A stretch of 64,000 nt of DNA from Bacteroidia bacterium (GTDB taxonomy: Bacteria; Bacteroidota; Bacteroidia; UKL13-3): the NCBI GenBank assembly GCA_023151275.1, contig JAKLJI010000001.1, positions 334,409 to 398,408 of the forward strand, read 5' to 3'. Made by a program: the position numbers and the translations under genes. Each line of letters opens with the position of its first letter. Positions within the stretch are counted from its first letter, which is position 1. Below, piece after piece: positions 1 through 64,000 of the stretch. The notes under the pieces are model-generated. The model saw only the letters and a program-made list of their open reading frames with translations. It was not told the DNA's origin and made no database searches.

Positions 1-1
1 A

Positions 2-511
2 ATAAAATACGACAATCCCTGGATACAGCTTCAACATTCAGATGTAATTAACCCATCCGGAAATCCGGGCATTTACGGACTCGTTCATTTCAAGAATCTG
101 GCCATTGGCATCATTCCCCTCGACAGCGAAAACAATACCTGGATAGTGGGACAATACCGCTATGCCATAAACCGCTACTCTTGGGAAATTCCGGAAGGTG
201 GCGGAAAACTTGAAAACGACCCGCTCGATTCAGCAAAACGTGAGTTATTGGAAGAATGTGGCATCGTTGCCAACTCCTGGAACTTGCTCATGGAAATGCA
301 CCTAAGCAATTCGGCCACCAACGAGCATTCTTTGGTTTACGTAGCCCGCGATTTATCTTTTACGGAGGCACAACCCGAAGACACCGAAGATCTACGCCTG
401 CGCAAACTGCCCTTTGAAGAGCTGTATCAACTGGTAATGCAAGGTCAAATTACCGATGCCATAACCGTGGCTGCGGTGCTAAAACTCAAACTGCAACTCT
501 CCGGAATTTAA
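2..511 (+). CDS. Nudix hydrolase, 5' end cut by the window edge
   Basis: The reading frame is open from base 2 to the TAA at 509-511, so the gene begins outside the window and about 169 codons are visible. Nudix enzymes hydrolyse nucleoside diphosphates linked to another moiety; the length and N-terminal half suggest an ADP-sugar type pyrophosphatase, but the substrate cannot be read. A Nudix box is recognisable: GGGKLEN, a short linker, then RELLEECG holding the metal-binding glutamates. The first conserved Glu of the box appears as Asn, so the match is imperfect. A GTG at 146 gives a shorter frame, but it cuts into the fold and is unlikely to be the true start. Confidence 0.85.
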   Translation: MKYDNPWIQLQHSDVINPSGNPGIYGLVHFKNLAIGIIPLDSENNTWIVGQYRYAINRYSWEIPEGGGKLENDPLDSAKRELLEECGIVANSWNLLMEMHLSNSATNEHSLVYVARDLSFTEAQPEDTEDLRLRKLPFEELYQLVMQGQITDAITVAAVLKLKLQLSGI

Positions 512-845
512 CCCGCCGATTTTAAGCTTTTCTTTTGGGGCTTGCACCTTGCCAAGGAAAGGTCATTTCAATCAAAACTACGTTCCGCAAGGTGCCGGGT
601 CATCACTCCTACTCCCTTGCAAAAAACGCGCAACTGTAGGGCGCAATTGGGCTTCCTGTGGTCGCCAATGGCACCCAACAGTTCCTGCATTTTTTAGCTG
701 CGGGGGTATCCGCATCTGCCCCTAAGCCGGAGGGGAGGCGCATTAACTCGCGCCACAACTCACACTTATTGTATCCTTTGACTTTGTAATAGATCCTCAA
801 TTTGATTTCCGTACATTTTTTCCTGATCTTGGTTTATAAATCCAT
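512..845. other. Gene-free stretch with one inverted repeat
   Basis: No convincing gene in 334 bases. It contains a perfect 9-base inverted repeat, GCACCTTGC at 544-552 and GCAAGGTGC at 587-595, separated by 34 bases and followed by a GC-richer stretch around 640-740. No T-run follows the second arm, so it does not look like an intrinsic terminator. A 63-codon minus-strand frame here has no recognisable features. Confidence 0.5.
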
Positions 846-1061
846 ATGACATACAGGTTAATACTTCCTGTAGAAGACAATAAAGTTGTTGTGACGCTTC
901 CTCCAGACTTTAAAGGAAGGAAAGAAGTAGCTGTGTTTATTGACGATGAGGTGTGCACTCGGTCACAAAAATTTGAGGAGCTTAAATTGGCTATGACGAA
1001 TCCATTACTCCTCTCAGACATTGCAGAGGTCCATCAGGAATTTGACGCCATCGACAGTTAG
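846..1061 (+). CDS. Small antitoxin-like protein, no partner toxin beside it
   Basis: A 71-residue acidic protein starting at ATG 846. The N-terminus (about residues 3-33) has alternating hydrophobic and charged residues ending in FIDD. The C-terminal half is a charged helical stretch with LLLSDIAEVHQEF, a pattern common in small Bacteroidota and cyanobacterial proteins annotated as antitoxins of type II toxin-antitoxin pairs. In such pairs a small toxin gene usually overlaps or follows at once. Here the next 70 bases are non-coding and the following gene is on the opposite strand. The toxin role is inferred from resemblance only; this may be a solitary or relict antitoxin. Confidence 0.5.
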   Translation: MTYRLILPVEDNKVVVTLPPDFKGRKEVAVFIDDEVCTRSQKFEELKLAMTNPLLLSDIAEVHQEFDAIDS

Positions 1062-1130
1062 ACTTTCAAACAAATCAACAGTGTAGCTCTAGCCGCTAAC
1101 ACCGAGCATTATTGAAAAATTAACCTCCCA

Positions 1131-2924
1131 TCAATCCAAATCCAACCAAGCATCTATCCGTATAAATAAGGTATCCTCAGGGTTTCCAAAATTTTGATTT
1201 CCGGCTTGCTGCCTGCGCCTGTTGCTGGCCTGATTTTCCCAACTTCCTCGCGTTAACTTAAACTGCTTGTAGTTTCTGGTAAAGCGTTTTAATACCAACA
1301 CGTAATTCCCGGACTCCATGCGCCTAAACCGATAACGTTCATCAGCAGGTTGCCAGTTGTTGAAGTTTCCGGTGAGGTAAATGCCATCTTTTGGTGGCGT
1401 ATTCGCAGGCACTTGATCCAACACAATAACCAATTTTCTAAAAGGTAATTCATCTACCCAACGGGCAATTTTTAAGTGCAGGGTATCTTGAGAATAACCG
1501 CCCGGAATGCGTTTATTTCCCATTTTTCGGCCATGTTGGTCTGCTTCTTCGGTTTCCCAGCTGCCACGGGTAATTTTATACTCATGTGCTCGCGAATCGT
1601 TCAACTTAAGCGTAAACAGATAACGTCCTCCCGAAATTCGCTTAAACCGATACTGCGGATCGCTGGCATTCCAGTTGTTAAAATCTCCGGCCAAGTAAAT
1701 AAACTCATCCTCCTGGGTATAGTCCGAAACTTGCTCTATAATAAAGGTGAGCTTCCGAAATCCATCGGTTTCAAAATAATTCTCAGGTGCAATTGGCGGA
1801 CCTGTCGGAAGAGGAATCACCAGAGGTTTTTGCTCGTTAGGCACCTGTTGATGGGCCAAATCCGGAGCTTTAGGACTTTTGTTTTTAGGGTCTTTAGGAG
1901 AAAAATCAAGCCAGTTCTCAATATCCAGGTATAGGGTATCACCACTAACCTTTACTTCCCTATCGGGAATTTCACCAAAGTTGCGGTTCGTTTCAACTTT
2001 GTCCCAAGCGCCACGCGTAATTTTAAATTGCAACAACTCCTGCTTTCTGGCCCTCAGGTTTAAATAAGCCCGCCTGCCCTTTTGCCTAAACTGAAAACTG
2101 TTGTCGTGTGGATTCCAAAAATTGAAATTTCCGGCAGCGTAAAAACGTGAGCCCGGAATTGTACCCGCCGGCACCGATTTGATGCAAAGCACCATATCAA
2201 CCAAACTTTCATCGGGCAAATCAAGCCAGTTGCGCAACTGGATAAACGCGGTATCGCAATCGCCAAAACGCAGTTCCCTGTACTTTTTGTCTTCATTGTT
2301 TTCATCGGCTTCAACCGATTCCATGCTTCCTCGGTTAATCTTAAACTGAACCACAGGAACCAAACGAGGAAGGGTTAGGTAATACTTGCCATTGGGACCC
2401 GGTTTAAACTCAAACTCTTTTTGACCAGTACTCCAGTAGTTGATATTGCCCGATAAAAATATACGGCTGCCAATGGGCGTATTTTCTGGCAATTTCTCAA
2501 GTACCAAAACCATTTTTCCGCAAAACACGGGCTCCAAATCCTTCCAACCCGAAATGTAATTGATAGAAGCCTCGCCTGTTTGTAAATCCCAAGTTCGGTT
2601 CATGATTTCGCCACTGCACGAATCGGTTTCTACATTGCTCCATTCCCCACGGGTAAACTTATACTGTACAATGCCAAAACCCCAGGGTAAATCCACGTAC
2701 CAATTCCCGCTTTCTCCATCTGCTTGCAAGGCATAACGCGGATCTGCCGGATTCCAGGAATTAAAACTTCCAGCCACATAAACCGGCGAACCTTGTGGCG
2801 TATTAGGTGGAAGTGCGGCCACCACAATGCGTTTTCGTTGACAAGACGAAAACAAGAGGACCATGCAAATCAACACCTGCAAGGCCAGGAAACCTATTCG
2901 GTATATGTTCCTTTTCTCAGGCAT
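1131..2924 (-). CDS. Lipoprotein with five glycogen-binding-like repeats
   Basis: A 597-residue protein with a lipoprotein signal peptide (hydrophobic residues 9-27, lipobox LFSSC with Cys about 28). The rest is five ~100-residue repeats at about 32-131, 137-238, 243-343, 391-495 and 496-597. Each has a P-x-N-T-P type turn, a G-x-F-N-x-W core, a K-(F/I)-T-R-G-x-W strand and a closing W-x-D. This resembles the E-set/CBM48-CBM20 fold that binds glycogen or starch in AMPK and branching enzymes. A Pro/Lys-rich linker separates repeats 3 and 4. No catalytic domain is seen. The gene overlaps the upstream response regulator gene by 8 bases, so it is the last gene of the two-component operon. Sugar binding is inferred from fold resemblance. 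Confidence 0.8.
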   Translation of the reverse strand: MPEKRNIYRIGFLALQVLICMVLLFSSCQRKRIVVAALPPNTPQGSPVYVAGSFNSWNPADPRYALQADGESGNWYVDLPWGFGIVQYKFTRGEWSNVETDSCSGEIMNRTWDLQTGEASINYISGWKDLEPVFCGKMVLVLEKLPENTPIGSRIFLSGNINYWSTGQKEFEFKPGPNGKYYLTLPRLVPVVQFKINRGSMESVEADENNEDKKYRELRFGDCDTAFIQLRNWLDLPDESLVDMVLCIKSVPAGTIPGSRFYAAGNFNFWNPHDNSFQFRQKGRRAYLNLRARKQELLQFKITRGAWDKVETNRNFGEIPDREVKVSGDTLYLDIENWLDFSPKDPKNKSPKAPDLAHQQVPNEQKPLVIPLPTGPPIAPENYFETDGFRKLTFIIEQVSDYTQEDEFIYLAGDFNNWNASDPQYRFKRISGGRYLFTLKLNDSRAHEYKITRGSWETEEADQHGRKMGNKRIPGGYSQDTLHLKIARWVDELPFRKLVIVLDQVPANTPPKDGIYLTGNFNNWQPADERYRFRRMESGNYVLVLKRFTRNYKQFKLTRGSWENQASNRRRQQAGNQNFGNPEDTLFIRIDAWLDLD

Positions 2925-3684
2925 TGTCCATCCAATTCAAAAATGCATCTACCCGCAAGCGACTAACCAGCACCTGTTCTTCCGCTTCGGGTAAAATTTC
3001 GAGCAGTAAGCGGCTATTGAAATACTTGTGCACCTTTTTAATGCAGGAGTATGAAACAATAATTCCTCGTCCGGCTCTAAAAAAATCTTTTCGGCTAAGT
3101 TGCTGCTCCAACTCATCCAACGTGTATTCAATCACATACTTTTTAGCATCGTGGGTGGTTAAGGTAACCGTGTTTCTATCGGCACTAAACCAGGCAATTT
3201 CAGCTGTTTCAACGGTTTTAAACTGGTCGCCCAACTTAATCAGAAAACGCGATTTTTCGGGTTTTGGAGCAATTCCCAACAAGCGCCTTAACTCGTCGCC
3301 ATCCAATGCCGGTTTACGAGTTCCGGCTTGTTGCAAACGATCAAGCTTGTTGATGGCCTTTTCAAGCAAAGCCGGCTCAACCGGTTTTAACAAGTAATCT
3401 ACCGAATTCAACTCAAAAGCCTGTATGGCGTACTCGTTGTAGGCGGTGGTAAAAATCACAGGTTTATCAATGCGCAGCGACCTAAAAATATCGAAACTCA
3501 AGCCATCTGAAAGCTGAATATCCAAAAAAATCAAATCAAAATCTTCGTTGTCCTCCAGCCATTCTATGGCATCTTTCACCGAATCAAGTTCAGCAACTAC
3601 CTCAATTCCTTTGTCGAGTTTAGCCAAAAGACGCTTCAATTCCTGGCGGGCATAGGGTTCATCTTCTATCAGTAAGGCTTTCAT
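2917..3684 (-). CDS. LytTR-family response regulator
   Basis: A 255-residue DNA-binding response regulator. Residues 1-120 form a receiver domain with the acidic pocket at EDE (7-9), the phospho-acceptor Asp about 55 in LIFLDIQLSD and the conserved Lys in LLKPVEP. Residues from about 146 to the end form a LytTR domain, the beta-rich DNA-binding fold of AlgR/AgrA-type regulators. Its start overlaps the stop of the histidine kinase gene by 4 bases (ATGA type), so the two are translationally coupled and are almost certainly cognate. The target promoter is not evident; the co-operonic lipoprotein is a possible output. Confidence 0.95.
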   Translation of the reverse strand: MKALLIEDEPYARQELKRLLAKLDKGIEVVAELDSVKDAIEWLEDNEDFDLIFLDIQLSDGLSFDIFRSLRIDKPVIFTTAYNEYAIQAFELNSVDYLLKPVEPALLEKAINKLDRLQQAGTRKPALDGDELRRLLGIAPKPEKSRFLIKLGDQFKTVETAEIAWFSADRNTVTLTTHDAKKYVIEYTLDELEQQLSRKDFFRAGRGIIVSYSCIKKVHKYFNSRLLLEILPEAEEQVLVSRLRVDAFLNWMDNA

Positions 3685-4742
3685 TGTGCTTGGTTTAAAT
3701 TTTCGGGTAAAAGCGGAATTTGCACGGTAAAAAACGAATCTGTTTTTTCAATTTCAACCTTGCCTCCGCCCATAAAATCAAAACGGTTACTAATCATTTC
3801 AAGCCCGAGCTTGCTCGAAAACTCAAGGTTCTCTTTGGCTTGTAAGTTGTTTCTCACCACCAGCTTTCCGGCATCGTAAAAAATTTCAACCCGCAGCGGT
3901 CTTGAAGCAGAAACCACATTGTGCTTGATGGCATTCTCAATAAGCATTTGCAAGCAAAGAGGGATAACCTGCTTTTGCCGGATGGAATCCGGGACATTCA
4001 ACTCAAAAAACAACATACCCTCAAAACGAATGCTCAATAGCTTGCGGTAATTATCAAAAAAATCCAGCTCCTCAGACAGTGGTATTGTTTCTCTATTTCT
4101 AAATTCCAAAATGCTACGGTACACCCGCGAAAGCATGCGCAAAAAATCTGCGGCCTTATCCTGGCTTTCGTAGATAAGCGATGACAACGTATTCAAATTA
4201 TTGAACAGAAAATGCGGATTGATTTGATTGCGCAACATTTCGAGATTAAAACGCGCTTTGTCTTTTTCGTAAGACTCTTGCTGCACACGGGCATGATGCC
4301 ATTGCTGCACAAAATAGCCGGAAAAATCAACCAACACGTTCAATTCGAGCACCAAGGCCACAATCAAAAACTGATAAAAAACCATGGTAAAATCTACAAA
4401 CACATTGGCAAAACCCGCTCTGTATGCGAAGTACTCAAGCCCCAACAAGCCCAAATGCAGAATCAAATTATTCAGAACAGCCTGCTGCAAGGTTTGCACA
4501 CCAAAGCGCTTTACCGGATTTCGAGACCAGGGAAACTGCTCATCAAGTTTGGCCGATACATTTTTGTTGAGCCTGAAAAGGGCCCAGAACATAAAAAATC
4601 CATAGATCAAACGGACCAGAAAATCCTCGGCAAAAAACTGAAAGCCCATCAGGCTAAGCAACAGCTCGTGTATAAGCAGAAACAGCAAAACACTGCCTAC
4701 AAATACATAGATTCTAAAGCCCTTGCCCGATCGCATTTCCAT
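3681..4742 (-). CDS. LytS/YehU-type sensor histidine kinase
   Basis: A 353-residue membrane histidine kinase. The N-terminal 145 residues carry about four transmembrane helices with no large extracytoplasmic domain. A short coiled linker then leads to a His_kinase (LytS-type) domain with the phospho-accepting His about 177 in NPHFLFNNLN, followed by a HATPase_c domain whose N-box reads LIENAIKHN. This family usually pairs with LytTR regulators, matching the gene directly downstream. The upstream gene ends 2 bases before this start. The signal sensed is unknown; the compact membrane sensor suggests an envelope-derived or membrane signal. Confidence 0.95.
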   Translation of the reverse strand: MEMRSGKGFRIYVFVGSVLLFLLIHELLLSLMGFQFFAEDFLVRLIYGFFMFWALFRLNKNVSAKLDEQFPWSRNPVKRFGVQTLQQAVLNNLILHLGLLGLEYFAYRAGFANVFVDFTMVFYQFLIVALVLELNVLVDFSGYFVQQWHHARVQQESYEKDKARFNLEMLRNQINPHFLFNNLNTLSSLIYESQDKAADFLRMLSRVYRSILEFRNRETIPLSEELDFFDNYRKLLSIRFEGMLFFELNVPDSIRQKQVIPLCLQMLIENAIKHNVVSASRPLRVEIFYDAGKLVVRNNLQAKENLEFSSKLGLEMISNRFDFMGGGKVEIEKTDSFFTVQIPLLPENLNQAQ

Positions 4743-4744
4743 TC

Positions 4745-5122
4745 CTATTCAAATGTACTTGCCGGGCTGCTTTTGAAAAACTCTTTTTCAATAATCTCGC
4801 TGCCTTTTATCAAACGAACCTTAAAACTTCCTTCAGGAAACTGGCTTAAATCAAAAACTTCCGAAACGGCTTGCTCCCGGTAAGTAGCAGAAAACAAACA
4901 GGTTGTTCCACTTACAAATTGGAGTTTAATGGTTTCTTTTTCGGGTTGAACCAAACCCAAGCGGAGGTTTGAACTTCCATCATAAAAAACTGTGCTTTCC
5001 AGGTTTTGGGTTTCAATGCGCTGCACAGATTGGCAACCTTTGCGTTCACCATTTTCTGCTTTAAGTTTTGTTGAGGTTAAGGCTCCCAGAGTCCAAAATC
5101 CGATTAAGATGTACTTTTTCAT
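4745..5122 (-). CDS. Small secreted protein of a two-component operon, unknown function
   Basis: The frame is open to 5167, but the likely start is the ATG at 5122, giving a 125-residue protein that opens with a Sec signal peptide (MKKYILIGFW to about residue 22). The mature part is short, with predicted beta strands in its second half (FKVRLIKGSEIIEKEFF). That part resembles the C-terminal strand pattern of Bacteroidota envelope proteins, but no named family is recognised. It ends 2 bases before the histidine kinase start and is the first gene of the operon. A role in signal perception is possible from position only. Confidence 0.7.
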   Translation of the reverse strand: MKKYILIGFWTLGALTSTKLKAENGERKGCQSVQRIETQNLESTVFYDGSSNLRLGLVQPEKETIKLQFVSGTTCLFSATYREQAVSEVFDLSQFPEGSFKVRLIKGSEIIEKEFFKSSPASTFE

Positions 5123-5299
5123 GGCGTTTGTTTGAATTTGATGACTCAAAATTGCAGACAAAGCCAAGGCTAAAAAACGGAAATGCTCCCAATTGCACTC
5201 CGGAGTATCCGAAATGCAAAAAGGAGCATTCGCAGGAATATTTTGAAGTGAAGAAATATTCCATGATGCCTTATTTAGAGTATTCTCGTAAAATCAGAA

Positions 5300-6073
5300 C
5301 TAATCTTTCGGACTAAACAATTCAAATTTCATTTCATATTCAAACAAGGATATGTTCGTCGTTACTGTTACCGCATATTTAATTTTCTCATCCATTTCAT
5401 TGGCAACAATCACTCCTTTCACATCTTTATTTTTCGCCAAATTCTTCTTCACCCAACCCATATATCGGAGTAATTGGCCTAAAGCTCTATCCGCACCTCG
5501 CGATAACTTAAGTTCAAAAACGACAAAATTACCCACTTCGTCAACAGTTAAAATATCTATTGGCCCAACGTCAGTAGGATATTCCCTTCCATCTCTTCCG
5601 TTTTCATCAACAAATAATTTAAGTTTTGCTTCTTTATAAGTATGGAGATTGCGAATTAAAAAGTCTCGAAGATTTGCTTCAATCGGAAACAAAAAGGAAC
5701 CTGGACCGCTCTCAACTTGCTCGTCAAAATCTTCTAGATCATTAATTATCTGCCTAATACCTAAGCCCCCAAACTCATTTTGAAAGATTTCCCAAGTTCC
5801 GTGTTCCTGGGGATTATACTTTACAACCTGCCCGCGACCTGTGGAGAATAAAATATCATATTGTGAATTAGATAATCGAGGTTTTTTATTCTCTGGGTAA
5901 TGGATCCTTGAGGCGTGATTAACACAAAGGACAATGATTTGAGCATTGATTGTCGATTCATTTACATTGCCCCACTTTGTATTAACATACTTTCTTATTT
6001 CTAGATAAGTTGCACGGCCGTTAAGGTTATCAACAGCCTCTTTTATCATTTGCCAAACAAAAGGTCTTTCCAT
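5300..6073 (-). CDS. NucS/DUF91-like nuclease with N-terminal winged helix
   Basis: A 257-residue protein. Residues 1-70 look like a winged-helix module (MIKEAVDNLNGRATYLEIRKYV). Residues about 135-250 resemble the C-terminal nuclease domain of NucS (DUF91, PD-(D/E)XK fold): an Asp in PIDILTVD, E-L-K in VVFELKLSRG, and a downstream Q-L-L-R-Y-M-G-W motif. NucS cuts mismatched or branched DNA in archaea and actinobacteria; relatives with other N-terminal domains are often orphan nucleases of unknown role. No methyltransferase or helicase gene is beside it. The gene is more AT-rich than its neighbours, which hints at acquisition. The exact biological role is unknown. Confidence 0.75.
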   Translation of the reverse strand: MERPFVWQMIKEAVDNLNGRATYLEIRKYVNTKWGNVNESTINAQIIVLCVNHASRIHYPENKKPRLSNSQYDILFSTGRGQVVKYNPQEHGTWEIFQNEFGGLGIRQIINDLEDFDEQVESGPGSFLFPIEANLRDFLIRNLHTYKEAKLKLFVDENGRDGREYPTDVGPIDILTVDEVGNFVVFELKLSRGADRALGQLLRYMGWVKKNLAKNKDVKGVIVANEMDEKIKYAVTVTTNISLFEYEMKFELFSPKD

Positions 6074-6126
6074 TTAATTTTAAATATTGAAGATAGGTAA
6101 AATTCTTGGCATAATATTCTAAGCTT

Positions 6127-7461
6127 CTACTGAATCAAATGCCACAAACCAGCCATGTATGCAGGGTCTGTTATTTTTGATTCAGCCTTTTCTGCAATAA
6201 TACGTTCCAACAAAGCATCGTTCTTTTTTCCCTGATCCAATGCGTACTTGTATGGACTCAGGCTAAACGTGGTTAACTCGTATTGCGATTTAAAAATATC
6301 GGGATAAAGCTCAGTCAATTCGTGTTCAATATGCTTTTTGTGCAAGAAATGCGCATCGCCAACCTTATCCGCCATTTCGTAGTAGTTTTGGATAGCCAGT
6401 TCAGAAATGGCATCTGCATTGGGCTTGCGCTCTTTTTGGTATTCATCAAAAATGCGGGCCCAATCATCCCCATACTTTTCAATGCAATCATCCATAACCA
6501 CGCAATCTTCAAAACTGCAATTCATGCCTTGTCCGTAAAAGGGAACCACCGCATGTGCAGCATCACCCAACAAAGCCAATTTATCTTCTCTTACCCAAGG
6601 ATAACACCTTACCGTTACCAAACTTGAAGTAGGATTGGCAAAGAAATCATCCAATAAACCCGGCATCATAGACACAGCATCCGGGAATTGCTCTTCAAAA
6701 AAGCGACTTACCTCTTCGCGCGTTTTCAACTTATCAAAGCTATTCTCGCCTTCAAAAGGCATGAACAAGGTACAGGTAAAATCGCCGGCAGGATTTGGCA
6801 AGGCAATCATCATAAACGAACCACGCGGCCAAATGTGCAAGGCATTCTTCTCCATCAAGAAACTGCCGTTCTCTCCCGCTGGAATGGCAAGTTCTTTGTA
6901 GCCAACATGCAAATACTGCTGCGAATAATTGAATCTATCGGTGATTTGCAACCTTCCCCGGGTGGCCGCAAAAGCGCCATCGGTTCCCATAATGCGGTTG
7001 GCTTCAAACGTTTTCACACTGCCATCTTCCAGTTCAAATGTGGCAGCAGCTTTGTTCAAATCAACATCGGTGCAGCGGGCATTGAAATGCATGGAGATAT
7101 TGGGATAAGCTGAAGCCAATTCAATCAACTTTAAATTCAACCTACCCCGCGAAACCGAATTGATGGCCTGACCTTCTTTGCCATAGGGATGGTAATTTAA
7201 CTCACCGGTTCTGCTGTGCATCATGCGGCCATACATGGGAATTGCATCTTCCAGAATTTCTTTATCCAAGCCAATACGTTCCAAGGCACGCAAACCGCGC
7301 GTAGAAAGAGCCAGGTTAATGGACTTTCCGGCATAAATCCGATTGGTACGCATATCCGGACGTCTTTCAAAGAGATTTACCTGAAAACCTCTCTTGGCCA
7401 AATAGATAGAAAGCAATGAGCCGGATAATCCGCCTCCAATTACACTGATGGTTTCACTCAT
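6127..7461 (-). CDS. kmo: Kynurenine 3-monooxygenase
   Basis: FAD-dependent aromatic hydroxylase that converts L-kynurenine to 3-hydroxykynurenine with NADPH and O2. The ATG at 7461 (MSETISVIGGG) is preferred to the one at 7488, because the FAD-binding GxGxxG motif of this family lies within the first dozen residues; the protein is then 444 residues. A second flavoprotein motif, LGDAAHAVVPFYGQGMN, contacts FAD and is diagnostic of the family. The C-terminus contains hydrophobic stretches, as in other KMOs. It lies 90 bases downstream of kynU on the same strand. With kynU it forms the middle of the tryptophan-to-quinolinate route used by many Bacteroidota for NAD synthesis, or of tryptophan breakdown. 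Confidence 0.95.
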   Translation of the reverse strand: MSETISVIGGGLSGSLLSIYLAKRGFQVNLFERRPDMRTNRIYAGKSINLALSTRGLRALERIGLDKEILEDAIPMYGRMMHSRTGELNYHPYGKEGQAINSVSRGRLNLKLIELASAYPNISMHFNARCTDVDLNKAAATFELEDGSVKTFEANRIMGTDGAFAATRGRLQITDRFNYSQQYLHVGYKELAIPAGENGSFLMEKNALHIWPRGSFMMIALPNPAGDFTCTLFMPFEGENSFDKLKTREEVSRFFEEQFPDAVSMMPGLLDDFFANPTSSLVTVRCYPWVREDKLALLGDAAHAVVPFYGQGMNCSFEDCVVMDDCIEKYGDDWARIFDEYQKERKPNADAISELAIQNYYEMADKVGDAHFLHKKHIEHELTELYPDIFKSQYELTTFSLSPYKYALDQGKKNDALLERIIAEKAESKITDPAYMAGLWHLIQ

Positions 7462-7551
7462 ACGAACAAACATAAGGAATGTTGCCAATTCCGAAGGCTG
7501 ATTGAAGTCAGGATTGGCAGAATTCCATCAAAAAAACAGGAAGAAAGGGCT

Positions 7552-8823
7552 TTAGTTTTTAGCGGCATTGAAGTAGGCCTGCAAAGCCTCACCAACCCTG
7601 TACACATCTTCAAAGCTATTGTACATTGGAACAGGACTCATGCGAATGACATTGGGTTCTCTCCAATCGGGTAAAATTCCACGGCTTTCCAGAAAATCAA
7701 ACAACCGCTTGCCATCAGACTTCACAATAATTGAAAGTTGACAACCGCGGTCTTGAGGATTAACCGGGCTAATCACCTTCAAATGCTCAGAAAACTGCGC
7801 TAGGATAAAATACAAATAGGCTGTAAGCGATTCACTCTTGGCCCTCAGGTTTTGCATGCCGGCCTCATCAAACAAATCGAGCGAGGCTTTGTGGATGGCC
7901 ATTGGGAAAATTTGGGCGTTGCTAAGTTGCCAACCCGCAGCACCTTTCATTGGAATAAATCCCTTTTTCATTTGGAAACGCGACTCCTCATCGTGGCCCC
8001 ACCAACCCGCAAAGCGAACCAAGTCCGGATTATTGGCATGGCGTTGGTGAACAAAAACACCACTGGTACCACCCGGACCGGAATTCAGGTATTTGTACGT
8101 GCACCAAACGGCAAAATCAGGACCCCATTCGTGCAATTTTAAATGCAGGTTTCCGGCGGCATGGGCCAAATCAAAACCCACTTTTGCACCCACTTCGTGG
8201 GCTTTTTGGGTTATCGCTTCCATATCAAAAGCCTGCCCGGTAAGGTAGTTTACGCCACCCATCATCACAATAGCCAAACTATCTTTATGGGCTTCAATGG
8301 TAGCAAGAATGTCCTCAGTTCTTAAGGTATCTTCACCCTCACGCGGTTTAAGTTCAACAATGGCCTCGTCCGGATTTAAGCCATGGAACCTTGCCTGTGT
8401 TTCCATCGCGTACTGGTCGGAAGGAAATGCGGAACCTTCCATGATAATTTTGTAACGGGAAGCTGTTGGTTTGTAAAAACTAACCATCATCAGATGAAGA
8501 TTAGCTGTTAGATTATTCATGATAACCACTTCTTCGGGAAGTGCACCCACCACTTTTGCTGCTTTTTCGGTGAGAAAATGGTGGTAATACATCCAGGGAT
8601 TTTTGCCTTTAAAATGGCCTTCTACACCCAGTTCTGCCCAATCTTTCAACTCTTGTTCAATGGCATCCTTGGCCGATTTAGGTTGAAGACCAAGTGAATT
8701 TCCGCACAAATACACCTGGTCTTTACCCTGGTGCTGCGGAATATGAAAACGGGAACGAAAAGAAGCAAGAGCGTCGGAAGCATCCATCCGGCGGGCAAAA
8801 TCCAAAGAATTCTCGAAAAGCAT
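7552..8823 (-). CDS. kynU: Kynureninase
   Basis: A 423-residue PLP enzyme of fold type I that cleaves 3-hydroxykynurenine (or kynurenine) to 3-hydroxyanthranilate (or anthranilate) and alanine. The frame extends upstream to a TTG at 8874, but the ATG at 8823 gives the usual start (MLFENSLDFARRMD) and usual family length. Recognisable features are YLCGNSLGLQPK near the N-terminus, the HEVGAKVGFDLAHAAGN segment with the PLP-pyridine Asp, and the Schiff-base Lys in CTYKYLNSGPGG. Its neighbours are a DUF2452 gene upstream and kmo downstream, all on the minus strand. Confidence 0.95.
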   Translation of the reverse strand: MLFENSLDFARRMDASDALASFRSRFHIPQHQGKDQVYLCGNSLGLQPKSAKDAIEQELKDWAELGVEGHFKGKNPWMYYHHFLTEKAAKVVGALPEEVVIMNNLTANLHLMMVSFYKPTASRYKIIMEGSAFPSDQYAMETQARFHGLNPDEAIVELKPREGEDTLRTEDILATIEAHKDSLAIVMMGGVNYLTGQAFDMEAITQKAHEVGAKVGFDLAHAAGNLHLKLHEWGPDFAVWCTYKYLNSGPGGTSGVFVHQRHANNPDLVRFAGWWGHDEESRFQMKKGFIPMKGAAGWQLSNAQIFPMAIHKASLDLFDEAGMQNLRAKSESLTAYLYFILAQFSEHLKVISPVNPQDRGCQLSIIVKSDGKRLFDFLESRGILPDWREPNVIRMSPVPMYNSFEDVYRVGEALQAYFNAAKN

Positions 8824-8874
8824 GATTCGGTTTTTGGGCAAGTTTACGCCAAAAGCAGCGGAAAGGAAAGCCAA

Positions 8875-9309
8875 CTATTTTACCAAATCCCAGCTATGAT
8901 CTCCGAGCAAACGAACACTGGCCAAATATTTTCCCACCGGCTTACTTCTTCCCCATTCGTTGGGACCAATAAGCGACAGTTTAAAATGGTCGCCATTTTC
9001 ATACAAATGGTACACCTGACCAATTACGGGGGTAAAGCGCATATCGCTTTGGTAAATTTTCTCAGAAACTTTGAGGCGTTTTTCAATTTCGCGCACCTGT
9101 TCCATGATTAAATCGGCTTGCTTTTTGAGCATGGAGATTTCCTGGTTTGCATAATGGTGCATGGCTTCTACCGCATTTGCCTTGATTTGATTTCTATCCT
9201 CTGCTTTAATTACCGGCGAACCCAAATTAAGGGGAATGGGCGAAAGACTGGCAGGTCCGATATAGCTACCATCCTCATCAAAAAAATCCGGGTTGTCTGT
9301 CATATTCAA
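8875..9309 (-). CDS. DUF2452 family protein
   Basis: A 144-residue soluble protein matching the DUF2452 pattern: an N-terminal PASLSPIPLNLGSP segment, a central helical region with many charged residues (about 45-90) and a C-terminal RFTPVIGQVYHLYE / LSLIGPNEWG block. Function is unknown. It ends 51 bases before the chosen kynU start and may share its transcript. This family occurs in bacteria and some eukaryotes without a described reaction; a link to the kynurenine pathway here is positional only. Confidence 0.8.
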   Translation of the reverse strand: MNMTDNPDFFDEDGSYIGPASLSPIPLNLGSPVIKAEDRNQIKANAVEAMHHYANQEISMLKKQADLIMEQVREIEKRLKVSEKIYQSDMRFTPVIGQVYHLYENGDHFKLSLIGPNEWGRSKPVGKYLASVRLLGDHSWDLVK

Positions 9310-9348
9310 TTAAACTGCAATGAAGCTGCAAAGTTTTGAAAATGCCAA

Positions 9349-10866
9349 TTACTCCTGCTTGATAAGTTTCTTGGTGCTGGTTCTACCATCCTTGGTTTGT
9401 AAATAAAGCAAATATACCCCGGTGGGCATACTGGATAGGTTTAGGTTCTGACCCGATTCAACAAGCTCTTCCTTTAGCAATTCACCCAACAGCGTATAAA
9501 TCCGTATTTGGCCTTGATTCCCCTCAAACTCTACCCGAAAGCCTTCCCGGAAGGGATTGGGGTAAACCTTTAGCTGATTCTGCAAAAACGCGCTTTCATC
9601 ACTCCCTGTTTTTATTTCAAAGGTTTCTAAGGGCTCAATAAAGGGGTGTGTAACTCGAATTAGATCAGATGCCGAGCCCTTTTCTGACCTATACAAATAC
9701 CCATATACAAACATTTTTCCTTGGACATGTAACACTCCGTTTACCTGAACCAAGCTAAAAACGGTATCCTTTTTATTGACGGGATAGCCAAAATGTTTTT
9801 CGGATAAAAAATTGAAATTGCTATCAAATTGCAAGTGAACCACCTCGTTTGAAAGAAACCTTCCACCTATGGTATATACTATATTCAAGCCCGCATTTTC
9901 CGGATTCACCCAAGAGCAATTATTACTCAAGTAATCGTCTCCATTGTTGTAAACGAATTCAGGATTGTAAAAACTCAATTGCTTTATTCTATCCAAGCTG
10001 TCTATTTCTATAAAGTTGGGGACGATTTTCAACGACACCCCCAACTTAGTCTCAAACCTATTTGCTACAATCCAACGCCCCTTGTAATTCAATGGGCAAT
10101 GAAAAACTCCCCAACCCACCAAGGGCTGTCCTGCTAAATTACTCGATGAAATTAACTCAAACTCGGACGAATAGCGCTTTATGGCATTGAAGGTCCTAAT
10201 TTGCCCGGGTGCGCTTAAATCTGAACATTGCAAAATACGGTACTGATTGTCCATATAAACCATATTCGCTGTTATGGCCTTATTCGTTTCTTTCTCGTTG
10301 ATAAATGATGTGTCAACAACCGACCTTATTACCCGCAAGGTATCACTAAGCAGGTTATAAACATTCAATGGATACGCTCCACGCATACGCACCGTGTTCA
10401 GCACAAATCGATGCGCACTTCCCTTTATCAGTTTGGCAAATTGAAACGTTGTGCTTTTGTACATGCTGTCCTGAACCAATACACTATCTGTAATCACCAA
10501 ATTGGTTGACAGTTCAAACACCGTTAAAGAGGGTGTACCTTCTTCTTTGGAAAGCCCAAAATATAGCTTGCCCGATTCCGTATGAAGAATATTGGTAACA
10601 TAGGCTCCCGCAAAATCAAGTACCCGAATAAAACTATCTACAAGGTTTAAATCTCTATCTGCCTTGTATATCTTTACACAACTATTCCCTAAATCCGGAT
10701 AATTTACCGGAACTATGGCAAATACAAAAGAATCTACCTCTAGGGCATTCAACACTACTGCATGTTCGTTGTAATGGACTATTGAACTTAGGGATGTCTT
10801 TTGGGCTCGCAGGTTTTGCCATCCAAAAAGTACAAAAACAAATAATAGAATCTTCAGGTGTTTCAT
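9349..10866 (-). CDS. Secreted protein with type IX sorting domain
   Basis: A 505-residue protein with a Sec signal peptide (MKHLKILLFVFVLFGWQNLRAQ) and a C-terminal Por secretion system sorting domain of about 75 residues: KVYPNPFREGF, then a glycine turn, LLGELLKEE and the closing GVYLLYLQT...KKLIKQE. Such a domain directs export through the type IX secretion system and often attachment to the cell surface. The central ~400 residues have repeating beta-strand character suggestive of a beta-propeller, but no catalytic motif is recognised. The substrate or partner is unknown. Confidence 0.85.
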   Translation of the reverse strand: MKHLKILLFVFVLFGWQNLRAQKTSLSSIVHYNEHAVVLNALEVDSFVFAIVPVNYPDLGNSCVKIYKADRDLNLVDSFIRVLDFAGAYVTNILHTESGKLYFGLSKEEGTPSLTVFELSTNLVITDSVLVQDSMYKSTTFQFAKLIKGSAHRFVLNTVRMRGAYPLNVYNLLSDTLRVIRSVVDTSFINEKETNKAITANMVYMDNQYRILQCSDLSAPGQIRTFNAIKRYSSEFELISSSNLAGQPLVGWGVFHCPLNYKGRWIVANRFETKLGVSLKIVPNFIEIDSLDRIKQLSFYNPEFVYNNGDDYLSNNCSWVNPENAGLNIVYTIGGRFLSNEVVHLQFDSNFNFLSEKHFGYPVNKKDTVFSLVQVNGVLHVQGKMFVYGYLYRSEKGSASDLIRVTHPFIEPLETFEIKTGSDESAFLQNQLKVYPNPFREGFRVEFEGNQGQIRIYTLLGELLKEELVESGQNLNLSSMPTGVYLLYLQTKDGRTSTKKLIKQE

Positions 10867-11332
10867 AGCTAGTTCGGAATTTCAAATGCAAGGAGGCAAT
10901 CTGTCAATTATCTAGCTTTCAAAACAGGAAATTACGCTGTTTATCTAAAGCATCTTGTCCAATCATAACCTTACCTTGCAACAATCAGAATTCCAAAACG
11001 CAAGCTAAAGATTTTATAGCAAATTTTTACCCTACAAATCGGATTAACATTAAACCCGGATTATGCATTTGAACTTCGTTATGAGGGCCAAAAGGCCAAA
11101 GAAATTGGCAGTTTCACGAGCAAGGCATAATGCATCGTTATGGTGAGTGAGGGAAACTGAGTTTACGCCCAATTTCACAGGCATTTTGGGCAGTAATAGA
11201 TGGTCAAATGCGTATTCCGGGTTAAAATAAGAATTCAAGGACTTTGAATGAAAAGGCTGATTTGCCAACGATGAACAAACAAATAAGGAAAAGTCGGGTT
11301 TAATTAATGATAATTGCACTAAATCTCAGGAA
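10867..11332. other. Intergenic region holding repeat copy A
   Basis: 466 bases between a leftward gene and the rightward ispH. No gene is supported. About 180 bases are occupied by a MITE-like repeat (listed separately). The minus-strand frame at 11050-11319 comes from this repeat. The ispH promoter should lie in the last 100 bases, but I see no clear TAnnTTTG box. Confidence 0.6.
11045..11225 (+). repeat. MITE-like element, copy A
   Basis: About 180 bases flanked by imperfect terminal inverted repeats: TTAAACCCGGATTATGCATT at 11050-11069 (continuing TG to 11071) and CAAATGCGTATTCCGGGTTA at 11205-11224. A second copy lies inverted at 45909-46075. Over the ~167 shared bases I count six substitutions and no gaps. 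Internal palindromes include GGCCAAAAGGCC. No transposase is present, so any mobility would have to be provided in trans. An obvious target-site duplication was not found. Confidence 0.8.
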
Positions 11333-12175
11333 ATGAAGGTTCAGGTTGATATTGATGACAATTCAGGATTTTGCTTTGGCGTAGTATTTGCCATTCAAAT
11401 GGCCGAAGATATTTTGAATGAGGAAGGGCACTTGTATTGCCTTGGCGATATTGTGCACAACGACGAAGAGGTTGCACGCTTGAAGGCGAAGGGACTGGAA
11501 ATAATTAACCACGACCAACTCCGGGAATTGTCGGATTGCAAGGTTTTGATTCGCGCCCATGGTGAAGCGCCGGAAACCTATCAATTGGCACTTGAAAAGG
11601 GAATTGAACTGGTTGATGCCAGCTGTCCGGTGGTACTAAAACTTCAAAACCGGGTACGTGAGGCTTACAACGACCAAGAACAAATTCTTATTTATGGCAA
11701 ACATGGCCACGCAGAAGTAAAGGGCTTGGTTGGCCAAACCAGCGGAAACGCTATTGTGATTGAGAAATTTGAAGAGTTAGAGCAACATGAACTTCCTAAA
11801 AAAGTGCAGTTGTTTTCTCAAACCACCAAGCGCACCAAAAACCTCTATGCCTTAAAAGAAACATTGGAAAAGAAAGGCATTGAGGTTGATTTTAACGATA
11901 CACTTTGTCGCCAGGTTAGTAACCGCGATATCCAATTGCGTGACTTTGCAAAAGCCTACGATAAAATTGTTTTTGTGGCCGGATTAAAGTCCTCGAACGG
12001 TAAAGTTTTGTTTGATGTGTGCAAAGACAACAATCCTGAAACCTACTTTGTAAGCCACAAAGATGAACTGAAAAAAGAATGGTTTGCAGAGGGCGACCGC
12101 ATTGGCATTTGTGGAGCCACATCCACCCCACAATGGCAAATGGAAGAAATAAAAGAACAAATTTTAGCACTATAA
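11333..12175 (+). CDS. ispH: 4-hydroxy-3-methylbut-2-enyl diphosphate reductase
   Basis: Last enzyme of the MEP isoprenoid pathway. It reduces HMBPP to isopentenyl and dimethylallyl diphosphate with a [4Fe-4S] cluster. The 280-residue protein has the three cluster cysteines at about 14 (GFCFGV), 98 (DASCPVV) and 192 (NDTLCRQV), diphosphate-binding histidines at about 42 and 76 (RAHGEAP), and the C-terminal CGATSTP motif. The SSNGKVLFDVCK segment matches the Bacteroidota subgroup. The glutathione peroxidase gene starts 7 bases after the stop, so the two are probably co-transcribed. Confidence 0.96.
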   Translation: MKVQVDIDDNSGFCFGVVFAIQMAEDILNEEGHLYCLGDIVHNDEEVARLKAKGLEIINHDQLRELSDCKVLIRAHGEAPETYQLALEKGIELVDASCPVVLKLQNRVREAYNDQEQILIYGKHGHAEVKGLVGQTSGNAIVIEKFEELEQHELPKKVQLFSQTTKRTKNLYALKETLEKKGIEVDFNDTLCRQVSNRDIQLRDFAKAYDKIVFVAGLKSSNGKVLFDVCKDNNPETYFVSHKDELKKEWFAEGDRIGICGATSTPQWQMEEIKEQILAL

Positions 12176-12182
12176 CCCAACA

Positions 12183-12761
12183 ATGAAGAAGTACATTTTT
12201 AGCATTATGGCATTGGCCTTTACCGGGCTTCTGGTTTACAGCTTTACCGAAAGTAAAATTCAACAACCTAAAATCATGGCAGAATCAACCAATTTCTACG
12301 ACTACAGCTTGAAAAGTTTGGATGGAAGCAAAACCTTATCCATGGCTGATTTTAAAGGCAAATATGTGCTTTGTGTAAACGTTGCCAGCGAATGCGGATA
12401 CACCAAGCAGTACGAAGGATTACAAAAACTTCAAGACCTCTACAAAGAGAAATTGGTAATTGTAGGATTTCCCTGCAATCAATTTGGTGGTCAGGAACCC
12501 GGAACAGCAGAAGAAATTGGAGCATTTTGCAAAAAGAACTATGGCGTATGCTTTCCGTTAACCGAAAAAATTGAAGTAAAAGGTAGCGGTCAACATCCCA
12601 TTTACCAATGGTTATGCAAACAAGATTTGAACGGAAAAGCGAGCAATACCGTAAAATGGAATTTCAACAAGTTTTTGGTTGGTCCGGATGGAAATTGGAT
12701 TGCTTATTTTCCTTCAGGCACAGAGCCCATGTCGGCAGAAATTACCAATTTGATTAAGTAA
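12183..12761 (+). CDS. Glutathione peroxidase-family thiol peroxidase
   Basis: A 192-residue peroxidase with an N-terminal hydrophobic segment (residues 3-20) that is either a signal peptide or a membrane anchor, so it probably acts in the periplasm. The peroxidatic residue is Cys about 71 in NVASECGYT (Cys, not selenocysteine). The Gln in CNQFGGQEPG and the Trp and Asn in VKWNFNKFLV complete the catalytic tetrad. Bacterial members generally use thioredoxin rather than glutathione. A strong hairpin terminator follows the gene. Confidence 0.93.
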   Translation: MKKYIFSIMALAFTGLLVYSFTESKIQQPKIMAESTNFYDYSLKSLDGSKTLSMADFKGKYVLCVNVASECGYTKQYEGLQKLQDLYKEKLVIVGFPCNQFGGQEPGTAEEIGAFCKKNYGVCFPLTEKIEVKGSGQHPIYQWLCKQDLNGKASNTVKWNFNKFLVGPDGNWIAYFPSGTEPMSAEITNLIK

Positions 12762-12790
12762 TACTCCTTAAGCGATTCCAACAAAATTCT

Positions 12791-12846
12791 AATCTGCGGG
12801 AAACCAGCCCTCTTTTGATTGCATGGTTTCCCGCAGATTTTTTTTG
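12791..12846 (+). terminator. Intrinsic terminator after the peroxidase gene
   Basis: Perfect 16-base inverted repeat: AATCTGCGGGAAACCA at 12791-12806 and its complement at 12824-12839, with a 17-base loop, followed by a run of T. It closes the ispH-peroxidase transcript just before the repeat array. Confidence 0.92.
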
Positions 12847-12881
12847 TTTGATTACCTACACAATTGGCAAAAATGAATACC

Positions 12882-14520
12882 ATCCCGAAAGGATTGAAGA
12901 TTTGAAGGGAAAACATCATTTCGGAAGTTCGACCCCTTCAGGGTCGCGGAATATTGGGACGGAAATTTATTCTATAAACCTGTGACCCTTTCAGGGTCAG
13001 TTGAATTTTAGGAAATCACAAAGCACGTGTTTTAAGCTGATTGGAACTAATTTCAATCCTTGATAAATCCATTTTCTAGTGTCTTTTCCAATCCCGAAGG
13101 GATTGAAGGTTTATTGCAAATGCTGGTTGTATAATACGCTCGACCCTGAAGGGGTCGCAGAAAAACGAAACGGAAATGTATTCTACAAACCTGTGACCCC
13201 TTCAGGGTCAAGATGAGATTCAGACAATCAAAGGGCTCGGTTTTGAGGAGATTGGACATGATTTCAATCCTTGAGAAATCAATCAACCATGAGCTATCTC
13301 CAATCCCGAAGGGATTAAAGGTTTATAGAAATCGAATTGTGAAAAATAGGTTCGACCCCTTCAGGGTCGCAGAAAAACGAAACGGAAATGTATTCTACAA
13401 ACCTGTGACCCCTTCAGGGTCAAGATGAGATTCAGACAATCAAAGGGTTCGGTTTTGAGGAGATTGGACATGATTTCAATCCTTGAGAAATCCATTTTCT
13501 AGTGTCTTCTCCAATCCCGAAGGGATTCAAGGTTTATAGCAAATAAAGTTGGTCAAGTACGATCGACCCTGAAGGGGTCGCAGAATAACCAGATGAGAAA
13601 TTGTCCTACAAACCTGTGACCCTTTCTGGGTCGAGAAGAAACACCGGATAATCAAACGAAACGGCTTTCACCAAATTGGCCCTAATTCCATCCGTTGAGA
13701 AATCAATCAACCTCGAAATCTCTCAAATCCCGAAAGGATTCAAGGTCTATAGAAATCGCATTGTGAAAAACAGGTTCAACCCTGAAGGGGTCGCAGAATA
13801 AACCAGATGGGAAATTGTCCTACAAACCTGTGACCCTTTCTGGGTCTGGATGGAGCATAAGTAATTTAACAGCCCGTGTTTTTTTTGCAGATTTCACAGA
13901 TTCCATTTGTGTCACGAGATAACTTAAACTTTGATTCATAAACCAATTTCTGGCTACCCCAATTCGTTTTGAAATCCAATCTGCTCCATCCAATCCCGAA
14001 GGGATTGAAGGTTTATAGCAAATGCGGTTCGTCAAGTACGATCGACCCCGAAGGGGTCGCAGAATTATCAGATGGGAAATTGTCCTACAAACCTGTGACC
14101 CTTTCTGAGTCTGGATGAGATTCAAACAATCAAAGGGTTCGGCTTTCAGGTGATTGGAAATGATTTCAATCCTTGAGAATTCAATCAACCTCGAAATCTC
14201 TCAAATCCCGAAGGGATTCAAGGTTTATAGAAATAGCATTCTGGAAAATATGTTCGACCCTGAAGGGGTCGCAGAAAAACGAGACGGAAATTTATTCTAT
14301 AAACCTGTGACCCTTTCTGGGTCGAGAAGAAACACCGGATAATCAAACGAAACGGCTTTCACCAAATTGGCGCTAATTCCATCCGTTAAGAAATCAATCA
14401 ACTTCGAAATCTCTCCAATCCCGAAGGGATTAAAGGTTTATAGCAAATAAAGTTGGCCAAATACAATCGACCCTGAAGGGGGTCGCAGAATAATCACTTG
14501 GGCAATTTTTCTATTAACCC
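12882..14520. repeat. Tandem array of eight ~212-bp palindromic repeat units
   Basis: Eight units begin at about 12882, 13090, 13302, 13513, 13726, 13992, 14204 and 14417, with spacings 208, 212, 211, 213, 266, 212 and 213. Each unit has palindrome P1 (AATCCCGAAGGGATT), palindrome P2 (GACCC, 5-base loop, GGGTC, then GCAG) and palindrome P3 (CTGTGACCC...GGGTC). AGGTTTATAG after P1 can pair with CTACAAACCT or CTATAAACCT before P3, enclosing P2. Units alternate between two sequence types. The wider spacing in unit 5 is due to ~54 bases of extra sequence around 13866-13970. The last unit lacks a proper P3. There is no gene within and no transposase nearby; convergent transcription units flank it, each with its own terminator. 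Confidence 0.93.
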
Positions 14521-14611
14521 TGAAACAGCCCTCGAATTAAAGGTGAAATATACTTCCCTGCGGTTCTTATTGAATCCGCTGTGATATTAACCAACAACGA
14601 AAAACTAAACT

Positions 14612-14637
14612 AAAAAAGCCCTCTCGAGGGCTTTTTT
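14612..14637 (-). terminator. Bidirectional hairpin terminator
   Basis: AAAAAAGCCCT, loop CTCG, AGGGCTTTTTT: a short GC stem flanked by A and T runs, placed 30 bases beyond the stop of the leftward outer-membrane protein gene. It can also stop any transcript coming out of the repeat array. Confidence 0.9.
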
Positions 14638-14667
14638 GAATATTAAACATAGCGTACAAATTCGTAC

Positions 14668-16119
14668 TTAGTAGCCTTTGATATGGCTGATATTGAATTT
14701 CAGACCAAAGTTCAAATCAACACCTCTGATTTTGCGCAAACCAAACATTTCCAATACCTGATTCGTACCAATGAAGAATGGTCCATACCGGTAATGAAAT
14801 CCAACCACCGGATATTGGTATTCAATCAACGAAATAGGAACAGACCATTCTGTTTTCACATTCTCATGACGAATAGCAAAGCTGAGGATATTAGCAGCAC
14901 GCGATGAAATAACATCGTTCAACACCACACGTTGGCTTCCAAAGAAACTCAAATACCACATGTCTTTCCAATTGTAATCAAACTGAACATTCAGGCGGGT
15001 TGGCATGTAATGTCTGTATTCGGATTGGGCAGAGAAATTAGCACCCGGAGAGCCAATGAAAGCAAATCGCAATTTTCTATCCAAAGCAAACACACCGTTG
15101 TAGGCTGCATCAATCAAACTATCTACCACAGCATTTACATTTCCATACGTTGTAGCCACGGTTTGTTGATTGAAATTCACCCATCCCAAATCCATTACTG
15201 AAACCCCAAAACGCCATTTGTAGGTTTGGAATTTGCGGATTCTTCCCCCTCCGGCAATATTTGGACAAACCGCATAACTGGAGCGTATTCCTTTTTTCTT
15301 GCGTGTAAAGGTGTAACCTAAATCCAGCGAAAATCCATTTCCACGGGGAGCGAGTAACTCGCTAACATATTTGGATTTGGTTGCAGCATAACCGTACTGA
15401 AAGCCACCATTTTCAACATAAATGGAAGAATCCATACCAAATGTCCATTTGCTGCTTCCATCCCACCAATAAATGGAATTGATACCCACCAAATAATGCA
15501 GGTTCAAGCCAAAACGGTGTGAGTAGCGCTGAGACTCCTTGATAATGGCAGAAAAATTTCCGGCAAAATCAAGCAAAACCAAATTTCCTGAGCGGCTATT
15601 GGCCATGCTCATGGTTTTACCCAGCAAATCGTTGGTTCGATTACCTTTTAGAAGGAAGGTTGCAAGTTCAGGAGTTAATCCATACGAAGAGGAAACATTT
15701 CGCGAAGCGGTGTATAATCCCGCCGAAAACTTACCAAAATTACTATGTACGGAAGGTCCGTAAATTGCAGCTTCTATGTAAGCGTAGTTTGAAGGTTTTA
15801 AGTCCCGACTAATCTGAAAAACCCGGTCAAACTTTTCACTTACGTTTTTCCCTGTATCGGATAAAAATTCGGTTGCCGAACTTCCCAAAAGCGAAGGAAG
15901 AGATTTGGCAGGCATATAAAAGCCGTTATTCAACACCGAAAAATTAAGGCCAACAGGAAGAATTTCTGTACTGTTACTTAACCAGGTAGTGGTTGCAGGA
16001 TTTATCATAGGACCCATAACACCTGCAAAGTTGCTACTGTAAATTCCTGTCTGAAACTGCGCTTGCAGGGGGAGAAGGAACCACAGGCTAACAAGTGTAA
16101 GAATGGATACTTTTTTCAT
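14668..16119 (-). CDS. DUF5723 family outer-membrane protein
   Basis: A 483-residue protein with a Sec signal peptide (MKKVSILTLVSLWFLLPLQAQ). The mature N-terminus reads FQTGIYSSNFAGVMGPMINPATT, the mark of the DUF5723 family of Bacteroidota outer-membrane beta-barrel proteins. The remainder alternates aromatic and polar residues in strands, with K-(K/R)-rich turns, consistent with a FadL/PorV-like barrel. Function is unknown; relatives occur beside motility or secretion genes, but no such link is visible here. A terminator lies directly downstream. Confidence 0.85.
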   Translation of the reverse strand: MKKVSILTLVSLWFLLPLQAQFQTGIYSSNFAGVMGPMINPATTTWLSNSTEILPVGLNFSVLNNGFYMPAKSLPSLLGSSATEFLSDTGKNVSEKFDRVFQISRDLKPSNYAYIEAAIYGPSVHSNFGKFSAGLYTASRNVSSSYGLTPELATFLLKGNRTNDLLGKTMSMANSRSGNLVLLDFAGNFSAIIKESQRYSHRFGLNLHYLVGINSIYWWDGSSKWTFGMDSSIYVENGGFQYGYAATKSKYVSELLAPRGNGFSLDLGYTFTRKKKGIRSSYAVCPNIAGGGRIRKFQTYKWRFGVSVMDLGWVNFNQQTVATTYGNVNAVVDSLIDAAYNGVFALDRKLRFAFIGSPGANFSAQSEYRHYMPTRLNVQFDYNWKDMWYLSFFGSQRVVLNDVISSRAANILSFAIRHENVKTEWSVPISLIEYQYPVVGFHYRYGPFFIGTNQVLEMFGLRKIRGVDLNFGLKFNISHIKGY

Positions 16120-16146
16120 TTCAATATATTAACAAATTAACAACAT

Positions 16147-16857
16147 TCAAACCGCGTAAGCAATACTTGCCACACTTAATCTGCAATCTGGCAAAACATT
16201 TAAAACACTTGCCGCAAAGCTTTCCATTGTAGCTCCTGTGGTAATTACATCATCAACGAGCAAAAAATGTGGTGCATGATTTTGGTCAGCCAATTGCTTG
16301 TTAACCGAAAAAATGGAATCAACATTCAACCAACGGCTTTCCCTATTTTTTCGTGTTTGCGTGCTGGTTGCAACTTCGCGCCGGGCTAAATGACTTAGGT
16401 TTGGAATGGCAGTTGCCGCGGATAATCCTTCTGCAAATTCATGACTTTGGTTAAAACCTCTTTTCCGCAATCTGGCCGGGTGTAGCGGAACTGCCAAAAT
16501 TCCATCGTAGTACAATTCCGGAATGTCCTCTTTTAATCGACTTCCATAAACAAAGCCCAAATGGGTAGCAAGTTCTTTATCGCCCTGATATTTTATCCTA
16601 TGCAACAAATTGCGCGTCATGCCTTTGTCTCTAAAATACAAATACGAAAAAGCTTGATGGAGCGGAACTCTTCCCCAAAAACACTTTTCAACCAGATTTC
16701 CCTGTTGAAGATGAAACTGGGTATAAGGTAATTTAGATAAGCACGATATGCACAAATAGCTCTCAGACTTCAAAAGTCCATTCCTGCACCCTAAACAGGT
16801 ATTGGGATAAAATAAATGAATTAGCCCACCGAGCACCTTGCTAAAATAGCTTTGCAC
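16147..16857 (-). CDS. ComF-like phosphoribosyltransferase-fold protein
   Basis: A 236-residue ComF-family protein. The N-terminus has a zinc-ribbon pattern, CLGC at about 20-23 and CISC at about 36-39. The C-terminal half is a type I phosphoribosyltransferase fold with the PRPP-binding motif LLVDDVITTGATM. ComF proteins are needed for DNA uptake in naturally competent bacteria, where they help single-stranded DNA enter the cytoplasm; in many genomes the gene stands alone, as here. A role in competence is family knowledge rather than something the neighbourhood shows. Confidence 0.92.
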   Translation of the reverse strand: MQSYFSKVLGGLIHLFYPNTCLGCRNGLLKSESYLCISCLSKLPYTQFHLQQGNLVEKCFWGRVPLHQAFSYLYFRDKGMTRNLLHRIKYQGDKELATHLGFVYGSRLKEDIPELYYDGILAVPLHPARLRKRGFNQSHEFAEGLSAATAIPNLSHLARREVATSTQTRKNRESRWLNVDSIFSVNKQLADQNHAPHFLLVDDVITTGATMESFAASVLNVLPDCRLSVASIAYAV

Positions 16858-17161
16858 ATTTTGGAAGGCACTTAATATTCTGTTAATAGCAGCAAAAAAT
16901 ATTTATTCGTCAGGTTTTCAGCAAAATACACAAATAAGGGCTCCGCAGCTCAAATAGAAAAACCGCCACTTAAACAAAATAATTGCACAATCTAAGGACT
17001 TCCCTAATCGCTTAAAACACTAAAAAAGTAAGGATAAATGGCTCATTTCGACCAATTTTAAAGACTCCAAACAATCACTGCGGGAGAGCCAGGAGATGAA
17101 ATATCTTAAATTTGTAAGAAAATAAAGTTCGGGCCGGTTTTTGTACGTAATAAACCATACC
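16858..17161. other. Divergent intergenic region
   Basis: About 300 bases between the leftward ComF-like gene and the rightward WG-repeat gene. I see no gene or strong structure apart from a TAAATTTG box at 17107-17114 that fits the Bacteroidota -7 consensus for the rightward gene. Confidence 0.5.
17107..17114 (+). promoter_or_regulatory. Putative -7 promoter box, WG-repeat gene
   Basis: TAAATTTG matches TAnnTTTG. Transcription would start near 17121, inside the region where the TTG start at 17141 and the GTG at 17162 lie downstream. No clear TTTG -33 box is at the right distance, so support is moderate. Confidence 0.4.
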
Positions 17162-17701
17162 GTGAAAGACAACAAGGTTTCATATCTTTTTCTACTGCTG
17201 GCTTTGCCTCTAATTATGCTGCTGGCTGCAAGTGGAGGGCCTTTTCAGAAAGGGTATGACCGAATTGGGCCCTACAAAAATGGAAGAGCAAAAGTTTTTA
17301 AGGGCGATAAAATCGGCTTTATCAATCAGGCTGGAGAAGAAGTAATTCCATGCATTTACACTTACATTGGCGATTTTATCAACCAAAAAGCCAAAGTAAT
17401 TCGTGAAGAAAAAGAAGGCTATATTACTTACGATGGCGAAGAATTTATTCCCTGCAAGTATGATAAAATTGGCCCTTTCAAAAATGGAATTGCCCGCACC
17501 TTTGTGAAAGGAAAAGTGGGTTTGATTACGCTTGAGGGCGAAGAATTGGTTCCGCCGGTTTATGATTTCATCAACGATTTCAACAGCAAAGGCATTGCCA
17601 AGGCCCAATTCGACAGAAAACCCATGCTGTTAAATATGCGCGGTGAAACCATTGAGCCGGAAAAACCACAATGGCAAATTGACGAAGAAGAAGCTGAGTA
17701 A
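17162..17701 (+). CDS. WG-repeat protein
   Basis: About 179 residues from a GTG at 17162 (a TTG at 17141 is an alternative). It opens with a hydrophobic signal or anchor segment (YLFLLLALPLIMLLAA). After it come about three WG-type repeats of ~45 residues: YDRIGPYKNGRAKVFKGDKIGFINQAG, a similar unit ending YITYDGEE, and YDKIGPFKNGIARTFVKGKVGLI. KWG/WG repeats form beta-sheet scaffolds of unknown function, widespread in Bacteroidota surface proteins. The tail is acidic. The M1 peptidase gene begins about 50 bases later. Confidence 0.85.
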   Translation: MKDNKVSYLFLLLALPLIMLLAASGGPFQKGYDRIGPYKNGRAKVFKGDKIGFINQAGEEVIPCIYTYIGDFINQKAKVIREEKEGYITYDGEEFIPCKYDKIGPFKNGIARTFVKGKVGLITLEGEELVPPVYDFINDFNSKGIAKAQFDRKPMLLNMRGETIEPEKPQWQIDEEEAE

Positions 17702-17750
17702 TTTGGATATCTGAGCAACAGGTTCAATATTTGAGTTTTTAAGCCAAGGC

Positions 17751-20195
17751 ATGAAATTCAAATTACTAATCGTTTCCATGGGCTTTGCCCTCATTGCTTC
17801 TGCACAAAGTCAGCACAAAAGTTATCTAAAAGACCAAGTGACTTACCGCGAGCATCCGCTTGATATTACACACATGAAAGTGGAAGTTTGGTTTGAACCA
17901 AAACAAGGTCTGGTAACCGGAAAAGTTGACCATTCATTCACTACCCTTCAAGAAACGGTTGATTCATTTTACTTTGATGCTCCGGCAATTGAGATAAGCT
18001 CGTGTACCATCAATGGAGCTGTAACGAAAACAAAATCAAACAAAAATGGCGTTTGGATATATCCGCAAAAAAGTTTGAAATGGACACAAAGCGGAATCAT
18101 TCATATTGAGTACAGTTGCAAACCCAAGCGTGGAATTTACTTCATTGGCTGGAATGAACCTGAAGCGGAAAAACCGGACCCTTTTGCAGTAAGGCAACAA
18201 ATCTGGACGCAAGGACAAGGTATTGACAACCGCCACTGGATACCCATGTACGATGATATGAACGATAAGTTCACCACAGAAACGCTTATTCATTTTGAAG
18301 CTGGATACGAAGTGCTATCCAATGGCTTACTGGTTAAAAAATCAAAGGATAAAGACGGCAAACTAAGCTGGCATTATAAAATGTCGAAACCCCATGCCGG
18401 CTATTTGTTAATGATTGGCATTGGCAAATATGGTATTGCAACCGACAAATCGACCAAAAGAGGTGTTCCATTAAAATATTACTACTATCCTGAATTCAAA
18501 GAAAGGTTAGCGCCAACCTACCGCTATACCCCAGCCATGATTGACTTTATGGAAGAATACACAGGAATAAATTATCCTTGGGAAAGCTACTCGCAAATCA
18601 TGGTACAGGACTTTTTGTATGGTGCCATGGAAAACACCACCGCAACTGTTTTTGGAGATTTTTTCAACGTTGATGAACGCGCTTATCTCGACAGAAACTA
18701 CGTGGGCGTAAACATGCACGAATTAACCCACCAATGGTTTGGCGATTACATTACAGCTCGTGATGGACGCGACACCTGGCTTCAGGAAAGCTTTGCAACC
18801 TTCTTCCCAAAACAATTCTCACGTGTTACCGATGGAAAAGAGGAGTGGGATTGGCAACGCAGAGCCAATCAAAACTCGGCGATTGAAGCTGGCAAAAAAG
18901 ACAATTTTGCGGTTCGTCATTCACAAGGAGGAACAGCACGTGTTTACCCAAAAGGTTCAGCAGTAATTTCAATGTTGGAATATGTGCTGGGTGAGGCACA
19001 ATGGAAAAAAGTGCTGAACCATTACCTGAAAAAACACGCCTATGCCAATGTTGAAACCAACGATTTGCAACAAGCCGTTAAAGATGTGTTGGGATTGAAT
19101 TTGGATTGGTTTTTTGACCAATGGATTTACCGCGGAGGCGAGCCTCATTACCGTGTTCATTACGAAGACCTAACGTATCAGGATGGAAGCCGGGCAACAG
19201 AAATTGCCATTGAACAAATTCATACCAAAAGCGAAACTGTTGGCGACTTCCAAATGCCAATTGTATTGGAAGTGGTTTACCAGGATGGCAGCAAATCAAG
19301 CGTGAAAGAAGTACTATCTTCAGACTTTGAAGTGGTTAAAATTCCAAATTCAGCCAAGAAGAAAATTGCCTATGTTCTGTTTGATCCGGGGTCGAATATC
19401 TTGAAACAACTTACATTTAAGAAAAGCTTTGAAGAGTTAGAGAACCAATTGGAAATGGCAGCAGAATACTTGGATAGGTATGATGCAGCAGTTCAACTCA
19501 GAGACATTGAAACCGAAAAAAAGCGTGAAGTGTTGATGGAAGCCCTGAAGCGTGAAAAGCATCATGGAATAGTAAATGAGCTCATCAATCAACTGAGCCA
19601 GGACAAAGACGAACAGGTTCAACAACTCTTGCAAAAAACCATGAGCCATCCCAAGTCGGCGGTACGTGAAAACATACTGGCCAAAACCAGAAAACCGGAA
19701 GGCGCCTGGAAACCTCTATTCGAAAAAGCCCTTGGAGATTCAAGTTATGATGTTGTTAAAACAGCCCTCGAAAAACTATGCAGAAATTATCCTGCAGAAG
19801 CTGAGAACTTCCTCAAACAAACATCTACCGTGGAGGGAATGAACAAAGCAGTACGTTTAAAATGGCTTGAACTATCGGTAGAATTTGGCAGCAACGAAGC
19901 CGCTGCAAAAGCAGAACTTGAAAAAATAAGTTCATCGGCATTTGAATTTAGAAGCCGGGTTGCAAGTTTTCAGGTATTGAAAAACCTGAATCACTTCTCG
20001 GAAAAAGTTGCTGAAAACCTGCTTCAAGCATGCCAATCATCGAATGGAAGACTTGCGGGACCTGCCGCTGAAAGCCTAAACCATTTCTGCCAGCAAACCA
20101 AATTCAGACAGGTAGCCGAACAAGCTTACCGCAAACTGGATAGCAGCCAAAAAGAAAAGGTTCAAAAACACTTTACCTTATTTAACGCACTCTAA
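17751..20195 (+). CDS. M1 family zinc aminopeptidase
   Basis: An 814-residue metallopeptidase with a Sec signal peptide (MKFKLLIVSMGFALIASAQ), so exported. The substrate-binding GAMEN motif (YGAMENTTATVF) lies near residue 290 and the zinc site HELTH near 322, with the third ligand Glu in WLQESFATFF 18 residues later. The N-terminal ~200 residues form the beta-saddle; the C-terminal ~230 residues are helical repeats (HEAT-like) rich in Lys and Glu. It removes N-terminal residues from peptides, presumably in the periplasm, for nutrition or turnover. An outer-membrane protein gene begins 4 bases after the stop, suggesting one transcript. Confidence 0.94.
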   Translation: MKFKLLIVSMGFALIASAQSQHKSYLKDQVTYREHPLDITHMKVEVWFEPKQGLVTGKVDHSFTTLQETVDSFYFDAPAIEISSCTINGAVTKTKSNKNGVWIYPQKSLKWTQSGIIHIEYSCKPKRGIYFIGWNEPEAEKPDPFAVRQQIWTQGQGIDNRHWIPMYDDMNDKFTTETLIHFEAGYEVLSNGLLVKKSKDKDGKLSWHYKMSKPHAGYLLMIGIGKYGIATDKSTKRGVPLKYYYYPEFKERLAPTYRYTPAMIDFMEEYTGINYPWESYSQIMVQDFLYGAMENTTATVFGDFFNVDERAYLDRNYVGVNMHELTHQWFGDYITARDGRDTWLQESFATFFPKQFSRVTDGKEEWDWQRRANQNSAIEAGKKDNFAVRHSQGGTARVYPKGSAVISMLEYVLGEAQWKKVLNHYLKKHAYANVETNDLQQAVKDVLGLNLDWFFDQWIYRGGEPHYRVHYEDLTYQDGSRATEIAIEQIHTKSETVGDFQMPIVLEVVYQDGSKSSVKEVLSSDFEVVKIPNSAKKKIAYVLFDPGSNILKQLTFKKSFEELENQLEMAAEYLDRYDAAVQLRDIETEKKREVLMEALKREKHHGIVNELINQLSQDKDEQVQQLLQKTMSHPKSAVRENILAKTRKPEGAWKPLFEKALGDSSYDVVKTALEKLCRNYPAEAENFLKQTSTVEGMNKAVRLKWLELSVEFGSNEAAAKAELEKISSSAFEFRSRVASFQVLKNLNHFSEKVAENLLQACQSSNGRLAGPAAESLNHFCQQTKFRQVAEQAYRKLDSSQKEKVQKHFTLFNAL

Positions 20196-20199
20196 CCAA

Positions 20200-20877
20200 A
20201 TGAAAAAACAACTGGCAACATTGCTCCTATTCGTGAGCACATTTTCTGCATTTGGTCAACTGAAGTATTACAAAACGGAAAACGGTGAATTCATTTTCTC
20301 TTTTGCACGCTACCAAATCAACAATGAATCCATAAACACTCCCTTGCGTTTCTCGGGTTTCTTCCATTACGGTGAACAACTGCATATTGATTTTAACAAC
20401 TATGTTGGCGTTTTTTCAGGTTGGGGAATTCGCAATGTAGGGTTTACATCTAGCAATGGCGATACCATGTACAAGCGAAGAAACTACTACGTTGGAATAC
20501 CGGTAGCCATTAAAGTTGGCGACATGAAAAACAAAAACTTCATTTACGCCGGAGCAGAAGTTGAATTGGCGGTGAACTACAAGGAAAAACTTTTTGTAAA
20601 GGGAGATAAAATCGGCTCAGCCAAATTTAACTCCTGGTTTAGCGAACGCACGCCCTTACTCATGCCATCTGTTTTTGGAGGCTTCCAAATGAAATCAGGT
20701 TATAACCTGGGCTTTCGGTATTACCTGAAAGACTTTTTGAATCCCAACTTCAGTGAAAAAGGCATCAAACCTTATCAGAACACAACGCAATCCAATGTTT
20801 TTTACATTTCACTTTCTTACCAGTTTAAATCGGGAAGAAAAGCGAAAAATAAAACAAGCATTCCCAGTTCCATCTAA
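20200..20877 (+). CDS. Putative outer-membrane beta-barrel protein
   Basis: A 225-residue protein with a signal peptide (MKKQLATLLLFVSTFSAFGQ). The mature part has alternating aromatic and glycine-rich strands (GFFHYGEQLHIDFNNYVGVFSG, FYISLSYQFKS) typical of small outer-membrane barrels. It is very close to the upstream aminopeptidase gene (4 bases), so probably co-expressed. No named family is recognised. The C-terminus is basic rather than ending on a terminal aromatic residue. Confidence 0.7.
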   Translation: MKKQLATLLLFVSTFSAFGQLKYYKTENGEFIFSFARYQINNESINTPLRFSGFFHYGEQLHIDFNNYVGVFSGWGIRNVGFTSSNGDTMYKRRNYYVGIPVAIKVGDMKNKNFIYAGAEVELAVNYKEKLFVKGDKIGSAKFNSWFSERTPLLMPSVFGGFQMKSGYNLGFRYYLKDFLNPNFSEKGIKPYQNTTQSNVFYISLSYQFKSGRKAKNKTSIPSSI

Positions 20878-20972
20878 CCATTTGCAGCAATAATTAGCCC
20901 AATTAAAGATAAGAAACAGACAATCAATAAATGCAGGGTTGGTAATGTGAAAAGCGAAAACTATTTTGCTAT

Positions 20973-21191
20973 ATGATTGTAAGCTGTCCTACCTGCACAG
21001 AGACTGTATCGCTAGATGGTATTGCTATTGCAGATATTATCTCAAGTAAGCTCACTTGTCCAATTTGTGGAAAAGGCTTTAAACCCGGCGAAAACAGCAA
21101 AGCAGCTGACGACATGCTGGAAGAACTAAAAGACGAGCTAACCATTCTGAGAAGTTTGGAATTGAAATCACGATTGTTTGACGATTGCTGA
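20973..21191 (+). CDS. Small zinc-ribbon protein
   Basis: A 72-residue protein with two CxxC pairs, CPTC at about 5-8 and CPIC at about 30-33, spaced like a one-zinc ribbon, followed by an acidic amphipathic helix (DDMLEELKDELTILRSLELK). It resembles MJ0042-type or other short zinc ribbons. The fold probably binds one Zn and perhaps a protein or nucleic acid partner; nothing more can be said. It sits between a barrel protein gene and the metK leader. Confidence 0.65.
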   Translation: MIVSCPTCTETVSLDGIAIADIISSKLTCPICGKGFKPGENSKAADDMLEELKDELTILRSLELKSRLFDDC

Positions 21192-21218
21192 AAATTTTTA
21201 TTTATTGCTAATCACAAC

Positions 21219-21248
21219 TTTGTAATTTGAGCGAAAAAATTACTTTTG
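21219..21248 (+). promoter_or_regulatory. metK promoter
   Basis: TTTG at 21219-21222, 18 bases, then TACTTTTG at 21241-21248: a close match to the Bacteroidota -33/-7 consensus. It places the RNA start near 21254, directly at the 5' edge of the structured leader. Confidence 0.75.
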
Positions 21249-21255
21249 CAGCGCA

Positions 21256-21328
21256 TGAAGAATCAGACTGGGTCTGATGCCAACCGGGCAGAACACCACG
21301 GTGGCAAAACCATGCGGGCATTCTTGTC
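21256..21328 (+). ncRNA. Candidate SAM-binding riboswitch, metK leader
   Basis: A compact structured leader starts at the predicted RNA 5' end and precedes S-adenosylmethionine synthetase. P1 is AAGAAT (21258-21263) with ATTCTT (21320-21325). P2 is CAGAC (21264-21268), loop TGG, GTCTG (21272-21276). The core GATGCCAACC, then CCACGGTGGCAAAACCATGC, resembles the conserved SAM-I/SAM-IV clan core (GCAACC, then GGUG-C-AAA-CC). It is shorter than standard SAM-I. About 80 bases separate it from the metK ATG. The assignment is based on core resemblance and gene context. Confidence 0.6.
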
Positions 21329-21406
21329 AATTTTGTTCTCAACTGATATTGACCAGATTCCTGCTAGTTTATCTTCTAAAAAAAACAACAACTAATCCTA
21401 GCATAA

Positions 21407-22660
21407 ATGGCTTATTTATTCACTTCAGAGTCGGTTAGTGAAGGTCACCCCGACAAGGTTGCGGATCAGATTTCTGATGCGCTTATTGACAACTTCCTTG
21501 CCTTTGACCCAGATTCAAAGGTTGCCTGCGAAACCCTTGTAACAACCGGACAGGTTGTACTTGCCGGTGAGGTAAAATCAAAAGCATACCTGGATGTTCA
21601 GGAAATTGCGCGTGGTGTTATCCGTAAAATTGGTTACACCAAAAGCGAATACATGTTTGAAGCCAATTCATGTGGCATTCTCTCTGCTATTCACGAACAA
21701 TCAGCCGACATTAACCAAGGTGTTGACCGCAAAAAGAAACAAGACCAAGGCGCAGGCGACCAGGGAATGATGTTTGGTTATGCAACTGCAGAAACCGAAG
21801 ATTACATGCCTTTGGCTCTAGACCTTGCTCACAAAATTTTGATTGAGCTTGCTGCTTTACGTCGCGAAAACAAAGCCATCAAATACCTTCGTCCTGATGC
21901 AAAATCACAAGTTACTCTTGAGTATGACGACAACAACAATCCAGTTCGTATTGACTCCATTGTTGTTTCTACCCAGCATGATGATTTTGATACCGAAGCG
22001 AAGATGTTGGCCAAAATCAAAGCCGATATCGTTAAAATTTTGATTCCACGCGTTAAAGCGAAATACAAAAAATACGCTCACCTATTCAACGACAAAATCA
22101 ATTACCACATCAACCCAACCGGAAAATTTGTAATTGGTGGTCCACACGGTGATACAGGCTTAACAGGTCGTAAAATCATCGTAGATACTTACGGTGGAAA
22201 AGGTGCTCACGGTGGTGGTGCATTCTCCGGAAAAGACCCTTCAAAAGTTGACCGTTCAGCAGCTTATGCTACACGCCATATCGCTAAAAACTTGGTTGCA
22301 GCAGGCGTTTGTTCTGAAGTACTTGTTCAGGTTTCGTATGCTATTGGTGTTAAAGACCCAATGGGTATCTACATCAATACTTATGGTACTTCAAAAGTAA
22401 AAATGACAGATGGCCAGATTGCTAAAATGGTTGAGAAGTTGTTTGACATGACTCCTTACGGAATTGAAACCCGTTTGAAACTGCGCAATCCTATTTACTC
22501 AGAAACTGCTGCCTATGGCCACATGGGACGTAAGAATGAGATTGTAGAAAAGACCTTCAAGTCGAACGACGGCAAAACAGTAAAACGCAAAGTGGAACTG
22601 TTTACTTGGGAAAAACTTGACTACGTAGATAAAGTGAAGAAAGCTTTCAAATTGAAATAA
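21407..22660 (+). CDS. metK: S-adenosylmethionine synthetase
   Basis: A 417-residue enzyme making S-adenosylmethionine from methionine and ATP. Conserved motifs are the N-terminal [14 protein letters not shown] (His and Asp at the ATP/metal site), [12 protein letters not shown], the flexible-loop region and [19 protein letters not shown] near the C-terminal domain. The protein carries the lysine-rich insertion around residues 205-230 seen in Bacteroidota versions. It is preceded by a strong promoter and a SAM-riboswitch-like leader, and followed by a hairpin terminator shared with the convergent symporter gene. Confidence 0.97.
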
Positions 22661-22663
22661 TGC

Positions 22664-22690
22664 AAAAGGCGGCCTAAAAGGCCGCCTTTT
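22664..22690 (+). terminator. Bidirectional terminator, metK and symporter
   Basis: AAAAGGCGGCC, loop TAAAA, GGCCGCCTTTT, followed by T residues. It ends metK and also the leftward symporter gene, whose stop is at 22691. Confidence 0.92.
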
Positions 22691-24172
22691 TTATTCCTTT
22701 ATTGCTAGGTTTCGGTTTGAAAACAGCCACAGCAAGAAAAACATAATCAAGCCATTTATCAGCAACAATTCATAGCTGAACTTGTATCCGCCAAACCACG
22801 CTTCTGAGTTCAGGTACAACAACAAGGATACCAAGGGTGGAATAATGCTTAACACTGGAACAAACTTGTCTCTTACCTTTCTGTGCGTAAACAAACCAAA
22901 GGCAAACAAACCCAACAAGGGACCATAGGTAAAAGCTGCGATAGTAAAAATTGCATCCAAAATTGAGGTTTGATTTAAACTCCGACTCAACACAATACAC
23001 AACCACAACAAAATGGCAAAGCCTGCATGTACAGCGTGGCGAATTCTTACCTCTTTGCCTGTAGATTCTTGCTCCGTATCAAAACCTAAAAAATCAATGC
23101 AAAAGGAAGTGGTTAACGTGGTTAATACACTATCGGCACTGTTGAAGGTGGCAGCCGTTAAACCAACAATAAAAACCAAAGCAGCCATTAATCCCAAGTG
23201 GTTAATAGCCAAATAAGGAAAGACCTTATCAGTTTGCAACTTTAACGTAGTTGGATCTACCGGTAATTGAATGCCCGATTTTTCAACGTAGATATAAATC
23301 AAAGCTCCCAACGAAAGGAAGAAGAGGTTCACCACAAACACAATTCCGCTAAAGGCAAAAATATTTTTACGCGCCTCTGGCAGGGTGCGAATGCTCAAGT
23401 TTTTTTGCATCATATTTTGATCGAGACCGGTCATTACAATGGTGATAAAAGCACCACTCAGAAATTGCTTAACAAAGAAGTTCTTCTCTTTCCAATCCCA
23501 GAAAAAAGTAGCTGAGAATCGGCTTGAATAAATCTCAGAAACAGCTTGGCTCAAGCTCCAATTCAATTGATTCAAGATAGCCCAAATACTAAGAACCACT
23601 GCCAATAATAAGAAACCCGATTGGAATAAATCTGTCCAAATCAAGGTTTTGATTCCACCCCGATAGGTATAAACCAACATGAGCAAAATAATCAATGCAA
23701 CGGAAACCGGAAAAGGAATTCCCCAGGCATCAAACACAAACAATTGAAGCACATTCACAGCAAGAAGAAGCCTCAAACCTGCGCCAAACAAACGTGAAAC
23801 CAGAAAATAAAAGGAGCCAGTTTTTTGTGAGGCCGAACCAAAGCGATCCAATAAATAGGCATAAATGGAAGTAAGGCGAAGCTTATAATAAACAGGAAGC
23901 AATATCAATGCAATAGCGGCATATCCGGCCAAATAGCCCATAACCAATTGCAAGTAGGCAAAGCTGTTAGAAACAATAGTTCCGGGAAGAGAAATGAAGG
24001 TTACTCCAGAAAGGGAATCCCCAATCATTCCAAAAGCCACCACAAACCATGGCGATTGCCTGTTTCCGATAAAATACCCTTCGTTGGTTTCATTTTTCCC
24101 GGTGAACCAGCTAATACTCAACAAACCAGCAAAATACAAGCCAATGCAAATCAAAATTACCCCTGCACTCAT
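22691..24172 (-). CDS. Sodium:solute symporter (SSS family)
   Basis: A 493-residue inner-membrane protein with about 13 transmembrane helices and the LeuT-like SSS pattern. The N-terminal segment carries WFTGKNETNEGYFIGNRQSPWFVVAFGMIGDSLSG, where GYFIGNR and the first broken helix are typical. YRGGIKTLIWTD and FNSADSVLTTLTTSFCIDFL match helices 5 and 8-9; the latter region coordinates Na+ in the family. The solute is not identifiable from sequence alone (sugar, amino acid, proline and sialic acid are all known in this family). It stands alone, convergent with metK. Confidence 0.92.
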   Translation of the reverse strand: MSAGVILICIGLYFAGLLSISWFTGKNETNEGYFIGNRQSPWFVVAFGMIGDSLSGVTFISLPGTIVSNSFAYLQLVMGYLAGYAAIALILLPVYYKLRLTSIYAYLLDRFGSASQKTGSFYFLVSRLFGAGLRLLLAVNVLQLFVFDAWGIPFPVSVALIILLMLVYTYRGGIKTLIWTDLFQSGFLLLAVVLSIWAILNQLNWSLSQAVSEIYSSRFSATFFWDWKEKNFFVKQFLSGAFITIVMTGLDQNMMQKNLSIRTLPEARKNIFAFSGIVFVVNLFFLSLGALIYIYVEKSGIQLPVDPTTLKLQTDKVFPYLAINHLGLMAALVFIVGLTAATFNSADSVLTTLTTSFCIDFLGFDTEQESTGKEVRIRHAVHAGFAILLWLCIVLSRSLNQTSILDAIFTIAAFTYGPLLGLFAFGLFTHRKVRDKFVPVLSIIPPLVSLLLYLNSEAWFGGYKFSYELLLINGLIMFFLLWLFSNRNLAIKE

Positions 24173-24341
24173 GCTACGAATGTAAACTTAGGCGACTTAA
24201 ATTTTACTAAGGCAGCAGGAAAGCATACACAATCTGAAAATGCTGTACATTTTTGTAAAAAAACTGCAATAAGGATGAAATACTTTTTTCACCTTTGCCC
24301 GGTTATAAAACTGGCACCATTTTTTCTATTCAATCAAACCA

Positions 24342-24815
24342 ATGAAACTGGAAGTTAAAGAGTCGAGCATTCCGAATTGTGGCAAAGGCCTATTCACCAA
24401 AACTGCGATTAAGCGTGGTGAAAAGGTGGTTGAATACACCGGTGAAATCATTACCTGGAAGGAGTGTCAAAAAAGAAACGAGGCCATGGAAGATGGTTTT
24501 GGAGCTTATTACTTTTATGTTTCAGATAGGAAATGCATAGATGCGCAACACGTGCCAGAATCCCTAGCACGTTATGCCAATGATGCAGCCGGTTTTACCC
24601 GCATACCCGGAATTAGAAACAATTGTCGCTTTGAGGTGATTAGAAGCAGAGCTTACATTATTGCAAGCCGAAACCTGAAACCGGGAGAGGAAATCTTTGT
24701 AGCTTACGGAAAAGACTATTGGAACGCGCTTCGTTCCAATGGAATTGGACCCAAAGAGGAAACCAAAACGAAAACAACAAAGACAAAACGAAAAGCCTCA
24801 AAAGCAAAAAGCTAA
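24342..24815 (+). CDS. SET-domain protein (putative lysine methyltransferase)
   Basis: A 157-residue protein that is almost entirely a SET domain: an N-terminal SIPNCGKGLFTKTAIKRGE strand region, VEYTGEIITW, the RYANDAAG motif (counterpart of RFxNHS, binding SAM) near residue 86, and the C-terminal GEEIFVAYGKDYW with the catalytic-site Tyr. No post-SET zinc cysteines are seen. The tail is Lys- and Thr-rich. SET proteins transfer methyl groups from SAM to protein lysines; bacterial targets are mostly unknown. It is monocistronic. Confidence 0.9.
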   Translation: MKLEVKESSIPNCGKGLFTKTAIKRGEKVVEYTGEIITWKECQKRNEAMEDGFGAYYFYVSDRKCIDAQHVPESLARYANDAAGFTRIPGIRNNCRFEVIRSRAYIIASRNLKPGEEIFVAYGKDYWNALRSNGIGPKEETKTKTTKTKRKASKAKS

Positions 24816-24865
24816 TCCATAAATCGCTAAATATTTACAGCTATTTTATTTTATCTGATAAATTC

Positions 24866-24873
24866 TATTTTTG
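24866..24873 (+). promoter_or_regulatory. Putative -7 box for the DUF4468 gene
   Basis: TATTTTTG fits TAnnTTTG and lies 35 bases upstream of the ATG at 24909. No clear -33 box is seen at the expected distance, so the call is moderate. Confidence 0.5.
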
Positions 24874-24908
24874 AAACCCCTGAAAATACAGGAAAACCAA
24901 GATCAAGC

Positions 24909-25610
24909 ATGAAAAAAACCTTCAGTCACTTAGTTGTTTTACTGGTACTGTTTTTGGGCAGCGCAACCTTGAAAGCTCAGGTAGGAGAACCTGAATCTCC
25001 TGGTTTTGACTTCAATTATTCGGACTCAACCTCTTTAGACTCAGGAGCTGTTTCCGAAGACCAAGAAGGTTCAGACAAATCCAATGAGAAAACAGACCCG
25101 CTTACAAAACCTTACGAAAGGATTGTTTTGACCGTTGATTCTACTACCAATTTAATCACCTATTCAGGTGTGGTAGAACAAGAAGAAAGTGGCTCTGACT
25201 CACTTTACCTTAGAACCAAGCGTTGGGCAGAGAAGGCATTTACCAAAGACACCAAAGTAGAGCTTGATAAACGCAACCAAAAGTTGGTTTACATAGCCTA
25301 TATACCTGCTTATTCTTACTTGAATAAGTACACCAAGCGCAATATTGGTAAATACGAAATGAAGTTTACGGTTTTGATTAAAGAAGGCCGCTACAAATAC
25401 AGCGTTTCTAACTTGGTTCACGAGTCTGTAAAACCAGCAGGAGCAAGCAAAGCCAACCGCAATTATTTTGAGTTTTACTACACCAGCATCAACAATGTAA
25501 GGCAGTACGATTCAGTATTAAGAGCAGCTGATAAAGATATTCAGGCCCTTTTGGCCAGCTACCGGGAGGCTATGAAAGAACCTAAAGTTGTTGATGAAGA
25601 CGATTGGTAG
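24909..25610 (+). CDS. DUF4468 domain protein, secreted
   Basis: A 233-residue protein with a Sec signal peptide (MKKTFSHLVVLLVLFLGSATLKAQ), an acidic Ser/Asp/Glu-rich linker (residues 25-65) and a C-terminal DUF4468 domain (about 75-190). In the domain, YERIVLTVDSTTNLITYSGVVEQ is followed by LYLRTKRWAEKAF and YEMKFTVLIKEGRYKYSVSNL. This TBP-like domain is common in exported Bacteroidota proteins; no activity is established. A strong terminator follows. Confidence 0.88.
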   Translation: MKKTFSHLVVLLVLFLGSATLKAQVGEPESPGFDFNYSDSTSLDSGAVSEDQEGSDKSNEKTDPLTKPYERIVLTVDSTTNLITYSGVVEQEESGSDSLYLRTKRWAEKAFTKDTKVELDKRNQKLVYIAYIPAYSYLNKYTKRNIGKYEMKFTVLIKEGRYKYSVSNLVHESVKPAGASKANRNYFEFYYTSINNVRQYDSVLRAADKDIQALLASYREAMKEPKVVDEDDW

Positions 25611-25628
25611 AAAAACGAAATTCCTATT

Positions 25629-25664
25629 AAAAAGGCTGCTGGTTTGAAATCAGCAGCCTTTTTT
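25629..25664 (+). terminator. Intrinsic terminator after the DUF4468 gene
   Basis: AAAAAGGCTGCTG (25629-25641), a 9-base loop, then CAGCAGCCTTTTTT: a 13-base stem with T-run, 18 bases past the stop. Confidence 0.93.
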
Positions 25665-25826
25665 GTGCCAAGAATTTTCAGTTAAGCCAATAGATAATAA
25701 GCAACCATGAAATAACTATTACCCTAAATTCATTCAAGGCATTTTCAGAAAGTTGGTGCTACCTCAGGGCTTTTACCCAGAAAAACCAAATTCTCCTAAT
25801 CAAGATTCAAGCAAAAAAACGGGCCC

Positions 25827-26573
25827 TTAGTTAGGAATAAAGTAATAATCCCCTTTATCGTACGAAAGCGCTTCTTGGATATTGAGGGCTTGAAGTTTTC
25901 CTTCTTTTAAACGATACGGAGCATAATTCCAGGTGCCCAGCAATTCAAGCATTTTCCTTTTGTTTTCTGCCTCACTAATCTCAATTTGAATGGTTGGTTT
26001 GAAACGCATAATGGTTTCTTTCATTTGTGGAAACAAATGAACCTCGTAACCCTCCACATCACATTTCAAGAAATCGAGTTTCTTAAGGTTTGCAAAGAGC
26101 TTATCGGCAACAACCATTTTTGCCGGATAGCTAATTCCGGCCGATTGACTTTGACCCTCTACCACTTTGGTTAATCCATGCCTGAACACGCCATCCATAA
26201 CCGGAGTTTCTAGGGTGATTTCCTTTTCTTCAGCACCCAAAGCCAATTGGTAAAGGGTGATGTTCTTTTGGGCAAAAGTTCCGGCATTTTTCATGAAAAC
26301 ACGTGCAAACAAAGGCACAGGCTCTACGGAATAAACATGGCCTGAGTTGCCAGCGTACTTCGACAAAAAAACCGAGTAATACCCAACGTTTGCACCAATA
26401 TCAATGCAAACAAATCCGGGTTTTATCAATTCTTTCAGATAAAACAATTCCGGGTATTTGCTTTTCAGAAACCCATTTGAAATAAGTCGGATATAGGTTT
26501 GACTAACAAGTCCTAAATACGATTCTGCACCCAACAATTGGAGCAGAATGGAACGAATCTTTTTTTCAATCAT
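25827..26573 (-). CDS. FkbM family methyltransferase
   Basis: A 248-residue Rossmann-fold SAM-dependent methyltransferase. The SAM-binding motif I is VCIDIGANVGYYSVFLS (about residues 55-71), with GHVYSVEPVPLF as motif II and FLKCDVEGYEVHLF as motif III, the FkbM signature. FkbM enzymes O-methylate polyketides, glycans or other small molecules; the substrate here is unknown. The start overlaps the stop of the DUF4834 gene by 4 bases, so the two are translationally coupled at the end of a five-gene minus-strand cluster. Confidence 0.92.
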   Translation of the reverse strand: MIEKKIRSILLQLLGAESYLGLVSQTYIRLISNGFLKSKYPELFYLKELIKPGFVCIDIGANVGYYSVFLSKYAGNSGHVYSVEPVPLFARVFMKNAGTFAQKNITLYQLALGAEEKEITLETPVMDGVFRHGLTKVVEGQSQSAGISYPAKMVVADKLFANLKKLDFLKCDVEGYEVHLFPQMKETIMRFKPTIQIEISEAENKRKMLELLGTWNYAPYRLKEGKLQALNIQEALSYDKGDYYFIPN

Positions 26574-26800
26574 TCCTTTACTTCCTCATAGTCAACATAC
26601 TCCCCAATCTGGTCTTTGCCATTTTTTCCGGAACCTTTCACCTTGCTGTTAATGGTTACTGTACCTTCCGGTTCACGGTCTTCTGCAGGAGCATTTGGCC
26701 TCACCTGGTGGTGATAAACATTTACCTTGAAGGCATTGCCGAACAAAAACCTGAAAAGGAAATAAAACAAAACGGCATAAAAGAGAAATTTAAGTATCAT
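26570..26800 (-). CDS. DUF4834 family membrane protein
   Basis: A small protein of 76 residues if the ATG at 26800 is used (MILKFLFYAVLFYFLFRFLFG); an ATG at 26836 would add 12 residues ahead of the membrane segment and is less typical. One N-terminal transmembrane helix is followed by a polar, charged cytoplasmic tail ending YVDYEEVKE. This matches the DUF4834 pattern of Bacteroidota. Function is unknown. It overlaps the FkbM methyltransferase gene by 4 bases. Confidence 0.8.
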   Translation of the reverse strand: MILKFLFYAVLFYFLFRFLFGNAFKVNVYHHQVRPNAPAEDREPEGTVTINSKVKGSGKNGKDQIGEYVDYEEVKE

Positions 26801-26866
26801 TTCAGGCGGTTTGAGGAGCAAAGATGCGAAATTCAAGGCAATTTCTACCCTTAGTTCTGCTTTGTC

Positions 26867-27412
26867 CTATTTGTTTTTAAAATTCAGGGAAGCGCCGTTC
26901 ACACAGTACCGCAATCCGGTTTTATCTTGGGGACCATCATCAAAAACATGACCCAAATGCCCACCGCATTTGCCGCACATAATTTCAGTTCTAACCATTC
27001 CGTGTGAGCGGTCGGTTTTGGTTACAATTTTTTTAGGGTCGAGTGCATCGTAAAAACTAGGCCATCCGCAGCCGGCATCAAACTTGGTTTCCGATGAAAA
27101 CAATTCATTTCCGCATGCAGCACAGGTATAAAATCCACCGTCCCAATGGTCTTCAAACTTACTTGAAAAGGGACGTTCAGTTCCCTTGTTTCTTAAAATC
27201 TGATACTGCTCCGGACTCAGCATGTTTTGCCATTCTGAATCGGCCTTATTCACTTCAAAAACAAATGAATCGGAAATTTCCTGGTGATTGGTATTGGTAA
27301 TCATTTTAGGGGACGATGATGAGTTGCCTGAATTGGTTTGTCCCTTGCAGGACATGTAAAACATAAGCGCCGGAAAAAAGAGGCAGGTCAAGGATTTGAG
27401 CCGTATTTGCAT
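26867..27412 (-). CDS. msrB: Peptide-methionine (R)-S-oxide reductase, likely lipoprotein
   Basis: A 181-residue MsrB that repairs methionine-R-sulfoxide. Two zinc-binding CxxC pairs are visible (CAACG and CGKCGGHLGHVF), and the catalytic Cys is in RYCVNGASLNF. From the ATG at 27412 the protein opens with a lipoprotein signal peptide (hydrophobic stretch ending in FYMSC, then KGQ), which would place it in the periplasm. That start lies 107 bases inside the end of the upstream endonuclease gene, in another frame. An alternative ATG at 27304 begins right after the upstream stop and would give a cytoplasmic enzyme. The lipoprotein start is preferred because the signal is well formed. Confidence 0.88.
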   Translation of the reverse strand: MQIRLKSLTCLFFPALMFYMSCKGQTNSGNSSSSPKMITNTNHQEISDSFVFEVNKADSEWQNMLSPEQYQILRNKGTERPFSSKFEDHWDGGFYTCAACGNELFSSETKFDAGCGWPSFYDALDPKKIVTKTDRSHGMVRTEIMCGKCGGHLGHVFDDGPQDKTGLRYCVNGASLNFKNK

Positions 27413-29369
27413 TTGCCGAAATGGTTTTAGTTAGCACCTCCTGTCCACTTGTTGTAAAAATCCTGAACTGCGTTTGGGTTTCAGCAAGCAATCCCTCTAC
27501 GGTAATCCTTCCCTCAAGCACAGGATTTGGCGAACATACTGGCGCAAATTGTTCAACACTATTCCATTCAACAAGTTTTGAAAAGGAATTGTTTCCGTCA
27601 CGATCTACCTGCTCAATCCGGTAATACAAGCGATGCTGTGGAACGCTCTCAACATCAATACTGCGGTAGCTCTGAATGCTTGCGCTGAATCCTGCACCGG
27701 GAACTGTTTCCACATCAATCCAATTTACAGCATCTGTACTCCTTTGAACCTTGAAATAGGCATTGTTTTCCTCAGAAGCAGTTTGCCATTCAATGGTTCT
27801 CTTGGCCGAATTTCCTTCAACCTGCAGATCAAGCCATTTTACCGGAACTGTTACCGGTAGCGAATTCAACCATCCCGAAGATTGGTAATTTGCTGTACGA
27901 CTAAGCCCATTGTATTCAACTACTGTAAAGTAATAATTTTGAGCTGGGCTGCCTGTAAGTCCACTTACATTGAAGGTACAACCCTGGCCATCGTACACCA
28001 CAAAATTTCCGCTTCCCAACTGAGAACCCGAACCAAAAACGGAAGAAGCCGTGTACTGAACAGAATCAACCGGAAAAGCATTCACCGGTGAACCCGCCCT
28101 ACAAATTACGAGCCTTCGGTTACCGTTTCCTGTTTTAAAATGTGCACGCACAAAATTTGGAGTAAGCGAATCAATAGAGAATTGTGAAGCCGATATGGTT
28201 GGTTCGGCGGGTTTGGCCAATCCCCAAATTCGGTTTACAAACTGGGGTGAATCAATAAACGGATTTCGGTTATTCTGCCTCGTATAAATTCCATTCTGAC
28301 GATTAATCTCTTTCACATCCGGAGGATCTTGATTGTGCCATTTCACCAATACATTCAAAAACCAGGCATCGTAAACGGGATAAGCGTTTCCGGCAAGCAC
28401 TTCATTGGCATTGCCATTGCCTTGCCAGGAGGCAATTAGGTTGTTGTACCGGGCGGCCATGTACAACAATCCCCGAGCAATATCTCCTTTGTATTCATTT
28501 ACCGGCTCAAAAACAGTTGAGGTATAGTTTGGGCTGATGGAAGTTCCCAACTTACCACCAATCTGAGATTGCCAGCTGATTGTACTTCCAACCTCCCCAA
28601 AAGGATAATTGTTGCGCATGCCATTTACCTTGCCATCTGTAGGAAGAATATGGTACATGTCTGAATACATAGGCGATGCACTGCTAAACCAACTTTGAGG
28701 AAAGGAATGTTCGCGGTTGTAACAATCTCCTTCCACCGCATAAGTACCACATTGATCGGTTGAATAGGTGAAGGTGTAATTTGCTTCATTGCCAAAAATG
28801 GAGGTGGAGTAAATATCCCAAACCTTCCCGGTATAAAAGGCATCAGTTGCAGGAAAAGCTGTCCATAGTCCACTGTAAGAAACCACAGTATGTCCAGAAA
28901 TCTTATTGTATAAGGCTGTTAATAAGGCTTGGCCACTTTGATTGATACCATTGTAATAACCTGAAGGAATTCCGGTAGTTGCAACACCAGTTCCGCCAAG
29001 CGGCAAATTTTGGGTTGGCGAACCTGAAGAACTATGCACCAAAACACCAGCCTTGGCGCCAGTTGTCAGCGGAGCAAACCTCACAAAAATTTGGGCGGTA
29101 TCTACCTTGTTTCCATTCAAAGGAAGCAGAATAGAGCGGGAATAGGAATCTGTTCCGGTTAATGAAACCTCAAATCCCAGCGGAGCATTAATCAAGATAC
29201 CAGCCGACATATTCACTCCCCAAACTTTGTAGCGCTGAGGAACGGCAGCATAGTTTATGGGACATGAGCCAAATGAAGGCAAACTGGTTTTACTCAAGCC
29301 AATTGTACCGGCGAACAAATCGGCACAAGACACGAGTAATGCAAGTATTAACTGAATTCCTTTATTCAT
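27306..29369 (-). CDS. Endonuclease I family protein with type IX sorting domain
   Basis: About 687 residues from the ATG at 29369 (a longer upstream frame is not used, since MNKGIQLILALLVSCADLFAG is a clear signal peptide). After an N-terminal immunoglobulin-like region (about 20-140) comes an endonuclease I domain with EHSFPQSWF and DMYHILPTDGKVNGMRNNYPFG, the metal-binding His/Asn core. Then there is a fibronectin-like region and a C-terminal secretion domain (FAPVCSPNPVLEGRI to LIIVP). This suggests a surface-bound or secreted DNase for using or clearing extracellular DNA. The 3' end overlaps the msrB signal-peptide region in another frame. Confidence 0.9.
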   Translation of the reverse strand: MNKGIQLILALLVSCADLFAGTIGLSKTSLPSFGSCPINYAAVPQRYKVWGVNMSAGILINAPLGFEVSLTGTDSYSRSILLPLNGNKVDTAQIFVRFAPLTTGAKAGVLVHSSSGSPTQNLPLGGTGVATTGIPSGYYNGINQSGQALLTALYNKISGHTVVSYSGLWTAFPATDAFYTGKVWDIYSTSIFGNEANYTFTYSTDQCGTYAVEGDCYNREHSFPQSWFSSASPMYSDMYHILPTDGKVNGMRNNYPFGEVGSTISWQSQIGGKLGTSISPNYTSTVFEPVNEYKGDIARGLLYMAARYNNLIASWQGNGNANEVLAGNAYPVYDAWFLNVLVKWHNQDPPDVKEINRQNGIYTRQNNRNPFIDSPQFVNRIWGLAKPAEPTISASQFSIDSLTPNFVRAHFKTGNGNRRLVICRAGSPVNAFPVDSVQYTASSVFGSGSQLGSGNFVVYDGQGCTFNVSGLTGSPAQNYYFTVVEYNGLSRTANYQSSGWLNSLPVTVPVKWLDLQVEGNSAKRTIEWQTASEENNAYFKVQRSTDAVNWIDVETVPGAGFSASIQSYRSIDVESVPQHRLYYRIEQVDRDGNNSFSKLVEWNSVEQFAPVCSPNPVLEGRITVEGLLAETQTQFRIFTTSGQEVLTKTISANANTAQILDLPLFSGAYVLHVLQGTNQFRQLIIVP

Positions 29370-30915
29370 AAAAAACCTTTGATAATGCGTTTGCAACATT
29401 TTCTCCATCCATAGCAGCAGATACAATTCCACCCGCATAACCTGCACCCTCGGCACAGGGAAATAGACCCCGAACCTCAACATGCATAAATGTTTCCTTG
29501 TCGCGAGGAATACGAACTGGCGATGATGTGCGCGATTCTGTTGCAAGAACTATGGCTTCATTGGTATGATAGCCTTTCATTTTCTTTCCAAATGCAGCCA
29601 AGCCTTCTCGTAAACGTTTGGCCACAAATGAGGGAAGAATTTCATTCAAATTCCTGCTTACTGTTCCCGGTAAATACGAATTTTCGGGCAGGGTTGATGA
29701 GGCTTTCCCTGCTATAAAATCGCCCATACGCTGGGCGGGTGCTTTCAAATCTCGCTCGGCGGCTTCAAAACAGGTTTGTTCAACACTACGCTGAAAGGCC
29801 ATTCCTGCTAGTTCTCCAAAAGGTGCAAAGGGTTTAAAATCCTTTTGCTCAATGGATGTTACCATCCCAGAATTTGCATAAGGGTTATTTCTTTTTGATG
29901 GACTCCATCCATTCACTACAATTTCGCCGGGAGCGGTCATTGCCGGAGCAATTATTCCTCCAGGACACATACAGAAAGAAAAAACACCTCTCCCTTCCAC
30001 CTGATGAACCAAGCTGTAGCTGGCTGCCGGCAAAAATTCGCCGCGCGAATCGCATTTGTATTGAATTTGGTCGATTAAAGCCTGAGGATGTTCAATTCTT
30101 ACACCCAAGGCAAATGGTTTGGCTTCAATTTTTATTCCTCGATGCTGCAACAATTCAAAAACATCGCGCGCTGAATGACCGGTAGCCAAAACCAATTTAT
30201 CTGTCTTTCTGAAATCCCCATTGATGCGAATTCCACCAATGGCATTGCCTTGAACCTCAATATCCGTAAGTCTGGAGTTGAAATGCAGTTCTCCTCCCAA
30301 ATTCAAAATAGTTTCACGAATACGTGTAATTATTCCCGGTAGTTTATTGGTTCCAATATGCGGATGGGCATCGTATAAAATGGATGGGTCGGCACCATGA
30401 AGCACCAATTGACGCAGAATCCGCCCCACATCACCCCGTTTGCTGCTACGTGTATATAGCTTTCCATCGGAATAGGTGCCTGCGCCACCTTCACCAAAGC
30501 AATAATTTGAATCCGGATTAACGGTATTGTGACGGGTAATATTGGCTAAATCTCTCCTGCGTTCTTTCACATCTTTGCCGCGTTCAAAAATTACAGGCTT
30601 CAACCCAAGTTCCAGAAAACGTAAAGCTGCAAACAATCCTGCCGGGCCGGCTCCAATGATGCAAACTTCAGGCTGATTGCTTACATTTTTGTAATCGAAC
30701 TCAAAAGTATCTTGTTGAGGCTCTTCCTGAACAAAAGCCTCGAGCAGCACTTTATAATGAATCGGTTTTTTGCGGGCATCTAAACTCTTTCGCAGAATTT
30801 TATAGCCTTTGATATCTGAAACCTGAACGCCCAGGTGACTTGAAATGGCACGTAAAATCCGTTCCCTATCTTCCCCGTGTTCGGGCAGTAAATCAATTTG
30901 AATTTCTTTACGCAT
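29362..30915 (-). CDS. FAD-dependent dehydrogenase (COG2509-like)
   Basis: A 517-residue flavoprotein. The N-terminal ~85 residues are an extra domain (RERILRAISSHLGVQVSDIKGYKILRKSLDARKK) typical of uncharacterised FAD dehydrogenases of the COG2509 group. It is followed by the FAD-binding dinucleotide motif VCIIGAGPAGLFAALRF, the ERGKDVKERRRD motif, GEGGAGTYSDGKLYT and a C-terminal CAEGAGYAGGIVSAAMDG flavin contact. The substrate and biological role are unknown. Its 3' end overlaps the endonuclease start by 8 bases, and it heads the minus-strand cluster. Confidence 0.9.
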   Translation of the reverse strand: MRKEIQIDLLPEHGEDRERILRAISSHLGVQVSDIKGYKILRKSLDARKKPIHYKVLLEAFVQEEPQQDTFEFDYKNVSNQPEVCIIGAGPAGLFAALRFLELGLKPVIFERGKDVKERRRDLANITRHNTVNPDSNYCFGEGGAGTYSDGKLYTRSSKRGDVGRILRQLVLHGADPSILYDAHPHIGTNKLPGIITRIRETILNLGGELHFNSRLTDIEVQGNAIGGIRINGDFRKTDKLVLATGHSARDVFELLQHRGIKIEAKPFALGVRIEHPQALIDQIQYKCDSRGEFLPAASYSLVHQVEGRGVFSFCMCPGGIIAPAMTAPGEIVVNGWSPSKRNNPYANSGMVTSIEQKDFKPFAPFGELAGMAFQRSVEQTCFEAAERDLKAPAQRMGDFIAGKASSTLPENSYLPGTVSRNLNEILPSFVAKRLREGLAAFGKKMKGYHTNEAIVLATESRTSSPVRIPRDKETFMHVEVRGLFPCAEGAGYAGGIVSAAMDGENVANALSKVFYE

Positions 30916-31152
30916 GTCAGGTGTTTTCCTAAAAAAGCCTGCTAAAATCGGTAATTCCCATCAAAGCACAGCTTTATTGCTGATTTTTAAGTGCAAAACA
31001 CAAATGATGCTTCCAATTTTAAGTCCTTGAAAAAGGCTATCAGGCTTCGACTTCGCTAAATTGAAGCGCGTTGGGTGGGAGAATAATATTCATAAAACTG
31101 CCGGTTTTGGCGCATGAATGCTTATTTTCGCAGCTCTGATAATCTTAGTAAA

Positions 31153-32004
31153 ATGAGCAAACTATCTGTTCCTGAGTTAGAAAAAATGTCAAGTCAGGTT
31201 CGCCGCGACATTCTCCGTATGGTTCATGGCTGTAAAAGTGGACATCCGGGAGGAAGTTTAGGTTGTGCCGATTTTCTGACAGCCCTTTACTTCAACCTGA
31301 TGGAACACAATACTTCCTTCAACATGGATGGTACCCAAGAAGATATTTTCTTCTTATCGAACGGACATATTTCTCCAGTTTTCTACAGCGTATTAGCACG
31401 TTCTGGATATTTCCCGGTTTCTGAGTTAAAAACCTTCCGCAGAATAAATAGCCGTCTTCAAGGCCATCCAACCACACACGAAGAATTACCGGGTGTGCGC
31501 ATTGCTTCCGGTTCTTTGGGACAAGGCGTTTCGGTTGCCTGTGGTGCTGCACTCGCAAAAAAACTCAACAAGGATAACAAGTTGGTATATGTTTTGATGG
31601 GTGATGGTGAAATTCAGGAAGGACAAAACTGGGAAGCCTTCATGTTTGCGGCTCATCAAAAAATCGATAACTTGATTGTTACCATCGACTTCAACGGTCA
31701 GCAAATTGATGGTTCAACCAAAGAAGTAATGGGAATTGGTGAAGACATCAAGGCAAAACTTGAAGCCTTTGGCTGGGAAATTTTGACTATGAACGGCCAC
31801 GATTTCCAAGACATTCTGAAAGTAATGGGTGAAGCAAAAGCCAAAACAGGACAAGGAAAACCTGTTTTTGTAATCATGAAATCTGAAATGGGATATCCGG
31901 TTGATTTCATGATGGGCTCTCACAAATGGCATGGTGTAGCACCAAACGACGCCGAGCTTGAGAAAGCCCTTGCCCAACTTCCTGAAACAATGGGCGACTA
32001 CTAA
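31153..32004 (+). CDS. Transketolase, N-terminal (thiamin diphosphate) subunit
   Basis: A 283-residue N-terminal half of a split transketolase. It binds thiamin diphosphate and Mg2+: GHPGGSLGCADFL near residue 32 and the GDGEIQEGQNWE motif (GDG...N) near 148. The ATG at 31153 (MSKLSVPELEKM) is chosen over the one at 31114, because a near-consensus TATTTTCG box lies between them. The pentose phosphate and Calvin-type two-carbon transfer needs the C-terminal half, encoded at 33421 beyond an intervening VWA gene. Confidence 0.93.
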   Translation: MSKLSVPELEKMSSQVRRDILRMVHGCKSGHPGGSLGCADFLTALYFNLMEHNTSFNMDGTQEDIFFLSNGHISPVFYSVLARSGYFPVSELKTFRRINSRLQGHPTTHEELPGVRIASGSLGQGVSVACGAALAKKLNKDNKLVYVLMGDGEIQEGQNWEAFMFAAHQKIDNLIVTIDFNGQQIDGSTKEVMGIGEDIKAKLEAFGWEILTMNGHDFQDILKVMGEAKAKTGQGKPVFVIMKSEMGYPVDFMMGSHKWHGVAPNDAELEKALAQLPETMGDY

Positions 32005-32023
32005 ACTCGTTAAGACGTACTGT

Positions 32024-33415
32024 ATGAAAAAACAAACTTGGATTATTGGAATTATGGCTCTTCTCGTAGCCTTAATTGGCTTGGTTAATCCCATACAGGC
32101 ACAGTCGAACAAAAAAGCACAAGTAACCCGCATTTTGTTTCTACTTGATGCAAGTGGAAGCATGTATGCAAAACTGGATGCCGATAACCGAATAAACGTG
32201 GCCAAAAGGCTGCTTTCAAAAACCATTGACAGCTTGGCCGGAAAACCCAATGTAGAAGTGGCGCTTCGGGTGTATGGTCATACTTCTCCTCCGGGAGCAA
32301 GAAACTGCAAAGACACGCGTCTTGAAGTTCCTTTCCGGGAAGGAAACCATGAAGAAGTAAAAAAGCGAATCCAGAACATTACACCTAAAGGAACCACCTT
32401 AATTGCCCATTCCTTGTTAATGGCAGCTTCCGATTTTCCGTCAACACCCAATTCAAGAAATGTTATTATTCTGATTACAGACGGTATTGAGGAATGTTCT
32501 GGAGATCCCTGCGCCGTTTCGGAAGCGCTCCAAAGCAAAGGTGTTATTCTGAAACCATTTATCATCGGTATTGGTTCAACCGAAGATTTCAAAAAAGCCT
32601 TTGATTGTGTGGGCAGGTATTACGACGCCAATACAGAAGAAACCTTCAACAATGTATTGAATGTGGTTATCTCTCAGGCGCTAAACAACACAACTGCACA
32701 AGTTAACTTATTAGACATCAACGGCAAGCCAACAGAATCAAACGTAAACATGAGTTTTTACGACCAAAACAGCGGCATGCTTTTGTACAATTACGTGCAT
32801 ACCATCAACGAACGCGGTGTTCCGGATACTATTTTGCTTGACCCTGTTTACAAATACCGCATGGTGGTGCATACCATTCCTCAGGTTGTAAAAGAAAACA
32901 TTGAAGTAACACCCGGAAAACATACTATTATTGGTGTAGATGCACCACAAGGGCAGTTAACCGTTCGGGTTGATGGACTAACCAATTATCAAAACCTTCA
33001 ATTTATTGCCCGAAAAGCACGCGACCCAAAAACGCTACATGTGCAAGAAGCTGTTACCAAAGAAAAATACCTGGTTGGCAAATACGATGTAGAGGTGCTT
33101 TGTTTACCCAGAATGCTCTTCAAAGACGTTTCGGTTGATCAAAGCACAACAACAACCATTCAATTGCCACAACCCGGCAAGCTAATCATCAATTTTCAGG
33201 TTCAGGATTTTTATGCTGATATCTACCAAATGGTTAGAAATGAACTAGTTTGGGTATGCAAATTGCCTCTCGAAAAACGCTTGCATCAATACATTATTCA
33301 ACCCGGAGATTATAAAATTATTTATCGAGCCAAGGGAGCAACCCGAAGCAGCAATACTTTTGAACGCGGATTTAAAATAACCAGTGGCCAAGCCACAAAC
33401 ATTGTACTCAATTAA
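32024..33415 (+). CDS. VWA-domain protein, exported
   Basis: About 463 residues from the ATG at 32024 (the open frame reaches further up, into the transketolase stop region). It has a signal peptide (MKKQTWIIGIMALLVALIGLVNPIQAQ). A von Willebrand factor A domain follows (about 30-220) with an intact MIDAS: DASGSM, a Thr loop (KGTTLIAHSL) and ITDGIEECSGD. The second half is beta-rich with carboxypeptidase-like or Ig-like repeats (TAQVNLLDINGKPTESNV, GQLTVRVDGLTNY). VWA domains mediate metal-dependent protein binding. It lies between the two transketolase subunit genes (19 bases after one, 5 before the other). Confidence 0.88.
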   Translation: MKKQTWIIGIMALLVALIGLVNPIQAQSNKKAQVTRILFLLDASGSMYAKLDADNRINVAKRLLSKTIDSLAGKPNVEVALRVYGHTSPPGARNCKDTRLEVPFREGNHEEVKKRIQNITPKGTTLIAHSLLMAASDFPSTPNSRNVIILITDGIEECSGDPCAVSEALQSKGVILKPFIIGIGSTEDFKKAFDCVGRYYDANTEETFNNVLNVVISQALNNTTAQVNLLDINGKPTESNVNMSFYDQNSGMLLYNYVHTINERGVPDTILLDPVYKYRMVVHTIPQVVKENIEVTPGKHTIIGVDAPQGQLTVRVDGLTNYQNLQFIARKARDPKTLHVQEAVTKEKYLVGKYDVEVLCLPRMLFKDVSVDQSTTTTIQLPQPGKLIINFQVQDFYADIYQMVRNELVWVCKLPLEKRLHQYIIQPGDYKIIYRAKGATRSSNTFERGFKITSGQATNIVLN

Positions 33416-33420
33416 GAATT

Positions 33421-34377
33421 ATGAAAACCTTCGAAATACAGAATGTAAAAGACACACGCAGTGGATTTGGTGCCGGACTTTCGGAACTGGGCAAAACCAA
33501 TCCAAATGTGGTAGCGCTTTGTGCCGACCTTACCGGTTCATTGAAAATGGATGCTTTTCAAAAAGAACATCCTGACCGCTTTTTTCAGGTTGGCATTGCC
33601 GAAGCCAATATGATGGGTGTAGCTGCCGGTATGACCATAGGTGGTAAAATTCCATTTACCGGAACATTTGCTAATTTCAGTACCGGACGTGTGTACGATC
33701 AAATTCGTCAATCCATTGCCTACAGCGGCAAGAATGTTAAAATATGCGCATCTCATGCGGGAGTAACCTTGGGTGAAGATGGTGCAACTCACCAAATTCT
33801 AGAAGACATTGGTTTGATGAAAATGTTGCCGGGAATGGTGGTAATTAATCCTTGCGATTTTAATCAAACCAAAGCAGCAACCATTGCAATTGCAGACTAC
33901 GAGGGACCGGTTTACCTGAGATTTGGTCGCCCAGCGGTTCCTAATTTCACACCCGCCGACCAGAAATTTGAAATTGGAAAAGCGTTGTTGCTGAATGAAG
34001 GAACCGATGTAAGCATTTTTGCAACCGGGCATTTGGTATGGAAGGCCATTGAAGCGGGCCACAAATTGGCCGAACAAGGCATTAGCGCTGAAATCATTAA
34101 TATTCATACCATTAAACCACTTGATGCCGAAGCGGTATTAAAATCTGTTGCCAAAACCGGTAGTGCTGTAAGTGCAGAAGAACATCAAATGAATGGTGGT
34201 TTAGGCGATAGCATTAGCCAATTGCTTGCCCGCGAAAATCCTACACCAATGGAATTTGTAGCTGTAAACGACAGCTTTGGTGAAAGCGGAACACCCGATG
34301 AACTGATGAAAAAATATGGTCTCGAAGCTGAAAACGTTGTAGCAGCAGCTTTGAAAGCCATTTCGAGAAAGAAATAA
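33421..34377 (+). CDS. Transketolase, C-terminal subunit
   Basis: A 318-residue second half of the split transketolase, including the pyrimidine-binding domain and the C-terminal domain. DLTGSLKMDAF, the pyrimidine-domain GIAEANMMGVAAGM with its catalytic Glu (counterpart of the Glu that activates the cofactor), ATHQILEDIGLMKMLPGMVVINPCD and the C-terminal HQMNGGLGDSISQLL are characteristic. It starts 5 bases after the VWA gene stop, so all three genes probably share a transcript, ended by a hairpin terminator. Confidence 0.94.
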   Translation: MKTFEIQNVKDTRSGFGAGLSELGKTNPNVVALCADLTGSLKMDAFQKEHPDRFFQVGIAEANMMGVAAGMTIGGKIPFTGTFANFSTGRVYDQIRQSIAYSGKNVKICASHAGVTLGEDGATHQILEDIGLMKMLPGMVVINPCDFNQTKAATIAIADYEGPVYLRFGRPAVPNFTPADQKFEIGKALLLNEGTDVSIFATGHLVWKAIEAGHKLAEQGISAEIINIHTIKPLDAEAVLKSVAKTGSAVSAEEHQMNGGLGDSISQLLARENPTPMEFVAVNDSFGESGTPDELMKKYGLEAENVVAAALKAISRKK

Positions 34378-34380
34378 AGG

Positions 34381-34411
34381 AAAAGCCGGGAGTAATATTC
34401 CGGCTTTTTTT
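34381..34411. terminator. Bidirectional terminator, transketolase and SMR genes
   Basis: AAAAGCCGG (34381-34389), 10-base loop, CCGGCTTTT (34400-34408) and further T. It lies between convergent genes. Confidence 0.9.
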
Positions 34412-34417
34412 ATGCGA

Positions 34418-34753
34418 TTATCCTTCGCTAAATGCTTTCAGACCAATAACTGAGGCAATAAGCGTAAACAAGAAAAACAATCTCCAGAAATGTGCCGGTT
34501 CTTGAAAAACCAGAATGCCCATTAAACTGGTTCCAAAAGCCCCAATTCCTGTCCAAACAGCATAGGCGGTGCCAAGCGGAAGTTCTCGGGAGGCACGCAT
34601 CAACAAAAGCATACTTAATACAAGGCTAATTAAGAAGCCAAGATACCAGGGCCAGGCTTCTGAAAAAGGAAGTCCCTTGGCTTTGCCCAAACAAAAGGTG
34701 AAGCCAACTTCAAAAAATCCGGCAAAAACAAGAATTATCCAGGCAGTATTCAT
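34418..34753 (-). CDS. Small multidrug resistance (SMR) family transporter
   Basis: A 111-residue protein with four transmembrane helices in the SMR fold. The essential membrane Glu is at about 16 in FAGFFEVGFTF, and the YAVWTGIGAFG stretch in helix 3 matches the SugE/Gdx branch as well as EmrE. SugE-type members export guanidinium ions rather than broad drugs; which applies cannot be decided here. It functions as a dual-topology dimer in the inner membrane. It overlaps the upstream acyltransferase gene by 4 bases. Confidence 0.9.
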   Translation of the reverse strand: MNTAWIILVFAGFFEVGFTFCLGKAKGLPFSEAWPWYLGFLISLVLSMLLLMRASRELPLGTAYAVWTGIGAFGTSLMGILVFQEPAHFWRLFFLFTLIASVIGLKAFSEG

Positions 34754-35919
34754 TTGGATAGCCTTTCACGCAATAAAGTGCAAGGCTTTTCAAAAAACAC
34801 ATAAATCAGGGTTGAGATAAGAATACAAAGCGCCCAATAAGCCGCGTAATAAAAACCCGCCTCCAAAGGACCAGACCAGTCCTTTCCTTCATGAAACCAC
34901 GCGGAGAACTTCCAGCTAAGTAAGCCACCATTGATAAGATACATGGAATAGGAAATGATTGAAATCCAGGTTACCGGAATTGAAATGAGCCTCCACTTTA
35001 TCTGTTTAAAAGAAGCCAACAAAGGAAGAAGCAAAGCAATAAAATAGCTCAAGAAGGAAAAGTAGAGTGTACTAACTAGTGGAGTTGGATTCTCATCCAT
35101 CAATTGGGGCGAAAATTTCATAAGCAGAAGGATTCCTACAAATCCAATTAAAAAATAAAGCCACTTATAGGAATCCCAAGCCTTTGAATAGTACCTGCTA
35201 AGGTAAACTGCCACAAAACCATAATAGATGGAATCAAGGCGTATGGTAGCTACCTCACGAAGCATATATTGCCAGGAATAATTAGGCAAACTGCGCAAAC
35301 CGGGCAAAACCGCACTGCAGTAATAGTAGCGAAGAGCAGTGATGAAAACAATCAAAGCCAGGCTAACATGGAAAAACAAAACCGGTTTCGATTTACCAAT
35401 ACGCGACATAATCCAGGCAGAAATTGCCAGAACCAAAGGAGAAAGTAAATACGACAATTCTTCAATGGCCAAGCTCCAGGATTCTTCAAAAAAATAAGGA
35501 GGATAATTGAAGAAGTTCTGAACAAAAATCAGATAACGCCAAAAATGCTCTGGCTTACCTTCCCAATACACAGCGAGGTAAACGCCAAGAATCAGAAAGT
35601 AATTGGGCAAGGTTCTAAACCAACGGCGAATCCAAAATTGCTTGATTTCATCCGGATTCAGGGAATTGCCATTCTTCTCGAAATTTTTAAGCAATATGCC
35701 TCCAATCAAAAACCCACTCAACACAAAGAACAATTCAACGCCTAAAATTCCACTGCCATGAAAAAGGATATGAAGCGGGCGAGGGAAACTTTCTGTCATC
35801 CAACGCGAATGACCAAAAACCACCAGCATAATGGCAAAAAAACGGAGCAAATCAAGTCCGAAAACCCGATTCTCTCCATTTACCAATTCCTTTAACCTTT
35901 CTCTCATCTGCTGGGACAC
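34750..35919 (-). CDS. Acyltransferase 3 family membrane protein
   Basis: A 389-residue membrane protein with about ten transmembrane helices. LDLLRFFAIMLVVFGHSRW near the N-terminus contains the conserved Arg-His region of the family (R/H, catalytic His in FGHS). GVELFFVLSGFLIGG and the RWFRTLPNYF motif complete the family pattern. Members O-acetylate or otherwise acylate sugars on surface polysaccharides, lipopolysaccharide or peptidoglycan. The acceptor is unknown. It is followed by an SMR transporter gene overlapping by 4 bases. Confidence 0.92.
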   Translation of the reverse strand: MSQQMRERLKELVNGENRVFGLDLLRFFAIMLVVFGHSRWMTESFPRPLHILFHGSGILGVELFFVLSGFLIGGILLKNFEKNGNSLNPDEIKQFWIRRWFRTLPNYFLILGVYLAVYWEGKPEHFWRYLIFVQNFFNYPPYFFEESWSLAIEELSYLLSPLVLAISAWIMSRIGKSKPVLFFHVSLALIVFITALRYYYCSAVLPGLRSLPNYSWQYMLREVATIRLDSIYYGFVAVYLSRYYSKAWDSYKWLYFLIGFVGILLLMKFSPQLMDENPTPLVSTLYFSFLSYFIALLLPLLASFKQIKWRLISIPVTWISIISYSMYLINGGLLSWKFSAWFHEGKDWSGPLEAGFYYAAYWALCILISTLIYVFFEKPCTLLRERLSK

Positions 35920-36334
35920 TTACACCTCAATATTAGTCGTTTGCCAATCCAATAGAAAAAAAAGATTGGTTCACCTTGATGTGAAAACAGCTTGAATTGA
36001 CTGAAAAATTGTACACCTAAGGCTAAAATTCTAGCGAACTCAAAAAATGTCGCACTTCCAATTAGCCTTTATTAAACAAGAATAAAACAGAAATACAGTG
36101 TTCAAAATAGGTAACAAGACTACCAATCATTTGACCAGAAAAGAAAATAGGATAAATCTGAAGCTGTGTAACCTTAAAAGTCAAAACTAAACTGGCACTA
36201 ATTAGCAAACAAAAACCCAAAACAACTCCGTTTTTCAAAAATGTCGCACTTGCGAAAACCTTTGTATAAATTGAGATTAGTTAGATTTTTTGAGATAATT
36301 TTTGGGATTGAAGAAACTTAATCAAAATTGCAAC
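35920..36334. other. AT-rich intergenic region with a 17-base direct repeat
   Basis: About 415 bases without a supported gene, between a leftward acyltransferase and a rightward peptidase gene. The string TCAAAAAATGTCGCACTT at 36040-36057 recurs as TCAAAAATGTCGCACTT at 36235-36251 (one A fewer), in direct orientation. This could be a regulator-binding pair or the remains of an insertion. Confidence 0.6.
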
Positions 36335-37288
36335 ATGAACTCAACCAACAAACGCTTTGGAATTGCAATTCATGGTGGTGCAGGAACCATTTTGAAAGCT
36401 TTGATGACAAAAGAGAAAGAAGCAGCCTACCATCAGGCACTTCAAAACGCGCTTGATGCCGGTTACGCGCTTTTGCAATCTGGCAAAAGCAGTTTGGATG
36501 CCGTGGAAGCCGCTGTAAGAAGCTTAGAAGATTTTCCACTATTCAATGCAGGAAAAGGCGCTGTTTTTACCCACAATGGGACCCACGAAATGGATGCAAG
36601 CATTATGTTTGGGGCAGATTTAAGCGCGGGAGCCGTTTCAGGAATAAGCAGCATTCGCAATCCGGTTTCTTTGGCCAGAGTAGTAATGGAAAAATCGGGT
36701 CACGTGTATTTAAGTGGAGTTGAGGCCGAAAATTTCGGAAAACTGCAAGGATTGGTATGCGAAAGTCCGGCTTACTTTTACGAGGAAAGCAGATATAAAC
36801 AATTGCTAGACATACGAGATAGCGACTCGTACCAATTGGATCATACCGATAAAACCGAAAGCGGCGAGAAAAAATTTGGTACTGTTGGAGCTGTTGCATT
36901 GGACGCTATGGGAAATTTAGCTGCTGCAACTTCAACAGGCGGAATGACCAATAAGCGCTTTGGTAGGGTTGGCGATACGCCAATTATTGGAGCAGGGACC
37001 TATGCCAACAACAAAACCTGTGCAATTAGCTGCACCGGACATGGAGAATATTTTATTCGCGCAGTTGTTGCATACGATATAAGCTGTTTGATGGAATACC
37101 GTGGCATGAGCCTGGAAGAAGCAGCCCGCTTTGTTGTAAACGACAAACTTGTAAAGTTTGGCGGAGAAGGTGGTTTAGTTGGAATGGATGCAGACGGAAA
37201 TTACGTCCTGGCATTCAACTCCGAAGGCATGTACCGCGGAATAAAAAATGCTGAAGGAATAAACGAGATTAAGATTTACGAATCCTAA
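36335..37288 (+). CDS. Isoaspartyl peptidase / L-asparaginase (Ntn hydrolase)
   Basis: A 317-residue plant-type (class 2) asparaginase. The ATG at 36335 gives MNSTNKRFGIAIHGGAGT, the family's usual start. The enzyme is made as a precursor and cleaves itself before the nucleophilic Thr in FGTVGAVALDAMGNLAAATS; further conserved motifs are GGMTNKRFGRVGDTPIIGAGTYA and CTGHGEYFIRA. Such enzymes hydrolyse beta-aspartyl dipeptides and asparagine. Here it lies beside cyanophycinase and cyanophycin synthetase genes, suggesting it processes the beta-Asp-Arg dipeptide released from cyanophycin. Confidence 0.93.
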   Translation: MNSTNKRFGIAIHGGAGTILKALMTKEKEAAYHQALQNALDAGYALLQSGKSSLDAVEAAVRSLEDFPLFNAGKGAVFTHNGTHEMDASIMFGADLSAGAVSGISSIRNPVSLARVVMEKSGHVYLSGVEAENFGKLQGLVCESPAYFYEESRYKQLLDIRDSDSYQLDHTDKTESGEKKFGTVGAVALDAMGNLAAATSTGGMTNKRFGRVGDTPIIGAGTYANNKTCAISCTGHGEYFIRAVVAYDISCLMEYRGMSLEEAARFVVNDKLVKFGGEGGLVGMDADGNYVLAFNSEGMYRGIKNAEGINEIKIYES

Positions 37289-37496
37289 GCAGTTGTGTTT
37301 GGCGTAAACGGGGAAGCGTTAAGGATACAAAAAGGAATAAGGTGCCAACTTGCACAATCAATCCTGAAATTTCAAAAAATTGCATGAACCTAAAACGACT
37401 TTCAAAATTCTTTATTGTCTGTACCCAAATCCTGAAAAGCCAATTCACCAGTACTTGCTGATTTTTATCGAATTAAACTCATGCGCTAAGCAAAAA

Positions 37497-38396
37497 TCAG
37501 GAGTTAGCCAATTCAGCTACTTGAGCCAAAAACTTGCGCTCTTTTAACAAGTAACCGTTACCGCGCACCAAGATATTTACACGTAGATTTTCAACTGCAA
37601 TGGGTTCACCAATGCTAACATCGGTGATATTGGAGTGAAGAATATCGCGACCATCCACAATTACAACGGCGCCACTTCCAACTACTTCAAGTGCATTGCC
37701 ACGTGTAATAATTACGCCAGTATCTTCGCCCAAACCAATTCCAATGCATTGCGGATTTGACGCAACAGCCTGAGCCAAACGGTTAAAACGACCACGCTTA
37801 TCGAAATGAGAATCTATGATAACATTTCCGATGAAGGCCAATCCAGTAGTAATTTTTACCTCACCTTTTAAGTGTGCCAAATCACTTTTCCCCATGTAAA
37901 TCATGGTATTGCTCATGGCCATTGCACCTGCGCTGGTACCGGCAATAACAAAACCTTCTTCGTCCTGCAAGCGATCATGCAAAATTTGGTAAATCTCTGT
38001 TCCACCAAAAATGGAACTCAACCTCAATTGGTCGCCACCGGAAAACATAACACCATCGCATTGCTTAATACGCTCTACATATTCCGGAAGCAAAGCCTCT
38101 TCGCGCTTTTTGATGTGCATGATGCCGATATTGGTGCAGCCAATTTTTCCAAAAGCACTCAGGTAATTTTCGCCAACCTCTTCAGGAATTGAAGATGCGG
38201 TGGTAATTACTTCTATGCGTTTTTCTGGACCACCAAGCTCGTTTACTATGCGTTTTAGAATACCGAGTTCAAAAAAATTCAGGCGATTGCGCTGAACAAA
38301 TCCGGTTTCCAGGTCTGTACCTTTATCCTCGGCACCGCCAATGGAGATAAGTTTTCCTTTAGGGAATGTCAAAACAAAAAAATTTAGAGGGGGCAA
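37497..38396 (-). CDS. cphB: Cyanophycinase
   Basis: A 299-residue serine exopeptidase of family S51. KGKLISIGGAEDKGTD near the N-terminus, VITTASSIPEEVGENYL, the GGDQLRLSSIFGGTE motif and the nucleophile in GTSAGAMAMS identify it. It releases beta-Asp-Arg dipeptides from the storage polymer cyanophycin. The annotated ATG at 38396 adds about 12 residues ahead of the core; the real start might be further in. It is transcribed away from the synthetase gene across a 142-base divergent region. Confidence 0.94.
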   Translation of the reverse strand: MPPLNFFVLTFPKGKLISIGGAEDKGTDLETGFVQRNRLNFFELGILKRIVNELGGPEKRIEVITTASSIPEEVGENYLSAFGKIGCTNIGIMHIKKREEALLPEYVERIKQCDGVMFSGGDQLRLSSIFGGTEIYQILHDRLQDEEGFVIAGTSAGAMAMSNTMIYMGKSDLAHLKGEVKITTGLAFIGNVIIDSHFDKRGRFNRLAQAVASNPQCIGIGLGEDTGVIITRGNALEVVGSGAVVIVDGRDILHSNITDVSIGEPIAVENLRVNILVRGNGYLLKERKFLAQVAELANS

Positions 38397-38538
38397 AGAA
38401 AGCCAAAAAGCCCAAATAATTATCGAATCATATATTCAATTGTAAATCAAAAAAAGAACCAGAGTGACAATTTGGAATTTGAAGAACGGAATAAGTATAT
38501 TGTTTGAGAAACAAACACAACAAACAAACCCTTTTTGC

Positions 38539-41169
38539 ATGAAAATACTCGACATTAAAGTTATGAGAGGCCCCAACTATTGGAGCGTTCGCAGGCACAA
38601 ACTCATTCAGATGCGCTTGGATCTGGAAGAGATGGAAGAACGCCCCACCAATAAGATTGATGGCTTTGGAGAACGGCTCGAAAAAATGTTCCCCAGCATG
38701 TATTCACACCGGTGTTCGGAAGAAATGGCGGGTGGATTTTTTAAACGGGTAAAAGAAGGAACCTGGATGGGCCATGTGATTGAACATATTGCCCTTGAAC
38801 TGCAAACACTTGCCGGTATGGATTGTGGATTTGGAAGAACCAGAAGCACCTCTAAGCATGGCGTTTACAATGTTGTTTTCAACTACATGGAAGAAAAAGC
38901 AGGCATTTATACCGCTAAAGCCGCAGTACGAATTGCTGAAGCTTTGATTGCAGGAACCGAATATGACCTACAGGAAGACATTCAAAACCTGCGTGAAATA
39001 CGCGAGGACGAACGACTTGGGCCATCAACCGGAACCATTGTAGAAGAGGCCGTTTCACGCGGAATTCCTTTCATTCGCCTCAACAGACACTCCCTTGTTC
39101 AACTTGGCTATGGGGTGAACCAGCGCCGCATACGTGCAACCATTGCCTCAACAACAGGAAGCATTGCGGTTGATATTGCCTGCGACAAAGAAGAAACTAA
39201 AAACCTACTAGAAGCAGCAGAAATTCCGGTTCCAAAAGGCCGTATCATTTATACAGAAGAAGGATTGAAAGAGGCCATTGAGCGAATCAACTACCCCATT
39301 GTTACCAAACCGGTAGATGGAAACCACGGCAAAGGAGCAACTACCAATATTCGAAACTGGGAAGACGCTGTAAAAGGCTTGGAAGCAGCAAAAAAATACT
39401 CACGTGGGGTTATTGTTGAACGCTTCATCACCGGACAAGACCATCGCGTTTTGGTTATCAATTACAAGTTTGTTGCTGCTGCCATTCGCAAACCTGCCGC
39501 GGTTACCGGAGATGGAATTCATAGCATTCAGGAGCTGATTGATATTACCAATCAAGACCCCAGAAGAGGTTATGGCCACGAAAAAACGCTTACCTCCATT
39601 AAAATTGATGACTTTACGCTGGATATGCTCAACAAAAAAGGTTTAACCTTGGATAGCATTCCCGAAAAAGGTCAGGAAATCTGGTTAAAACCTACTGCAA
39701 ACCTTAGTACAGGCGGAACGGCAACCGATGTTACAGACATGGTGCATCCCGACAATATCTTTATGTGTGAGCGCATTGCACGCATAATTGGACTCGACAT
39801 TTGCGGTATTGATATAATGGCCGAAAGCCTAACCGAACCCATAACCCAAAACGGAGGAGCAATTCTGGAAGTGAATGCCGCACCAGGTTTCCGTATGCAT
39901 ATTGACCCAGCCGAAGGATTACCGCGCAATGTGGCCGAGCCAGTTATAGACATGTTGTATCCTCCGGGTTCATCTGCTCGAATTCCGATTATTGCAGTGA
40001 GTGGTACTAACGGAAAAACTACTACTACCCGCCTTATGGCACATATGGTAAAAACCATGGGCTACAAAGTGGGCTATACCACAACAGATGGCATTTATAT
40101 TCAGAACCAAATGATGATGCGCGGCGATTGCACAGGACCCGTAAGTGCTGAATTTGTGCTGAAAGATCCAACAGTAGATTTTGCGGTTCTGGAATGCGCA
40201 AGAGGTGGAATTTTGAGAGCCGGACTTGGTTTCCACAATTGCGATATTGCCATAGTAACCAATGTGGCAGAAGACCATTTAGGACTTCAAGACATTGATA
40301 CAATTGAGCAACTTGCCCGCGTAAAAGCGGTGGTACCTGAAAGCGTATTGCCCGGGGGTTATGCCATTTTAAATGCCGATAACCAATGGACTGCTTCCAT
40401 GGCCAAAAACCTGAAATGCAAGATTGCCTATTTCAGCATGGATGAAAACAATCCAATTATTCAAGACCATGTTAAAAAAGGCGGACTTGCAGCCATTTAC
40501 GAAAACGGATTTGTAACCATTAGCAAAGGCACCTGGAAAATTCGGGTTGAAAAATCGGTGAATATTCCGCTTACTTATGGAGGTAGAGCACTTTACAATA
40601 TTCAAAACATCCTCCCTACCCTGCTTGCCGGGTTTATACGCAACTTCAAAATAGAAGACATGCGCATTGCCCTGCAAACCTTTATTCCGGGACCGGCACA
40701 AACCCCGGGACGCATGAACATTTTCCGGTTCAAAAACTTTGAGGTAATGGTGGATTACGCTCACAATGCCGCAGGATTTAGTGCCATTGCCGATATGCTT
40801 TCAAAAATTGAAGCCTTGCACGTGGGCATAATTGCCGGAGTTGGCGACAGACGCGATGAAGACACCATTGCTTTGGGAAAAATGGCAGCAGGTATGTTTG
40901 ATGAAATCATCATTCGACAAGATAAAAACCTACGCGGCCGCACCGAACAGGAGATTATTGATTTGATGATGAAAGGCATTCAGGAAGTAGATCCTGGCAA
41001 AAAGGTTACCATCATCAAAAAAGAAACCGAAGCCATTGATTACGCCATAAAAAATGCAAAACGCAATAGCTTCATTACCATTTGTTCAGATGTTGTTCCT
41101 GACGCTTTGGACCAGATTATGAAGCTCAAAGAAATGGACGACGCCGGAGAGATGGAATTTGGAAGTTAA
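38539..41169 (+). CDS. cphA: Cyanophycin synthetase
   Basis: A 876-residue ATP-dependent ligase building multi-L-arginyl-poly-L-aspartate. The ATG at 38539 (MKILDIKVMRGPNYWSVRR) is chosen, since the upstream frame is non-homologous. An N-terminal domain (1-160) carries GHVIEHIALELQTLAG. An ATP-grasp domain (about 215-470) has TKPVDGNHGKGATTNI. A Mur-ligase-like domain (from about 480) has the P-loop SGTNGKTTTTRLM. Its length is the family norm. With the divergent cyanophycinase and the isoaspartyl peptidase it forms a complete storage-polymer module. Confidence 0.95.
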   Translation: MKILDIKVMRGPNYWSVRRHKLIQMRLDLEEMEERPTNKIDGFGERLEKMFPSMYSHRCSEEMAGGFFKRVKEGTWMGHVIEHIALELQTLAGMDCGFGRTRSTSKHGVYNVVFNYMEEKAGIYTAKAAVRIAEALIAGTEYDLQEDIQNLREIREDERLGPSTGTIVEEAVSRGIPFIRLNRHSLVQLGYGVNQRRIRATIASTTGSIAVDIACDKEETKNLLEAAEIPVPKGRIIYTEEGLKEAIERINYPIVTKPVDGNHGKGATTNIRNWEDAVKGLEAAKKYSRGVIVERFITGQDHRVLVINYKFVAAAIRKPAAVTGDGIHSIQELIDITNQDPRRGYGHEKTLTSIKIDDFTLDMLNKKGLTLDSIPEKGQEIWLKPTANLSTGGTATDVTDMVHPDNIFMCERIARIIGLDICGIDIMAESLTEPITQNGGAILEVNAAPGFRMHIDPAEGLPRNVAEPVIDMLYPPGSSARIPIIAVSGTNGKTTTTRLMAHMVKTMGYKVGYTTTDGIYIQNQMMMRGDCTGPVSAEFVLKDPTVDFAVLECARGGILRAGLGFHNCDIAIVTNVAEDHLGLQDIDTIEQLARVKAVVPESVLPGGYAILNADNQWTASMAKNLKCKIAYFSMDENNPIIQDHVKKGGLAAIYENGFVTISKGTWKIRVEKSVNIPLTYGGRALYNIQNILPTLLAGFIRNFKIEDMRIALQTFIPGPAQTPGRMNIFRFKNFEVMVDYAHNAAGFSAIADMLSKIEALHVGIIAGVGDRRDEDTIALGKMAAGMFDEIIIRQDKNLRGRTEQEIIDLMMKGIQEVDPGKKVTIIKKETEAIDYAIKNAKRNSFITICSDVVPDALDQIMKLKEMDDAGEMEFGS

Positions 41170-41215
41170 AACCAGAGACTGTCTCAAAAGTAATTTTGTC
41201 TTTCTGCCTAACAAT

Positions 41216-41253
41216 AATAAAGGCCACTCGTATTGCAACTTGTGGCCTTTATT
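41216..41253. terminator. Hairpin terminator after cphA
   Basis: Perfect 12-base inverted repeat, AATAAAGGCCAC (41216-41227) and GTGGCCTTTATT (41242-41253), with a 14-base loop. It ends cphA and can also stop the small minus-strand gene that faces it. Confidence 0.85.
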
Positions 41254-41295
41254 GTTTAGCTGTCAGCTAATTTTTTGAAATTTGAGATAACCTCA

Positions 41296-41463
41296 CTATT
41301 TCATTTTTCGAATCGCTTCCAAAAACCAAATCAAGCTTCCAAGCAAGAAAAGAATATTCATTATCCTGGCAAAAGGGGGCGCCCCATCAGGCCAAAGTTG
41401 ACCCAACAAAACCAATAGATTCAGCGCGATGAGCAGGCCAAGTAAAAACTTTCTTGTCGTCAT
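41296..41463 (-). CDS. Small two-helix membrane protein
   Basis: A 55-residue open frame starting with ATG at 41463 and ending TAG at 41296-41298. It begins MTTRKFLLGLLIALNLLVLL, has a Pro/Gly turn (QLWPDGAPPFAR), a second helix (IMNILFLLGSLIWFLEAI) and a basic tail, the profile of a hairpin membrane microprotein. It starts 8 bases downstream of the serine hydrolase stop on the same strand, so is likely translated from the same mRNA. No family is recognised. Confidence 0.6.
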   Translation of the reverse strand: MTTRKFLLGLLIALNLLVLLGQLWPDGAPPFARIMNILFLLGSLIWFLEAIRKMK

Positions 41464-41471
41464 TCCCACGT

Positions 41472-42992
41472 TTAGTTTTTAAGGAAGGTATAAGGCAAGT
41501 AATCAATAAAATCATTCACGCGCACATCAATAGCAATTGGTTTGCCTGATGCATCGCGCTTGATAGGAAATACCATTTCACCACAGGTAATATCCGAATA
41601 TACACAAAGGAACTTGTCGTTACCCAGGTAGCTTAATCGTCCGATGTTGTTGGGATGCTGGCTCATGTACATGTTCAAGTTTCCTTTCTCAAGCTTCAGC
41701 TCTATGGTTCCATACAATTCATTGGTATAAACACCGGTAAACGCCTTCAAATCGGGAACCATTTTTTGCTTTTTCACCATCTCCGCCAAACGAACCAAGC
41801 TATCTTGTTGGGCAATTTCCTTTTTCCTGCCCTCAACTCCCGCCAAAAAATACTTTTCGCTCAAGTTGCGGTAAGGCATCCCGAAATAGGCCTCAATAAT
41901 TTGTTTCACCAATGCATCATAAAGCGAGTTTTGGTCGGAATTGGTGTACACCAAAATGCCCAGGTTTTCTTCCGGAATAAACTCGGTTTTGGTTACGAAT
42001 CCATTTGCGCCACCGCTGTGTTCCCAAACCCGTCTACCTTCATAATCATAGGATGACCAACCCAAACCATAGGTTGAAAAATGCTTGGTTTTGAAAATGG
42101 GAGAACGCACATCGTTTACAATCATATTCGATCGACGCGTTTCGGCCAGCACCGGAAAAGGAATAACCTGTTTTCCGTTAAACCTTCCACTATCAAGCTG
42201 CATTAGCAGCCAATTGGCCATATCAGCAACACAGGAATTGATACTTGCAGAAGCACCCATATTGTCGATATTGGTTAGTTTGATGGCCACCAATTTTCCG
42301 CGAACCAAGCTATGAGGCACACAGGCATTTGCATCAGAAACCATGTCTTTGTAACGGCTGCTGGTATGTTTCATACCGAGTGGCTTGAAATAACGGGCAT
42401 CAATAAAATCATCCCAAACCGTATCGGTAACCGCCAAAATTACCTCGCCGGCAGTAATGTAACCGGCATTGCAATAGCCGTATTTGTAACGAAAAGGATG
42501 AACTGGCTTGGTTAAAGCCATGTGTTCCACAATTTCTTTCCGACTGAGCTTGCTGCCCCAATTCAAAAAATCGCCCTGAAAAGTTTGCATACCCAGGCGA
42601 TGACAGAGCACATCTCGAACGGTACACATATCGGTGGATGCAGGATCATACAGCTTAAAATAAGGAAGATAACGGCTTACCTTTTCATCCAAGGAAAGGC
42701 GCTTCTCGTAATTCAAGTGCGCGATGGCTGTGCCAGTAAACGCTTTGCTGTTGGAAGCAATTTGGAAAAGGGTTAACTCATTAACAGGCTCCGATTTACG
42801 GAAATCGCGAACGCCATAACCCTGGCAGCGCACAATTTTTCCATCTTTTACAATAGCCAAAGCCAACCCTGGAACCTGCCAGCGTTTCATTTCACGCTCC
42901 ACAAAAGCATCCAATGAATCTTTTACAAAGGCAGGTTGAGCTGCCGCAACAAGCGCGTTGAACGCAAAAACAAATGCTATTATTCTTCTCAT
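41472..42992 (-). CDS. Serine hydrolase of the beta-lactamase / class C family
   Basis: A 506-residue exported protein (signal peptide MRRIIAFVFAFNALVAAAQ). The catalytic Ser-Lys pair is in ASNSKAFTG (SxxK), followed by the YxN motif in YGYCNAGY and the third motif HSGG in EHSGGANGF. The C-terminal ~100 residues form a DUF3471-like domain. Such enzymes include esterases, D-amino-acid-specific peptidases and penicillin-binding relatives; which one this is cannot be decided. Its neighbours are a Rieske-like lipoprotein gene upstream and a 55-residue membrane protein gene downstream on the same strand. Confidence 0.92.
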   Translation of the reverse strand: MRRIIAFVFAFNALVAAAQPAFVKDSLDAFVEREMKRWQVPGLALAIVKDGKIVRCQGYGVRDFRKSEPVNELTLFQIASNSKAFTGTAIAHLNYEKRLSLDEKVSRYLPYFKLYDPASTDMCTVRDVLCHRLGMQTFQGDFLNWGSKLSRKEIVEHMALTKPVHPFRYKYGYCNAGYITAGEVILAVTDTVWDDFIDARYFKPLGMKHTSSRYKDMVSDANACVPHSLVRGKLVAIKLTNIDNMGASASINSCVADMANWLLMQLDSGRFNGKQVIPFPVLAETRRSNMIVNDVRSPIFKTKHFSTYGLGWSSYDYEGRRVWEHSGGANGFVTKTEFIPEENLGILVYTNSDQNSLYDALVKQIIEAYFGMPYRNLSEKYFLAGVEGRKKEIAQQDSLVRLAEMVKKQKMVPDLKAFTGVYTNELYGTIELKLEKGNLNMYMSQHPNNIGRLSYLGNDKFLCVYSDITCGEMVFPIKRDASGKPIAIDVRVNDFIDYLPYTFLKN

Positions 42993-42994
42993 AC

Positions 42995-43471
42995 TTAAAT
43001 TGGACTGCTGGTTACCCGAAGGGTTGTACCGTAATTGTAAACGTAGTATTGCTTAAGTCCACGCTTAGCCTCACCAGAAACCACTCCGCCGTTTTGTGCG
43101 GCAAACTTGGAACCACAGCAATTCACAAACTTAGAACCACTGTACTGACCACAGGTTAGAAAAAGCGCATTGGTTTCCATGGTAACTTTTGAGCAAGTAC
43201 TATCTGTTTTAAAAGGACAAGCCCGGTCGAAAGCCACGTATTGGTCTGAGCCGCTAAAGCCGGTATTGTAAACTACAATTCCCTTGTAACCAAAGGAGCT
43301 ATAAAAATAGCCATTGGGAAACTTCAACTCGGCGGCATCAGGAAGATTTAGGTTGATGGTAAAATCAACATAAACCGGATTGAAAAAGTCTGTATTACCG
43401 GAATTGCCATTGTCTTTTTTGCAGGCAAAGGCAACCATCAAAAACAAGAGAGTTAAGCCAATTTTATTCAT
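42995..43471 (-). CDS. Lipoprotein with a degenerate Rieske-like fold
   Basis: A 158-residue protein from ATG 43471, with a short lipoprotein signal peptide (MNKIGLTLLFLMVAFAC, lipobox at AFAC). The mature part resembles Rieske-type domains: VAFDRACPFKTDST, then TCGQYSGSKFVNCCGSKFAAQNGG and LKQYYVYNYGTTLRV. The iron-binding pattern Cys-x-His...Cys-x-x-His is altered: CPF and CCGS lack the His ligands. A [2Fe-2S] cluster is therefore doubtful. It overlaps the upstream dehydrogenase gene by 8 bases and lies 3 bases from the serine hydrolase start. Confidence 0.65.
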   Translation of the reverse strand: MNKIGLTLLFLMVAFACKKDNGNSGNTDFFNPVYVDFTINLNLPDAAELKFPNGYFYSSFGYKGIVVYNTGFSGSDQYVAFDRACPFKTDSTCSKVTMETNALFLTCGQYSGSKFVNCCGSKFAAQNGGVVSGEAKRGLKQYYVYNYGTTLRVTSSPI

Positions 43472-44318
43472 AACGGTAAAAGCCCTCCCCCGATTTACGT
43501 CCAAATTTTCCGGCATCAACCTTTTGCTGTTGAATGCGATTGGGTCTGAATTTGCTATCAAAATGGAACAGTTGGTACATGCTTTTTGTAACCGATAAAT
43601 TGGTATCAACCCCAATCAAATCCATTAGGCGAAAGGGACCCATTTTAAACCCAAAGTTTTCCATCAAGCCATCAATATCTTCCAAAGAAGCTACATTTTC
43701 TTCCAGCAACTTTAATCCCTCAACATAGTAGTGTCTTGCCACACGGTTCACAATAAAACCAGGAGCATCCTTGGCAATAACACAGGTTTTTCCCATGCCT
43801 GAAATCAAATCAAAACAAAAATCACTAACCTCATCAGAAGTAGATTCACCTTTGATAATTTCTACCAGTTTCATTACCGGAGCCGGGTTAAAAAAGTGAA
43901 TTCCCAAAAAGCGTTCGGGATTGGGGATTTTAGCTGCAATCTGCGTAATTGGAATGGAGGATGTATTGGATGCCAGAATAGTAGTTGGAGGATTGATAGC
44001 AGCCACTTCCGTAAAAAACTGATGCTTAACTTCCAGTTTCTCGATTACTGCTTCAATAATTAATTCGGCTTTTAGGCTTGAAATCTGGTTGCTGAAAGTA
44101 ATTCTTCCCAAAGCAGCCTCTTGCTCTTTTGAAGTAAGTTTAGCCTTTGAAACCAAAAACTGAAAACCGGCAGCAATTCCCTTTTCGGCTTTGGTAAGCA
44201 TTTCGGAGCTGATATCATACAACACAACCTGAAAACCGGCCTGGGCGCATACCTGGGCAATGCCAGAACCCATTGAACCTGCGCCTGCAATGCCTATGGT
44301 TTTTACATCAAACGTCAT
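43464..44318 (-). CDS. 3-hydroxybutyryl/3-hydroxyacyl-CoA dehydrogenase
   Basis: A 284-residue NAD-dependent enzyme that oxidises L-3-hydroxyacyl-CoA (or reduces acetoacetyl-CoA). The ATG at 44318 gives MTFDVKTIGIAGAGSMGSGIAQV, placing the NAD-binding GxGxxG near the start. The catalytic His and Glu are in FLGIHFFNPAPVMKLVEII and the C-terminal domain contains GFIVNRVARHYY and GPFRLMDLIGVDTNL. The length fits the stand-alone form rather than the FadB fusion. It precedes and overlaps the Rieske-like lipoprotein gene. Confidence 0.94.
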   Translation of the reverse strand: MTFDVKTIGIAGAGSMGSGIAQVCAQAGFQVVLYDISSEMLTKAEKGIAAGFQFLVSKAKLTSKEQEAALGRITFSNQISSLKAELIIEAVIEKLEVKHQFFTEVAAINPPTTILASNTSSIPITQIAAKIPNPERFLGIHFFNPAPVMKLVEIIKGESTSDEVSDFCFDLISGMGKTCVIAKDAPGFIVNRVARHYYVEGLKLLEENVASLEDIDGLMENFGFKMGPFRLMDLIGVDTNLSVTKSMYQLFHFDSKFRPNRIQQQKVDAGKFGRKSGEGFYRYE

Positions 44319-44369
44319 GGAACAAATGTAAGCAGGAAAGGTAAAAAAGCGGGAACGATTAGCTGTCCC

Positions 44370-44400
44370 TTTCAAAATCAAAACAAGCTTGCTACTTTTG
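44370..44400 (+). promoter_or_regulatory. Putative promoter of the IscA-like gene
   Basis: TTTC at 44370-44373, 19 bases, then TACTTTTG at 44393-44400, a good -7 match with a one-base-off -33 element. The RNA would start about 44407, 12 bases before the ATG at 44419, leaving a very short leader. Confidence 0.6.
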
Positions 44401-44418
44401 CGGTTAATCATTCATACT

Positions 44419-44745
44419 ATGATTACCGTAACTGATAAAGCAAAAAATCGCATTTCTGAACTCATTCAGGAATCTGCATATACAAACGACTATTTTCTTC
44501 GTGTTGGCGTTGAAAGCGGAGGCTGCTCAGGCTTGTCGTACAAACTTGATTTCGACAATACTGTTAAAGAAGGAGATGAAATTATTGACCACAATGGCGT
44601 TCGCGTGGTTACAGACAAACGCAGTGTGCTGTATTTGTTTGGAACAGAATTGGATTTTACCGACGGTTTGAACGGAAAAGGCTTCACTTTCAACAACCCA
44701 AATGCCTCTCGCACATGTAGTTGCGGCGAAAGTTTCTCTGTTTGA
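44419..44745 (+). CDS. IscA/HesB-like iron-sulfur cluster assembly protein
   Basis: A 108-residue A-type carrier. The ATG at 44419 (MITVTDKAKNRISELI) is used instead of an upstream TTG that lies within the promoter. The three conserved cysteines are in SGGCSGLSY (about residue 37) and the C-terminal SCSCGESF pair. A-type carriers hold or transfer [2Fe-2S] or [4Fe-4S] clusters to target enzymes such as IspH. It lies between the divergent dehydrogenase gene and rpsT and appears to be a single-gene unit. Confidence 0.94.
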   Translation: MITVTDKAKNRISELIQESAYTNDYFLRVGVESGGCSGLSYKLDFDNTVKEGDEIIDHNGVRVVTDKRSVLYLFGTELDFTDGLNGKGFTFNNPNASRTCSCGESFSV

Positions 44746-44765
44746 GGATAATTTTTTTTTGCAGA

Positions 44766-44796
44766 TTTGACTTTCCATTTCAATAAACTATATTTG
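44766..44796 (+). promoter_or_regulatory. rpsT promoter
   Basis: TTTG at 44766-44769, exactly 19 bases, then TATATTTG at 44789-44796, a full match to the Bacteroidota TTTG-N19-TAnnTTTG consensus. The start of transcription is near 44803, some 40 bases ahead of rpsT. Confidence 0.8.
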
Positions 44797-44844
44797 CCGT
44801 CCCTTTTCGTGAGAAAAGAAGCTAAAACCGAATAAGTTAGAAAA

Positions 44845-45141
44845 ATGGCAAACCATAAATCAGCTAAAAAAAGAATCCGTAGCAATGCTACCAAGCGTTT
44901 AAGAAACCGCTATCAGGCAAAAACAACCCGTACACTTTCTAAACGTATCCGTACTTCAACTGTAAAGAGTGAAGCTGAAGCACTTTTGAAAGAAGTAAGT
45001 TCATTGCTTGACAAATTGGCTAAGCGTTCTGTGATTCACAAGAACAAAGCTTCTAACCAGAAGTCGAAATTGGCTAAAGCTGTTGCCAAAATTGGAACTG
45101 CTCCAGTAGAAGTAGCTAAAAAAAGCACCAAAAAGAAATAA
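44845..45141 (+). CDS. rpsT: 30S ribosomal protein S20
   Basis: A 98-residue highly basic three-helix protein that binds 16S rRNA early in small-subunit assembly. The start MANHKSAKKRIRSNATKR is characteristic of S20, and HKNKASNQKSKLAKAVAKI near the C-terminus matches the family. The tail is Ala/Lys-rich. It is monocistronic: it has its own strong promoter and ends in a hairpin terminator before radC. Confidence 0.97.
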   Translation: MANHKSAKKRIRSNATKRLRNRYQAKTTRTLSKRIRTSTVKSEAEALLKEVSSLLDKLAKRSVIHKNKASNQKSKLAKAVAKIGTAPVEVAKKSTKKK

Positions 45142-45162
45142 TCAGTTCTCTGATATAGATTT

Positions 45163-45195
45163 AAGGCTTTCCTTAATAGGAAAGCCTTTTTTATT
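45163..45195 (+). terminator. Intrinsic terminator after rpsT
   Basis: AAGGCTTTCC (45163-45172), loop TTAATA, GGAAAGCCTT (45179-45188) and a T-rich run. radC starts 16 bases further on. Confidence 0.92.
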
Positions 45196-45210
45196 TTTTT
45201 TCTTTCGGGC

Positions 45211-45909
45211 ATGAATATGAACCCTGCCCCACAACGAATAAAACAACTCCACGAGGACGACAGACCTCGGGAAAAACTGCTCAAAAAAGGCGGAAAAACC
45301 CTCAGCAATTCAGAATTGCTGGCCATTTTGATTGGCTCGGGTAACAAACAGAAAAGCGCACTCGATCTTGGCAAAGAGGTTATGGAAGCCGCATCGCACA
45401 GCCTTAACAACCTTGGAAAATTTTCCAGCGCAGATTTCTTAAAAATTTCAGGACTTGGGCCGGCAAAAGCTGTAGTTCTATTGGCTATGCTTGAATTAGG
45501 CCGGCGAAGAGGCGAAGAAAGCGCCATCGAACGAAAATCAATTAAAAGCAGCCGCGATGCCGTTGAGCTGATTCGCGACCACCTCAGAGACCTTGAACAT
45601 GAAGAGTTTTGGTTGATTATGATGAACCGAGGTGCTTTTTTGATTGATAAAATCATGCTAAGCTCCGGAGGAACAGGCAGCACGGTGGTAGATCCCAAAA
45701 TGCTTTTCAGAATTGCACTTCAACACAAAACCAGCATGCTCATTGTGGCGCACAATCACCCATCAGGCACTTTAAAGCCCAGTGAAGCCGACATCAAACT
45801 AACCGAACAATTAAAAAATGGAGCCAAATTGCTGGATATTGTTTTTGCAGACCATGTGATAATTGCCGGTAACGACTATTACAGTTTTGCTGATGAAGGA
45901 AAGCTTTAG
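45211..45909 (+). CDS. radC: RadC/YsxA family protein (JAMM domain)
   Basis: A 232-residue protein with an N-terminal helix-hairpin-helix DNA-binding segment (ISGLGPAKAVVLLAMLELGRR) and a C-terminal JAMM/MPN-plus metallopeptidase-type domain with HNHPSG and an Asp ten residues on (HNHPSGTLKPSEAD), the metal-ligand pattern. The name radC is historical; a repair role is not established. The stop TAG lies exactly at the edge of a MITE-like repeat copy. Confidence 0.93.
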   Translation: MNMNPAPQRIKQLHEDDRPREKLLKKGGKTLSNSELLAILIGSGNKQKSALDLGKEVMEAASHSLNNLGKFSSADFLKISGLGPAKAVVLLAMLELGRRRGEESAIERKSIKSSRDAVELIRDHLRDLEHEEFWLIMMNRGAFLIDKIMLSSGGTGSTVVDPKMLFRIALQHKTSMLIVAHNHPSGTLKPSEADIKLTEQLKNGAKLLDIVFADHVIIAGNDYYSFADEGKL

Positions 45910-46075
45910 CATTTGACCATCTATTACTGCCCAAAATGCCTGTGAAATTAGCCGTAAACTCAGTTTCCCTCACTCACCGTAACGGTGCATTATGCCTTGC
46001 TCGTGAAACTGCCAATTTCTTTGGCCTTTTGGCCCTCATGACGAAGTTCAAATGCGTAATCCGGGTTTAATGTTA
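45909..46075 (-). repeat. MITE-like element, copy B
   Basis: About 167 bases, 96 percent identical to copy A at 11045-11225 but inverted relative to it (six substitutions, no gaps). It begins at the last base of the radC stop codon. The terminal inverted repeat on the radC side is truncated to GCATTTG, whereas the other end is complete. An internal palindrome CACCGTTACGGTG is perfect here. The frame through the copy is open in both copies, but the substitutions are mostly amino-acid changing. Confidence 0.82.
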
Positions 46076-46131
46076 GATTAATAAGGGAGTTAGGCGGCAA
46101 TCCTGCCGATTTTGCTACATTCGCATTTCTT

Positions 46132-46650
46132 ATGCCTTTCAGACATATTCAAAACTTCCGGATGTGGCTTCGCCAATACCCAATGACCCGGAAATTCCTG
46201 AAATTTGGAATAGTTGGAGCAACGAGCGCAGGGGTTAGTCTTGGTGTTTTTTGGCTAATTGCCTCTCAATATCCGGCACTTAACTTGGTTTCAAAAGCCA
46301 TTGGCTACATCATGGGTTTCTTTGTGGGATTTACCCTCAACAAATTCTGGACCTATATCGACCAAACCGAGGATGGCGAAAAATACCTCCTCAAATACAT
46401 CATGGTTTATGCCATAACCTTTGTGGTTTACCTGGTTTTTAATTTTGTATGCGACCACTGGCTGCATCCCAATATGTGGTTTGCAAGCCTGGCTGCCAAT
46501 ATTGACCAAAGTGGTTTATCCTTATGGTTGAGCGAAAACGGACCACTGGTTTCCAATTTGCTGGCCATTGGGTTGAATGTATTTCTAAACTTTTTTGGAA
46601 CGAACTTCCTGGTGTTCAAAGTTCCAGAACCCGATCATTTGTTTGAATAG
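46132..46650 (+). CDS. GtrA family membrane protein
   Basis: A 172-residue inner-membrane protein with four transmembrane helices. FLKFGIVGATSAGVSLGVFWLI at the N-terminus and the GYIMGFFVGFTLNKFWTY motif, with its conserved Asn-Lys-x-Trp, are GtrA hallmarks; FLNFFGTNFLVF closes the fold. GtrA-like proteins are proposed flippases for polyprenyl-linked sugars. Nothing local suggests the sugar. A near-consensus TACATTCG box sits just upstream. It converges on carB across a short terminator. Confidence 0.92.
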   Translation: MPFRHIQNFRMWLRQYPMTRKFLKFGIVGATSAGVSLGVFWLIASQYPALNLVSKAIGYIMGFFVGFTLNKFWTYIDQTEDGEKYLLKYIMVYAITFVVYLVFNFVCDHWLHPNMWFASLAANIDQSGLSLWLSENGPLVSNLLAIGLNVFLNFFGTNFLVFKVPEPDHLFE

Positions 46651-46654
46651 ACAC

Positions 46655-46682
46655 AAAAAAACCGGCTTTCGCCGGTTTTTTT
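46655..46682. terminator. Bidirectional terminator between gtrA and carB
   Basis: AAAAAACCGGC, loop TTTC, GCCGGTTTTTT. The stop of carB is right beside it. Confidence 0.92.
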
Positions 46683-49500
46683 ATCTGCTTAAGTACATAC
46701 TCTTCTCTTTGTACATCTGCCTGAAATACGGGTCATTCAAATCTTTGATAAAGCGAATGGCCTCTCCGGTAGATTTCATTTCGGGACCAAGTTCTTTGTT
46801 TACACCCGGAAACTTCTCAAACGAAAACACGGGTTCTTTGATGGCGTAACCGCTAAGCTTGCGTTCAAAGGTGAAATCACTGAGCTTATTCACCCCAAGC
46901 ATAATCTTGGTGGCAATGTTGATATACGGAATCTGATAGGCTTTAGCAATAAAAGGAACCGTGCGGCTGGCACGTGGATTGGCTTCAATTACATAAACCT
47001 TTTCATTTTTAATGGCAAACTGAATGTTTAGCAAGCCACTGATGTTCATGCTGGTTGCAAGCCGTTTGGCATAGGATTCCATTTGGTCTTGTACATTTTG
47101 GCTTAGGCTAAATGGAGGAAGAACAGCAGAACTGTCGCCGGAATGGATACCGGCAGGCTCAATATGTTCCATCATTCCAATTACATGCGCATCAGCACCA
47201 TCGCAAATCAAGTCAATTTCTGCTTCTTCGGCCCTATCTAAGAAGTGGTCAATCAACACACGGTTTCCTGGCAAATCGCCAAGCAAATCAATAACCGCCT
47301 GCTCCAATTCTTCATCGTTAATAACAATCTTCATGCCTTGGCCTCCCAAAACGTAGCTCGGACGAACCAATACCGGGTAGCCCACTTTATTGGCTACCTT
47401 AATAGCCTCGTCGGCATCTTCAGCCACACCGTAATCCGGATAAGGAATGTCCAACTCCTTTAACAAGTCTGAGAAACTACCGCGGTCTTCCGAAATATCC
47501 ATATCCGGGAAACTGGTTCCAATAATCTTAATTCCTTGCTCGTGAAGCTTTCGGGCTAATTTCAGCGCCGTTTGTCCGCCAAGTTGAACAATTACGCCCT
47601 CCGGTTTTTCAAGTTCAACAATTTCGCGCAGGTTTTCCCAGAATACCGGTTCAAAATACAACTTATCGGCCATGTCGAAATCTGTACTTACGGTTTCTGG
47701 ATTGCAGTTAATCATGATGGCTTCATAACCACTCTCTTTAGCAGCAAGCAACCCGTGCACGCAGCTGTAATCAAACTCAATGCCCTGGCCAATGCGGTTT
47801 GGACCGGAACCCAGAACAATGATTTTCTTTTTATCGCTAACTACGCTTTCATTTTCTCCATCAAAGGTTGAATAGAAATAGTTGGTTGGCGAAGGGAATT
47901 CAGCTGCACAGGTATCCACCATTTTATAAATACGGTGGATTCCCATTTCCTTTCTAAGATTCCAAACTTCATCTTCGGTGGTATCTCCACCCAACAAGTA
48001 AGCAATCTGAATATCACTATATCCCTTTTGCTTCAGTTCAACCATTAACTCACGCGGGATATTCTTTAGGTTGAAGCGTTTGGTATCCACTTCAAGCCTA
48101 ACCATATCGTTGATTTGATTCAGGAACCAACGGTCAATCTTGGTGATTTTTTCGAGCGACGAAATGGGCATACCCAAGCTAAGTGCATCCTTTACGGCAA
48201 ACATTCTATCCCAGCTCGGATTCTTCAATTTCTCAACAATATCTTCCAGTTTGCGTTGCTGGTAACCATCGGCACCCAAACCATTTCGCTTTATCTCAAG
48301 GCTTTGAGCTGCCTTTTGGAAAGCTTCAATAAAGGTACGGCCAATGCCCATTACCTCACCTACAGCTTTCATTTGAAGACCAAGGGTTTTGTTTGAACCT
48401 TTAAACTTATCAAAATTCCAGCGCGGTATTTTTACGATAACATAATCGAGTGCGGGTTCAAAGTAAGCCGAAGTTGTTTTGGTAACCGGATTATTGAGTT
48501 CATCCAAGTGATAACCAATAGCTAGTTTGGCAGCAATCTTGGCAATCGGATATCCGGTTGCTTTAGAGGCCAAAGCCGAAGAACGAGAAACACGCGGATT
48601 AATCTCTACAGCAATAATGTCTTCGTTTTCAGGATTTACAGCAAACTGAACATTGCAACCACCGGCAAAATTTCCAATACTGCGCATCATCTTGATACCA
48701 AGGGTACGCATTTTTTGAAAACAGGTATCGCTTAAGGTCATTGCCGGAGCCACGGTAATGGAATCTCCGGTATGAATGCCCATGGGGTCAAAATTCTCAA
48801 TGGTACAAATGATGGCTACGCTATCGTTTTTATCGCGCAGCAATTCCAATTCAAATTCTTTCCAGCCGAAAACAGCTTTCTCAACCAGCACTTCGTGCGT
48901 TGGCGAGGCGGTTAACCCGCGTTGCAACGCGCCATCCAATTCTTCTTTAGCCCAAACAAATCCGCCACCGGTACCGCCTAAGGTATAAGAAGGACGAATT
49001 ACCAAAGGAAATCCAATTTCCTGGGCAATCTCTTTGCCCTCCAAAAAGGAGTTTGCTGTCCGGGAAGGTGCTACACCAACTCCTATTTCAAGCATTTTTT
49101 GTCTGAACTTTTCGCGATTCTCGGTAGTATCGATGGCTTTGGTATCTACCCCAATCATACGCACATTGTATTTTTCCCAAAGACCAATTTCTTCGCACTC
49201 AATGGCAAGATTCAATGCAGTTTGTCCGCCCATGGTAGGAAGAACAGCGTCAATTTGATGCTCCTGCAAAATCTGTTCAATGGATTGAGAAGTTAATGGA
49301 AGCAGGTAAACATGATCTGCAGTTACCGGGTCTGTCATAATGGTTGCCGGATTGCTGTTGATTAGAATAACCTTGATTCCTTCTTCTTTTAAGGAGCGTG
49401 CTGCCTGACTTCCTGAATAGTCAAACTCACAGGCTTGACCAATAATAATTGGGCCGCTACCAATTATAAGAACGGATTTGATGCTGGTATCTTTTGGCAT
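46681..49500 (-). CDS. carB: Carbamoyl-phosphate synthase large chain, lacking the C-terminal regulatory domain
   Basis: A 939-residue large subunit with two ATP-grasp synthetase halves: the first begins LIIGSGPIIIGQACEFDYSG and the second IIVLGSGPNRIGQGIEFDYSC, with the central oligomerisation helices between. It makes carbamoyl phosphate from ammonia (supplied by CarA), bicarbonate and two ATP for pyrimidine and arginine synthesis. Typical enzymes have about 1070 residues; this one stops near the end of the second ATP-grasp half, so the MGS-like allosteric domain (UMP/IMP/ornithine control) is missing. carA is not in this window. Confidence 0.96.
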   Translation of the reverse strand: MPKDTSIKSVLIIGSGPIIIGQACEFDYSGSQAARSLKEEGIKVILINSNPATIMTDPVTADHVYLLPLTSQSIEQILQEHQIDAVLPTMGGQTALNLAIECEEIGLWEKYNVRMIGVDTKAIDTTENREKFRQKMLEIGVGVAPSRTANSFLEGKEIAQEIGFPLVIRPSYTLGGTGGGFVWAKEELDGALQRGLTASPTHEVLVEKAVFGWKEFELELLRDKNDSVAIICTIENFDPMGIHTGDSITVAPAMTLSDTCFQKMRTLGIKMMRSIGNFAGGCNVQFAVNPENEDIIAVEINPRVSRSSALASKATGYPIAKIAAKLAIGYHLDELNNPVTKTTSAYFEPALDYVIVKIPRWNFDKFKGSNKTLGLQMKAVGEVMGIGRTFIEAFQKAAQSLEIKRNGLGADGYQQRKLEDIVEKLKNPSWDRMFAVKDALSLGMPISSLEKITKIDRWFLNQINDMVRLEVDTKRFNLKNIPRELMVELKQKGYSDIQIAYLLGGDTTEDEVWNLRKEMGIHRIYKMVDTCAAEFPSPTNYFYSTFDGENESVVSDKKKIIVLGSGPNRIGQGIEFDYSCVHGLLAAKESGYEAIMINCNPETVSTDFDMADKLYFEPVFWENLREIVELEKPEGVIVQLGGQTALKLARKLHEQGIKIIGTSFPDMDISEDRGSFSDLLKELDIPYPDYGVAEDADEAIKVANKVGYPVLVRPSYVLGGQGMKIVINDEELEQAVIDLLGDLPGNRVLIDHFLDRAEEAEIDLICDGADAHVIGMMEHIEPAGIHSGDSSAVLPPFSLSQNVQDQMESYAKRLATSMNISGLLNIQFAIKNEKVYVIEANPRASRTVPFIAKAYQIPYINIATKIMLGVNKLSDFTFERKLSGYAIKEPVFSFEKFPGVNKELGPEMKSTGEAIRFIKDLNDPYFRQMYKEKSMYLSR

Positions 49501-49623
49501 AAACAGTTTATGATGTCAATTCATGTACCGATGAGGAGGGCAACTGTCGGTATAAATTGTGCAAATGTAGAGCTAATTTTCTGGTCTTTTTTCACCATTG
49601 AAAAAAGTATTTTTACACAAGCA

Positions 49624-50460
49624 ATGAATGCGCACAAACAACCACTTGAATATGCTTTGTATCAGGGAACTGAGGGACAAATAAGTTATTTCTATTCGCG
49701 CAGCGGTGAAAATCTACTCCTCTTCTTTCCCGGTTATGGCCAAACCCACCTGCACTATCAAGATTGGGTGGAGCATCTTCCCAAAAACTGGTCATTCTTA
49801 ATGATTAACCATTTTGGATTTTGCGATTCGGTTTGGGAAAGCAAGCCCCAAAGTGACAGATTGTGGGCTAAGGCGGTAAAAAATCTGGTTGACGAAGTGC
49901 ATGGAAAACCCAAAAACCTGGGAATTGGAGCCTTTAGTTTAGGCAACTGGCTAGCTGCAAAACTCATTCAAAGTAAGTTATTCAATCCCAATTTTTGGGT
50001 GGTATTTGCAAGTCCGGGAAATGGGTTTTCGCGTTTGGTTTGGGTTTCAAACACACTTTTTCCGCTCAAGCAGTTATTCGCCTGGTTTTGCAAAAATCCA
50101 AAGCAATTAATAGGAAGCGCTGCTTTAATTGCAAGACTTGGCTTGATTCCTTTGCAACGGGTTCGACTTTTGGAACTGCAGCTGGGAAGCATTGATCAAG
50201 CAAAACAAGTTTACCAGAATTGGAAAAACATGGTTCATTTTATTCCCGACTGGAAAAAAGTAGTTGAAGGTTTGAAAGAGAAAGAGCCAGATATTTTATT
50301 TCTATACGGGTCAAGTGACAAAATCACACCAGGAAAAAAGCTAACCACTTACTTCAAACAAAAAGCAGCAATTGTGGAATTTAGAGGTGCGCATTCCCAT
50401 AAAAACCAGGAAGCTTTTGGCCGTATAGTTCAATTTCTGAATAAAAAAAGGGAACAATAA
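49624..50460 (+). CDS. Alpha/beta hydrolase
   Basis: A 278-residue hydrolase of the alpha/beta fold. The open frame extends upstream into 49435, but the ATG at 49624 (MNAHKQPLEYALYQGTEG) is preferred, since the extra residues overlap the carB start region and are not homologous. LLLFFPGYGQTHLHYQDW contains the oxyanion region, the nucleophile elbow is GAFSLGNWLA, the Asp is in SSDKITPGKK and the His in RGAHSHKNQ. The substrate is unknown; no signal peptide is seen, so it is cytoplasmic. Confidence 0.88.
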   Translation: MNAHKQPLEYALYQGTEGQISYFYSRSGENLLLFFPGYGQTHLHYQDWVEHLPKNWSFLMINHFGFCDSVWESKPQSDRLWAKAVKNLVDEVHGKPKNLGIGAFSLGNWLAAKLIQSKLFNPNFWVVFASPGNGFSRLVWVSNTLFPLKQLFAWFCKNPKQLIGSAALIARLGLIPLQRVRLLELQLGSIDQAKQVYQNWKNMVHFIPDWKKVVEGLKEKEPDILFLYGSSDKITPGKKLTTYFKQKAAIVEFRGAHSHKNQEAFGRIVQFLNKKREQ

Positions 50461-50489
50461 GCCTGATTTTACGCCCATTCCGCAACAAG

Positions 50490-50521
50490 ATTGGGCAACT
50501 AAAGATTTTCCAATAACTTTG
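50490..50521 (+). promoter_or_regulatory. Promoter predicting a leaderless TPR mRNA
   Basis: ATTG at 50490-50493, 20 bases, then TAACTTTG at 50514-50521. The ATG of the TPR gene is at 50527, 6 bases beyond the -7 box, so transcription should start on or next to the start codon. Confidence 0.55.
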
Positions 50522-50526
50522 GTTCG

Positions 50527-51099
50527 ATGAAAAGTGCAATCCGATTTCTGATTTACTTGCTGATTATTGTTGTGGTTTTTCTGGCCACCTGGTTCATCAG
50601 CGAACGGTATCGGGCTCCGGAAGACAAATTGAGAGAGATATACGACCAGAACTTCAAACCCTGCCTGAATTACTGGACAAGCGACCCAAATTATACCGAT
50701 TCCACCGGCTTAAGTCAGATTGCCATGAAGTACTACGAAAAGGGCGATTACTCAACAGCCATCGAAGGATTCCAAAATTTTGAGCCACGAACCGAAGAAG
50801 AAGGATTTTATCATTTGTACTTGGGTTTATCCTACCTCAAAACCGATTTCGACAACCTTGCCATCTACCGACTTCAACTGGCAACACAATCCTTCCGCGA
50901 TTTTACCAATATTCAAATGAGCAAATGGTACCTTTCCTTGGCGTATTTAAAAGCTGGTAGAGACAATGAAGCGCTTGAAGGTTTTCAGGATATTGTTCGC
51001 TTAAACGCCCGCCAACGCCCACAAGCCGAAGTAATTATTGAACGTATTGAACAGGCAAAAAACCCGTTGCGGGCTATGCTCGGCGCATTTAAAAACTAA
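50527..51099 (+). CDS. TPR-repeat membrane protein
   Basis: A 190-residue protein with one N-terminal transmembrane helix (IRFLIYLLIIVVVFLATWF) and a C-terminal TPR-like array (about 65-180): SQIAMKYYEKGDYSTAIEGFQNF, FYHLYLGLSYLKTDFDNLAI, and MSKWYLSLAYLKAGRDNEALEGFQDIV. TPR domains are protein-interaction scaffolds. The partner is unknown. The transcript may be leaderless. A terminator separates it from the convergent tRNA gene. Confidence 0.85.
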   Translation: MKSAIRFLIYLLIIVVVFLATWFISERYRAPEDKLREIYDQNFKPCLNYWTSDPNYTDSTGLSQIAMKYYEKGDYSTAIEGFQNFEPRTEEEGFYHLYLGLSYLKTDFDNLAIYRLQLATQSFRDFTNIQMSKWYLSLAYLKAGRDNEALEGFQDIVRLNARQRPQAEVIIERIEQAKNPLRAMLGAFKN

Positions 51100-51122
51100 G
51101 CATTAACTCAAACCGGATAAAC

Positions 51123-51156
51123 AAAAAAGGCACTTCAAACGAGGTGCCTTTTTTGT
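51123..51156. terminator. Bidirectional terminator, TPR gene and tRNA-Leu
   Basis: AAAAAAGGCAC (51123-51133), 10-base loop, GTGCCTTTTTT (51144-51154), followed by TTG. It terminates both the TPR gene and the leftward tRNA. Confidence 0.92.
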
Positions 51157-51158
51157 TG

Positions 51159-51240
51159 TGCGCAAGAGGAGACTCGAACTCCTAAGGGTTGCCCCACTGG
51201 CTTCTGAGACCAGCGCGTATACCAATTCCGCCACTTGCGC
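51159..51240 (-). tRNA. tRNA-Leu (anticodon CAG)
   Basis: On the minus strand an 82-base type II tRNA: acceptor stem GCGCAAG pairing with CTTGCGC, D-arm, anticodon stem CTGGT/GCCAG with loop CTCAGAA (anticodon CAG at its centre), a variable arm with GGGGCAACCC, and a T-arm containing GTTCGAGTC. The long variable arm fits leucine. The terminal CCA is not encoded (discriminator A is followed by CAA). Confidence 0.96.
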
Positions 51241-51327
51241 AATAACGCCCCTTCCAAACGAAGGGACGCAAATATAGAAAAATTCAACCAACCGGAAAAT
51301 CCTGATTTGTTTGGAAAACAAGTCGGA

Positions 51328-53799
51328 TTAGAACTTCAAATTTAAATTCAGCAAATAGTTTCTTCCTGCTTGAGGGAAATAATAATTAAAGTCTCTGCGC
51401 GTGCCTCCAATAATTCCGCTAAAGGTGTAACCATTAGGTTCGTACTTCTCACTTAACAGGTTGTTTACCTGAAGGGTAATTCGTACCGATTCAAACCAAA
51501 AAGGCATTTTCTTCTCCCAAGCTACGCGAACATCATTCACAAAAAAGCCATCTAAGCTTCTGGCCTTATTGCCGGTATTGTCTAAAAATTGCCGCGAAAC
51601 ATATTTACTGATAAGCTCTGTTGTGAAACCCGGAAACCAGGCATAACTCAAGGAACTACCCCCTACCCAATCCGGAGAAAACGCAATGGGACTGCTTTTA
51701 TACTTCGTTTGAACCTGAGTTCCCAAATCCCAATCGTCAACAAACTCGGTAAATTCTACAATTCGATTCCGGCTCCAGCTTAGGTTTGAGCTCCAGGTTA
51801 GGCGATTTGAAACCCGAAGCGCATAGGCAAGTTCAATTCCGGTTCGGTAACTTTTGGGAACATTAACCCGGTTGTATGCACCAACATCATTTATCTCGCC
51901 AGTAGCCACCAATTGGTCTTTGTAATACATCAAATACGTATTGGCAGTAAATGCCTGATTTCTGCCTGTGAGTTTATATCCCAATTCCCCATTGTACATG
52001 TGCTCCGGTTTTGGAATACTTGAACCACTGGCTTGAATGATATCATTCCGAATGGGTTCTTTTCCCGCTACTCCAACATAGGCATACACCTGTGCTTTTG
52101 GATTAAGTAGATATGAAACTCCGGCTTTAGGATTGAAAAAGTTGTAGTTGAGGTTGAAATCATAAGGTCGGTAAGTACTTCCATCCAAATCCTCACCCTT
52201 AAGTGTATAGGCAATGGTTCTAAACTGCAAATCCAGGAAAGTTTGCCACTTGGCGCCAAACTTCTTGTTCACCTTGGCGTAGATATTGAAGTCTGTTTTA
52301 GCTGATTTTCCTTCGTAAAAATTCTTCTCCAAATCGGATAGTGTTCCAACTGAAGACCAAACCAATTTCCCAAAATGCCGGCCATCGTAGCGGTGAATTC
52401 CGGTGCCCACTACCAAATTGAAGTCCGGTTTCTCCAAATTCCACGACGAAACCAATCCGTAGAAATCATTATCCAACCAGCGCTGCCTCACAAAATCTCC
52501 GCTTGTCAAGGTATCGCTTCCAAAAACAGGATTAGCCAATTTGTATTTACTGAATTTTTCATCGGGCCTAAACTCTTCGTAATAGCCTCTTCCGTAGGTA
52601 TAGTGCAAGCCCGTATTCCAACTGCTGTTTTTTCCGGTTTGATAGGTATAAAACGCCTGAAAATGATCTTGTTGGTAGTTATCGGTTTGATTTTTATAGG
52701 TGAAGGAATTGTAGGTTCTATTACCGGATGAAAGCAGCAACGCATAATCAGCCGGGCTCATCCATAAATCGGAAGCCAATTGCTGCATGCCGGCAAAATC
52801 CCCTTTTAATCTGGCCTCGGGAACGCCATTCCAGGCTTGATAGGTTTGTTCTTTGCCCGAGAACTGATTGATTTTTAAGGTACTCTTTTTGCCATACCGG
52901 GCGGCAGAAACAAAATACGATTTTAAGTCGGAGAAGGAGCGATCTATAAATCCATCGGATTTGATGAGTGAAAGACGCGCATCTACAGACCAGCCATTGT
53001 CCATAATTCCTGTTCCGGCTCTTAGCATCAAGCGACGGGTATTAAAAGAACCCAGAGTTGATGAAATCTCGGAATACGGTTTTTCGGCAACCACATCGGT
53101 TTGAAGATTAACACTCGCCCCAAAAGCAGCGGCACCATTGGTTGATGTTCCGGCGCCCCGTTGAATTTGAATGGATTGAGTTGAGCTTGCAAAATCCGGA
53201 GTATTTACCCAAAACATGCCATGCGATTCGGCATCATTTAAGGGAATTCCATTGATGGTAACATTGGTTCGGGTTGGATCTACACCACGGATTCGAATGC
53301 CCGTATAACCAATTCCGGCGCCGGCATCTGAATTAATGACCACATTGGGAGTAAGATTTAATAACGAAGGCATGTCTTGACCCAGGTTTTGCTTGCTGAT
53401 TTCTTGATGCGTTAGGTTGGTGAATGTCCCCGGAGCATCTTTCTGCATGCGGGTTGATCGCACCAAAACCTCATCAGCAATAAGTGAAAGCGGTTGCAAG
53501 GAAATGTTAATTAGCTGGCTGGGAGAAGAACCAACACTTACAGAAACCTGCTCTTTTTTGAATTGATGCAGCGTGAGCAAAACCGTGTAATTCCCCGGTT
53601 TTAGTTTGCTAAAGACAAAAACACCATCTGCATTGGACTGCGCTCGCTGAATGAGTTTTCCTTGTTGAACAAGTTGAACATCGGCATCGGCCAAAGCATT
53701 GAGTGTAAGCGCATGCTGAACTTTTCCCTGGAGCTGATGCTGAGCAGTCAGCTGCAAGGAGATCAAAAACAAGAAACAAAAATTAAACCATTTTAGCAT
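51328..53799 (-). CDS. TonB-dependent receptor, TPP-riboswitch controlled
   Basis: An 823-residue outer-membrane receptor: signal peptide (MLKWFNFCFLFLISLQLTAQ), a carboxypeptidase-like beta-sandwich (about 20-105), a plug domain (about 115-235, with GIGYTGIRIRGVDPTRTNVTING) and a beta-barrel ending in the aromatic-terminal LNLNLKF. It takes up a ligand through the outer membrane using ExbBD-TonB. A TPP riboswitch just upstream on the same strand suggests uptake of thiamin or a thiamin precursor, repressed when TPP is plentiful. No inner-membrane thiamin transporter or thiamin synthesis gene is in the window. Confidence 0.92.
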   Translation of the reverse strand: MLKWFNFCFLFLISLQLTAQHQLQGKVQHALTLNALADADVQLVQQGKLIQRAQSNADGVFVFSKLKPGNYTVLLTLHQFKKEQVSVSVGSSPSQLINISLQPLSLIADEVLVRSTRMQKDAPGTFTNLTHQEISKQNLGQDMPSLLNLTPNVVINSDAGAGIGYTGIRIRGVDPTRTNVTINGIPLNDAESHGMFWVNTPDFASSTQSIQIQRGAGTSTNGAAAFGASVNLQTDVVAEKPYSEISSTLGSFNTRRLMLRAGTGIMDNGWSVDARLSLIKSDGFIDRSFSDLKSYFVSAARYGKKSTLKINQFSGKEQTYQAWNGVPEARLKGDFAGMQQLASDLWMSPADYALLLSSGNRTYNSFTYKNQTDNYQQDHFQAFYTYQTGKNSSWNTGLHYTYGRGYYEEFRPDEKFSKYKLANPVFGSDTLTSGDFVRQRWLDNDFYGLVSSWNLEKPDFNLVVGTGIHRYDGRHFGKLVWSSVGTLSDLEKNFYEGKSAKTDFNIYAKVNKKFGAKWQTFLDLQFRTIAYTLKGEDLDGSTYRPYDFNLNYNFFNPKAGVSYLLNPKAQVYAYVGVAGKEPIRNDIIQASGSSIPKPEHMYNGELGYKLTGRNQAFTANTYLMYYKDQLVATGEINDVGAYNRVNVPKSYRTGIELAYALRVSNRLTWSSNLSWSRNRIVEFTEFVDDWDLGTQVQTKYKSSPIAFSPDWVGGSSLSYAWFPGFTTELISKYVSRQFLDNTGNKARSLDGFFVNDVRVAWEKKMPFWFESVRITLQVNNLLSEKYEPNGYTFSGIIGGTRRDFNYYFPQAGRNYLLNLNLKF

Positions 53800-53829
53800 G
53801 GTGTAAACAGTTAAGGATTTTAAAATAAA

Positions 53830-53849
53830 CCGCAGCAGGGGCTGCGCGG
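53830..53849 (-). terminator. Possible riboswitch expression-platform hairpin
   Basis: On the minus strand, a GC-rich hairpin with stem GCTGCG/CGCAGC and a 4-base loop, followed by TTTATTTT. It lies between the TPP aptamer and the receptor start (53799) and could be the terminator controlled by the aptamer. Confidence 0.5.
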
Positions 53850-53908
53850 CCTTAAACTGGTTTACCCTATGAAGATCGGAAGATCTGAAACCGAAAACAT
53901 GAAATCCC

Positions 53909-53994
53909 GTCCTCTTTTCCCTACGCAGGCATTATCCTGATCAGGTGAAGGGTATGATCTCAGCCCCTTTCCACATGAAAAGGGACACCCCTAA
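53909..53994 (-). ncRNA. TPP riboswitch (THI element)
   Basis: On the minus strand, the conserved thiamin pyrophosphate aptamer: AGGGGTG at the 5' side, GGGGCTGAGA, ACCCTTCACCTGATC, GGATAATGCCTGCGTAGGGAA. All core motifs are present in order. It lies about 110 bases upstream of the TonB receptor gene and probably represses it when TPP is bound. Confidence 0.96.
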
Positions 53995-54155
53995 AGACGG
54001 CGCAAAACTAAACACCAATCTCAATTTAACAAGTACCAATTATTTTTTCTGACATTTCTAAACCATTTGCCACTTATCCTGTCAAATAAGGTTGTAACTT
54101 ATTTTATGTCTGATGAGAATCAATTTATCGGCATATTTGGAGTCTGATTGCATCC
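53995..54155. other. Divergent intergenic region between two TonB-type receptor genes
   Basis: Holds the 5' part of the leftward riboswitch transcript and the rightward start region of the receptor at 54156. A CATATTTG element near 54133 is one base off the -7 consensus. I see nothing else. Confidence 0.45.
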
Positions 54156-56984
54156 ATGACAAAAAAACTAATTCTATTCACCCTATTGCTGGTAAGCATC
54201 CAGCCACTGTTTGCACAAAATGAAACGCTAAGAGGACGAGTACTTGATTCCAAAACCAATGAAGCTTTAATTGGTGTTAGCATTCAGCTCAATCAACCCA
54301 ATAAAAAACCACAAAACACCGTAAGCAACGAGCAAGGCATGTTTGAGTTTTCAAACCTCATTGCCGATTCTGCCACACTTCGCTTTTCATACATTGGCTA
54401 CAAATCCAAAACAGAGCGCATTGTAATTCAGACCGGAATACCAAACAGACTGCGAGTTAGCCTAGAAATAAACAACAAGGAGTTAAGAGAAGTAAAGATT
54501 GAAGGGACCCAAATTCGTGCCGAGCAAAAAGGCGATACCACATCCATGAACGCATCGGCATTTAAGGTGAATCCGGATGCGACAACCGAGGATTTGGTGA
54601 AAAAGATGCCTGGCATTACCATTGAAAACGGAACCGTTAAAGCACAAGGCGAAGAGGTAAAAAAAGTGCTGGTTAACGGGAAAGAGTTTTTTGGCGATGA
54701 TGCCCAAATGGCTTTGAAAAACCTACCTGCAGAGGTTGTAGATAAAGTTCAGGTGTTTAACCGCATGAGCGATCAGGCCCAGTTTACGGGTTTTAACGAC
54801 GGAAACACCGACAAATCTATGAACATTGTTACGCGCGGTGGTTTAAACGGTCTTTTTGGAAAAGTATTTGCCGGATATGGAACCGATGAGCGTTACCAAA
54901 CAGGCGCAACCTTGAATGCATTTAAGGGAGAAAGAAGAATCACATTCCTGGGGATGTCGAACAACATCAACCAGCAAAATTTCTCTATGCAAGACTTGTT
55001 TGGAAGTTCCGGCGGCGGCGGAATGCGACCACCCGGTATGCAAAGACCTATGGGCATGCGAGGTGGACCAGGTGGTGGATTTGGTGGCATGCAGTCGGGT
55101 TTGAGCAATTTCTTGGTGGGCCAGCAAAATGGTGTAAACAATACCAACAGTGCGGGTTTGAATTATGCCAACAAATGGGGCAACAAGCTTGACTTAAGTG
55201 CGAGTTATTTCTTCAATCAAACCGAAAACAATACAGAAAAAGACCTCGACAGAACCTTTAACCTCGGTTCGGACAACAAGCAGATTTATTCAGAAAACAG
55301 CTTGACATCCTCAACCAACACCAACCATCGTTTCAACATGCGCATGGAATACAATTTTGACACATCAACAAGTATTCTATACACGCCACGTATAAGCTTT
55401 CAAAAAAGCAATACCCTTTCTTTACTCAATGGAAGCACCCGAGAAATTGATTCGGTGCTAAACGAAACCCACTCCAATTACGACAGTAGAAATTCAGGCT
55501 ACAACCTGGCCAATACGGTTCTAATCAGACATAAGTTGGCAAAAGCCGGCCGGACTGTTTCATTGAATCTAAATCATGAACTTTCTGACAGAACCGCAGA
55601 AAACTACCAAACTTCGGTTTATGCAGGAACTACAGGAACCAATATTAACCAGTTAACCTCACAAAGCACTACCAGCAATACGCTAAGTGCAAACCTCACC
55701 TACACAGAACCGGTTGGAAAATCGGGACAGCTTTTGCTAAGCTACGAACCCCGTTTAAACCTGAACGAATCTGACAAAAAAACCAAGCGATTTGATTCAC
55801 TTTCAACCCGCGACTACTCTACCATCGACAGTTTGCTGAGTAACGTATTTAACAGCACTGTAACTACCCATAGAAGCAGTGTAAACTACAACCTGAAAGG
55901 GGAAAGGTATGTATTCACAGCCGGACTTACCCACCAATACCTGGTTTTGGAAAACAACCAATCTTTTCCGCAAAACCGCGATTTCTCTAAACCTTTCAGC
56001 AACCTTTTGCCTAACTTAATGCTTGAGGTAAAATTCAATCCTCAAAAATCACTGCGCACCTTCTACCGAACAAGCACCAATGTTCCATCAATAAGTCAGC
56101 TGCAAAACGTGGTTGACAACAGCAATCCTTTAATCCTAAGCGCCGGAAATCCAGACCTGAAGCAGGAATACAGCCATACCTTGTTATTTAGGTACGGAAA
56201 CAATCAAACCGAAAAAGGACGTTCTATTTTCTTGTTTGGTATGGCCAATTTCACCAACAATTACATTGCCAGCACGAGTTACATTGCCAGTTCAGACATT
56301 GTGGTAAATGGGGTTGCATTAAATCGCGGACAACAACTTAGCAGACCCGAGAATCTAAGTGGAAACTATTCCATCCGAAGTTTCCTCAACTATGGAACAC
56401 CGGTTCAAAAGCTAAAAAGTAATTTGAACCTGAATCTGGGTGGAAGTTATACGGTGGTTCCTGGTCTCATCAACAACTTAGACAACAAAGCCAAAACCCT
56501 GAACCTAAATACCGGTTTTGTTTTAGGAAGCAATATCAGTCAGCTACTCGATTTCAACATTAACTACACGGCAAACTTTAACCTGGTAACGAATACGCTA
56601 CAAGCGCAAGGAAATAGCAATTTCTTGGTTCACAATGCCGGATTTAAACTGAACTACATGCCAACCACTTCGTGGGTAATTAATACAGACATCAATTATT
56701 CAAATTACCTAGGCTTGGGAAACAGCTTTAACCAAGAGTTTTACCTTTGGAATGCGGCGGTTGCTTACAAATTTCTGCCACGTAAAGGAGCGGAGCTTCG
56801 ACTTAGCGTTTTCGACTTGCTGAATCAAAACAATAGCATCAACCGAACCGTAACGGAAACTTATGTTGAAGATACCCGCACACGTGTTTTACAGCGCTAT
56901 TTCATGCTCACATTTACCTACACCATTCGTCAGTTCAAAATGATGGGAGCAGAAAACAGAGAGGGTGGAAAAAGGCCAAATTAA
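54156..56984 (+). CDS. TonB-dependent receptor-like outer-membrane barrel protein
   Basis: A 942-residue protein with a signal peptide (MTKKLILFTLLLVSIQPLFAQ), a carboxypeptidase-regulatory-like domain (about 22-110), a plug-like region with VLVNGKEFFGDDAQMALKNLPAEVVDKVQVF, and a large C-terminal beta-barrel (OMP_b-brl_3 type). An insertion rich in Gly, Met, Pro and Arg lies at about 288-320 (for example GGGGMRPPGMQRPMGMRGGP), in what should be an exposed loop. The ligand is unknown. It is transcribed away from the riboswitch-controlled receptor and is not under its riboswitch. Confidence 0.9.
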   Translation: MTKKLILFTLLLVSIQPLFAQNETLRGRVLDSKTNEALIGVSIQLNQPNKKPQNTVSNEQGMFEFSNLIADSATLRFSYIGYKSKTERIVIQTGIPNRLRVSLEINNKELREVKIEGTQIRAEQKGDTTSMNASAFKVNPDATTEDLVKKMPGITIENGTVKAQGEEVKKVLVNGKEFFGDDAQMALKNLPAEVVDKVQVFNRMSDQAQFTGFNDGNTDKSMNIVTRGGLNGLFGKVFAGYGTDERYQTGATLNAFKGERRITFLGMSNNINQQNFSMQDLFGSSGGGGMRPPGMQRPMGMRGGPGGGFGGMQSGLSNFLVGQQNGVNNTNSAGLNYANKWGNKLDLSASYFFNQTENNTEKDLDRTFNLGSDNKQIYSENSLTSSTNTNHRFNMRMEYNFDTSTSILYTPRISFQKSNTLSLLNGSTREIDSVLNETHSNYDSRNSGYNLANTVLIRHKLAKAGRTVSLNLNHELSDRTAENYQTSVYAGTTGTNINQLTSQSTTSNTLSANLTYTEPVGKSGQLLLSYEPRLNLNESDKKTKRFDSLSTRDYSTIDSLLSNVFNSTVTTHRSSVNYNLKGERYVFTAGLTHQYLVLENNQSFPQNRDFSKPFSNLLPNLMLEVKFNPQKSLRTFYRTSTNVPSISQLQNVVDNSNPLILSAGNPDLKQEYSHTLLFRYGNNQTEKGRSIFLFGMANFTNNYIASTSYIASSDIVVNGVALNRGQQLSRPENLSGNYSIRSFLNYGTPVQKLKSNLNLNLGGSYTVVPGLINNLDNKAKTLNLNTGFVLGSNISQLLDFNINYTANFNLVTNTLQAQGNSNFLVHNAGFKLNYMPTTSWVINTDINYSNYLGLGNSFNQEFYLWNAAVAYKFLPRKGAELRLSVFDLLNQNNSINRTVTETYVEDTRTRVLQRYFMLTFTYTIRQFKMMGAENREGGKRPN

Positions 56985-57079
56985 TGGTTTGACGAATTTC
57001 ATAAGTACCAAAACTAAGTGGTGTACGGACTCAATAAAGAAATGAAGTAGAAGGAAAAACTATAAGGCTCTGATGGTTA

Positions 57080-57649
57080 TCAAGCAGTTACAACGAATAA
57101 CAAAAGCATACCAATAGCACAAACTATTGCAGTTATTAACAATCCAATAATGATAGCCAAGAATAATTTTGTCCAATTTGGGTTATCGATATTTTCAGCT
57201 TGTTTGTAGACAAGTTTAGTTCCTACAAGATTGTCGCCCAATCTACTAGATGGAGAAACTAAAATGAAAAGTACCTCCAAGGGCCAGATAATGAGGGTCA
57301 CATTTCTGAAAACGCACTCAATAGGAGTTGCTATTTGCCCAGTAGACTGCTTTATTATTTGAAGATTAAACAACCTTTTCCCGAGGCTCTGTCCGTTGAA
57401 AACATCTTTATTCAAAAAGAGGGAGAGCAAAAAAATTACCATAGCTCCAAAAAGCAAAAGGTCTGGGGCCAAAAACCATTCCTTATTTGAATCGTCAGTT
57501 TCAGAAGTAATAAGTGTGCCAAATAGAAATATTACCGCTCTATTCAGAATGGTCAATGAAACAACATCTACTAGTGCAGCAGCAAGTCTGATTCCAAGCG
57601 GTGGAAACTTAAACCCGGTCTCCTTATTCTGGCCCATAACAACTTCCAT
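57080..57649 (-). CDS. RDD family membrane protein
   Basis: About 189 residues if the ATG in the TAATG junction (57649) is used; the earlier ATG at 57676 would overlap the upstream gene's coding end. Three to four transmembrane helices are present, with the RDD signature spread over IRLAAALVDVVSL, GQSLGKRLFNLQII and SSRLGDNLVGTKLVYK. RDD proteins are membrane proteins of poorly known function, some linked to osmotic or ion transport. It is the last gene of the minus-strand cluster that begins with mutL. It is more AT-rich than its neighbours. Confidence 0.88.
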   Translation of the reverse strand: MEVVMGQNKETGFKFPPLGIRLAAALVDVVSLTILNRAVIFLFGTLITSETDDSNKEWFLAPDLLLFGAMVIFLLSLFLNKDVFNGQSLGKRLFNLQIIKQSTGQIATPIECVFRNVTLIIWPLEVLFILVSPSSRLGDNLVGTKLVYKQAENIDNPNWTKLFLAIIIGLLITAIVCAIGMLLLFVVTA

Positions 57650-58749
57650 TACTCGCCAAGTTGAATAGTAGCGCAAACGGCTTTGTGGTCTGAAAAAGCA
57701 AAAGAGTGGGTTTGATAACTTAGAGTTTTATAGCTTGGATCGTGCAGAATATAATCGATTCTAAACGCAGGCATTTTGCCCGTATAGGTTGTGCTAAATC
57801 CATATCCAGCTTCAACAAAGGCATCCTTTAATTCACCACGTATGGTTTTGTAGGAATAACTGCTGGGCGGGTCGTTGAAGTCGCCGCAAACAAGCATGGG
57901 ATACATGCAATAATCCTGTTTCACGCGAATGGCTTCTGCCTGTCTTGCCCGATAACGGAATGCATATTTAAGCTTGGCAATAATTCTCCGTATTCCATAA
58001 AGCTCGCGGCGGTTGAACTCTTTGCCACGGAGCAAATCAACCGTTACATAATCCTGCTCTTCAAAAACAATTGATTTCAAATGTGTATTGAAAACCCGAA
58101 CAACCTGATTATCTATGCGTAAATCTGCATAAATGGTAAGGTTGCCAACCGGATTGATTTGCTCGGCGATTCCGCTTTTAACAACAGGAAATTTGGAGAA
58201 CATACAAATACCCGAACCAGCTGCACCCATGTGTGGGAATGAGTCGGTATTCACCTGGTAATAGTCCTTCAGCAGTTTCAGCAAATCTTGTTGATCTTTG
58301 GTTCCTATTCGAACTCCATAATTGGAAAATTCCTGCAGGCAGATAATGTCTGGTTTTTCAGTTTTCAATAGCGCAAAAAAGTCCTGAACCTCATCTTGCG
58401 AGCCATCATAGGCTCCTAAAAAGTGGCTATTAAACGACATCACTTTTAGGACTCGTTGCGAGCCTGAAGCTTCCGACTTTCCGGAAAAGGGCTGAACAAA
58501 CTTCAAAACGAACGGAATACCAATCAGCAACATGCCCAAAGAGAAAAACCCTCTTTTGTCCCAGCAAATCAGCCAAAACAAGCCAAAGAGTAGATTAATC
58601 AGATATACATTAGGAAACCCAAGGGCAAAAAAGGAAGCTGGCCAAAAATCATCCGGACTAAGCATTGGCGCTCCATACGAAAGAGCCAAGGCCAGAGCGG
58701 CAAAAACATTTGCCACAAATACTAAATGGAAAAACCAGCCTTGTTTCAC
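57649..58749 (-). CDS. Endonuclease/exonuclease/phosphatase family protein, membrane-anchored
   Basis: A 366-residue protein with about three N-terminal transmembrane helices (residues 5-85) and a C-terminal EEP hydrolase domain: MSFNSHFLGAYDG, DIICLQEFSNYG (metal-binding Glu), VCGDFNDPPSS, RIDYILHD and FSDHKAVCATI with the catalytic His. Such proteins hydrolyse phosphodiesters or phosphomonoesters of DNA, lipids or nucleotides; the topology places the catalytic domain outside or on the membrane face. It lies next to two rhomboid protease genes. Confidence 0.9.
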   Translation of the reverse strand: MKQGWFFHLVFVANVFAALALALSYGAPMLSPDDFWPASFFALGFPNVYLINLLFGLFWLICWDKRGFFSLGMLLIGIPFVLKFVQPFSGKSEASGSQRVLKVMSFNSHFLGAYDGSQDEVQDFFALLKTEKPDIICLQEFSNYGVRIGTKDQQDLLKLLKDYYQVNTDSFPHMGAAGSGICMFSKFPVVKSGIAEQINPVGNLTIYADLRIDNQVVRVFNTHLKSIVFEEQDYVTVDLLRGKEFNRRELYGIRRIIAKLKYAFRYRARQAEAIRVKQDYCMYPMLVCGDFNDPPSSYSYKTIRGELKDAFVEAGYGFSTTYTGKMPAFRIDYILHDPSYKTLSYQTHSFAFSDHKAVCATIQLGE

Positions 58750-59634
58750 TTATTTATCCTTTCCAAATTGGTTAAGTAAATCCCGTTCCTTTTGGCTTAA
58801 TACCGAAATTCCCTTGCTGTTTATTTTATCCAGAATTTGGTCAATTTCTTCCTGGGTGGGCCTTCCTTTTTCCTCTTTGCGAATAAATGCAGAGCGGTGA
58901 TAAACCCTCAGATTTGATTCTGGCTTAGGCGCGAAAAGAGACTCAAGCTTATCGAAGCCTTTACTCAAAAAATTATGGCTGTAAAGCTGTTTGATGTATA
59001 AGAACCCGAAAAAAGCTCCTCCAAGATGGGCAATATGTCCGCCTGCATTGCCATCAACCGGAATCATTATCAAATCAATTAAGATTGTTGCCAATGCAAT
59101 GAACTTAAGTTTTACCGGACCAATCAGAAACAAGGAAAGCTCATAGTCGGGACTTAAGGTTGCAGATGCGAATACCACAGCATAAACCGCTGCACTTGCT
59201 CCCACCACAAATGCCAATGAAACGGTAGGCTGTAAGAATGGAGATATGTTATAAACAACAAGGTATGCAATGGCACCAGACAAACCTCCCAGCAAGTAAG
59301 CAACATAGGTTTTTGCATTCCCTAGAAACTGCTGAAGAATCTGCCCTATCCAGTACAACCATAGCATATTGAAAATCAAATGCAAAAATCCATTGTGAAG
59401 AAACATATAGGTAAACAAACTCCAAGGCTGGTAAAGCAATCGCGAAAAGGAAGCCGGCAATTCAAACCAGTTTCTAAAGTTTTGAACCGCATCCTGGGCT
59501 TGAGAACCCATGGTAAGAATAAAAAGAGTATTGGTTAAACCAAACACAATAAACACCAATACATTTATCATGATAATGCGAACAATCGCATTTCCCCTAT
59601 TGAATTTGAACTTCAGTTCTTCAAACAAATTCAT
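58750..59634 (-). CDS. Rhomboid family intramembrane protease
   Basis: A 294-residue rhomboid with about six transmembrane helices. The catalytic Ser is in GASAAVYAVVF and the partner His in GHIAHLGGAFFGF. A conserved Trp-Arg-like loop corresponds to RLLYQPWSLFTYMF, and the FLHLIFNMLWLYW helix carries the HxxxN element. A charged C-terminal tail (KPESNLRVYHRSAFIRKEEK) extends into the cytoplasm. Rhomboids cut membrane proteins within or near the membrane. Start codon 59634; its upstream neighbour is a second rhomboid gene 13 bases away. Confidence 0.93.
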   Translation of the reverse strand: MNLFEELKFKFNRGNAIVRIIMINVLVFIVFGLTNTLFILTMGSQAQDAVQNFRNWFELPASFSRLLYQPWSLFTYMFLHNGFLHLIFNMLWLYWIGQILQQFLGNAKTYVAYLLGGLSGAIAYLVVYNISPFLQPTVSLAFVVGASAAVYAVVFASATLSPDYELSLFLIGPVKLKFIALATILIDLIMIPVDGNAGGHIAHLGGAFFGFLYIKQLYSHNFLSKGFDKLESLFAPKPESNLRVYHRSAFIRKEEKGRPTQEEIDQILDKINSKGISVLSQKERDLLNQFGKDK

Positions 59635-59647
59635 TTCACCTCAACAT

Positions 59648-60472
59648 TTAATAAAACCGATTCCGGTCTGTTTTATTCCAATATTTAACAAGTATCCAAC
59701 CAAATAGCATTCCTCCCAAATGTGCAAAATGAGCCACATTATCAAAAGGTTTGTTTCCTACAATTTCGTAAAGTTCCATAAAGGCTAAAACAGAAACAAG
59801 GTATTTTACTTTGATGGGAAATGGAAAGAACAAAATCATCATTTCGGTATTGGGATAGAGCAGGAAACCCGCCATTAATATACCGAAAATTGCTCCGCTT
59901 GCACCAACTACCGGAACATTCATTTTCCGTATAGGAAGCAAGTCAACTAAATCTTTCGACTCCTGAATAATCTGGGAGTTATTTGGATCAGCCAAGAACA
60001 AATCAAGAAATCGCTGAATTTCGGGTTTAATAAACAAGGTATGATCTTCTTGCAACAGCAATGACAATTGGGAAACATCCGGATTCGATTTGTACAAATC
60101 TATTTGCTGCTGAAGACCGTGAATTTCCCAAGCAGTCACGCCAATATGCATCAACGCCGCGCCAATTGCCGTGGTAAGGTAAAAAAGCAAAAAGCGTTTT
60201 GGGCCCCAATACGATTCAAGCAAAGAACCGAACATCCACAAAGCGAGCATGTTGTACAGCAGGTGCGTAAACGAACCGTGCATAAACATATAGGTTGAAA
60301 ACTGCAAGGGCTTGAAATAAACAGAACCCGGATAAAACAATCCAAGTGTTGAGGGTAAATCTGCCCAACCCATGCTTAAAAAAGCCAAGGTTGCAAGCCA
60401 AGTCAGCGCATTTAAAATGAGCAGGTTTTTTACAACCGGTGGAATACTATCAAAACCATAAGGTCGGTACAT
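59648..60472 (-). CDS. Rhomboid family intramembrane protease, second copy
   Basis: A 274-residue rhomboid. The catalytic Ser is in GASGAIFGILMAG, the His in HFAHLGGMLFGW, and the HxxxN element in FTHLLYNMLALWMF. Between helices 3 and 4 it carries a ~50-residue hydrophilic insertion (DLYKSNPDVSQLSLLLQEDH and following). The two adjacent rhomboids are related but not recent duplicates, since their sequences differ widely. It sits 11 bases downstream of mutL, so the three are probably co-transcribed. Confidence 0.93.
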   Translation of the reverse strand: MYRPYGFDSIPPVVKNLLILNALTWLATLAFLSMGWADLPSTLGLFYPGSVYFKPLQFSTYMFMHGSFTHLLYNMLALWMFGSLLESYWGPKRFLLFYLTTAIGAALMHIGVTAWEIHGLQQQIDLYKSNPDVSQLSLLLQEDHTLFIKPEIQRFLDLFLADPNNSQIIQESKDLVDLLPIRKMNVPVVGASGAIFGILMAGFLLYPNTEMMILFFPFPIKVKYLVSVLAFMELYEIVGNKPFDNVAHFAHLGGMLFGWILVKYWNKTDRNRFY

Positions 60473-60483
60473 ACGCTCTTTAC

Positions 60484-62319
60484 TTACTTTGATTTAACAA
60501 ACAGCTCGGCTAATTCATCCAGACTCAGCATACGTATAGAAGCTCTTCCATCAGGAGCAATCGCTGGTTCTTTGCAGGCAAAAAGCTCATCAACCAACCT
60601 GCTCATTTCCTCAATTTGCAGTCGAGTTCCTTTTTTAATTGCCGCCTTTATGGCCAATGTTCTTGCTACCTTTTTGTTCTTCTCTTCGCTGCTCAATTTA
60701 TTCGTTCTGTAACTTTCAACTACTTCTTCAAGCAAATCTTGCTCATTGCCAAGATGTAATTCGGCAGGTAATCCATTCACCACAAAAGTGTTTTTTCCAA
60801 AATGACTGATATTAAAACCCAATTTCCTGATATCATCCAGAATTTCAAGCAAAACCAATTCGTCTTGGGCAGGTAAGATTACGGTTTTGGGAAACAACAA
60901 CTGCTGGCTTACCACAGGGTTTTTATCCAATGCAAGCAGGTAACGTTCAAACAAGATTCGTTCGTGTGCAGCCTGTTGATCTATCAGCATCAAGCCCCGC
61001 TTTATTTGAGTTACAATGTATTGTTGATGAACTTGAAAGAAGCTTCGGTTTACAATCTCATCCGGTTCCGGATTTCCCACATGACCAACAGTTTCTTCCT
61101 TATAAGCGGGTTGAACCAGATTCCTTTCCGGGAACAAATTCTCCCAGCCTCGGTTTGATTTACTCCTACCCTCTTGGTAAACGGCTTTAAAGTCATCCCA
61201 ATTTTTTGAAGAACTACCAACTGTAGAAACAGGTTTGAATTCCGAAAACTCCGAAGGATTGTTAACCCGCTCAATCTCTTTGAACATAAACTGATTGTCT
61301 TCCCTAAGCCCTGGCAATTCAGGAGCTTTGAAGAGTTTTCCAAGTGCTTTTCGGGTTACCGCCCTTAAGATTTGATACACATTGCGTTCATCCTCAAATT
61401 TTATTTCGGTTTTTGAAGGATGAATATTTACATCAATTAACGCCGGATCTATTTGAATATGCAACACATAAAACGGAAACTGCTCTTTACTAATCAAACC
61501 TTCGTAGGCATTTACAACAGCATGATTCAGATAGGGGTCGCGCACAAACCTTCGGTTAACAAAAAAGTACTGGTCACCACGCATTTTCCGCGCGGATTCA
61601 GGACTTCCTACAAAACCTGTAATTGTAACTACGCTTGTTTCCTCATCAACCTCAAGCAAATTTCCCTCGGTAGCACCATTAATCAACTCCAGAATTCGGT
61701 TTTCCATGGAACCGGATTCCAAATTTATCTGCTCCTCGTCGTTATGGAATAGCTGAAAACCAATTTCCGGATTGGCAAGAGCTGCCCGGTTAAACTCTTC
61801 CAACACGTGCTTGTATTCTACGGGATTCGATTTTAGGAAATTTCGTCTTGCCGGAATATTGTAAAAAAGATTCTTTACGGCAATGGAGGTTCCCGATTCT
61901 CCGGCAAAGTCTTCCTGAAGTACAAGCTTCGAGCCTTCAATTTGAATGCGTGTTCCAAGCTCATCCTCTGGTCTGCGTGTTCTCATTTCAACATGGGCAA
62001 CGGAGGCAATACTTGCCAAAGCCTCTCCCCTAAAGCCCATGGTATGAATTTTAAAAATATCTTCTGTTTGTTGAATTTTAGACGTGGCGTGTCGCTCCCA
62101 GCACATTCTGGCATCTGCCGCATTCATCCCGCAACCATTATCAACCACCTGAATTAAGGCCTTGCCACCCTCTTTTACGTACAAACAAATTTGGCTTGAA
62201 CCGGCATCCAGCGCATTATCCAACAACTCTTTTACTACAGAAGCCGGTCGCTGAATAACCTCTCCCGCCGCAATCTGATTGGCAACATGATCTGGTAGTA
62301 ATTTTATTAAACTGGACAT
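60484..62319 (-). CDS. mutL: DNA mismatch repair protein MutL
   Basis: A 611-residue MutL from the ATG at 62319 (MSSLIKLLPDHVANQIAAGEV). The N-terminal GHKL ATPase is intact: ELLDNALDAG, VDNGCGM, TMGFRGEALASI and GTSIAVKNLFYNIPARRNFL. The C-terminal dimerisation domain aligns with the B. subtilis endonuclease domain, but its motif DQHA is DQQA, the first Cys of the second motif is Ile (AIKAAIK) and CPHGRP reads APDGRA. Metal-binding residues for nicking therefore look changed. MutL links MutS to strand removal; the gene heads the rhomboid/EEP/RDD cluster. Confidence 0.96.
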   Translation of the reverse strand: MSSLIKLLPDHVANQIAAGEVIQRPASVVKELLDNALDAGSSQICLYVKEGGKALIQVVDNGCGMNAADARMCWERHATSKIQQTEDIFKIHTMGFRGEALASIASVAHVEMRTRRPEDELGTRIQIEGSKLVLQEDFAGESGTSIAVKNLFYNIPARRNFLKSNPVEYKHVLEEFNRAALANPEIGFQLFHNDEEQINLESGSMENRILELINGATEGNLLEVDEETSVVTITGFVGSPESARKMRGDQYFFVNRRFVRDPYLNHAVVNAYEGLISKEQFPFYVLHIQIDPALIDVNIHPSKTEIKFEDERNVYQILRAVTRKALGKLFKAPELPGLREDNQFMFKEIERVNNPSEFSEFKPVSTVGSSSKNWDDFKAVYQEGRSKSNRGWENLFPERNLVQPAYKEETVGHVGNPEPDEIVNRSFFQVHQQYIVTQIKRGLMLIDQQAAHERILFERYLLALDKNPVVSQQLLFPKTVILPAQDELVLLEILDDIRKLGFNISHFGKNTFVVNGLPAELHLGNEQDLLEEVVESYRTNKLSSEEKNKKVARTLAIKAAIKKGTRLQIEEMSRLVDELFACKEPAIAPDGRASIRMLSLDELAELFVKSK

Positions 62320-62454
62320 GAACTTGCAAAAAACCACATAAAACTAGGAAAAATCGACGCTGTGGAGAACTTTCAACGTGTCAAACGTGCATAAAAATTT
62401 TCGCTTTCCACCAAAAAAGCCCTGAGCTTTACGCTACTTTGTGGATTAATCCGC

Positions 62455-64000
62455 ATGAAAAAAGCGCTTTTCCTTTCATTCCTATTCCTGTTTTCGCTTT
62501 CACGCCTTTCAGGACAACAAATTTCCTGGAATAAATCCTATCCTTGGGTTGATTCACTTATGGCAACACTTTCGGAAGACGAAAAAATTGCCCAGCTAAT
62601 CACACTTGCGGTTTGGACACAGCGCGACCAAACTCATGAAAAGGAAATTGAAAAGCTAATTGTCGATTACAAAGTTGGCGGGCTCATGTTTATGAAAGGT
62701 GGCCCGGTTAAACAGGCCATTCTTTGTAATCGATTTCAATCCAAATCAAAAATTCCTTTGCTCATCAGCATTGATGGCGAATGGGGATTGAGCATGCGTT
62801 TAGATAGTACACCCACTTTTCCTAGGCAAATGGTTCTTGGAGCTGCCAACAACCTGGAGCTTACCCGTGAAATGGGTGCTGAAATCGCTAAACATTGCAA
62901 GCGTTTGGGCATACACATGAACTACGCCCCGGATGTTGATATCAATAACAACGCTTCAAACCCGGTAATTAACGACAGAAGTTTTGGCGAGAACCGCGAA
63001 ACCGTAGCCAAACACGGCTGGGCTTATGCCAAAGGATTGCAGGAGCAACATGTTATGGCTACAGCCAAGCACTTTCCCGGCCACGGTGATACCGAAACAG
63101 ATTCACATCACGCATTACCAATCATTAATGCAAACCGAAAGCGCCTCGACTCCTTAGAGCTTTATCCCTTTCGGGAAACCATCAACAAAGGAATTGGCGG
63201 TGTAATGGTTGGTCATCTCTTTGTGCCGGCAATTGATACAAACGCCAACAGGGCTGCATCCATTTCACCCATCATTGTTAAAGAGCTTCTACAAAAAGAA
63301 TTAGGGTTTGAAGGACTTGTTGTTTCGGATGGATTAAACATGAAAGGCGTTGCCAATTATGCATCTGCCGGCGAAGTAAGTGCCAAGGCCCTAATGGCAG
63401 GTGTTGAACTGTTGTTGTTTGTTGAAGATGTTCCAAAAAGCATTTTTTGGATAAAAGAATACATGAAAAAAGGCCTGATTACTCAGGAACAACTTAATAA
63501 TGCCTGTCGAAAAATTCTGATTACCAAGTACTGGGCCGGATTAAGTCAATACAAACCCATCAACCTAAAAAACATTTACGACGATTTGAATTGCTGCTCA
63601 ACCGATTTATTGATTCGTAAAATTGTTAAGAATGCCATTGTTGTTGCAAAAAATCAGGACAACCTTATTCCGCTGAATTATCCTCAAAACTACAAAATTG
63701 CGGTTGTGGCTGTTGGAAGCTCAAACTATACAGTTTTTCAGCAAACCATGAACAATTATGTGAAGGCTGATTATTTTTCGATTGACAAAAACGACACTGT
63801 TTTAGCCTTTGACTCCCTTGCCGCTGAACTTCAAAAATACAGCCTAGTTATTCTTAGCATGCAAAACACCAGCCGATTTGTAAGCAGGAGATTAGGCCTA
63901 ACCACTGCTCAAATTGGTTTTGTAAATCGTGTATTGAACGAACGAAGAACCATTCTGGTTAACCACGGTAATCCCTATATTCTTCAACACTTCCCGGCCG
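62455..64000 (+). CDS. Glycoside hydrolase family 3 protein, 3' end beyond the window
   Basis: Open from ATG 62455 to the window edge, about 515 codons without a stop. A signal peptide (MKKALFLSFLFLFSLSRLSG) leads to a GH3 catalytic barrel. KHFPGHGDTETDSH near residue 205 is the NagZ-type loop with the His-Asp dyad, and the nucleophile Asp is in SDGLNMKGV near 292. This is the beta-N-acetylglucosaminidase branch. The visible second part is the start of the C-terminal domain; Bacteroidota homologues often continue into a beta-lactamase-like domain, which cannot be checked here. It probably acts on peptidoglycan or chitin fragments. Confidence 0.92.
   Translation, partial: MKKALFLSFLFLFSLSRLSGQQISWNKSYPWVDSLMATLSEDEKIAQLITLAVWTQRDQTHEKEIEKLIVDYKVGGLMFMKGGPVKQAILCNRFQSKSKIPLLISIDGEWGLSMRLDSTPTFPRQMVLGAANNLELTREMGAEIAKHCKRLGIHMNYAPDVDINNNASNPVINDRSFGENRETVAKHGWAYAKGLQEQHVMATAKHFPGHGDTETDSHHALPIINANRKRLDSLELYPFRETINKGIGGVMVGHLFVPAIDTNANRAASISPIIVKELLQKELGFEGLVVSDGLNMKGVANYASAGEVSAKALMAGVELLLFVEDVPKSIFWIKEYMKKGLITQEQLNNACRKILITKYWAGLSQYKPINLKNIYDDLNCCSTDLLIRKIVKNAIVVAKNQDNLIPLNYPQNYKIAVVAVGSSNYTVFQQTMNNYVKADYFSIDKNDTVLAFDSLAAELQKYSLVILSMQNTSRFVSRRLGLTTAQIGFVNRVLNERRTILVNHGNPYILQHFPA

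Follow-up and report, generated by a model that had tools for sequence, protein, structure and literature searches.

The repeat array at positions 12877 to 14519 of the window, the 64,000-nucleotide stretch of a Bacteroidia genome analysed here, is best explained as a non-autonomous REP/BIME-like array, mobilised in trans by a transposase of TnpA_Y1 subclass 1.2 and amplified in tandem. We put the probability of this reading at roughly three in four. The array is REP-like in its working, yet lies outside the GTAG REP/RAYT family by its tag and by the motif of its enzyme.

Sequence inspection and repeat analysis gave eight units with three palindromes (P1, P2 and P3) apiece, listed in Table 1. 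An earlier note on this DNA, made from the sequence alone, had claimed eight units of about 212 bp, and both the P1-to-P1 spacings along the array (209, 212, 211, 213, 266, 212 and 213) and the TRF period of 212 bear this out. The three palindromes that it had described per unit are all present, and terminator-like hairpins border the array on both sides as claimed. The stretch had also been called gene-free; the longest ORF inside the array is a repeat-derived frame of 122 aa (13820-14188, minus strand).

Table 1. Positions in the window of the array, its units and its neighbours
Feature	Position	Strand	Details
Glutathione-peroxidase-like (GPx) gene	12183-12761	+	Convergent with the next gene; name from sequence impression
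Terminator-like hairpin and T run past the GPx gene	12792-12846	+	Found by eye; loop too long for the scan
Whole array	12877-14519	.	Eight mosaic units; phase-locked 53-nt palindrome ladder
Unit 1	12881-13089	+	Most degenerate; P1 ~12881, P2 12930-12946, tag 12972-12981, P3 12983-12999
Unit 2	13090-13301	+	P1 13089-13105, P2 13141-13157, tag CTACAAACCT 13183-13192, P3 13194-13210
Unit 3	13302-13512	+	P1 13302-13316, reverse tag 13319-13328, P2 13353-13369, tag 13395-13404, P3 13406-13422
Unit 4	13513-13725	+	P1 13513-13527, P2 13564-13580, P3 ~13618-13632
Unit 5	13726-13991	+	266 nt = 5 x 53; extra 53-nt step beyond P3 (~13832-13846)
Unit 6	13992-14203	+	P1 13991-14007, P2 14043-14059, P3 ~14097-14111
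Unit 7	14204-14416	+	P1 14204-14218, P2 14255-14271, tag 14297-14306, P3 ~14309-14323
Unit 8	14417-14519	+	Truncated right behind degenerate tag CTATTAACC; P1 14417-14431, P2 14468-14485
Terminator-like hairpin, right border	14612-14637	-	Terminator scan
Gene for a 483-aa protein	14668-16119	-	Convergent

In the array 18 palindromes could be detected, with centres from 12938 to 14424. The intervals between them are 52, 53, 106-108, 160 and 214 nt, and all 18 keep one phase at a period of 53 nt (R=0.99). The unit of 212 nt is therefore 4 x 53, and the 266-base spacing, previously taken as an exception, is real but remains on the ladder as 5 x 53, with one step added. At the fourth 53-nt step of a unit there is no palindrome, or only a decayed one. 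Fitted separately, the locking period was 53.1 nt for the window array and 51.9 nt for the array on contig C4 (R=0.99 for both), and 57.0 nt for that on C20. Phase-locking inside one array is partly expected, because tandem duplication alone repeats, and so inflates, the phase; independent support for the ladder is the hairpin spacing across species, given below.

The earlier note held that the units alternate between types A and B, with a dimer of about 424 bp as the true period. In the unit alignment, the P1-P2 spacer does alternate in units 2-8, but the other segments and the whole units do not follow it. For the P2-P3 interval, units 2, 3 and 7 form one group and units 4, 5 and 6 the other; for the linker behind P3, unit 4 matches unit 7 (95% identical) and units 2, 3 and 6 fall together. 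The excess of lag-2 over lag-1 identity was not significant for whole units (permutation p=0.21), and for the P1-P3 core the permutation gave p=0.11. The spacers of the C4 array, which a two-cluster run did not separate, were classed by eye and read A,A,A,A,A,A,B,A,B, without strict alternation. As the segments group differently, the array is a mosaic and not a 424-bp A/B dimer; the dimer as true unit is ruled out by the segment-wise comparison together with the C4 array, and the suggestion of mosaic linkers and mosaic copying is upheld by the regrouping of segments between units.

The module that recurs in this array consists of a 10-nt tag, with the consensus CTAYNRAYNT, starting 18 nt ahead of the loop of a short hairpin; the invariant part of the tag at this position is CTA[CT]. 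In the window array the tag takes the form CTATAAACCT or CTACAAACCT, and no tag can be recognised at the P2 palindromes. Modules are found in both orientations. The long-range pair AGGTTTATAG/CTATAAACCT described earlier is indeed present, but it represents inverted copies of one 10-nt tag, each preceding a palindrome. A fixed composite unit made of such an inverted tag pair was considered across species and rejected: the distances between inverted tags range from 104 to 203 nt, so the composite is not general.

As to the folded unit that had been proposed, its palindromes fold, but whole units folded as single-stranded DNA (DNA parameters) were only modestly better than shuffles, with z values of -2.5 and -2.0; what is conserved is the individual hairpin module and not the whole unit. 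These fold scores, the convergent flanking genes and the nine terminator-like sites in the array region, against 3.0 in shuffles, would suit an intergenic region that gives rise to a structured RNA or to a series of small RNAs or terminators. Such a role is nevertheless extremely improbable, as the search of 12.3-15.0 kb gave no Rfam match at gathering score, the promoter scan of the array region gave a single promoter-like site, below the level of shuffles, the modules lie in both orientations, and the conserved part is a single hairpin with its tag, associated with a DNA transposase. The tRNA search found none inside the array. Elsewhere in the window there are a SAM-I/IV riboswitch (21248-21344, plus strand) upstream of a gene resembling S-adenosylmethionine synthetase, a TPP riboswitch (53901-54002, minus strand) and a tRNA-Leu (51158-51240, minus strand).

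Copies of the module elsewhere, for which the earlier note had called, were found in about seven clusters of this genome as well as in relatives. By pattern search, the tagged palindrome with at most one mismatch occurs at 39 sites, located only in clusters on contigs C4, C8, C11 (the window), C18, C20, C44 and C75; at up to two mismatches the true pattern gave 58 sites and the reversed pattern, used as control, 7. Several of the arrays sit at contig ends. On C4, a two-gene module lies between two palindrome-array blocks (L032, 481-942) and looks, from its sequence, like an antitoxin-toxin pair of the RelB/RelE type. The modules are gathered in few clusters instead of being dispersed singly, and local amplification therefore matters as much as transposition.

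Two Y1_Tnp genes are present in this genome. That on C44 (L034, 4032-4493), the only gene of its type in the genome, has modules of the window type on both sides, while palindromes of a different kind, CTATGGACTTCGCCCATAG and CGCCCCTTCGGGGC, adjoin the gene on C75 (L049, 1870-2310). The C44 enzyme matches PF01797 (E=2.5e-27), and its catalytic residues are intact, with the HUH motif as DHIH and the tyrosine motif as Y115-Q119-H122H123. Both proteins, P0001 from C44 (YIENQKEHH, DHIH, WQ, 153 aa) and P0002 from C75 (YISNQHEHH, DHVH, WQ, 150 aa), have the combination Y---Q--HH, DH[IV]H and WQ, and are thereby assigned to TnpA_Y1 subclass 1.2. The RAYT model NF047646 scored 23.6 and 20.2 bits, short of its cut-off of 80, and the NCBIfam model NF033573 for IS200/IS605 transposases scored 72.8 bits against a cut-off of 55. 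The predicted structure of the C44 enzyme (pLDDT 87.5) matched the transposase-hairpin complexes of ISDra2 and IS608 and the REP-associated transposase 4er8 in the PDB.

From the NCBIfam name, given above cut-off, and the palindromes on both sides of the gene, one could take the locus for the remains of an IS200/IS605 insertion sequence, its palindromes being multiplied ends. The ends of IS200/IS605 elements have one subterminal hairpin each. Here a ladder of many hairpins lies on either side of the gene, further arrays stand alone, and the genome has just one gene copy of the C44 type, all of which make this reading very unlikely.

The phylum was scanned with the two proteins, giving 80 loci; genes like that on C44 are referred to as clade I and genes like that on C75 as clade II. 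About 40% of the sampled phylum genomes (121/296) contain a relative of P0001. Hairpins are dense near these genes, at 3.2-3.5 per kb within 250 bp, and fall to about 0.5 per kb past 1 kb; in a paired comparison the density was 3.22 per kb, against 1.33 per kb in the remaining intergenic DNA of these loci (paired Wilcoxon p=9e-4). At 17 of 77 loci one and the same stem occurred on both sides of the gene; 2.3 such loci were expected, and 2000 permutations never gave more than 7.

The tag had been derived by eye from the training loci (L050-L081) and was therefore tested on 28 new loci as a hold-out. Near clade I genes, 48 of 68 tags in the training set were followed by a perfect 5-bp stem at the fixed register (far flanks, 3/24; scrambled tags, 0/34), and in the hold-out 38 of 52 tags preceded a perfect stem (far flanks, 1/13; three scrambled tags, 1/42). 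Counted by locus, tag plus stem was present at 18/29 training and 14/28 hold-out clade I loci, 32/57 combined, against 1/48 clade II loci, 0/20 class 2 Y1 genes and 1/29 far flanks; the strict combination was missing at the other 25 of the 57. A hairpin step of 48-57 nt was found at 21/29 and 22/28 clade I loci, respectively (43/57 combined), and at 9/48 clade II loci, 0/20 class 2 Y1 genes and 0/29 far flanks. The class 2 controls were taken from related genomes and treated alike, except that fixed flanks were used for 3 of the 20, whose gene was unrecognised by motif. Among the hairpin intervals of the hold-out, 65 of 162 measured 48-59 nt, where shuffles expect 0.33. The stems themselves differ widely between loci: in a set selected for perfect stems, 32 loci had 29 distinct 5-bp stems between them, so the structure is kept while the sequence changes. 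At some loci (L059, L069, L192 and others) two or more different tagged stems adjoin one gene.

Repeated palindromes thus flank subclass 1.2 genes at most clade I and many clade II loci. Hairpins with the CTAYNRAYNT tag adjoin the clade I genes; clade II (L049, L082-L129) has a conserved palindrome doublet of its own, GCCCTGAAAGGGC ... CGATGGGCATCGCCCATCG, spaced by 60-71 nt and detected at 22/48 clade II loci and at no clade I locus. In G150, a complete genome from another family, arrays with periods of 412 and 435 nt and partly tagged palindromes stand alone, away from the transposase gene (L214 and L215; C1:1050500-1056500 and 3117500-3124000), and a third array with a period of 354, near a clade I gene, closely resembles that of the window in its AATCCC-, CGACCC- and tagged palindromes. 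The module of G072 is present at only two sites, both adjoining the gene, and large stand-alone arrays are therefore not universal. Three subclass 1.2 genes (L052, L090 and L103) were found in bins labelled Acidobacteria, Methylococcaceae and Thalassobius, owing to either binning error or transfer.

A locally expanded satellite, formed by recombination and slippage only, with the transposase gene as a bystander or inserted into such DNA, would agree with the strong mosaicism, the tandem structure and the clustering of copies. We consider it unlikely, since the same architecture with different sequences lies beside the relatives of the enzyme throughout the phylum and not at class 2 genes or in far flanks, and since the same stem is found on both sides of the gene. 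The transposase gene could, however, have landed in pre-existing arrays instead of making them. The step of about 53 nt, equal to about five helical turns, raises the further idea of a DNA-architecture element, which would bring all cruciforms or protein sites to the same side of the helix and have a role in the nucleoid or in supercoiling. The phase-locking of the window and C4 arrays and the 48-57-nt step at clade I loci fit this idea, but the C20 array is locked at another period, near relatives do without the array, and the spacing could equally stem from the substrate geometry of the enzyme; a role of this kind is scarcely credible.

For the reading as a transposase-mobilised array, the cognate enzyme would be the C44 Y1/HUH single-strand transposase, which is itself flanked by the same modules, and the array was presumably mobilised by it. 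If it works as IS608 and TnpA_REP do, the enzyme would bind the folded hairpin on single-stranded DNA, for instance on the lagging strand, and make its cut at the CTA that is invariant in the tag, or close to it. This CTA is the best candidate for the cleavage site, since cleavage by REP enzymes takes place at CT dinucleotides (PMC8266576). Copies would then be inserted in trans, and recombination or slippage between modules may have produced the amplified and shuffled mosaic units of 212 nt. A broader proposal, towards which we are more doubtful than inclined, is that the CTAYNRAYNT ladder of about 52 nt (about five helical turns) constitutes a further REP-like superfamily, on which subclass 1.2 enzymes act all across the Bacteroidota; the step would then reflect excision and insertion of the single-stranded module by the enzyme, and tandem arrays would arise directly from transposition, not from later recombination.

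The site of the array can be compared with that in relatives. The order ispH-GPx is kept there, and in G005 and G009 the orthologue of the 483-aa protein gene directly follows GPx without an array, the two flanking genes, again convergent, being separated by about 10-35 bp; in three genomes of the same genus a ComF-like gene directly follows GPx. As the site is nearly devoid of sequence in relatives, the array is a recent gain in this lineage. It lies between convergent genes, beyond their terminators, and the space between convergent genes is a common location of REPs (PMC3733652).

Subclass 1.2 was described in 2018 without a known DNA partner. From the present data a partner can be proposed, namely tagged hairpins repeated at a fixed step, and its sequence lends itself to direct testing by the cleavage assays established for REP systems. 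Given that relatives of P0001 occur in about 40% of the sampled genomes, this association likely accounts for many unexplained intergenic palindrome arrays in Bacteroidota.

In the published survey, subclass 1.2 is found in Bacteroidetes and Cyanobacteria at low copy number, generally has no IS200-like ends, and is listed as 'REP: no' (Quentin et al. 2018, PMC6006769). The present enzymes agree in DH[IV]H, WQ, Y---Q--HH, a length of about 150 aa, low copy number and occurrence in Bacteroidetes, but repeated palindromes flank both genes of this genome and many of their relatives, which departs from the published description. Since 'REP: no' is a reported absence and not a sequence criterion, the motif-based assignment stands. 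With IS200/IS605 elements such as IS608 and ISDra2, the C44 system shares the fold and catalytic residues of the enzyme, and also the layout of a hairpin with a putative recognition sequence upstream of it on single-stranded DNA. Instead of a simple unit of one left end and one right end in several identical copies, however, there are many hairpins per side, stand-alone arrays and a low copy number. Among palindromic repeats, the GTAG and CGTC super-families comprise tagged palindromes in dimers and clusters, the CGTC repeats being present in Bacteroidetes with no known transposase (PMC3733652). Neither tag fits the present module, which lacks GT[AG]G at the hairpin foot and has CTA[CT] 18 nt ahead of the loop, and here a transposase adjoins. 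RepRanger counts REPs in three Bacteroidota genomes, with transposases unmentioned (PMC12306157), and in the open-access literature no description of a link between subclass 1.2 and palindrome arrays was found.

The closest comparison is with REP, BIME and REPIN sequences and their RAYT (TnpA_REP), together termed the 'REPtron' (PMC6006769, PMC8266576). The differences are a CTAYNRAYNT tag set apart from the stem, in place of GTAG at the hairpin foot, a fixed ladder of about 52 nt, and Y---Q--HH in the C44 enzyme in place of the Y---NP of RAYT (class 2). The likeness lies in short extragenic palindromes with a conserved unpaired tag, arranged in direct or inverted pairs and in mosaic clusters, which flank a single-copy Y1/HUH transposase gene and also stand alone elsewhere in the genome as non-autonomous clusters, that of the window, as with REPs, between convergent genes. 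The array, which the earlier note had not recognised as any described system, thus belongs with the palindromic repeats that flank Y1 transposases, in a REP/BIME-like layout.
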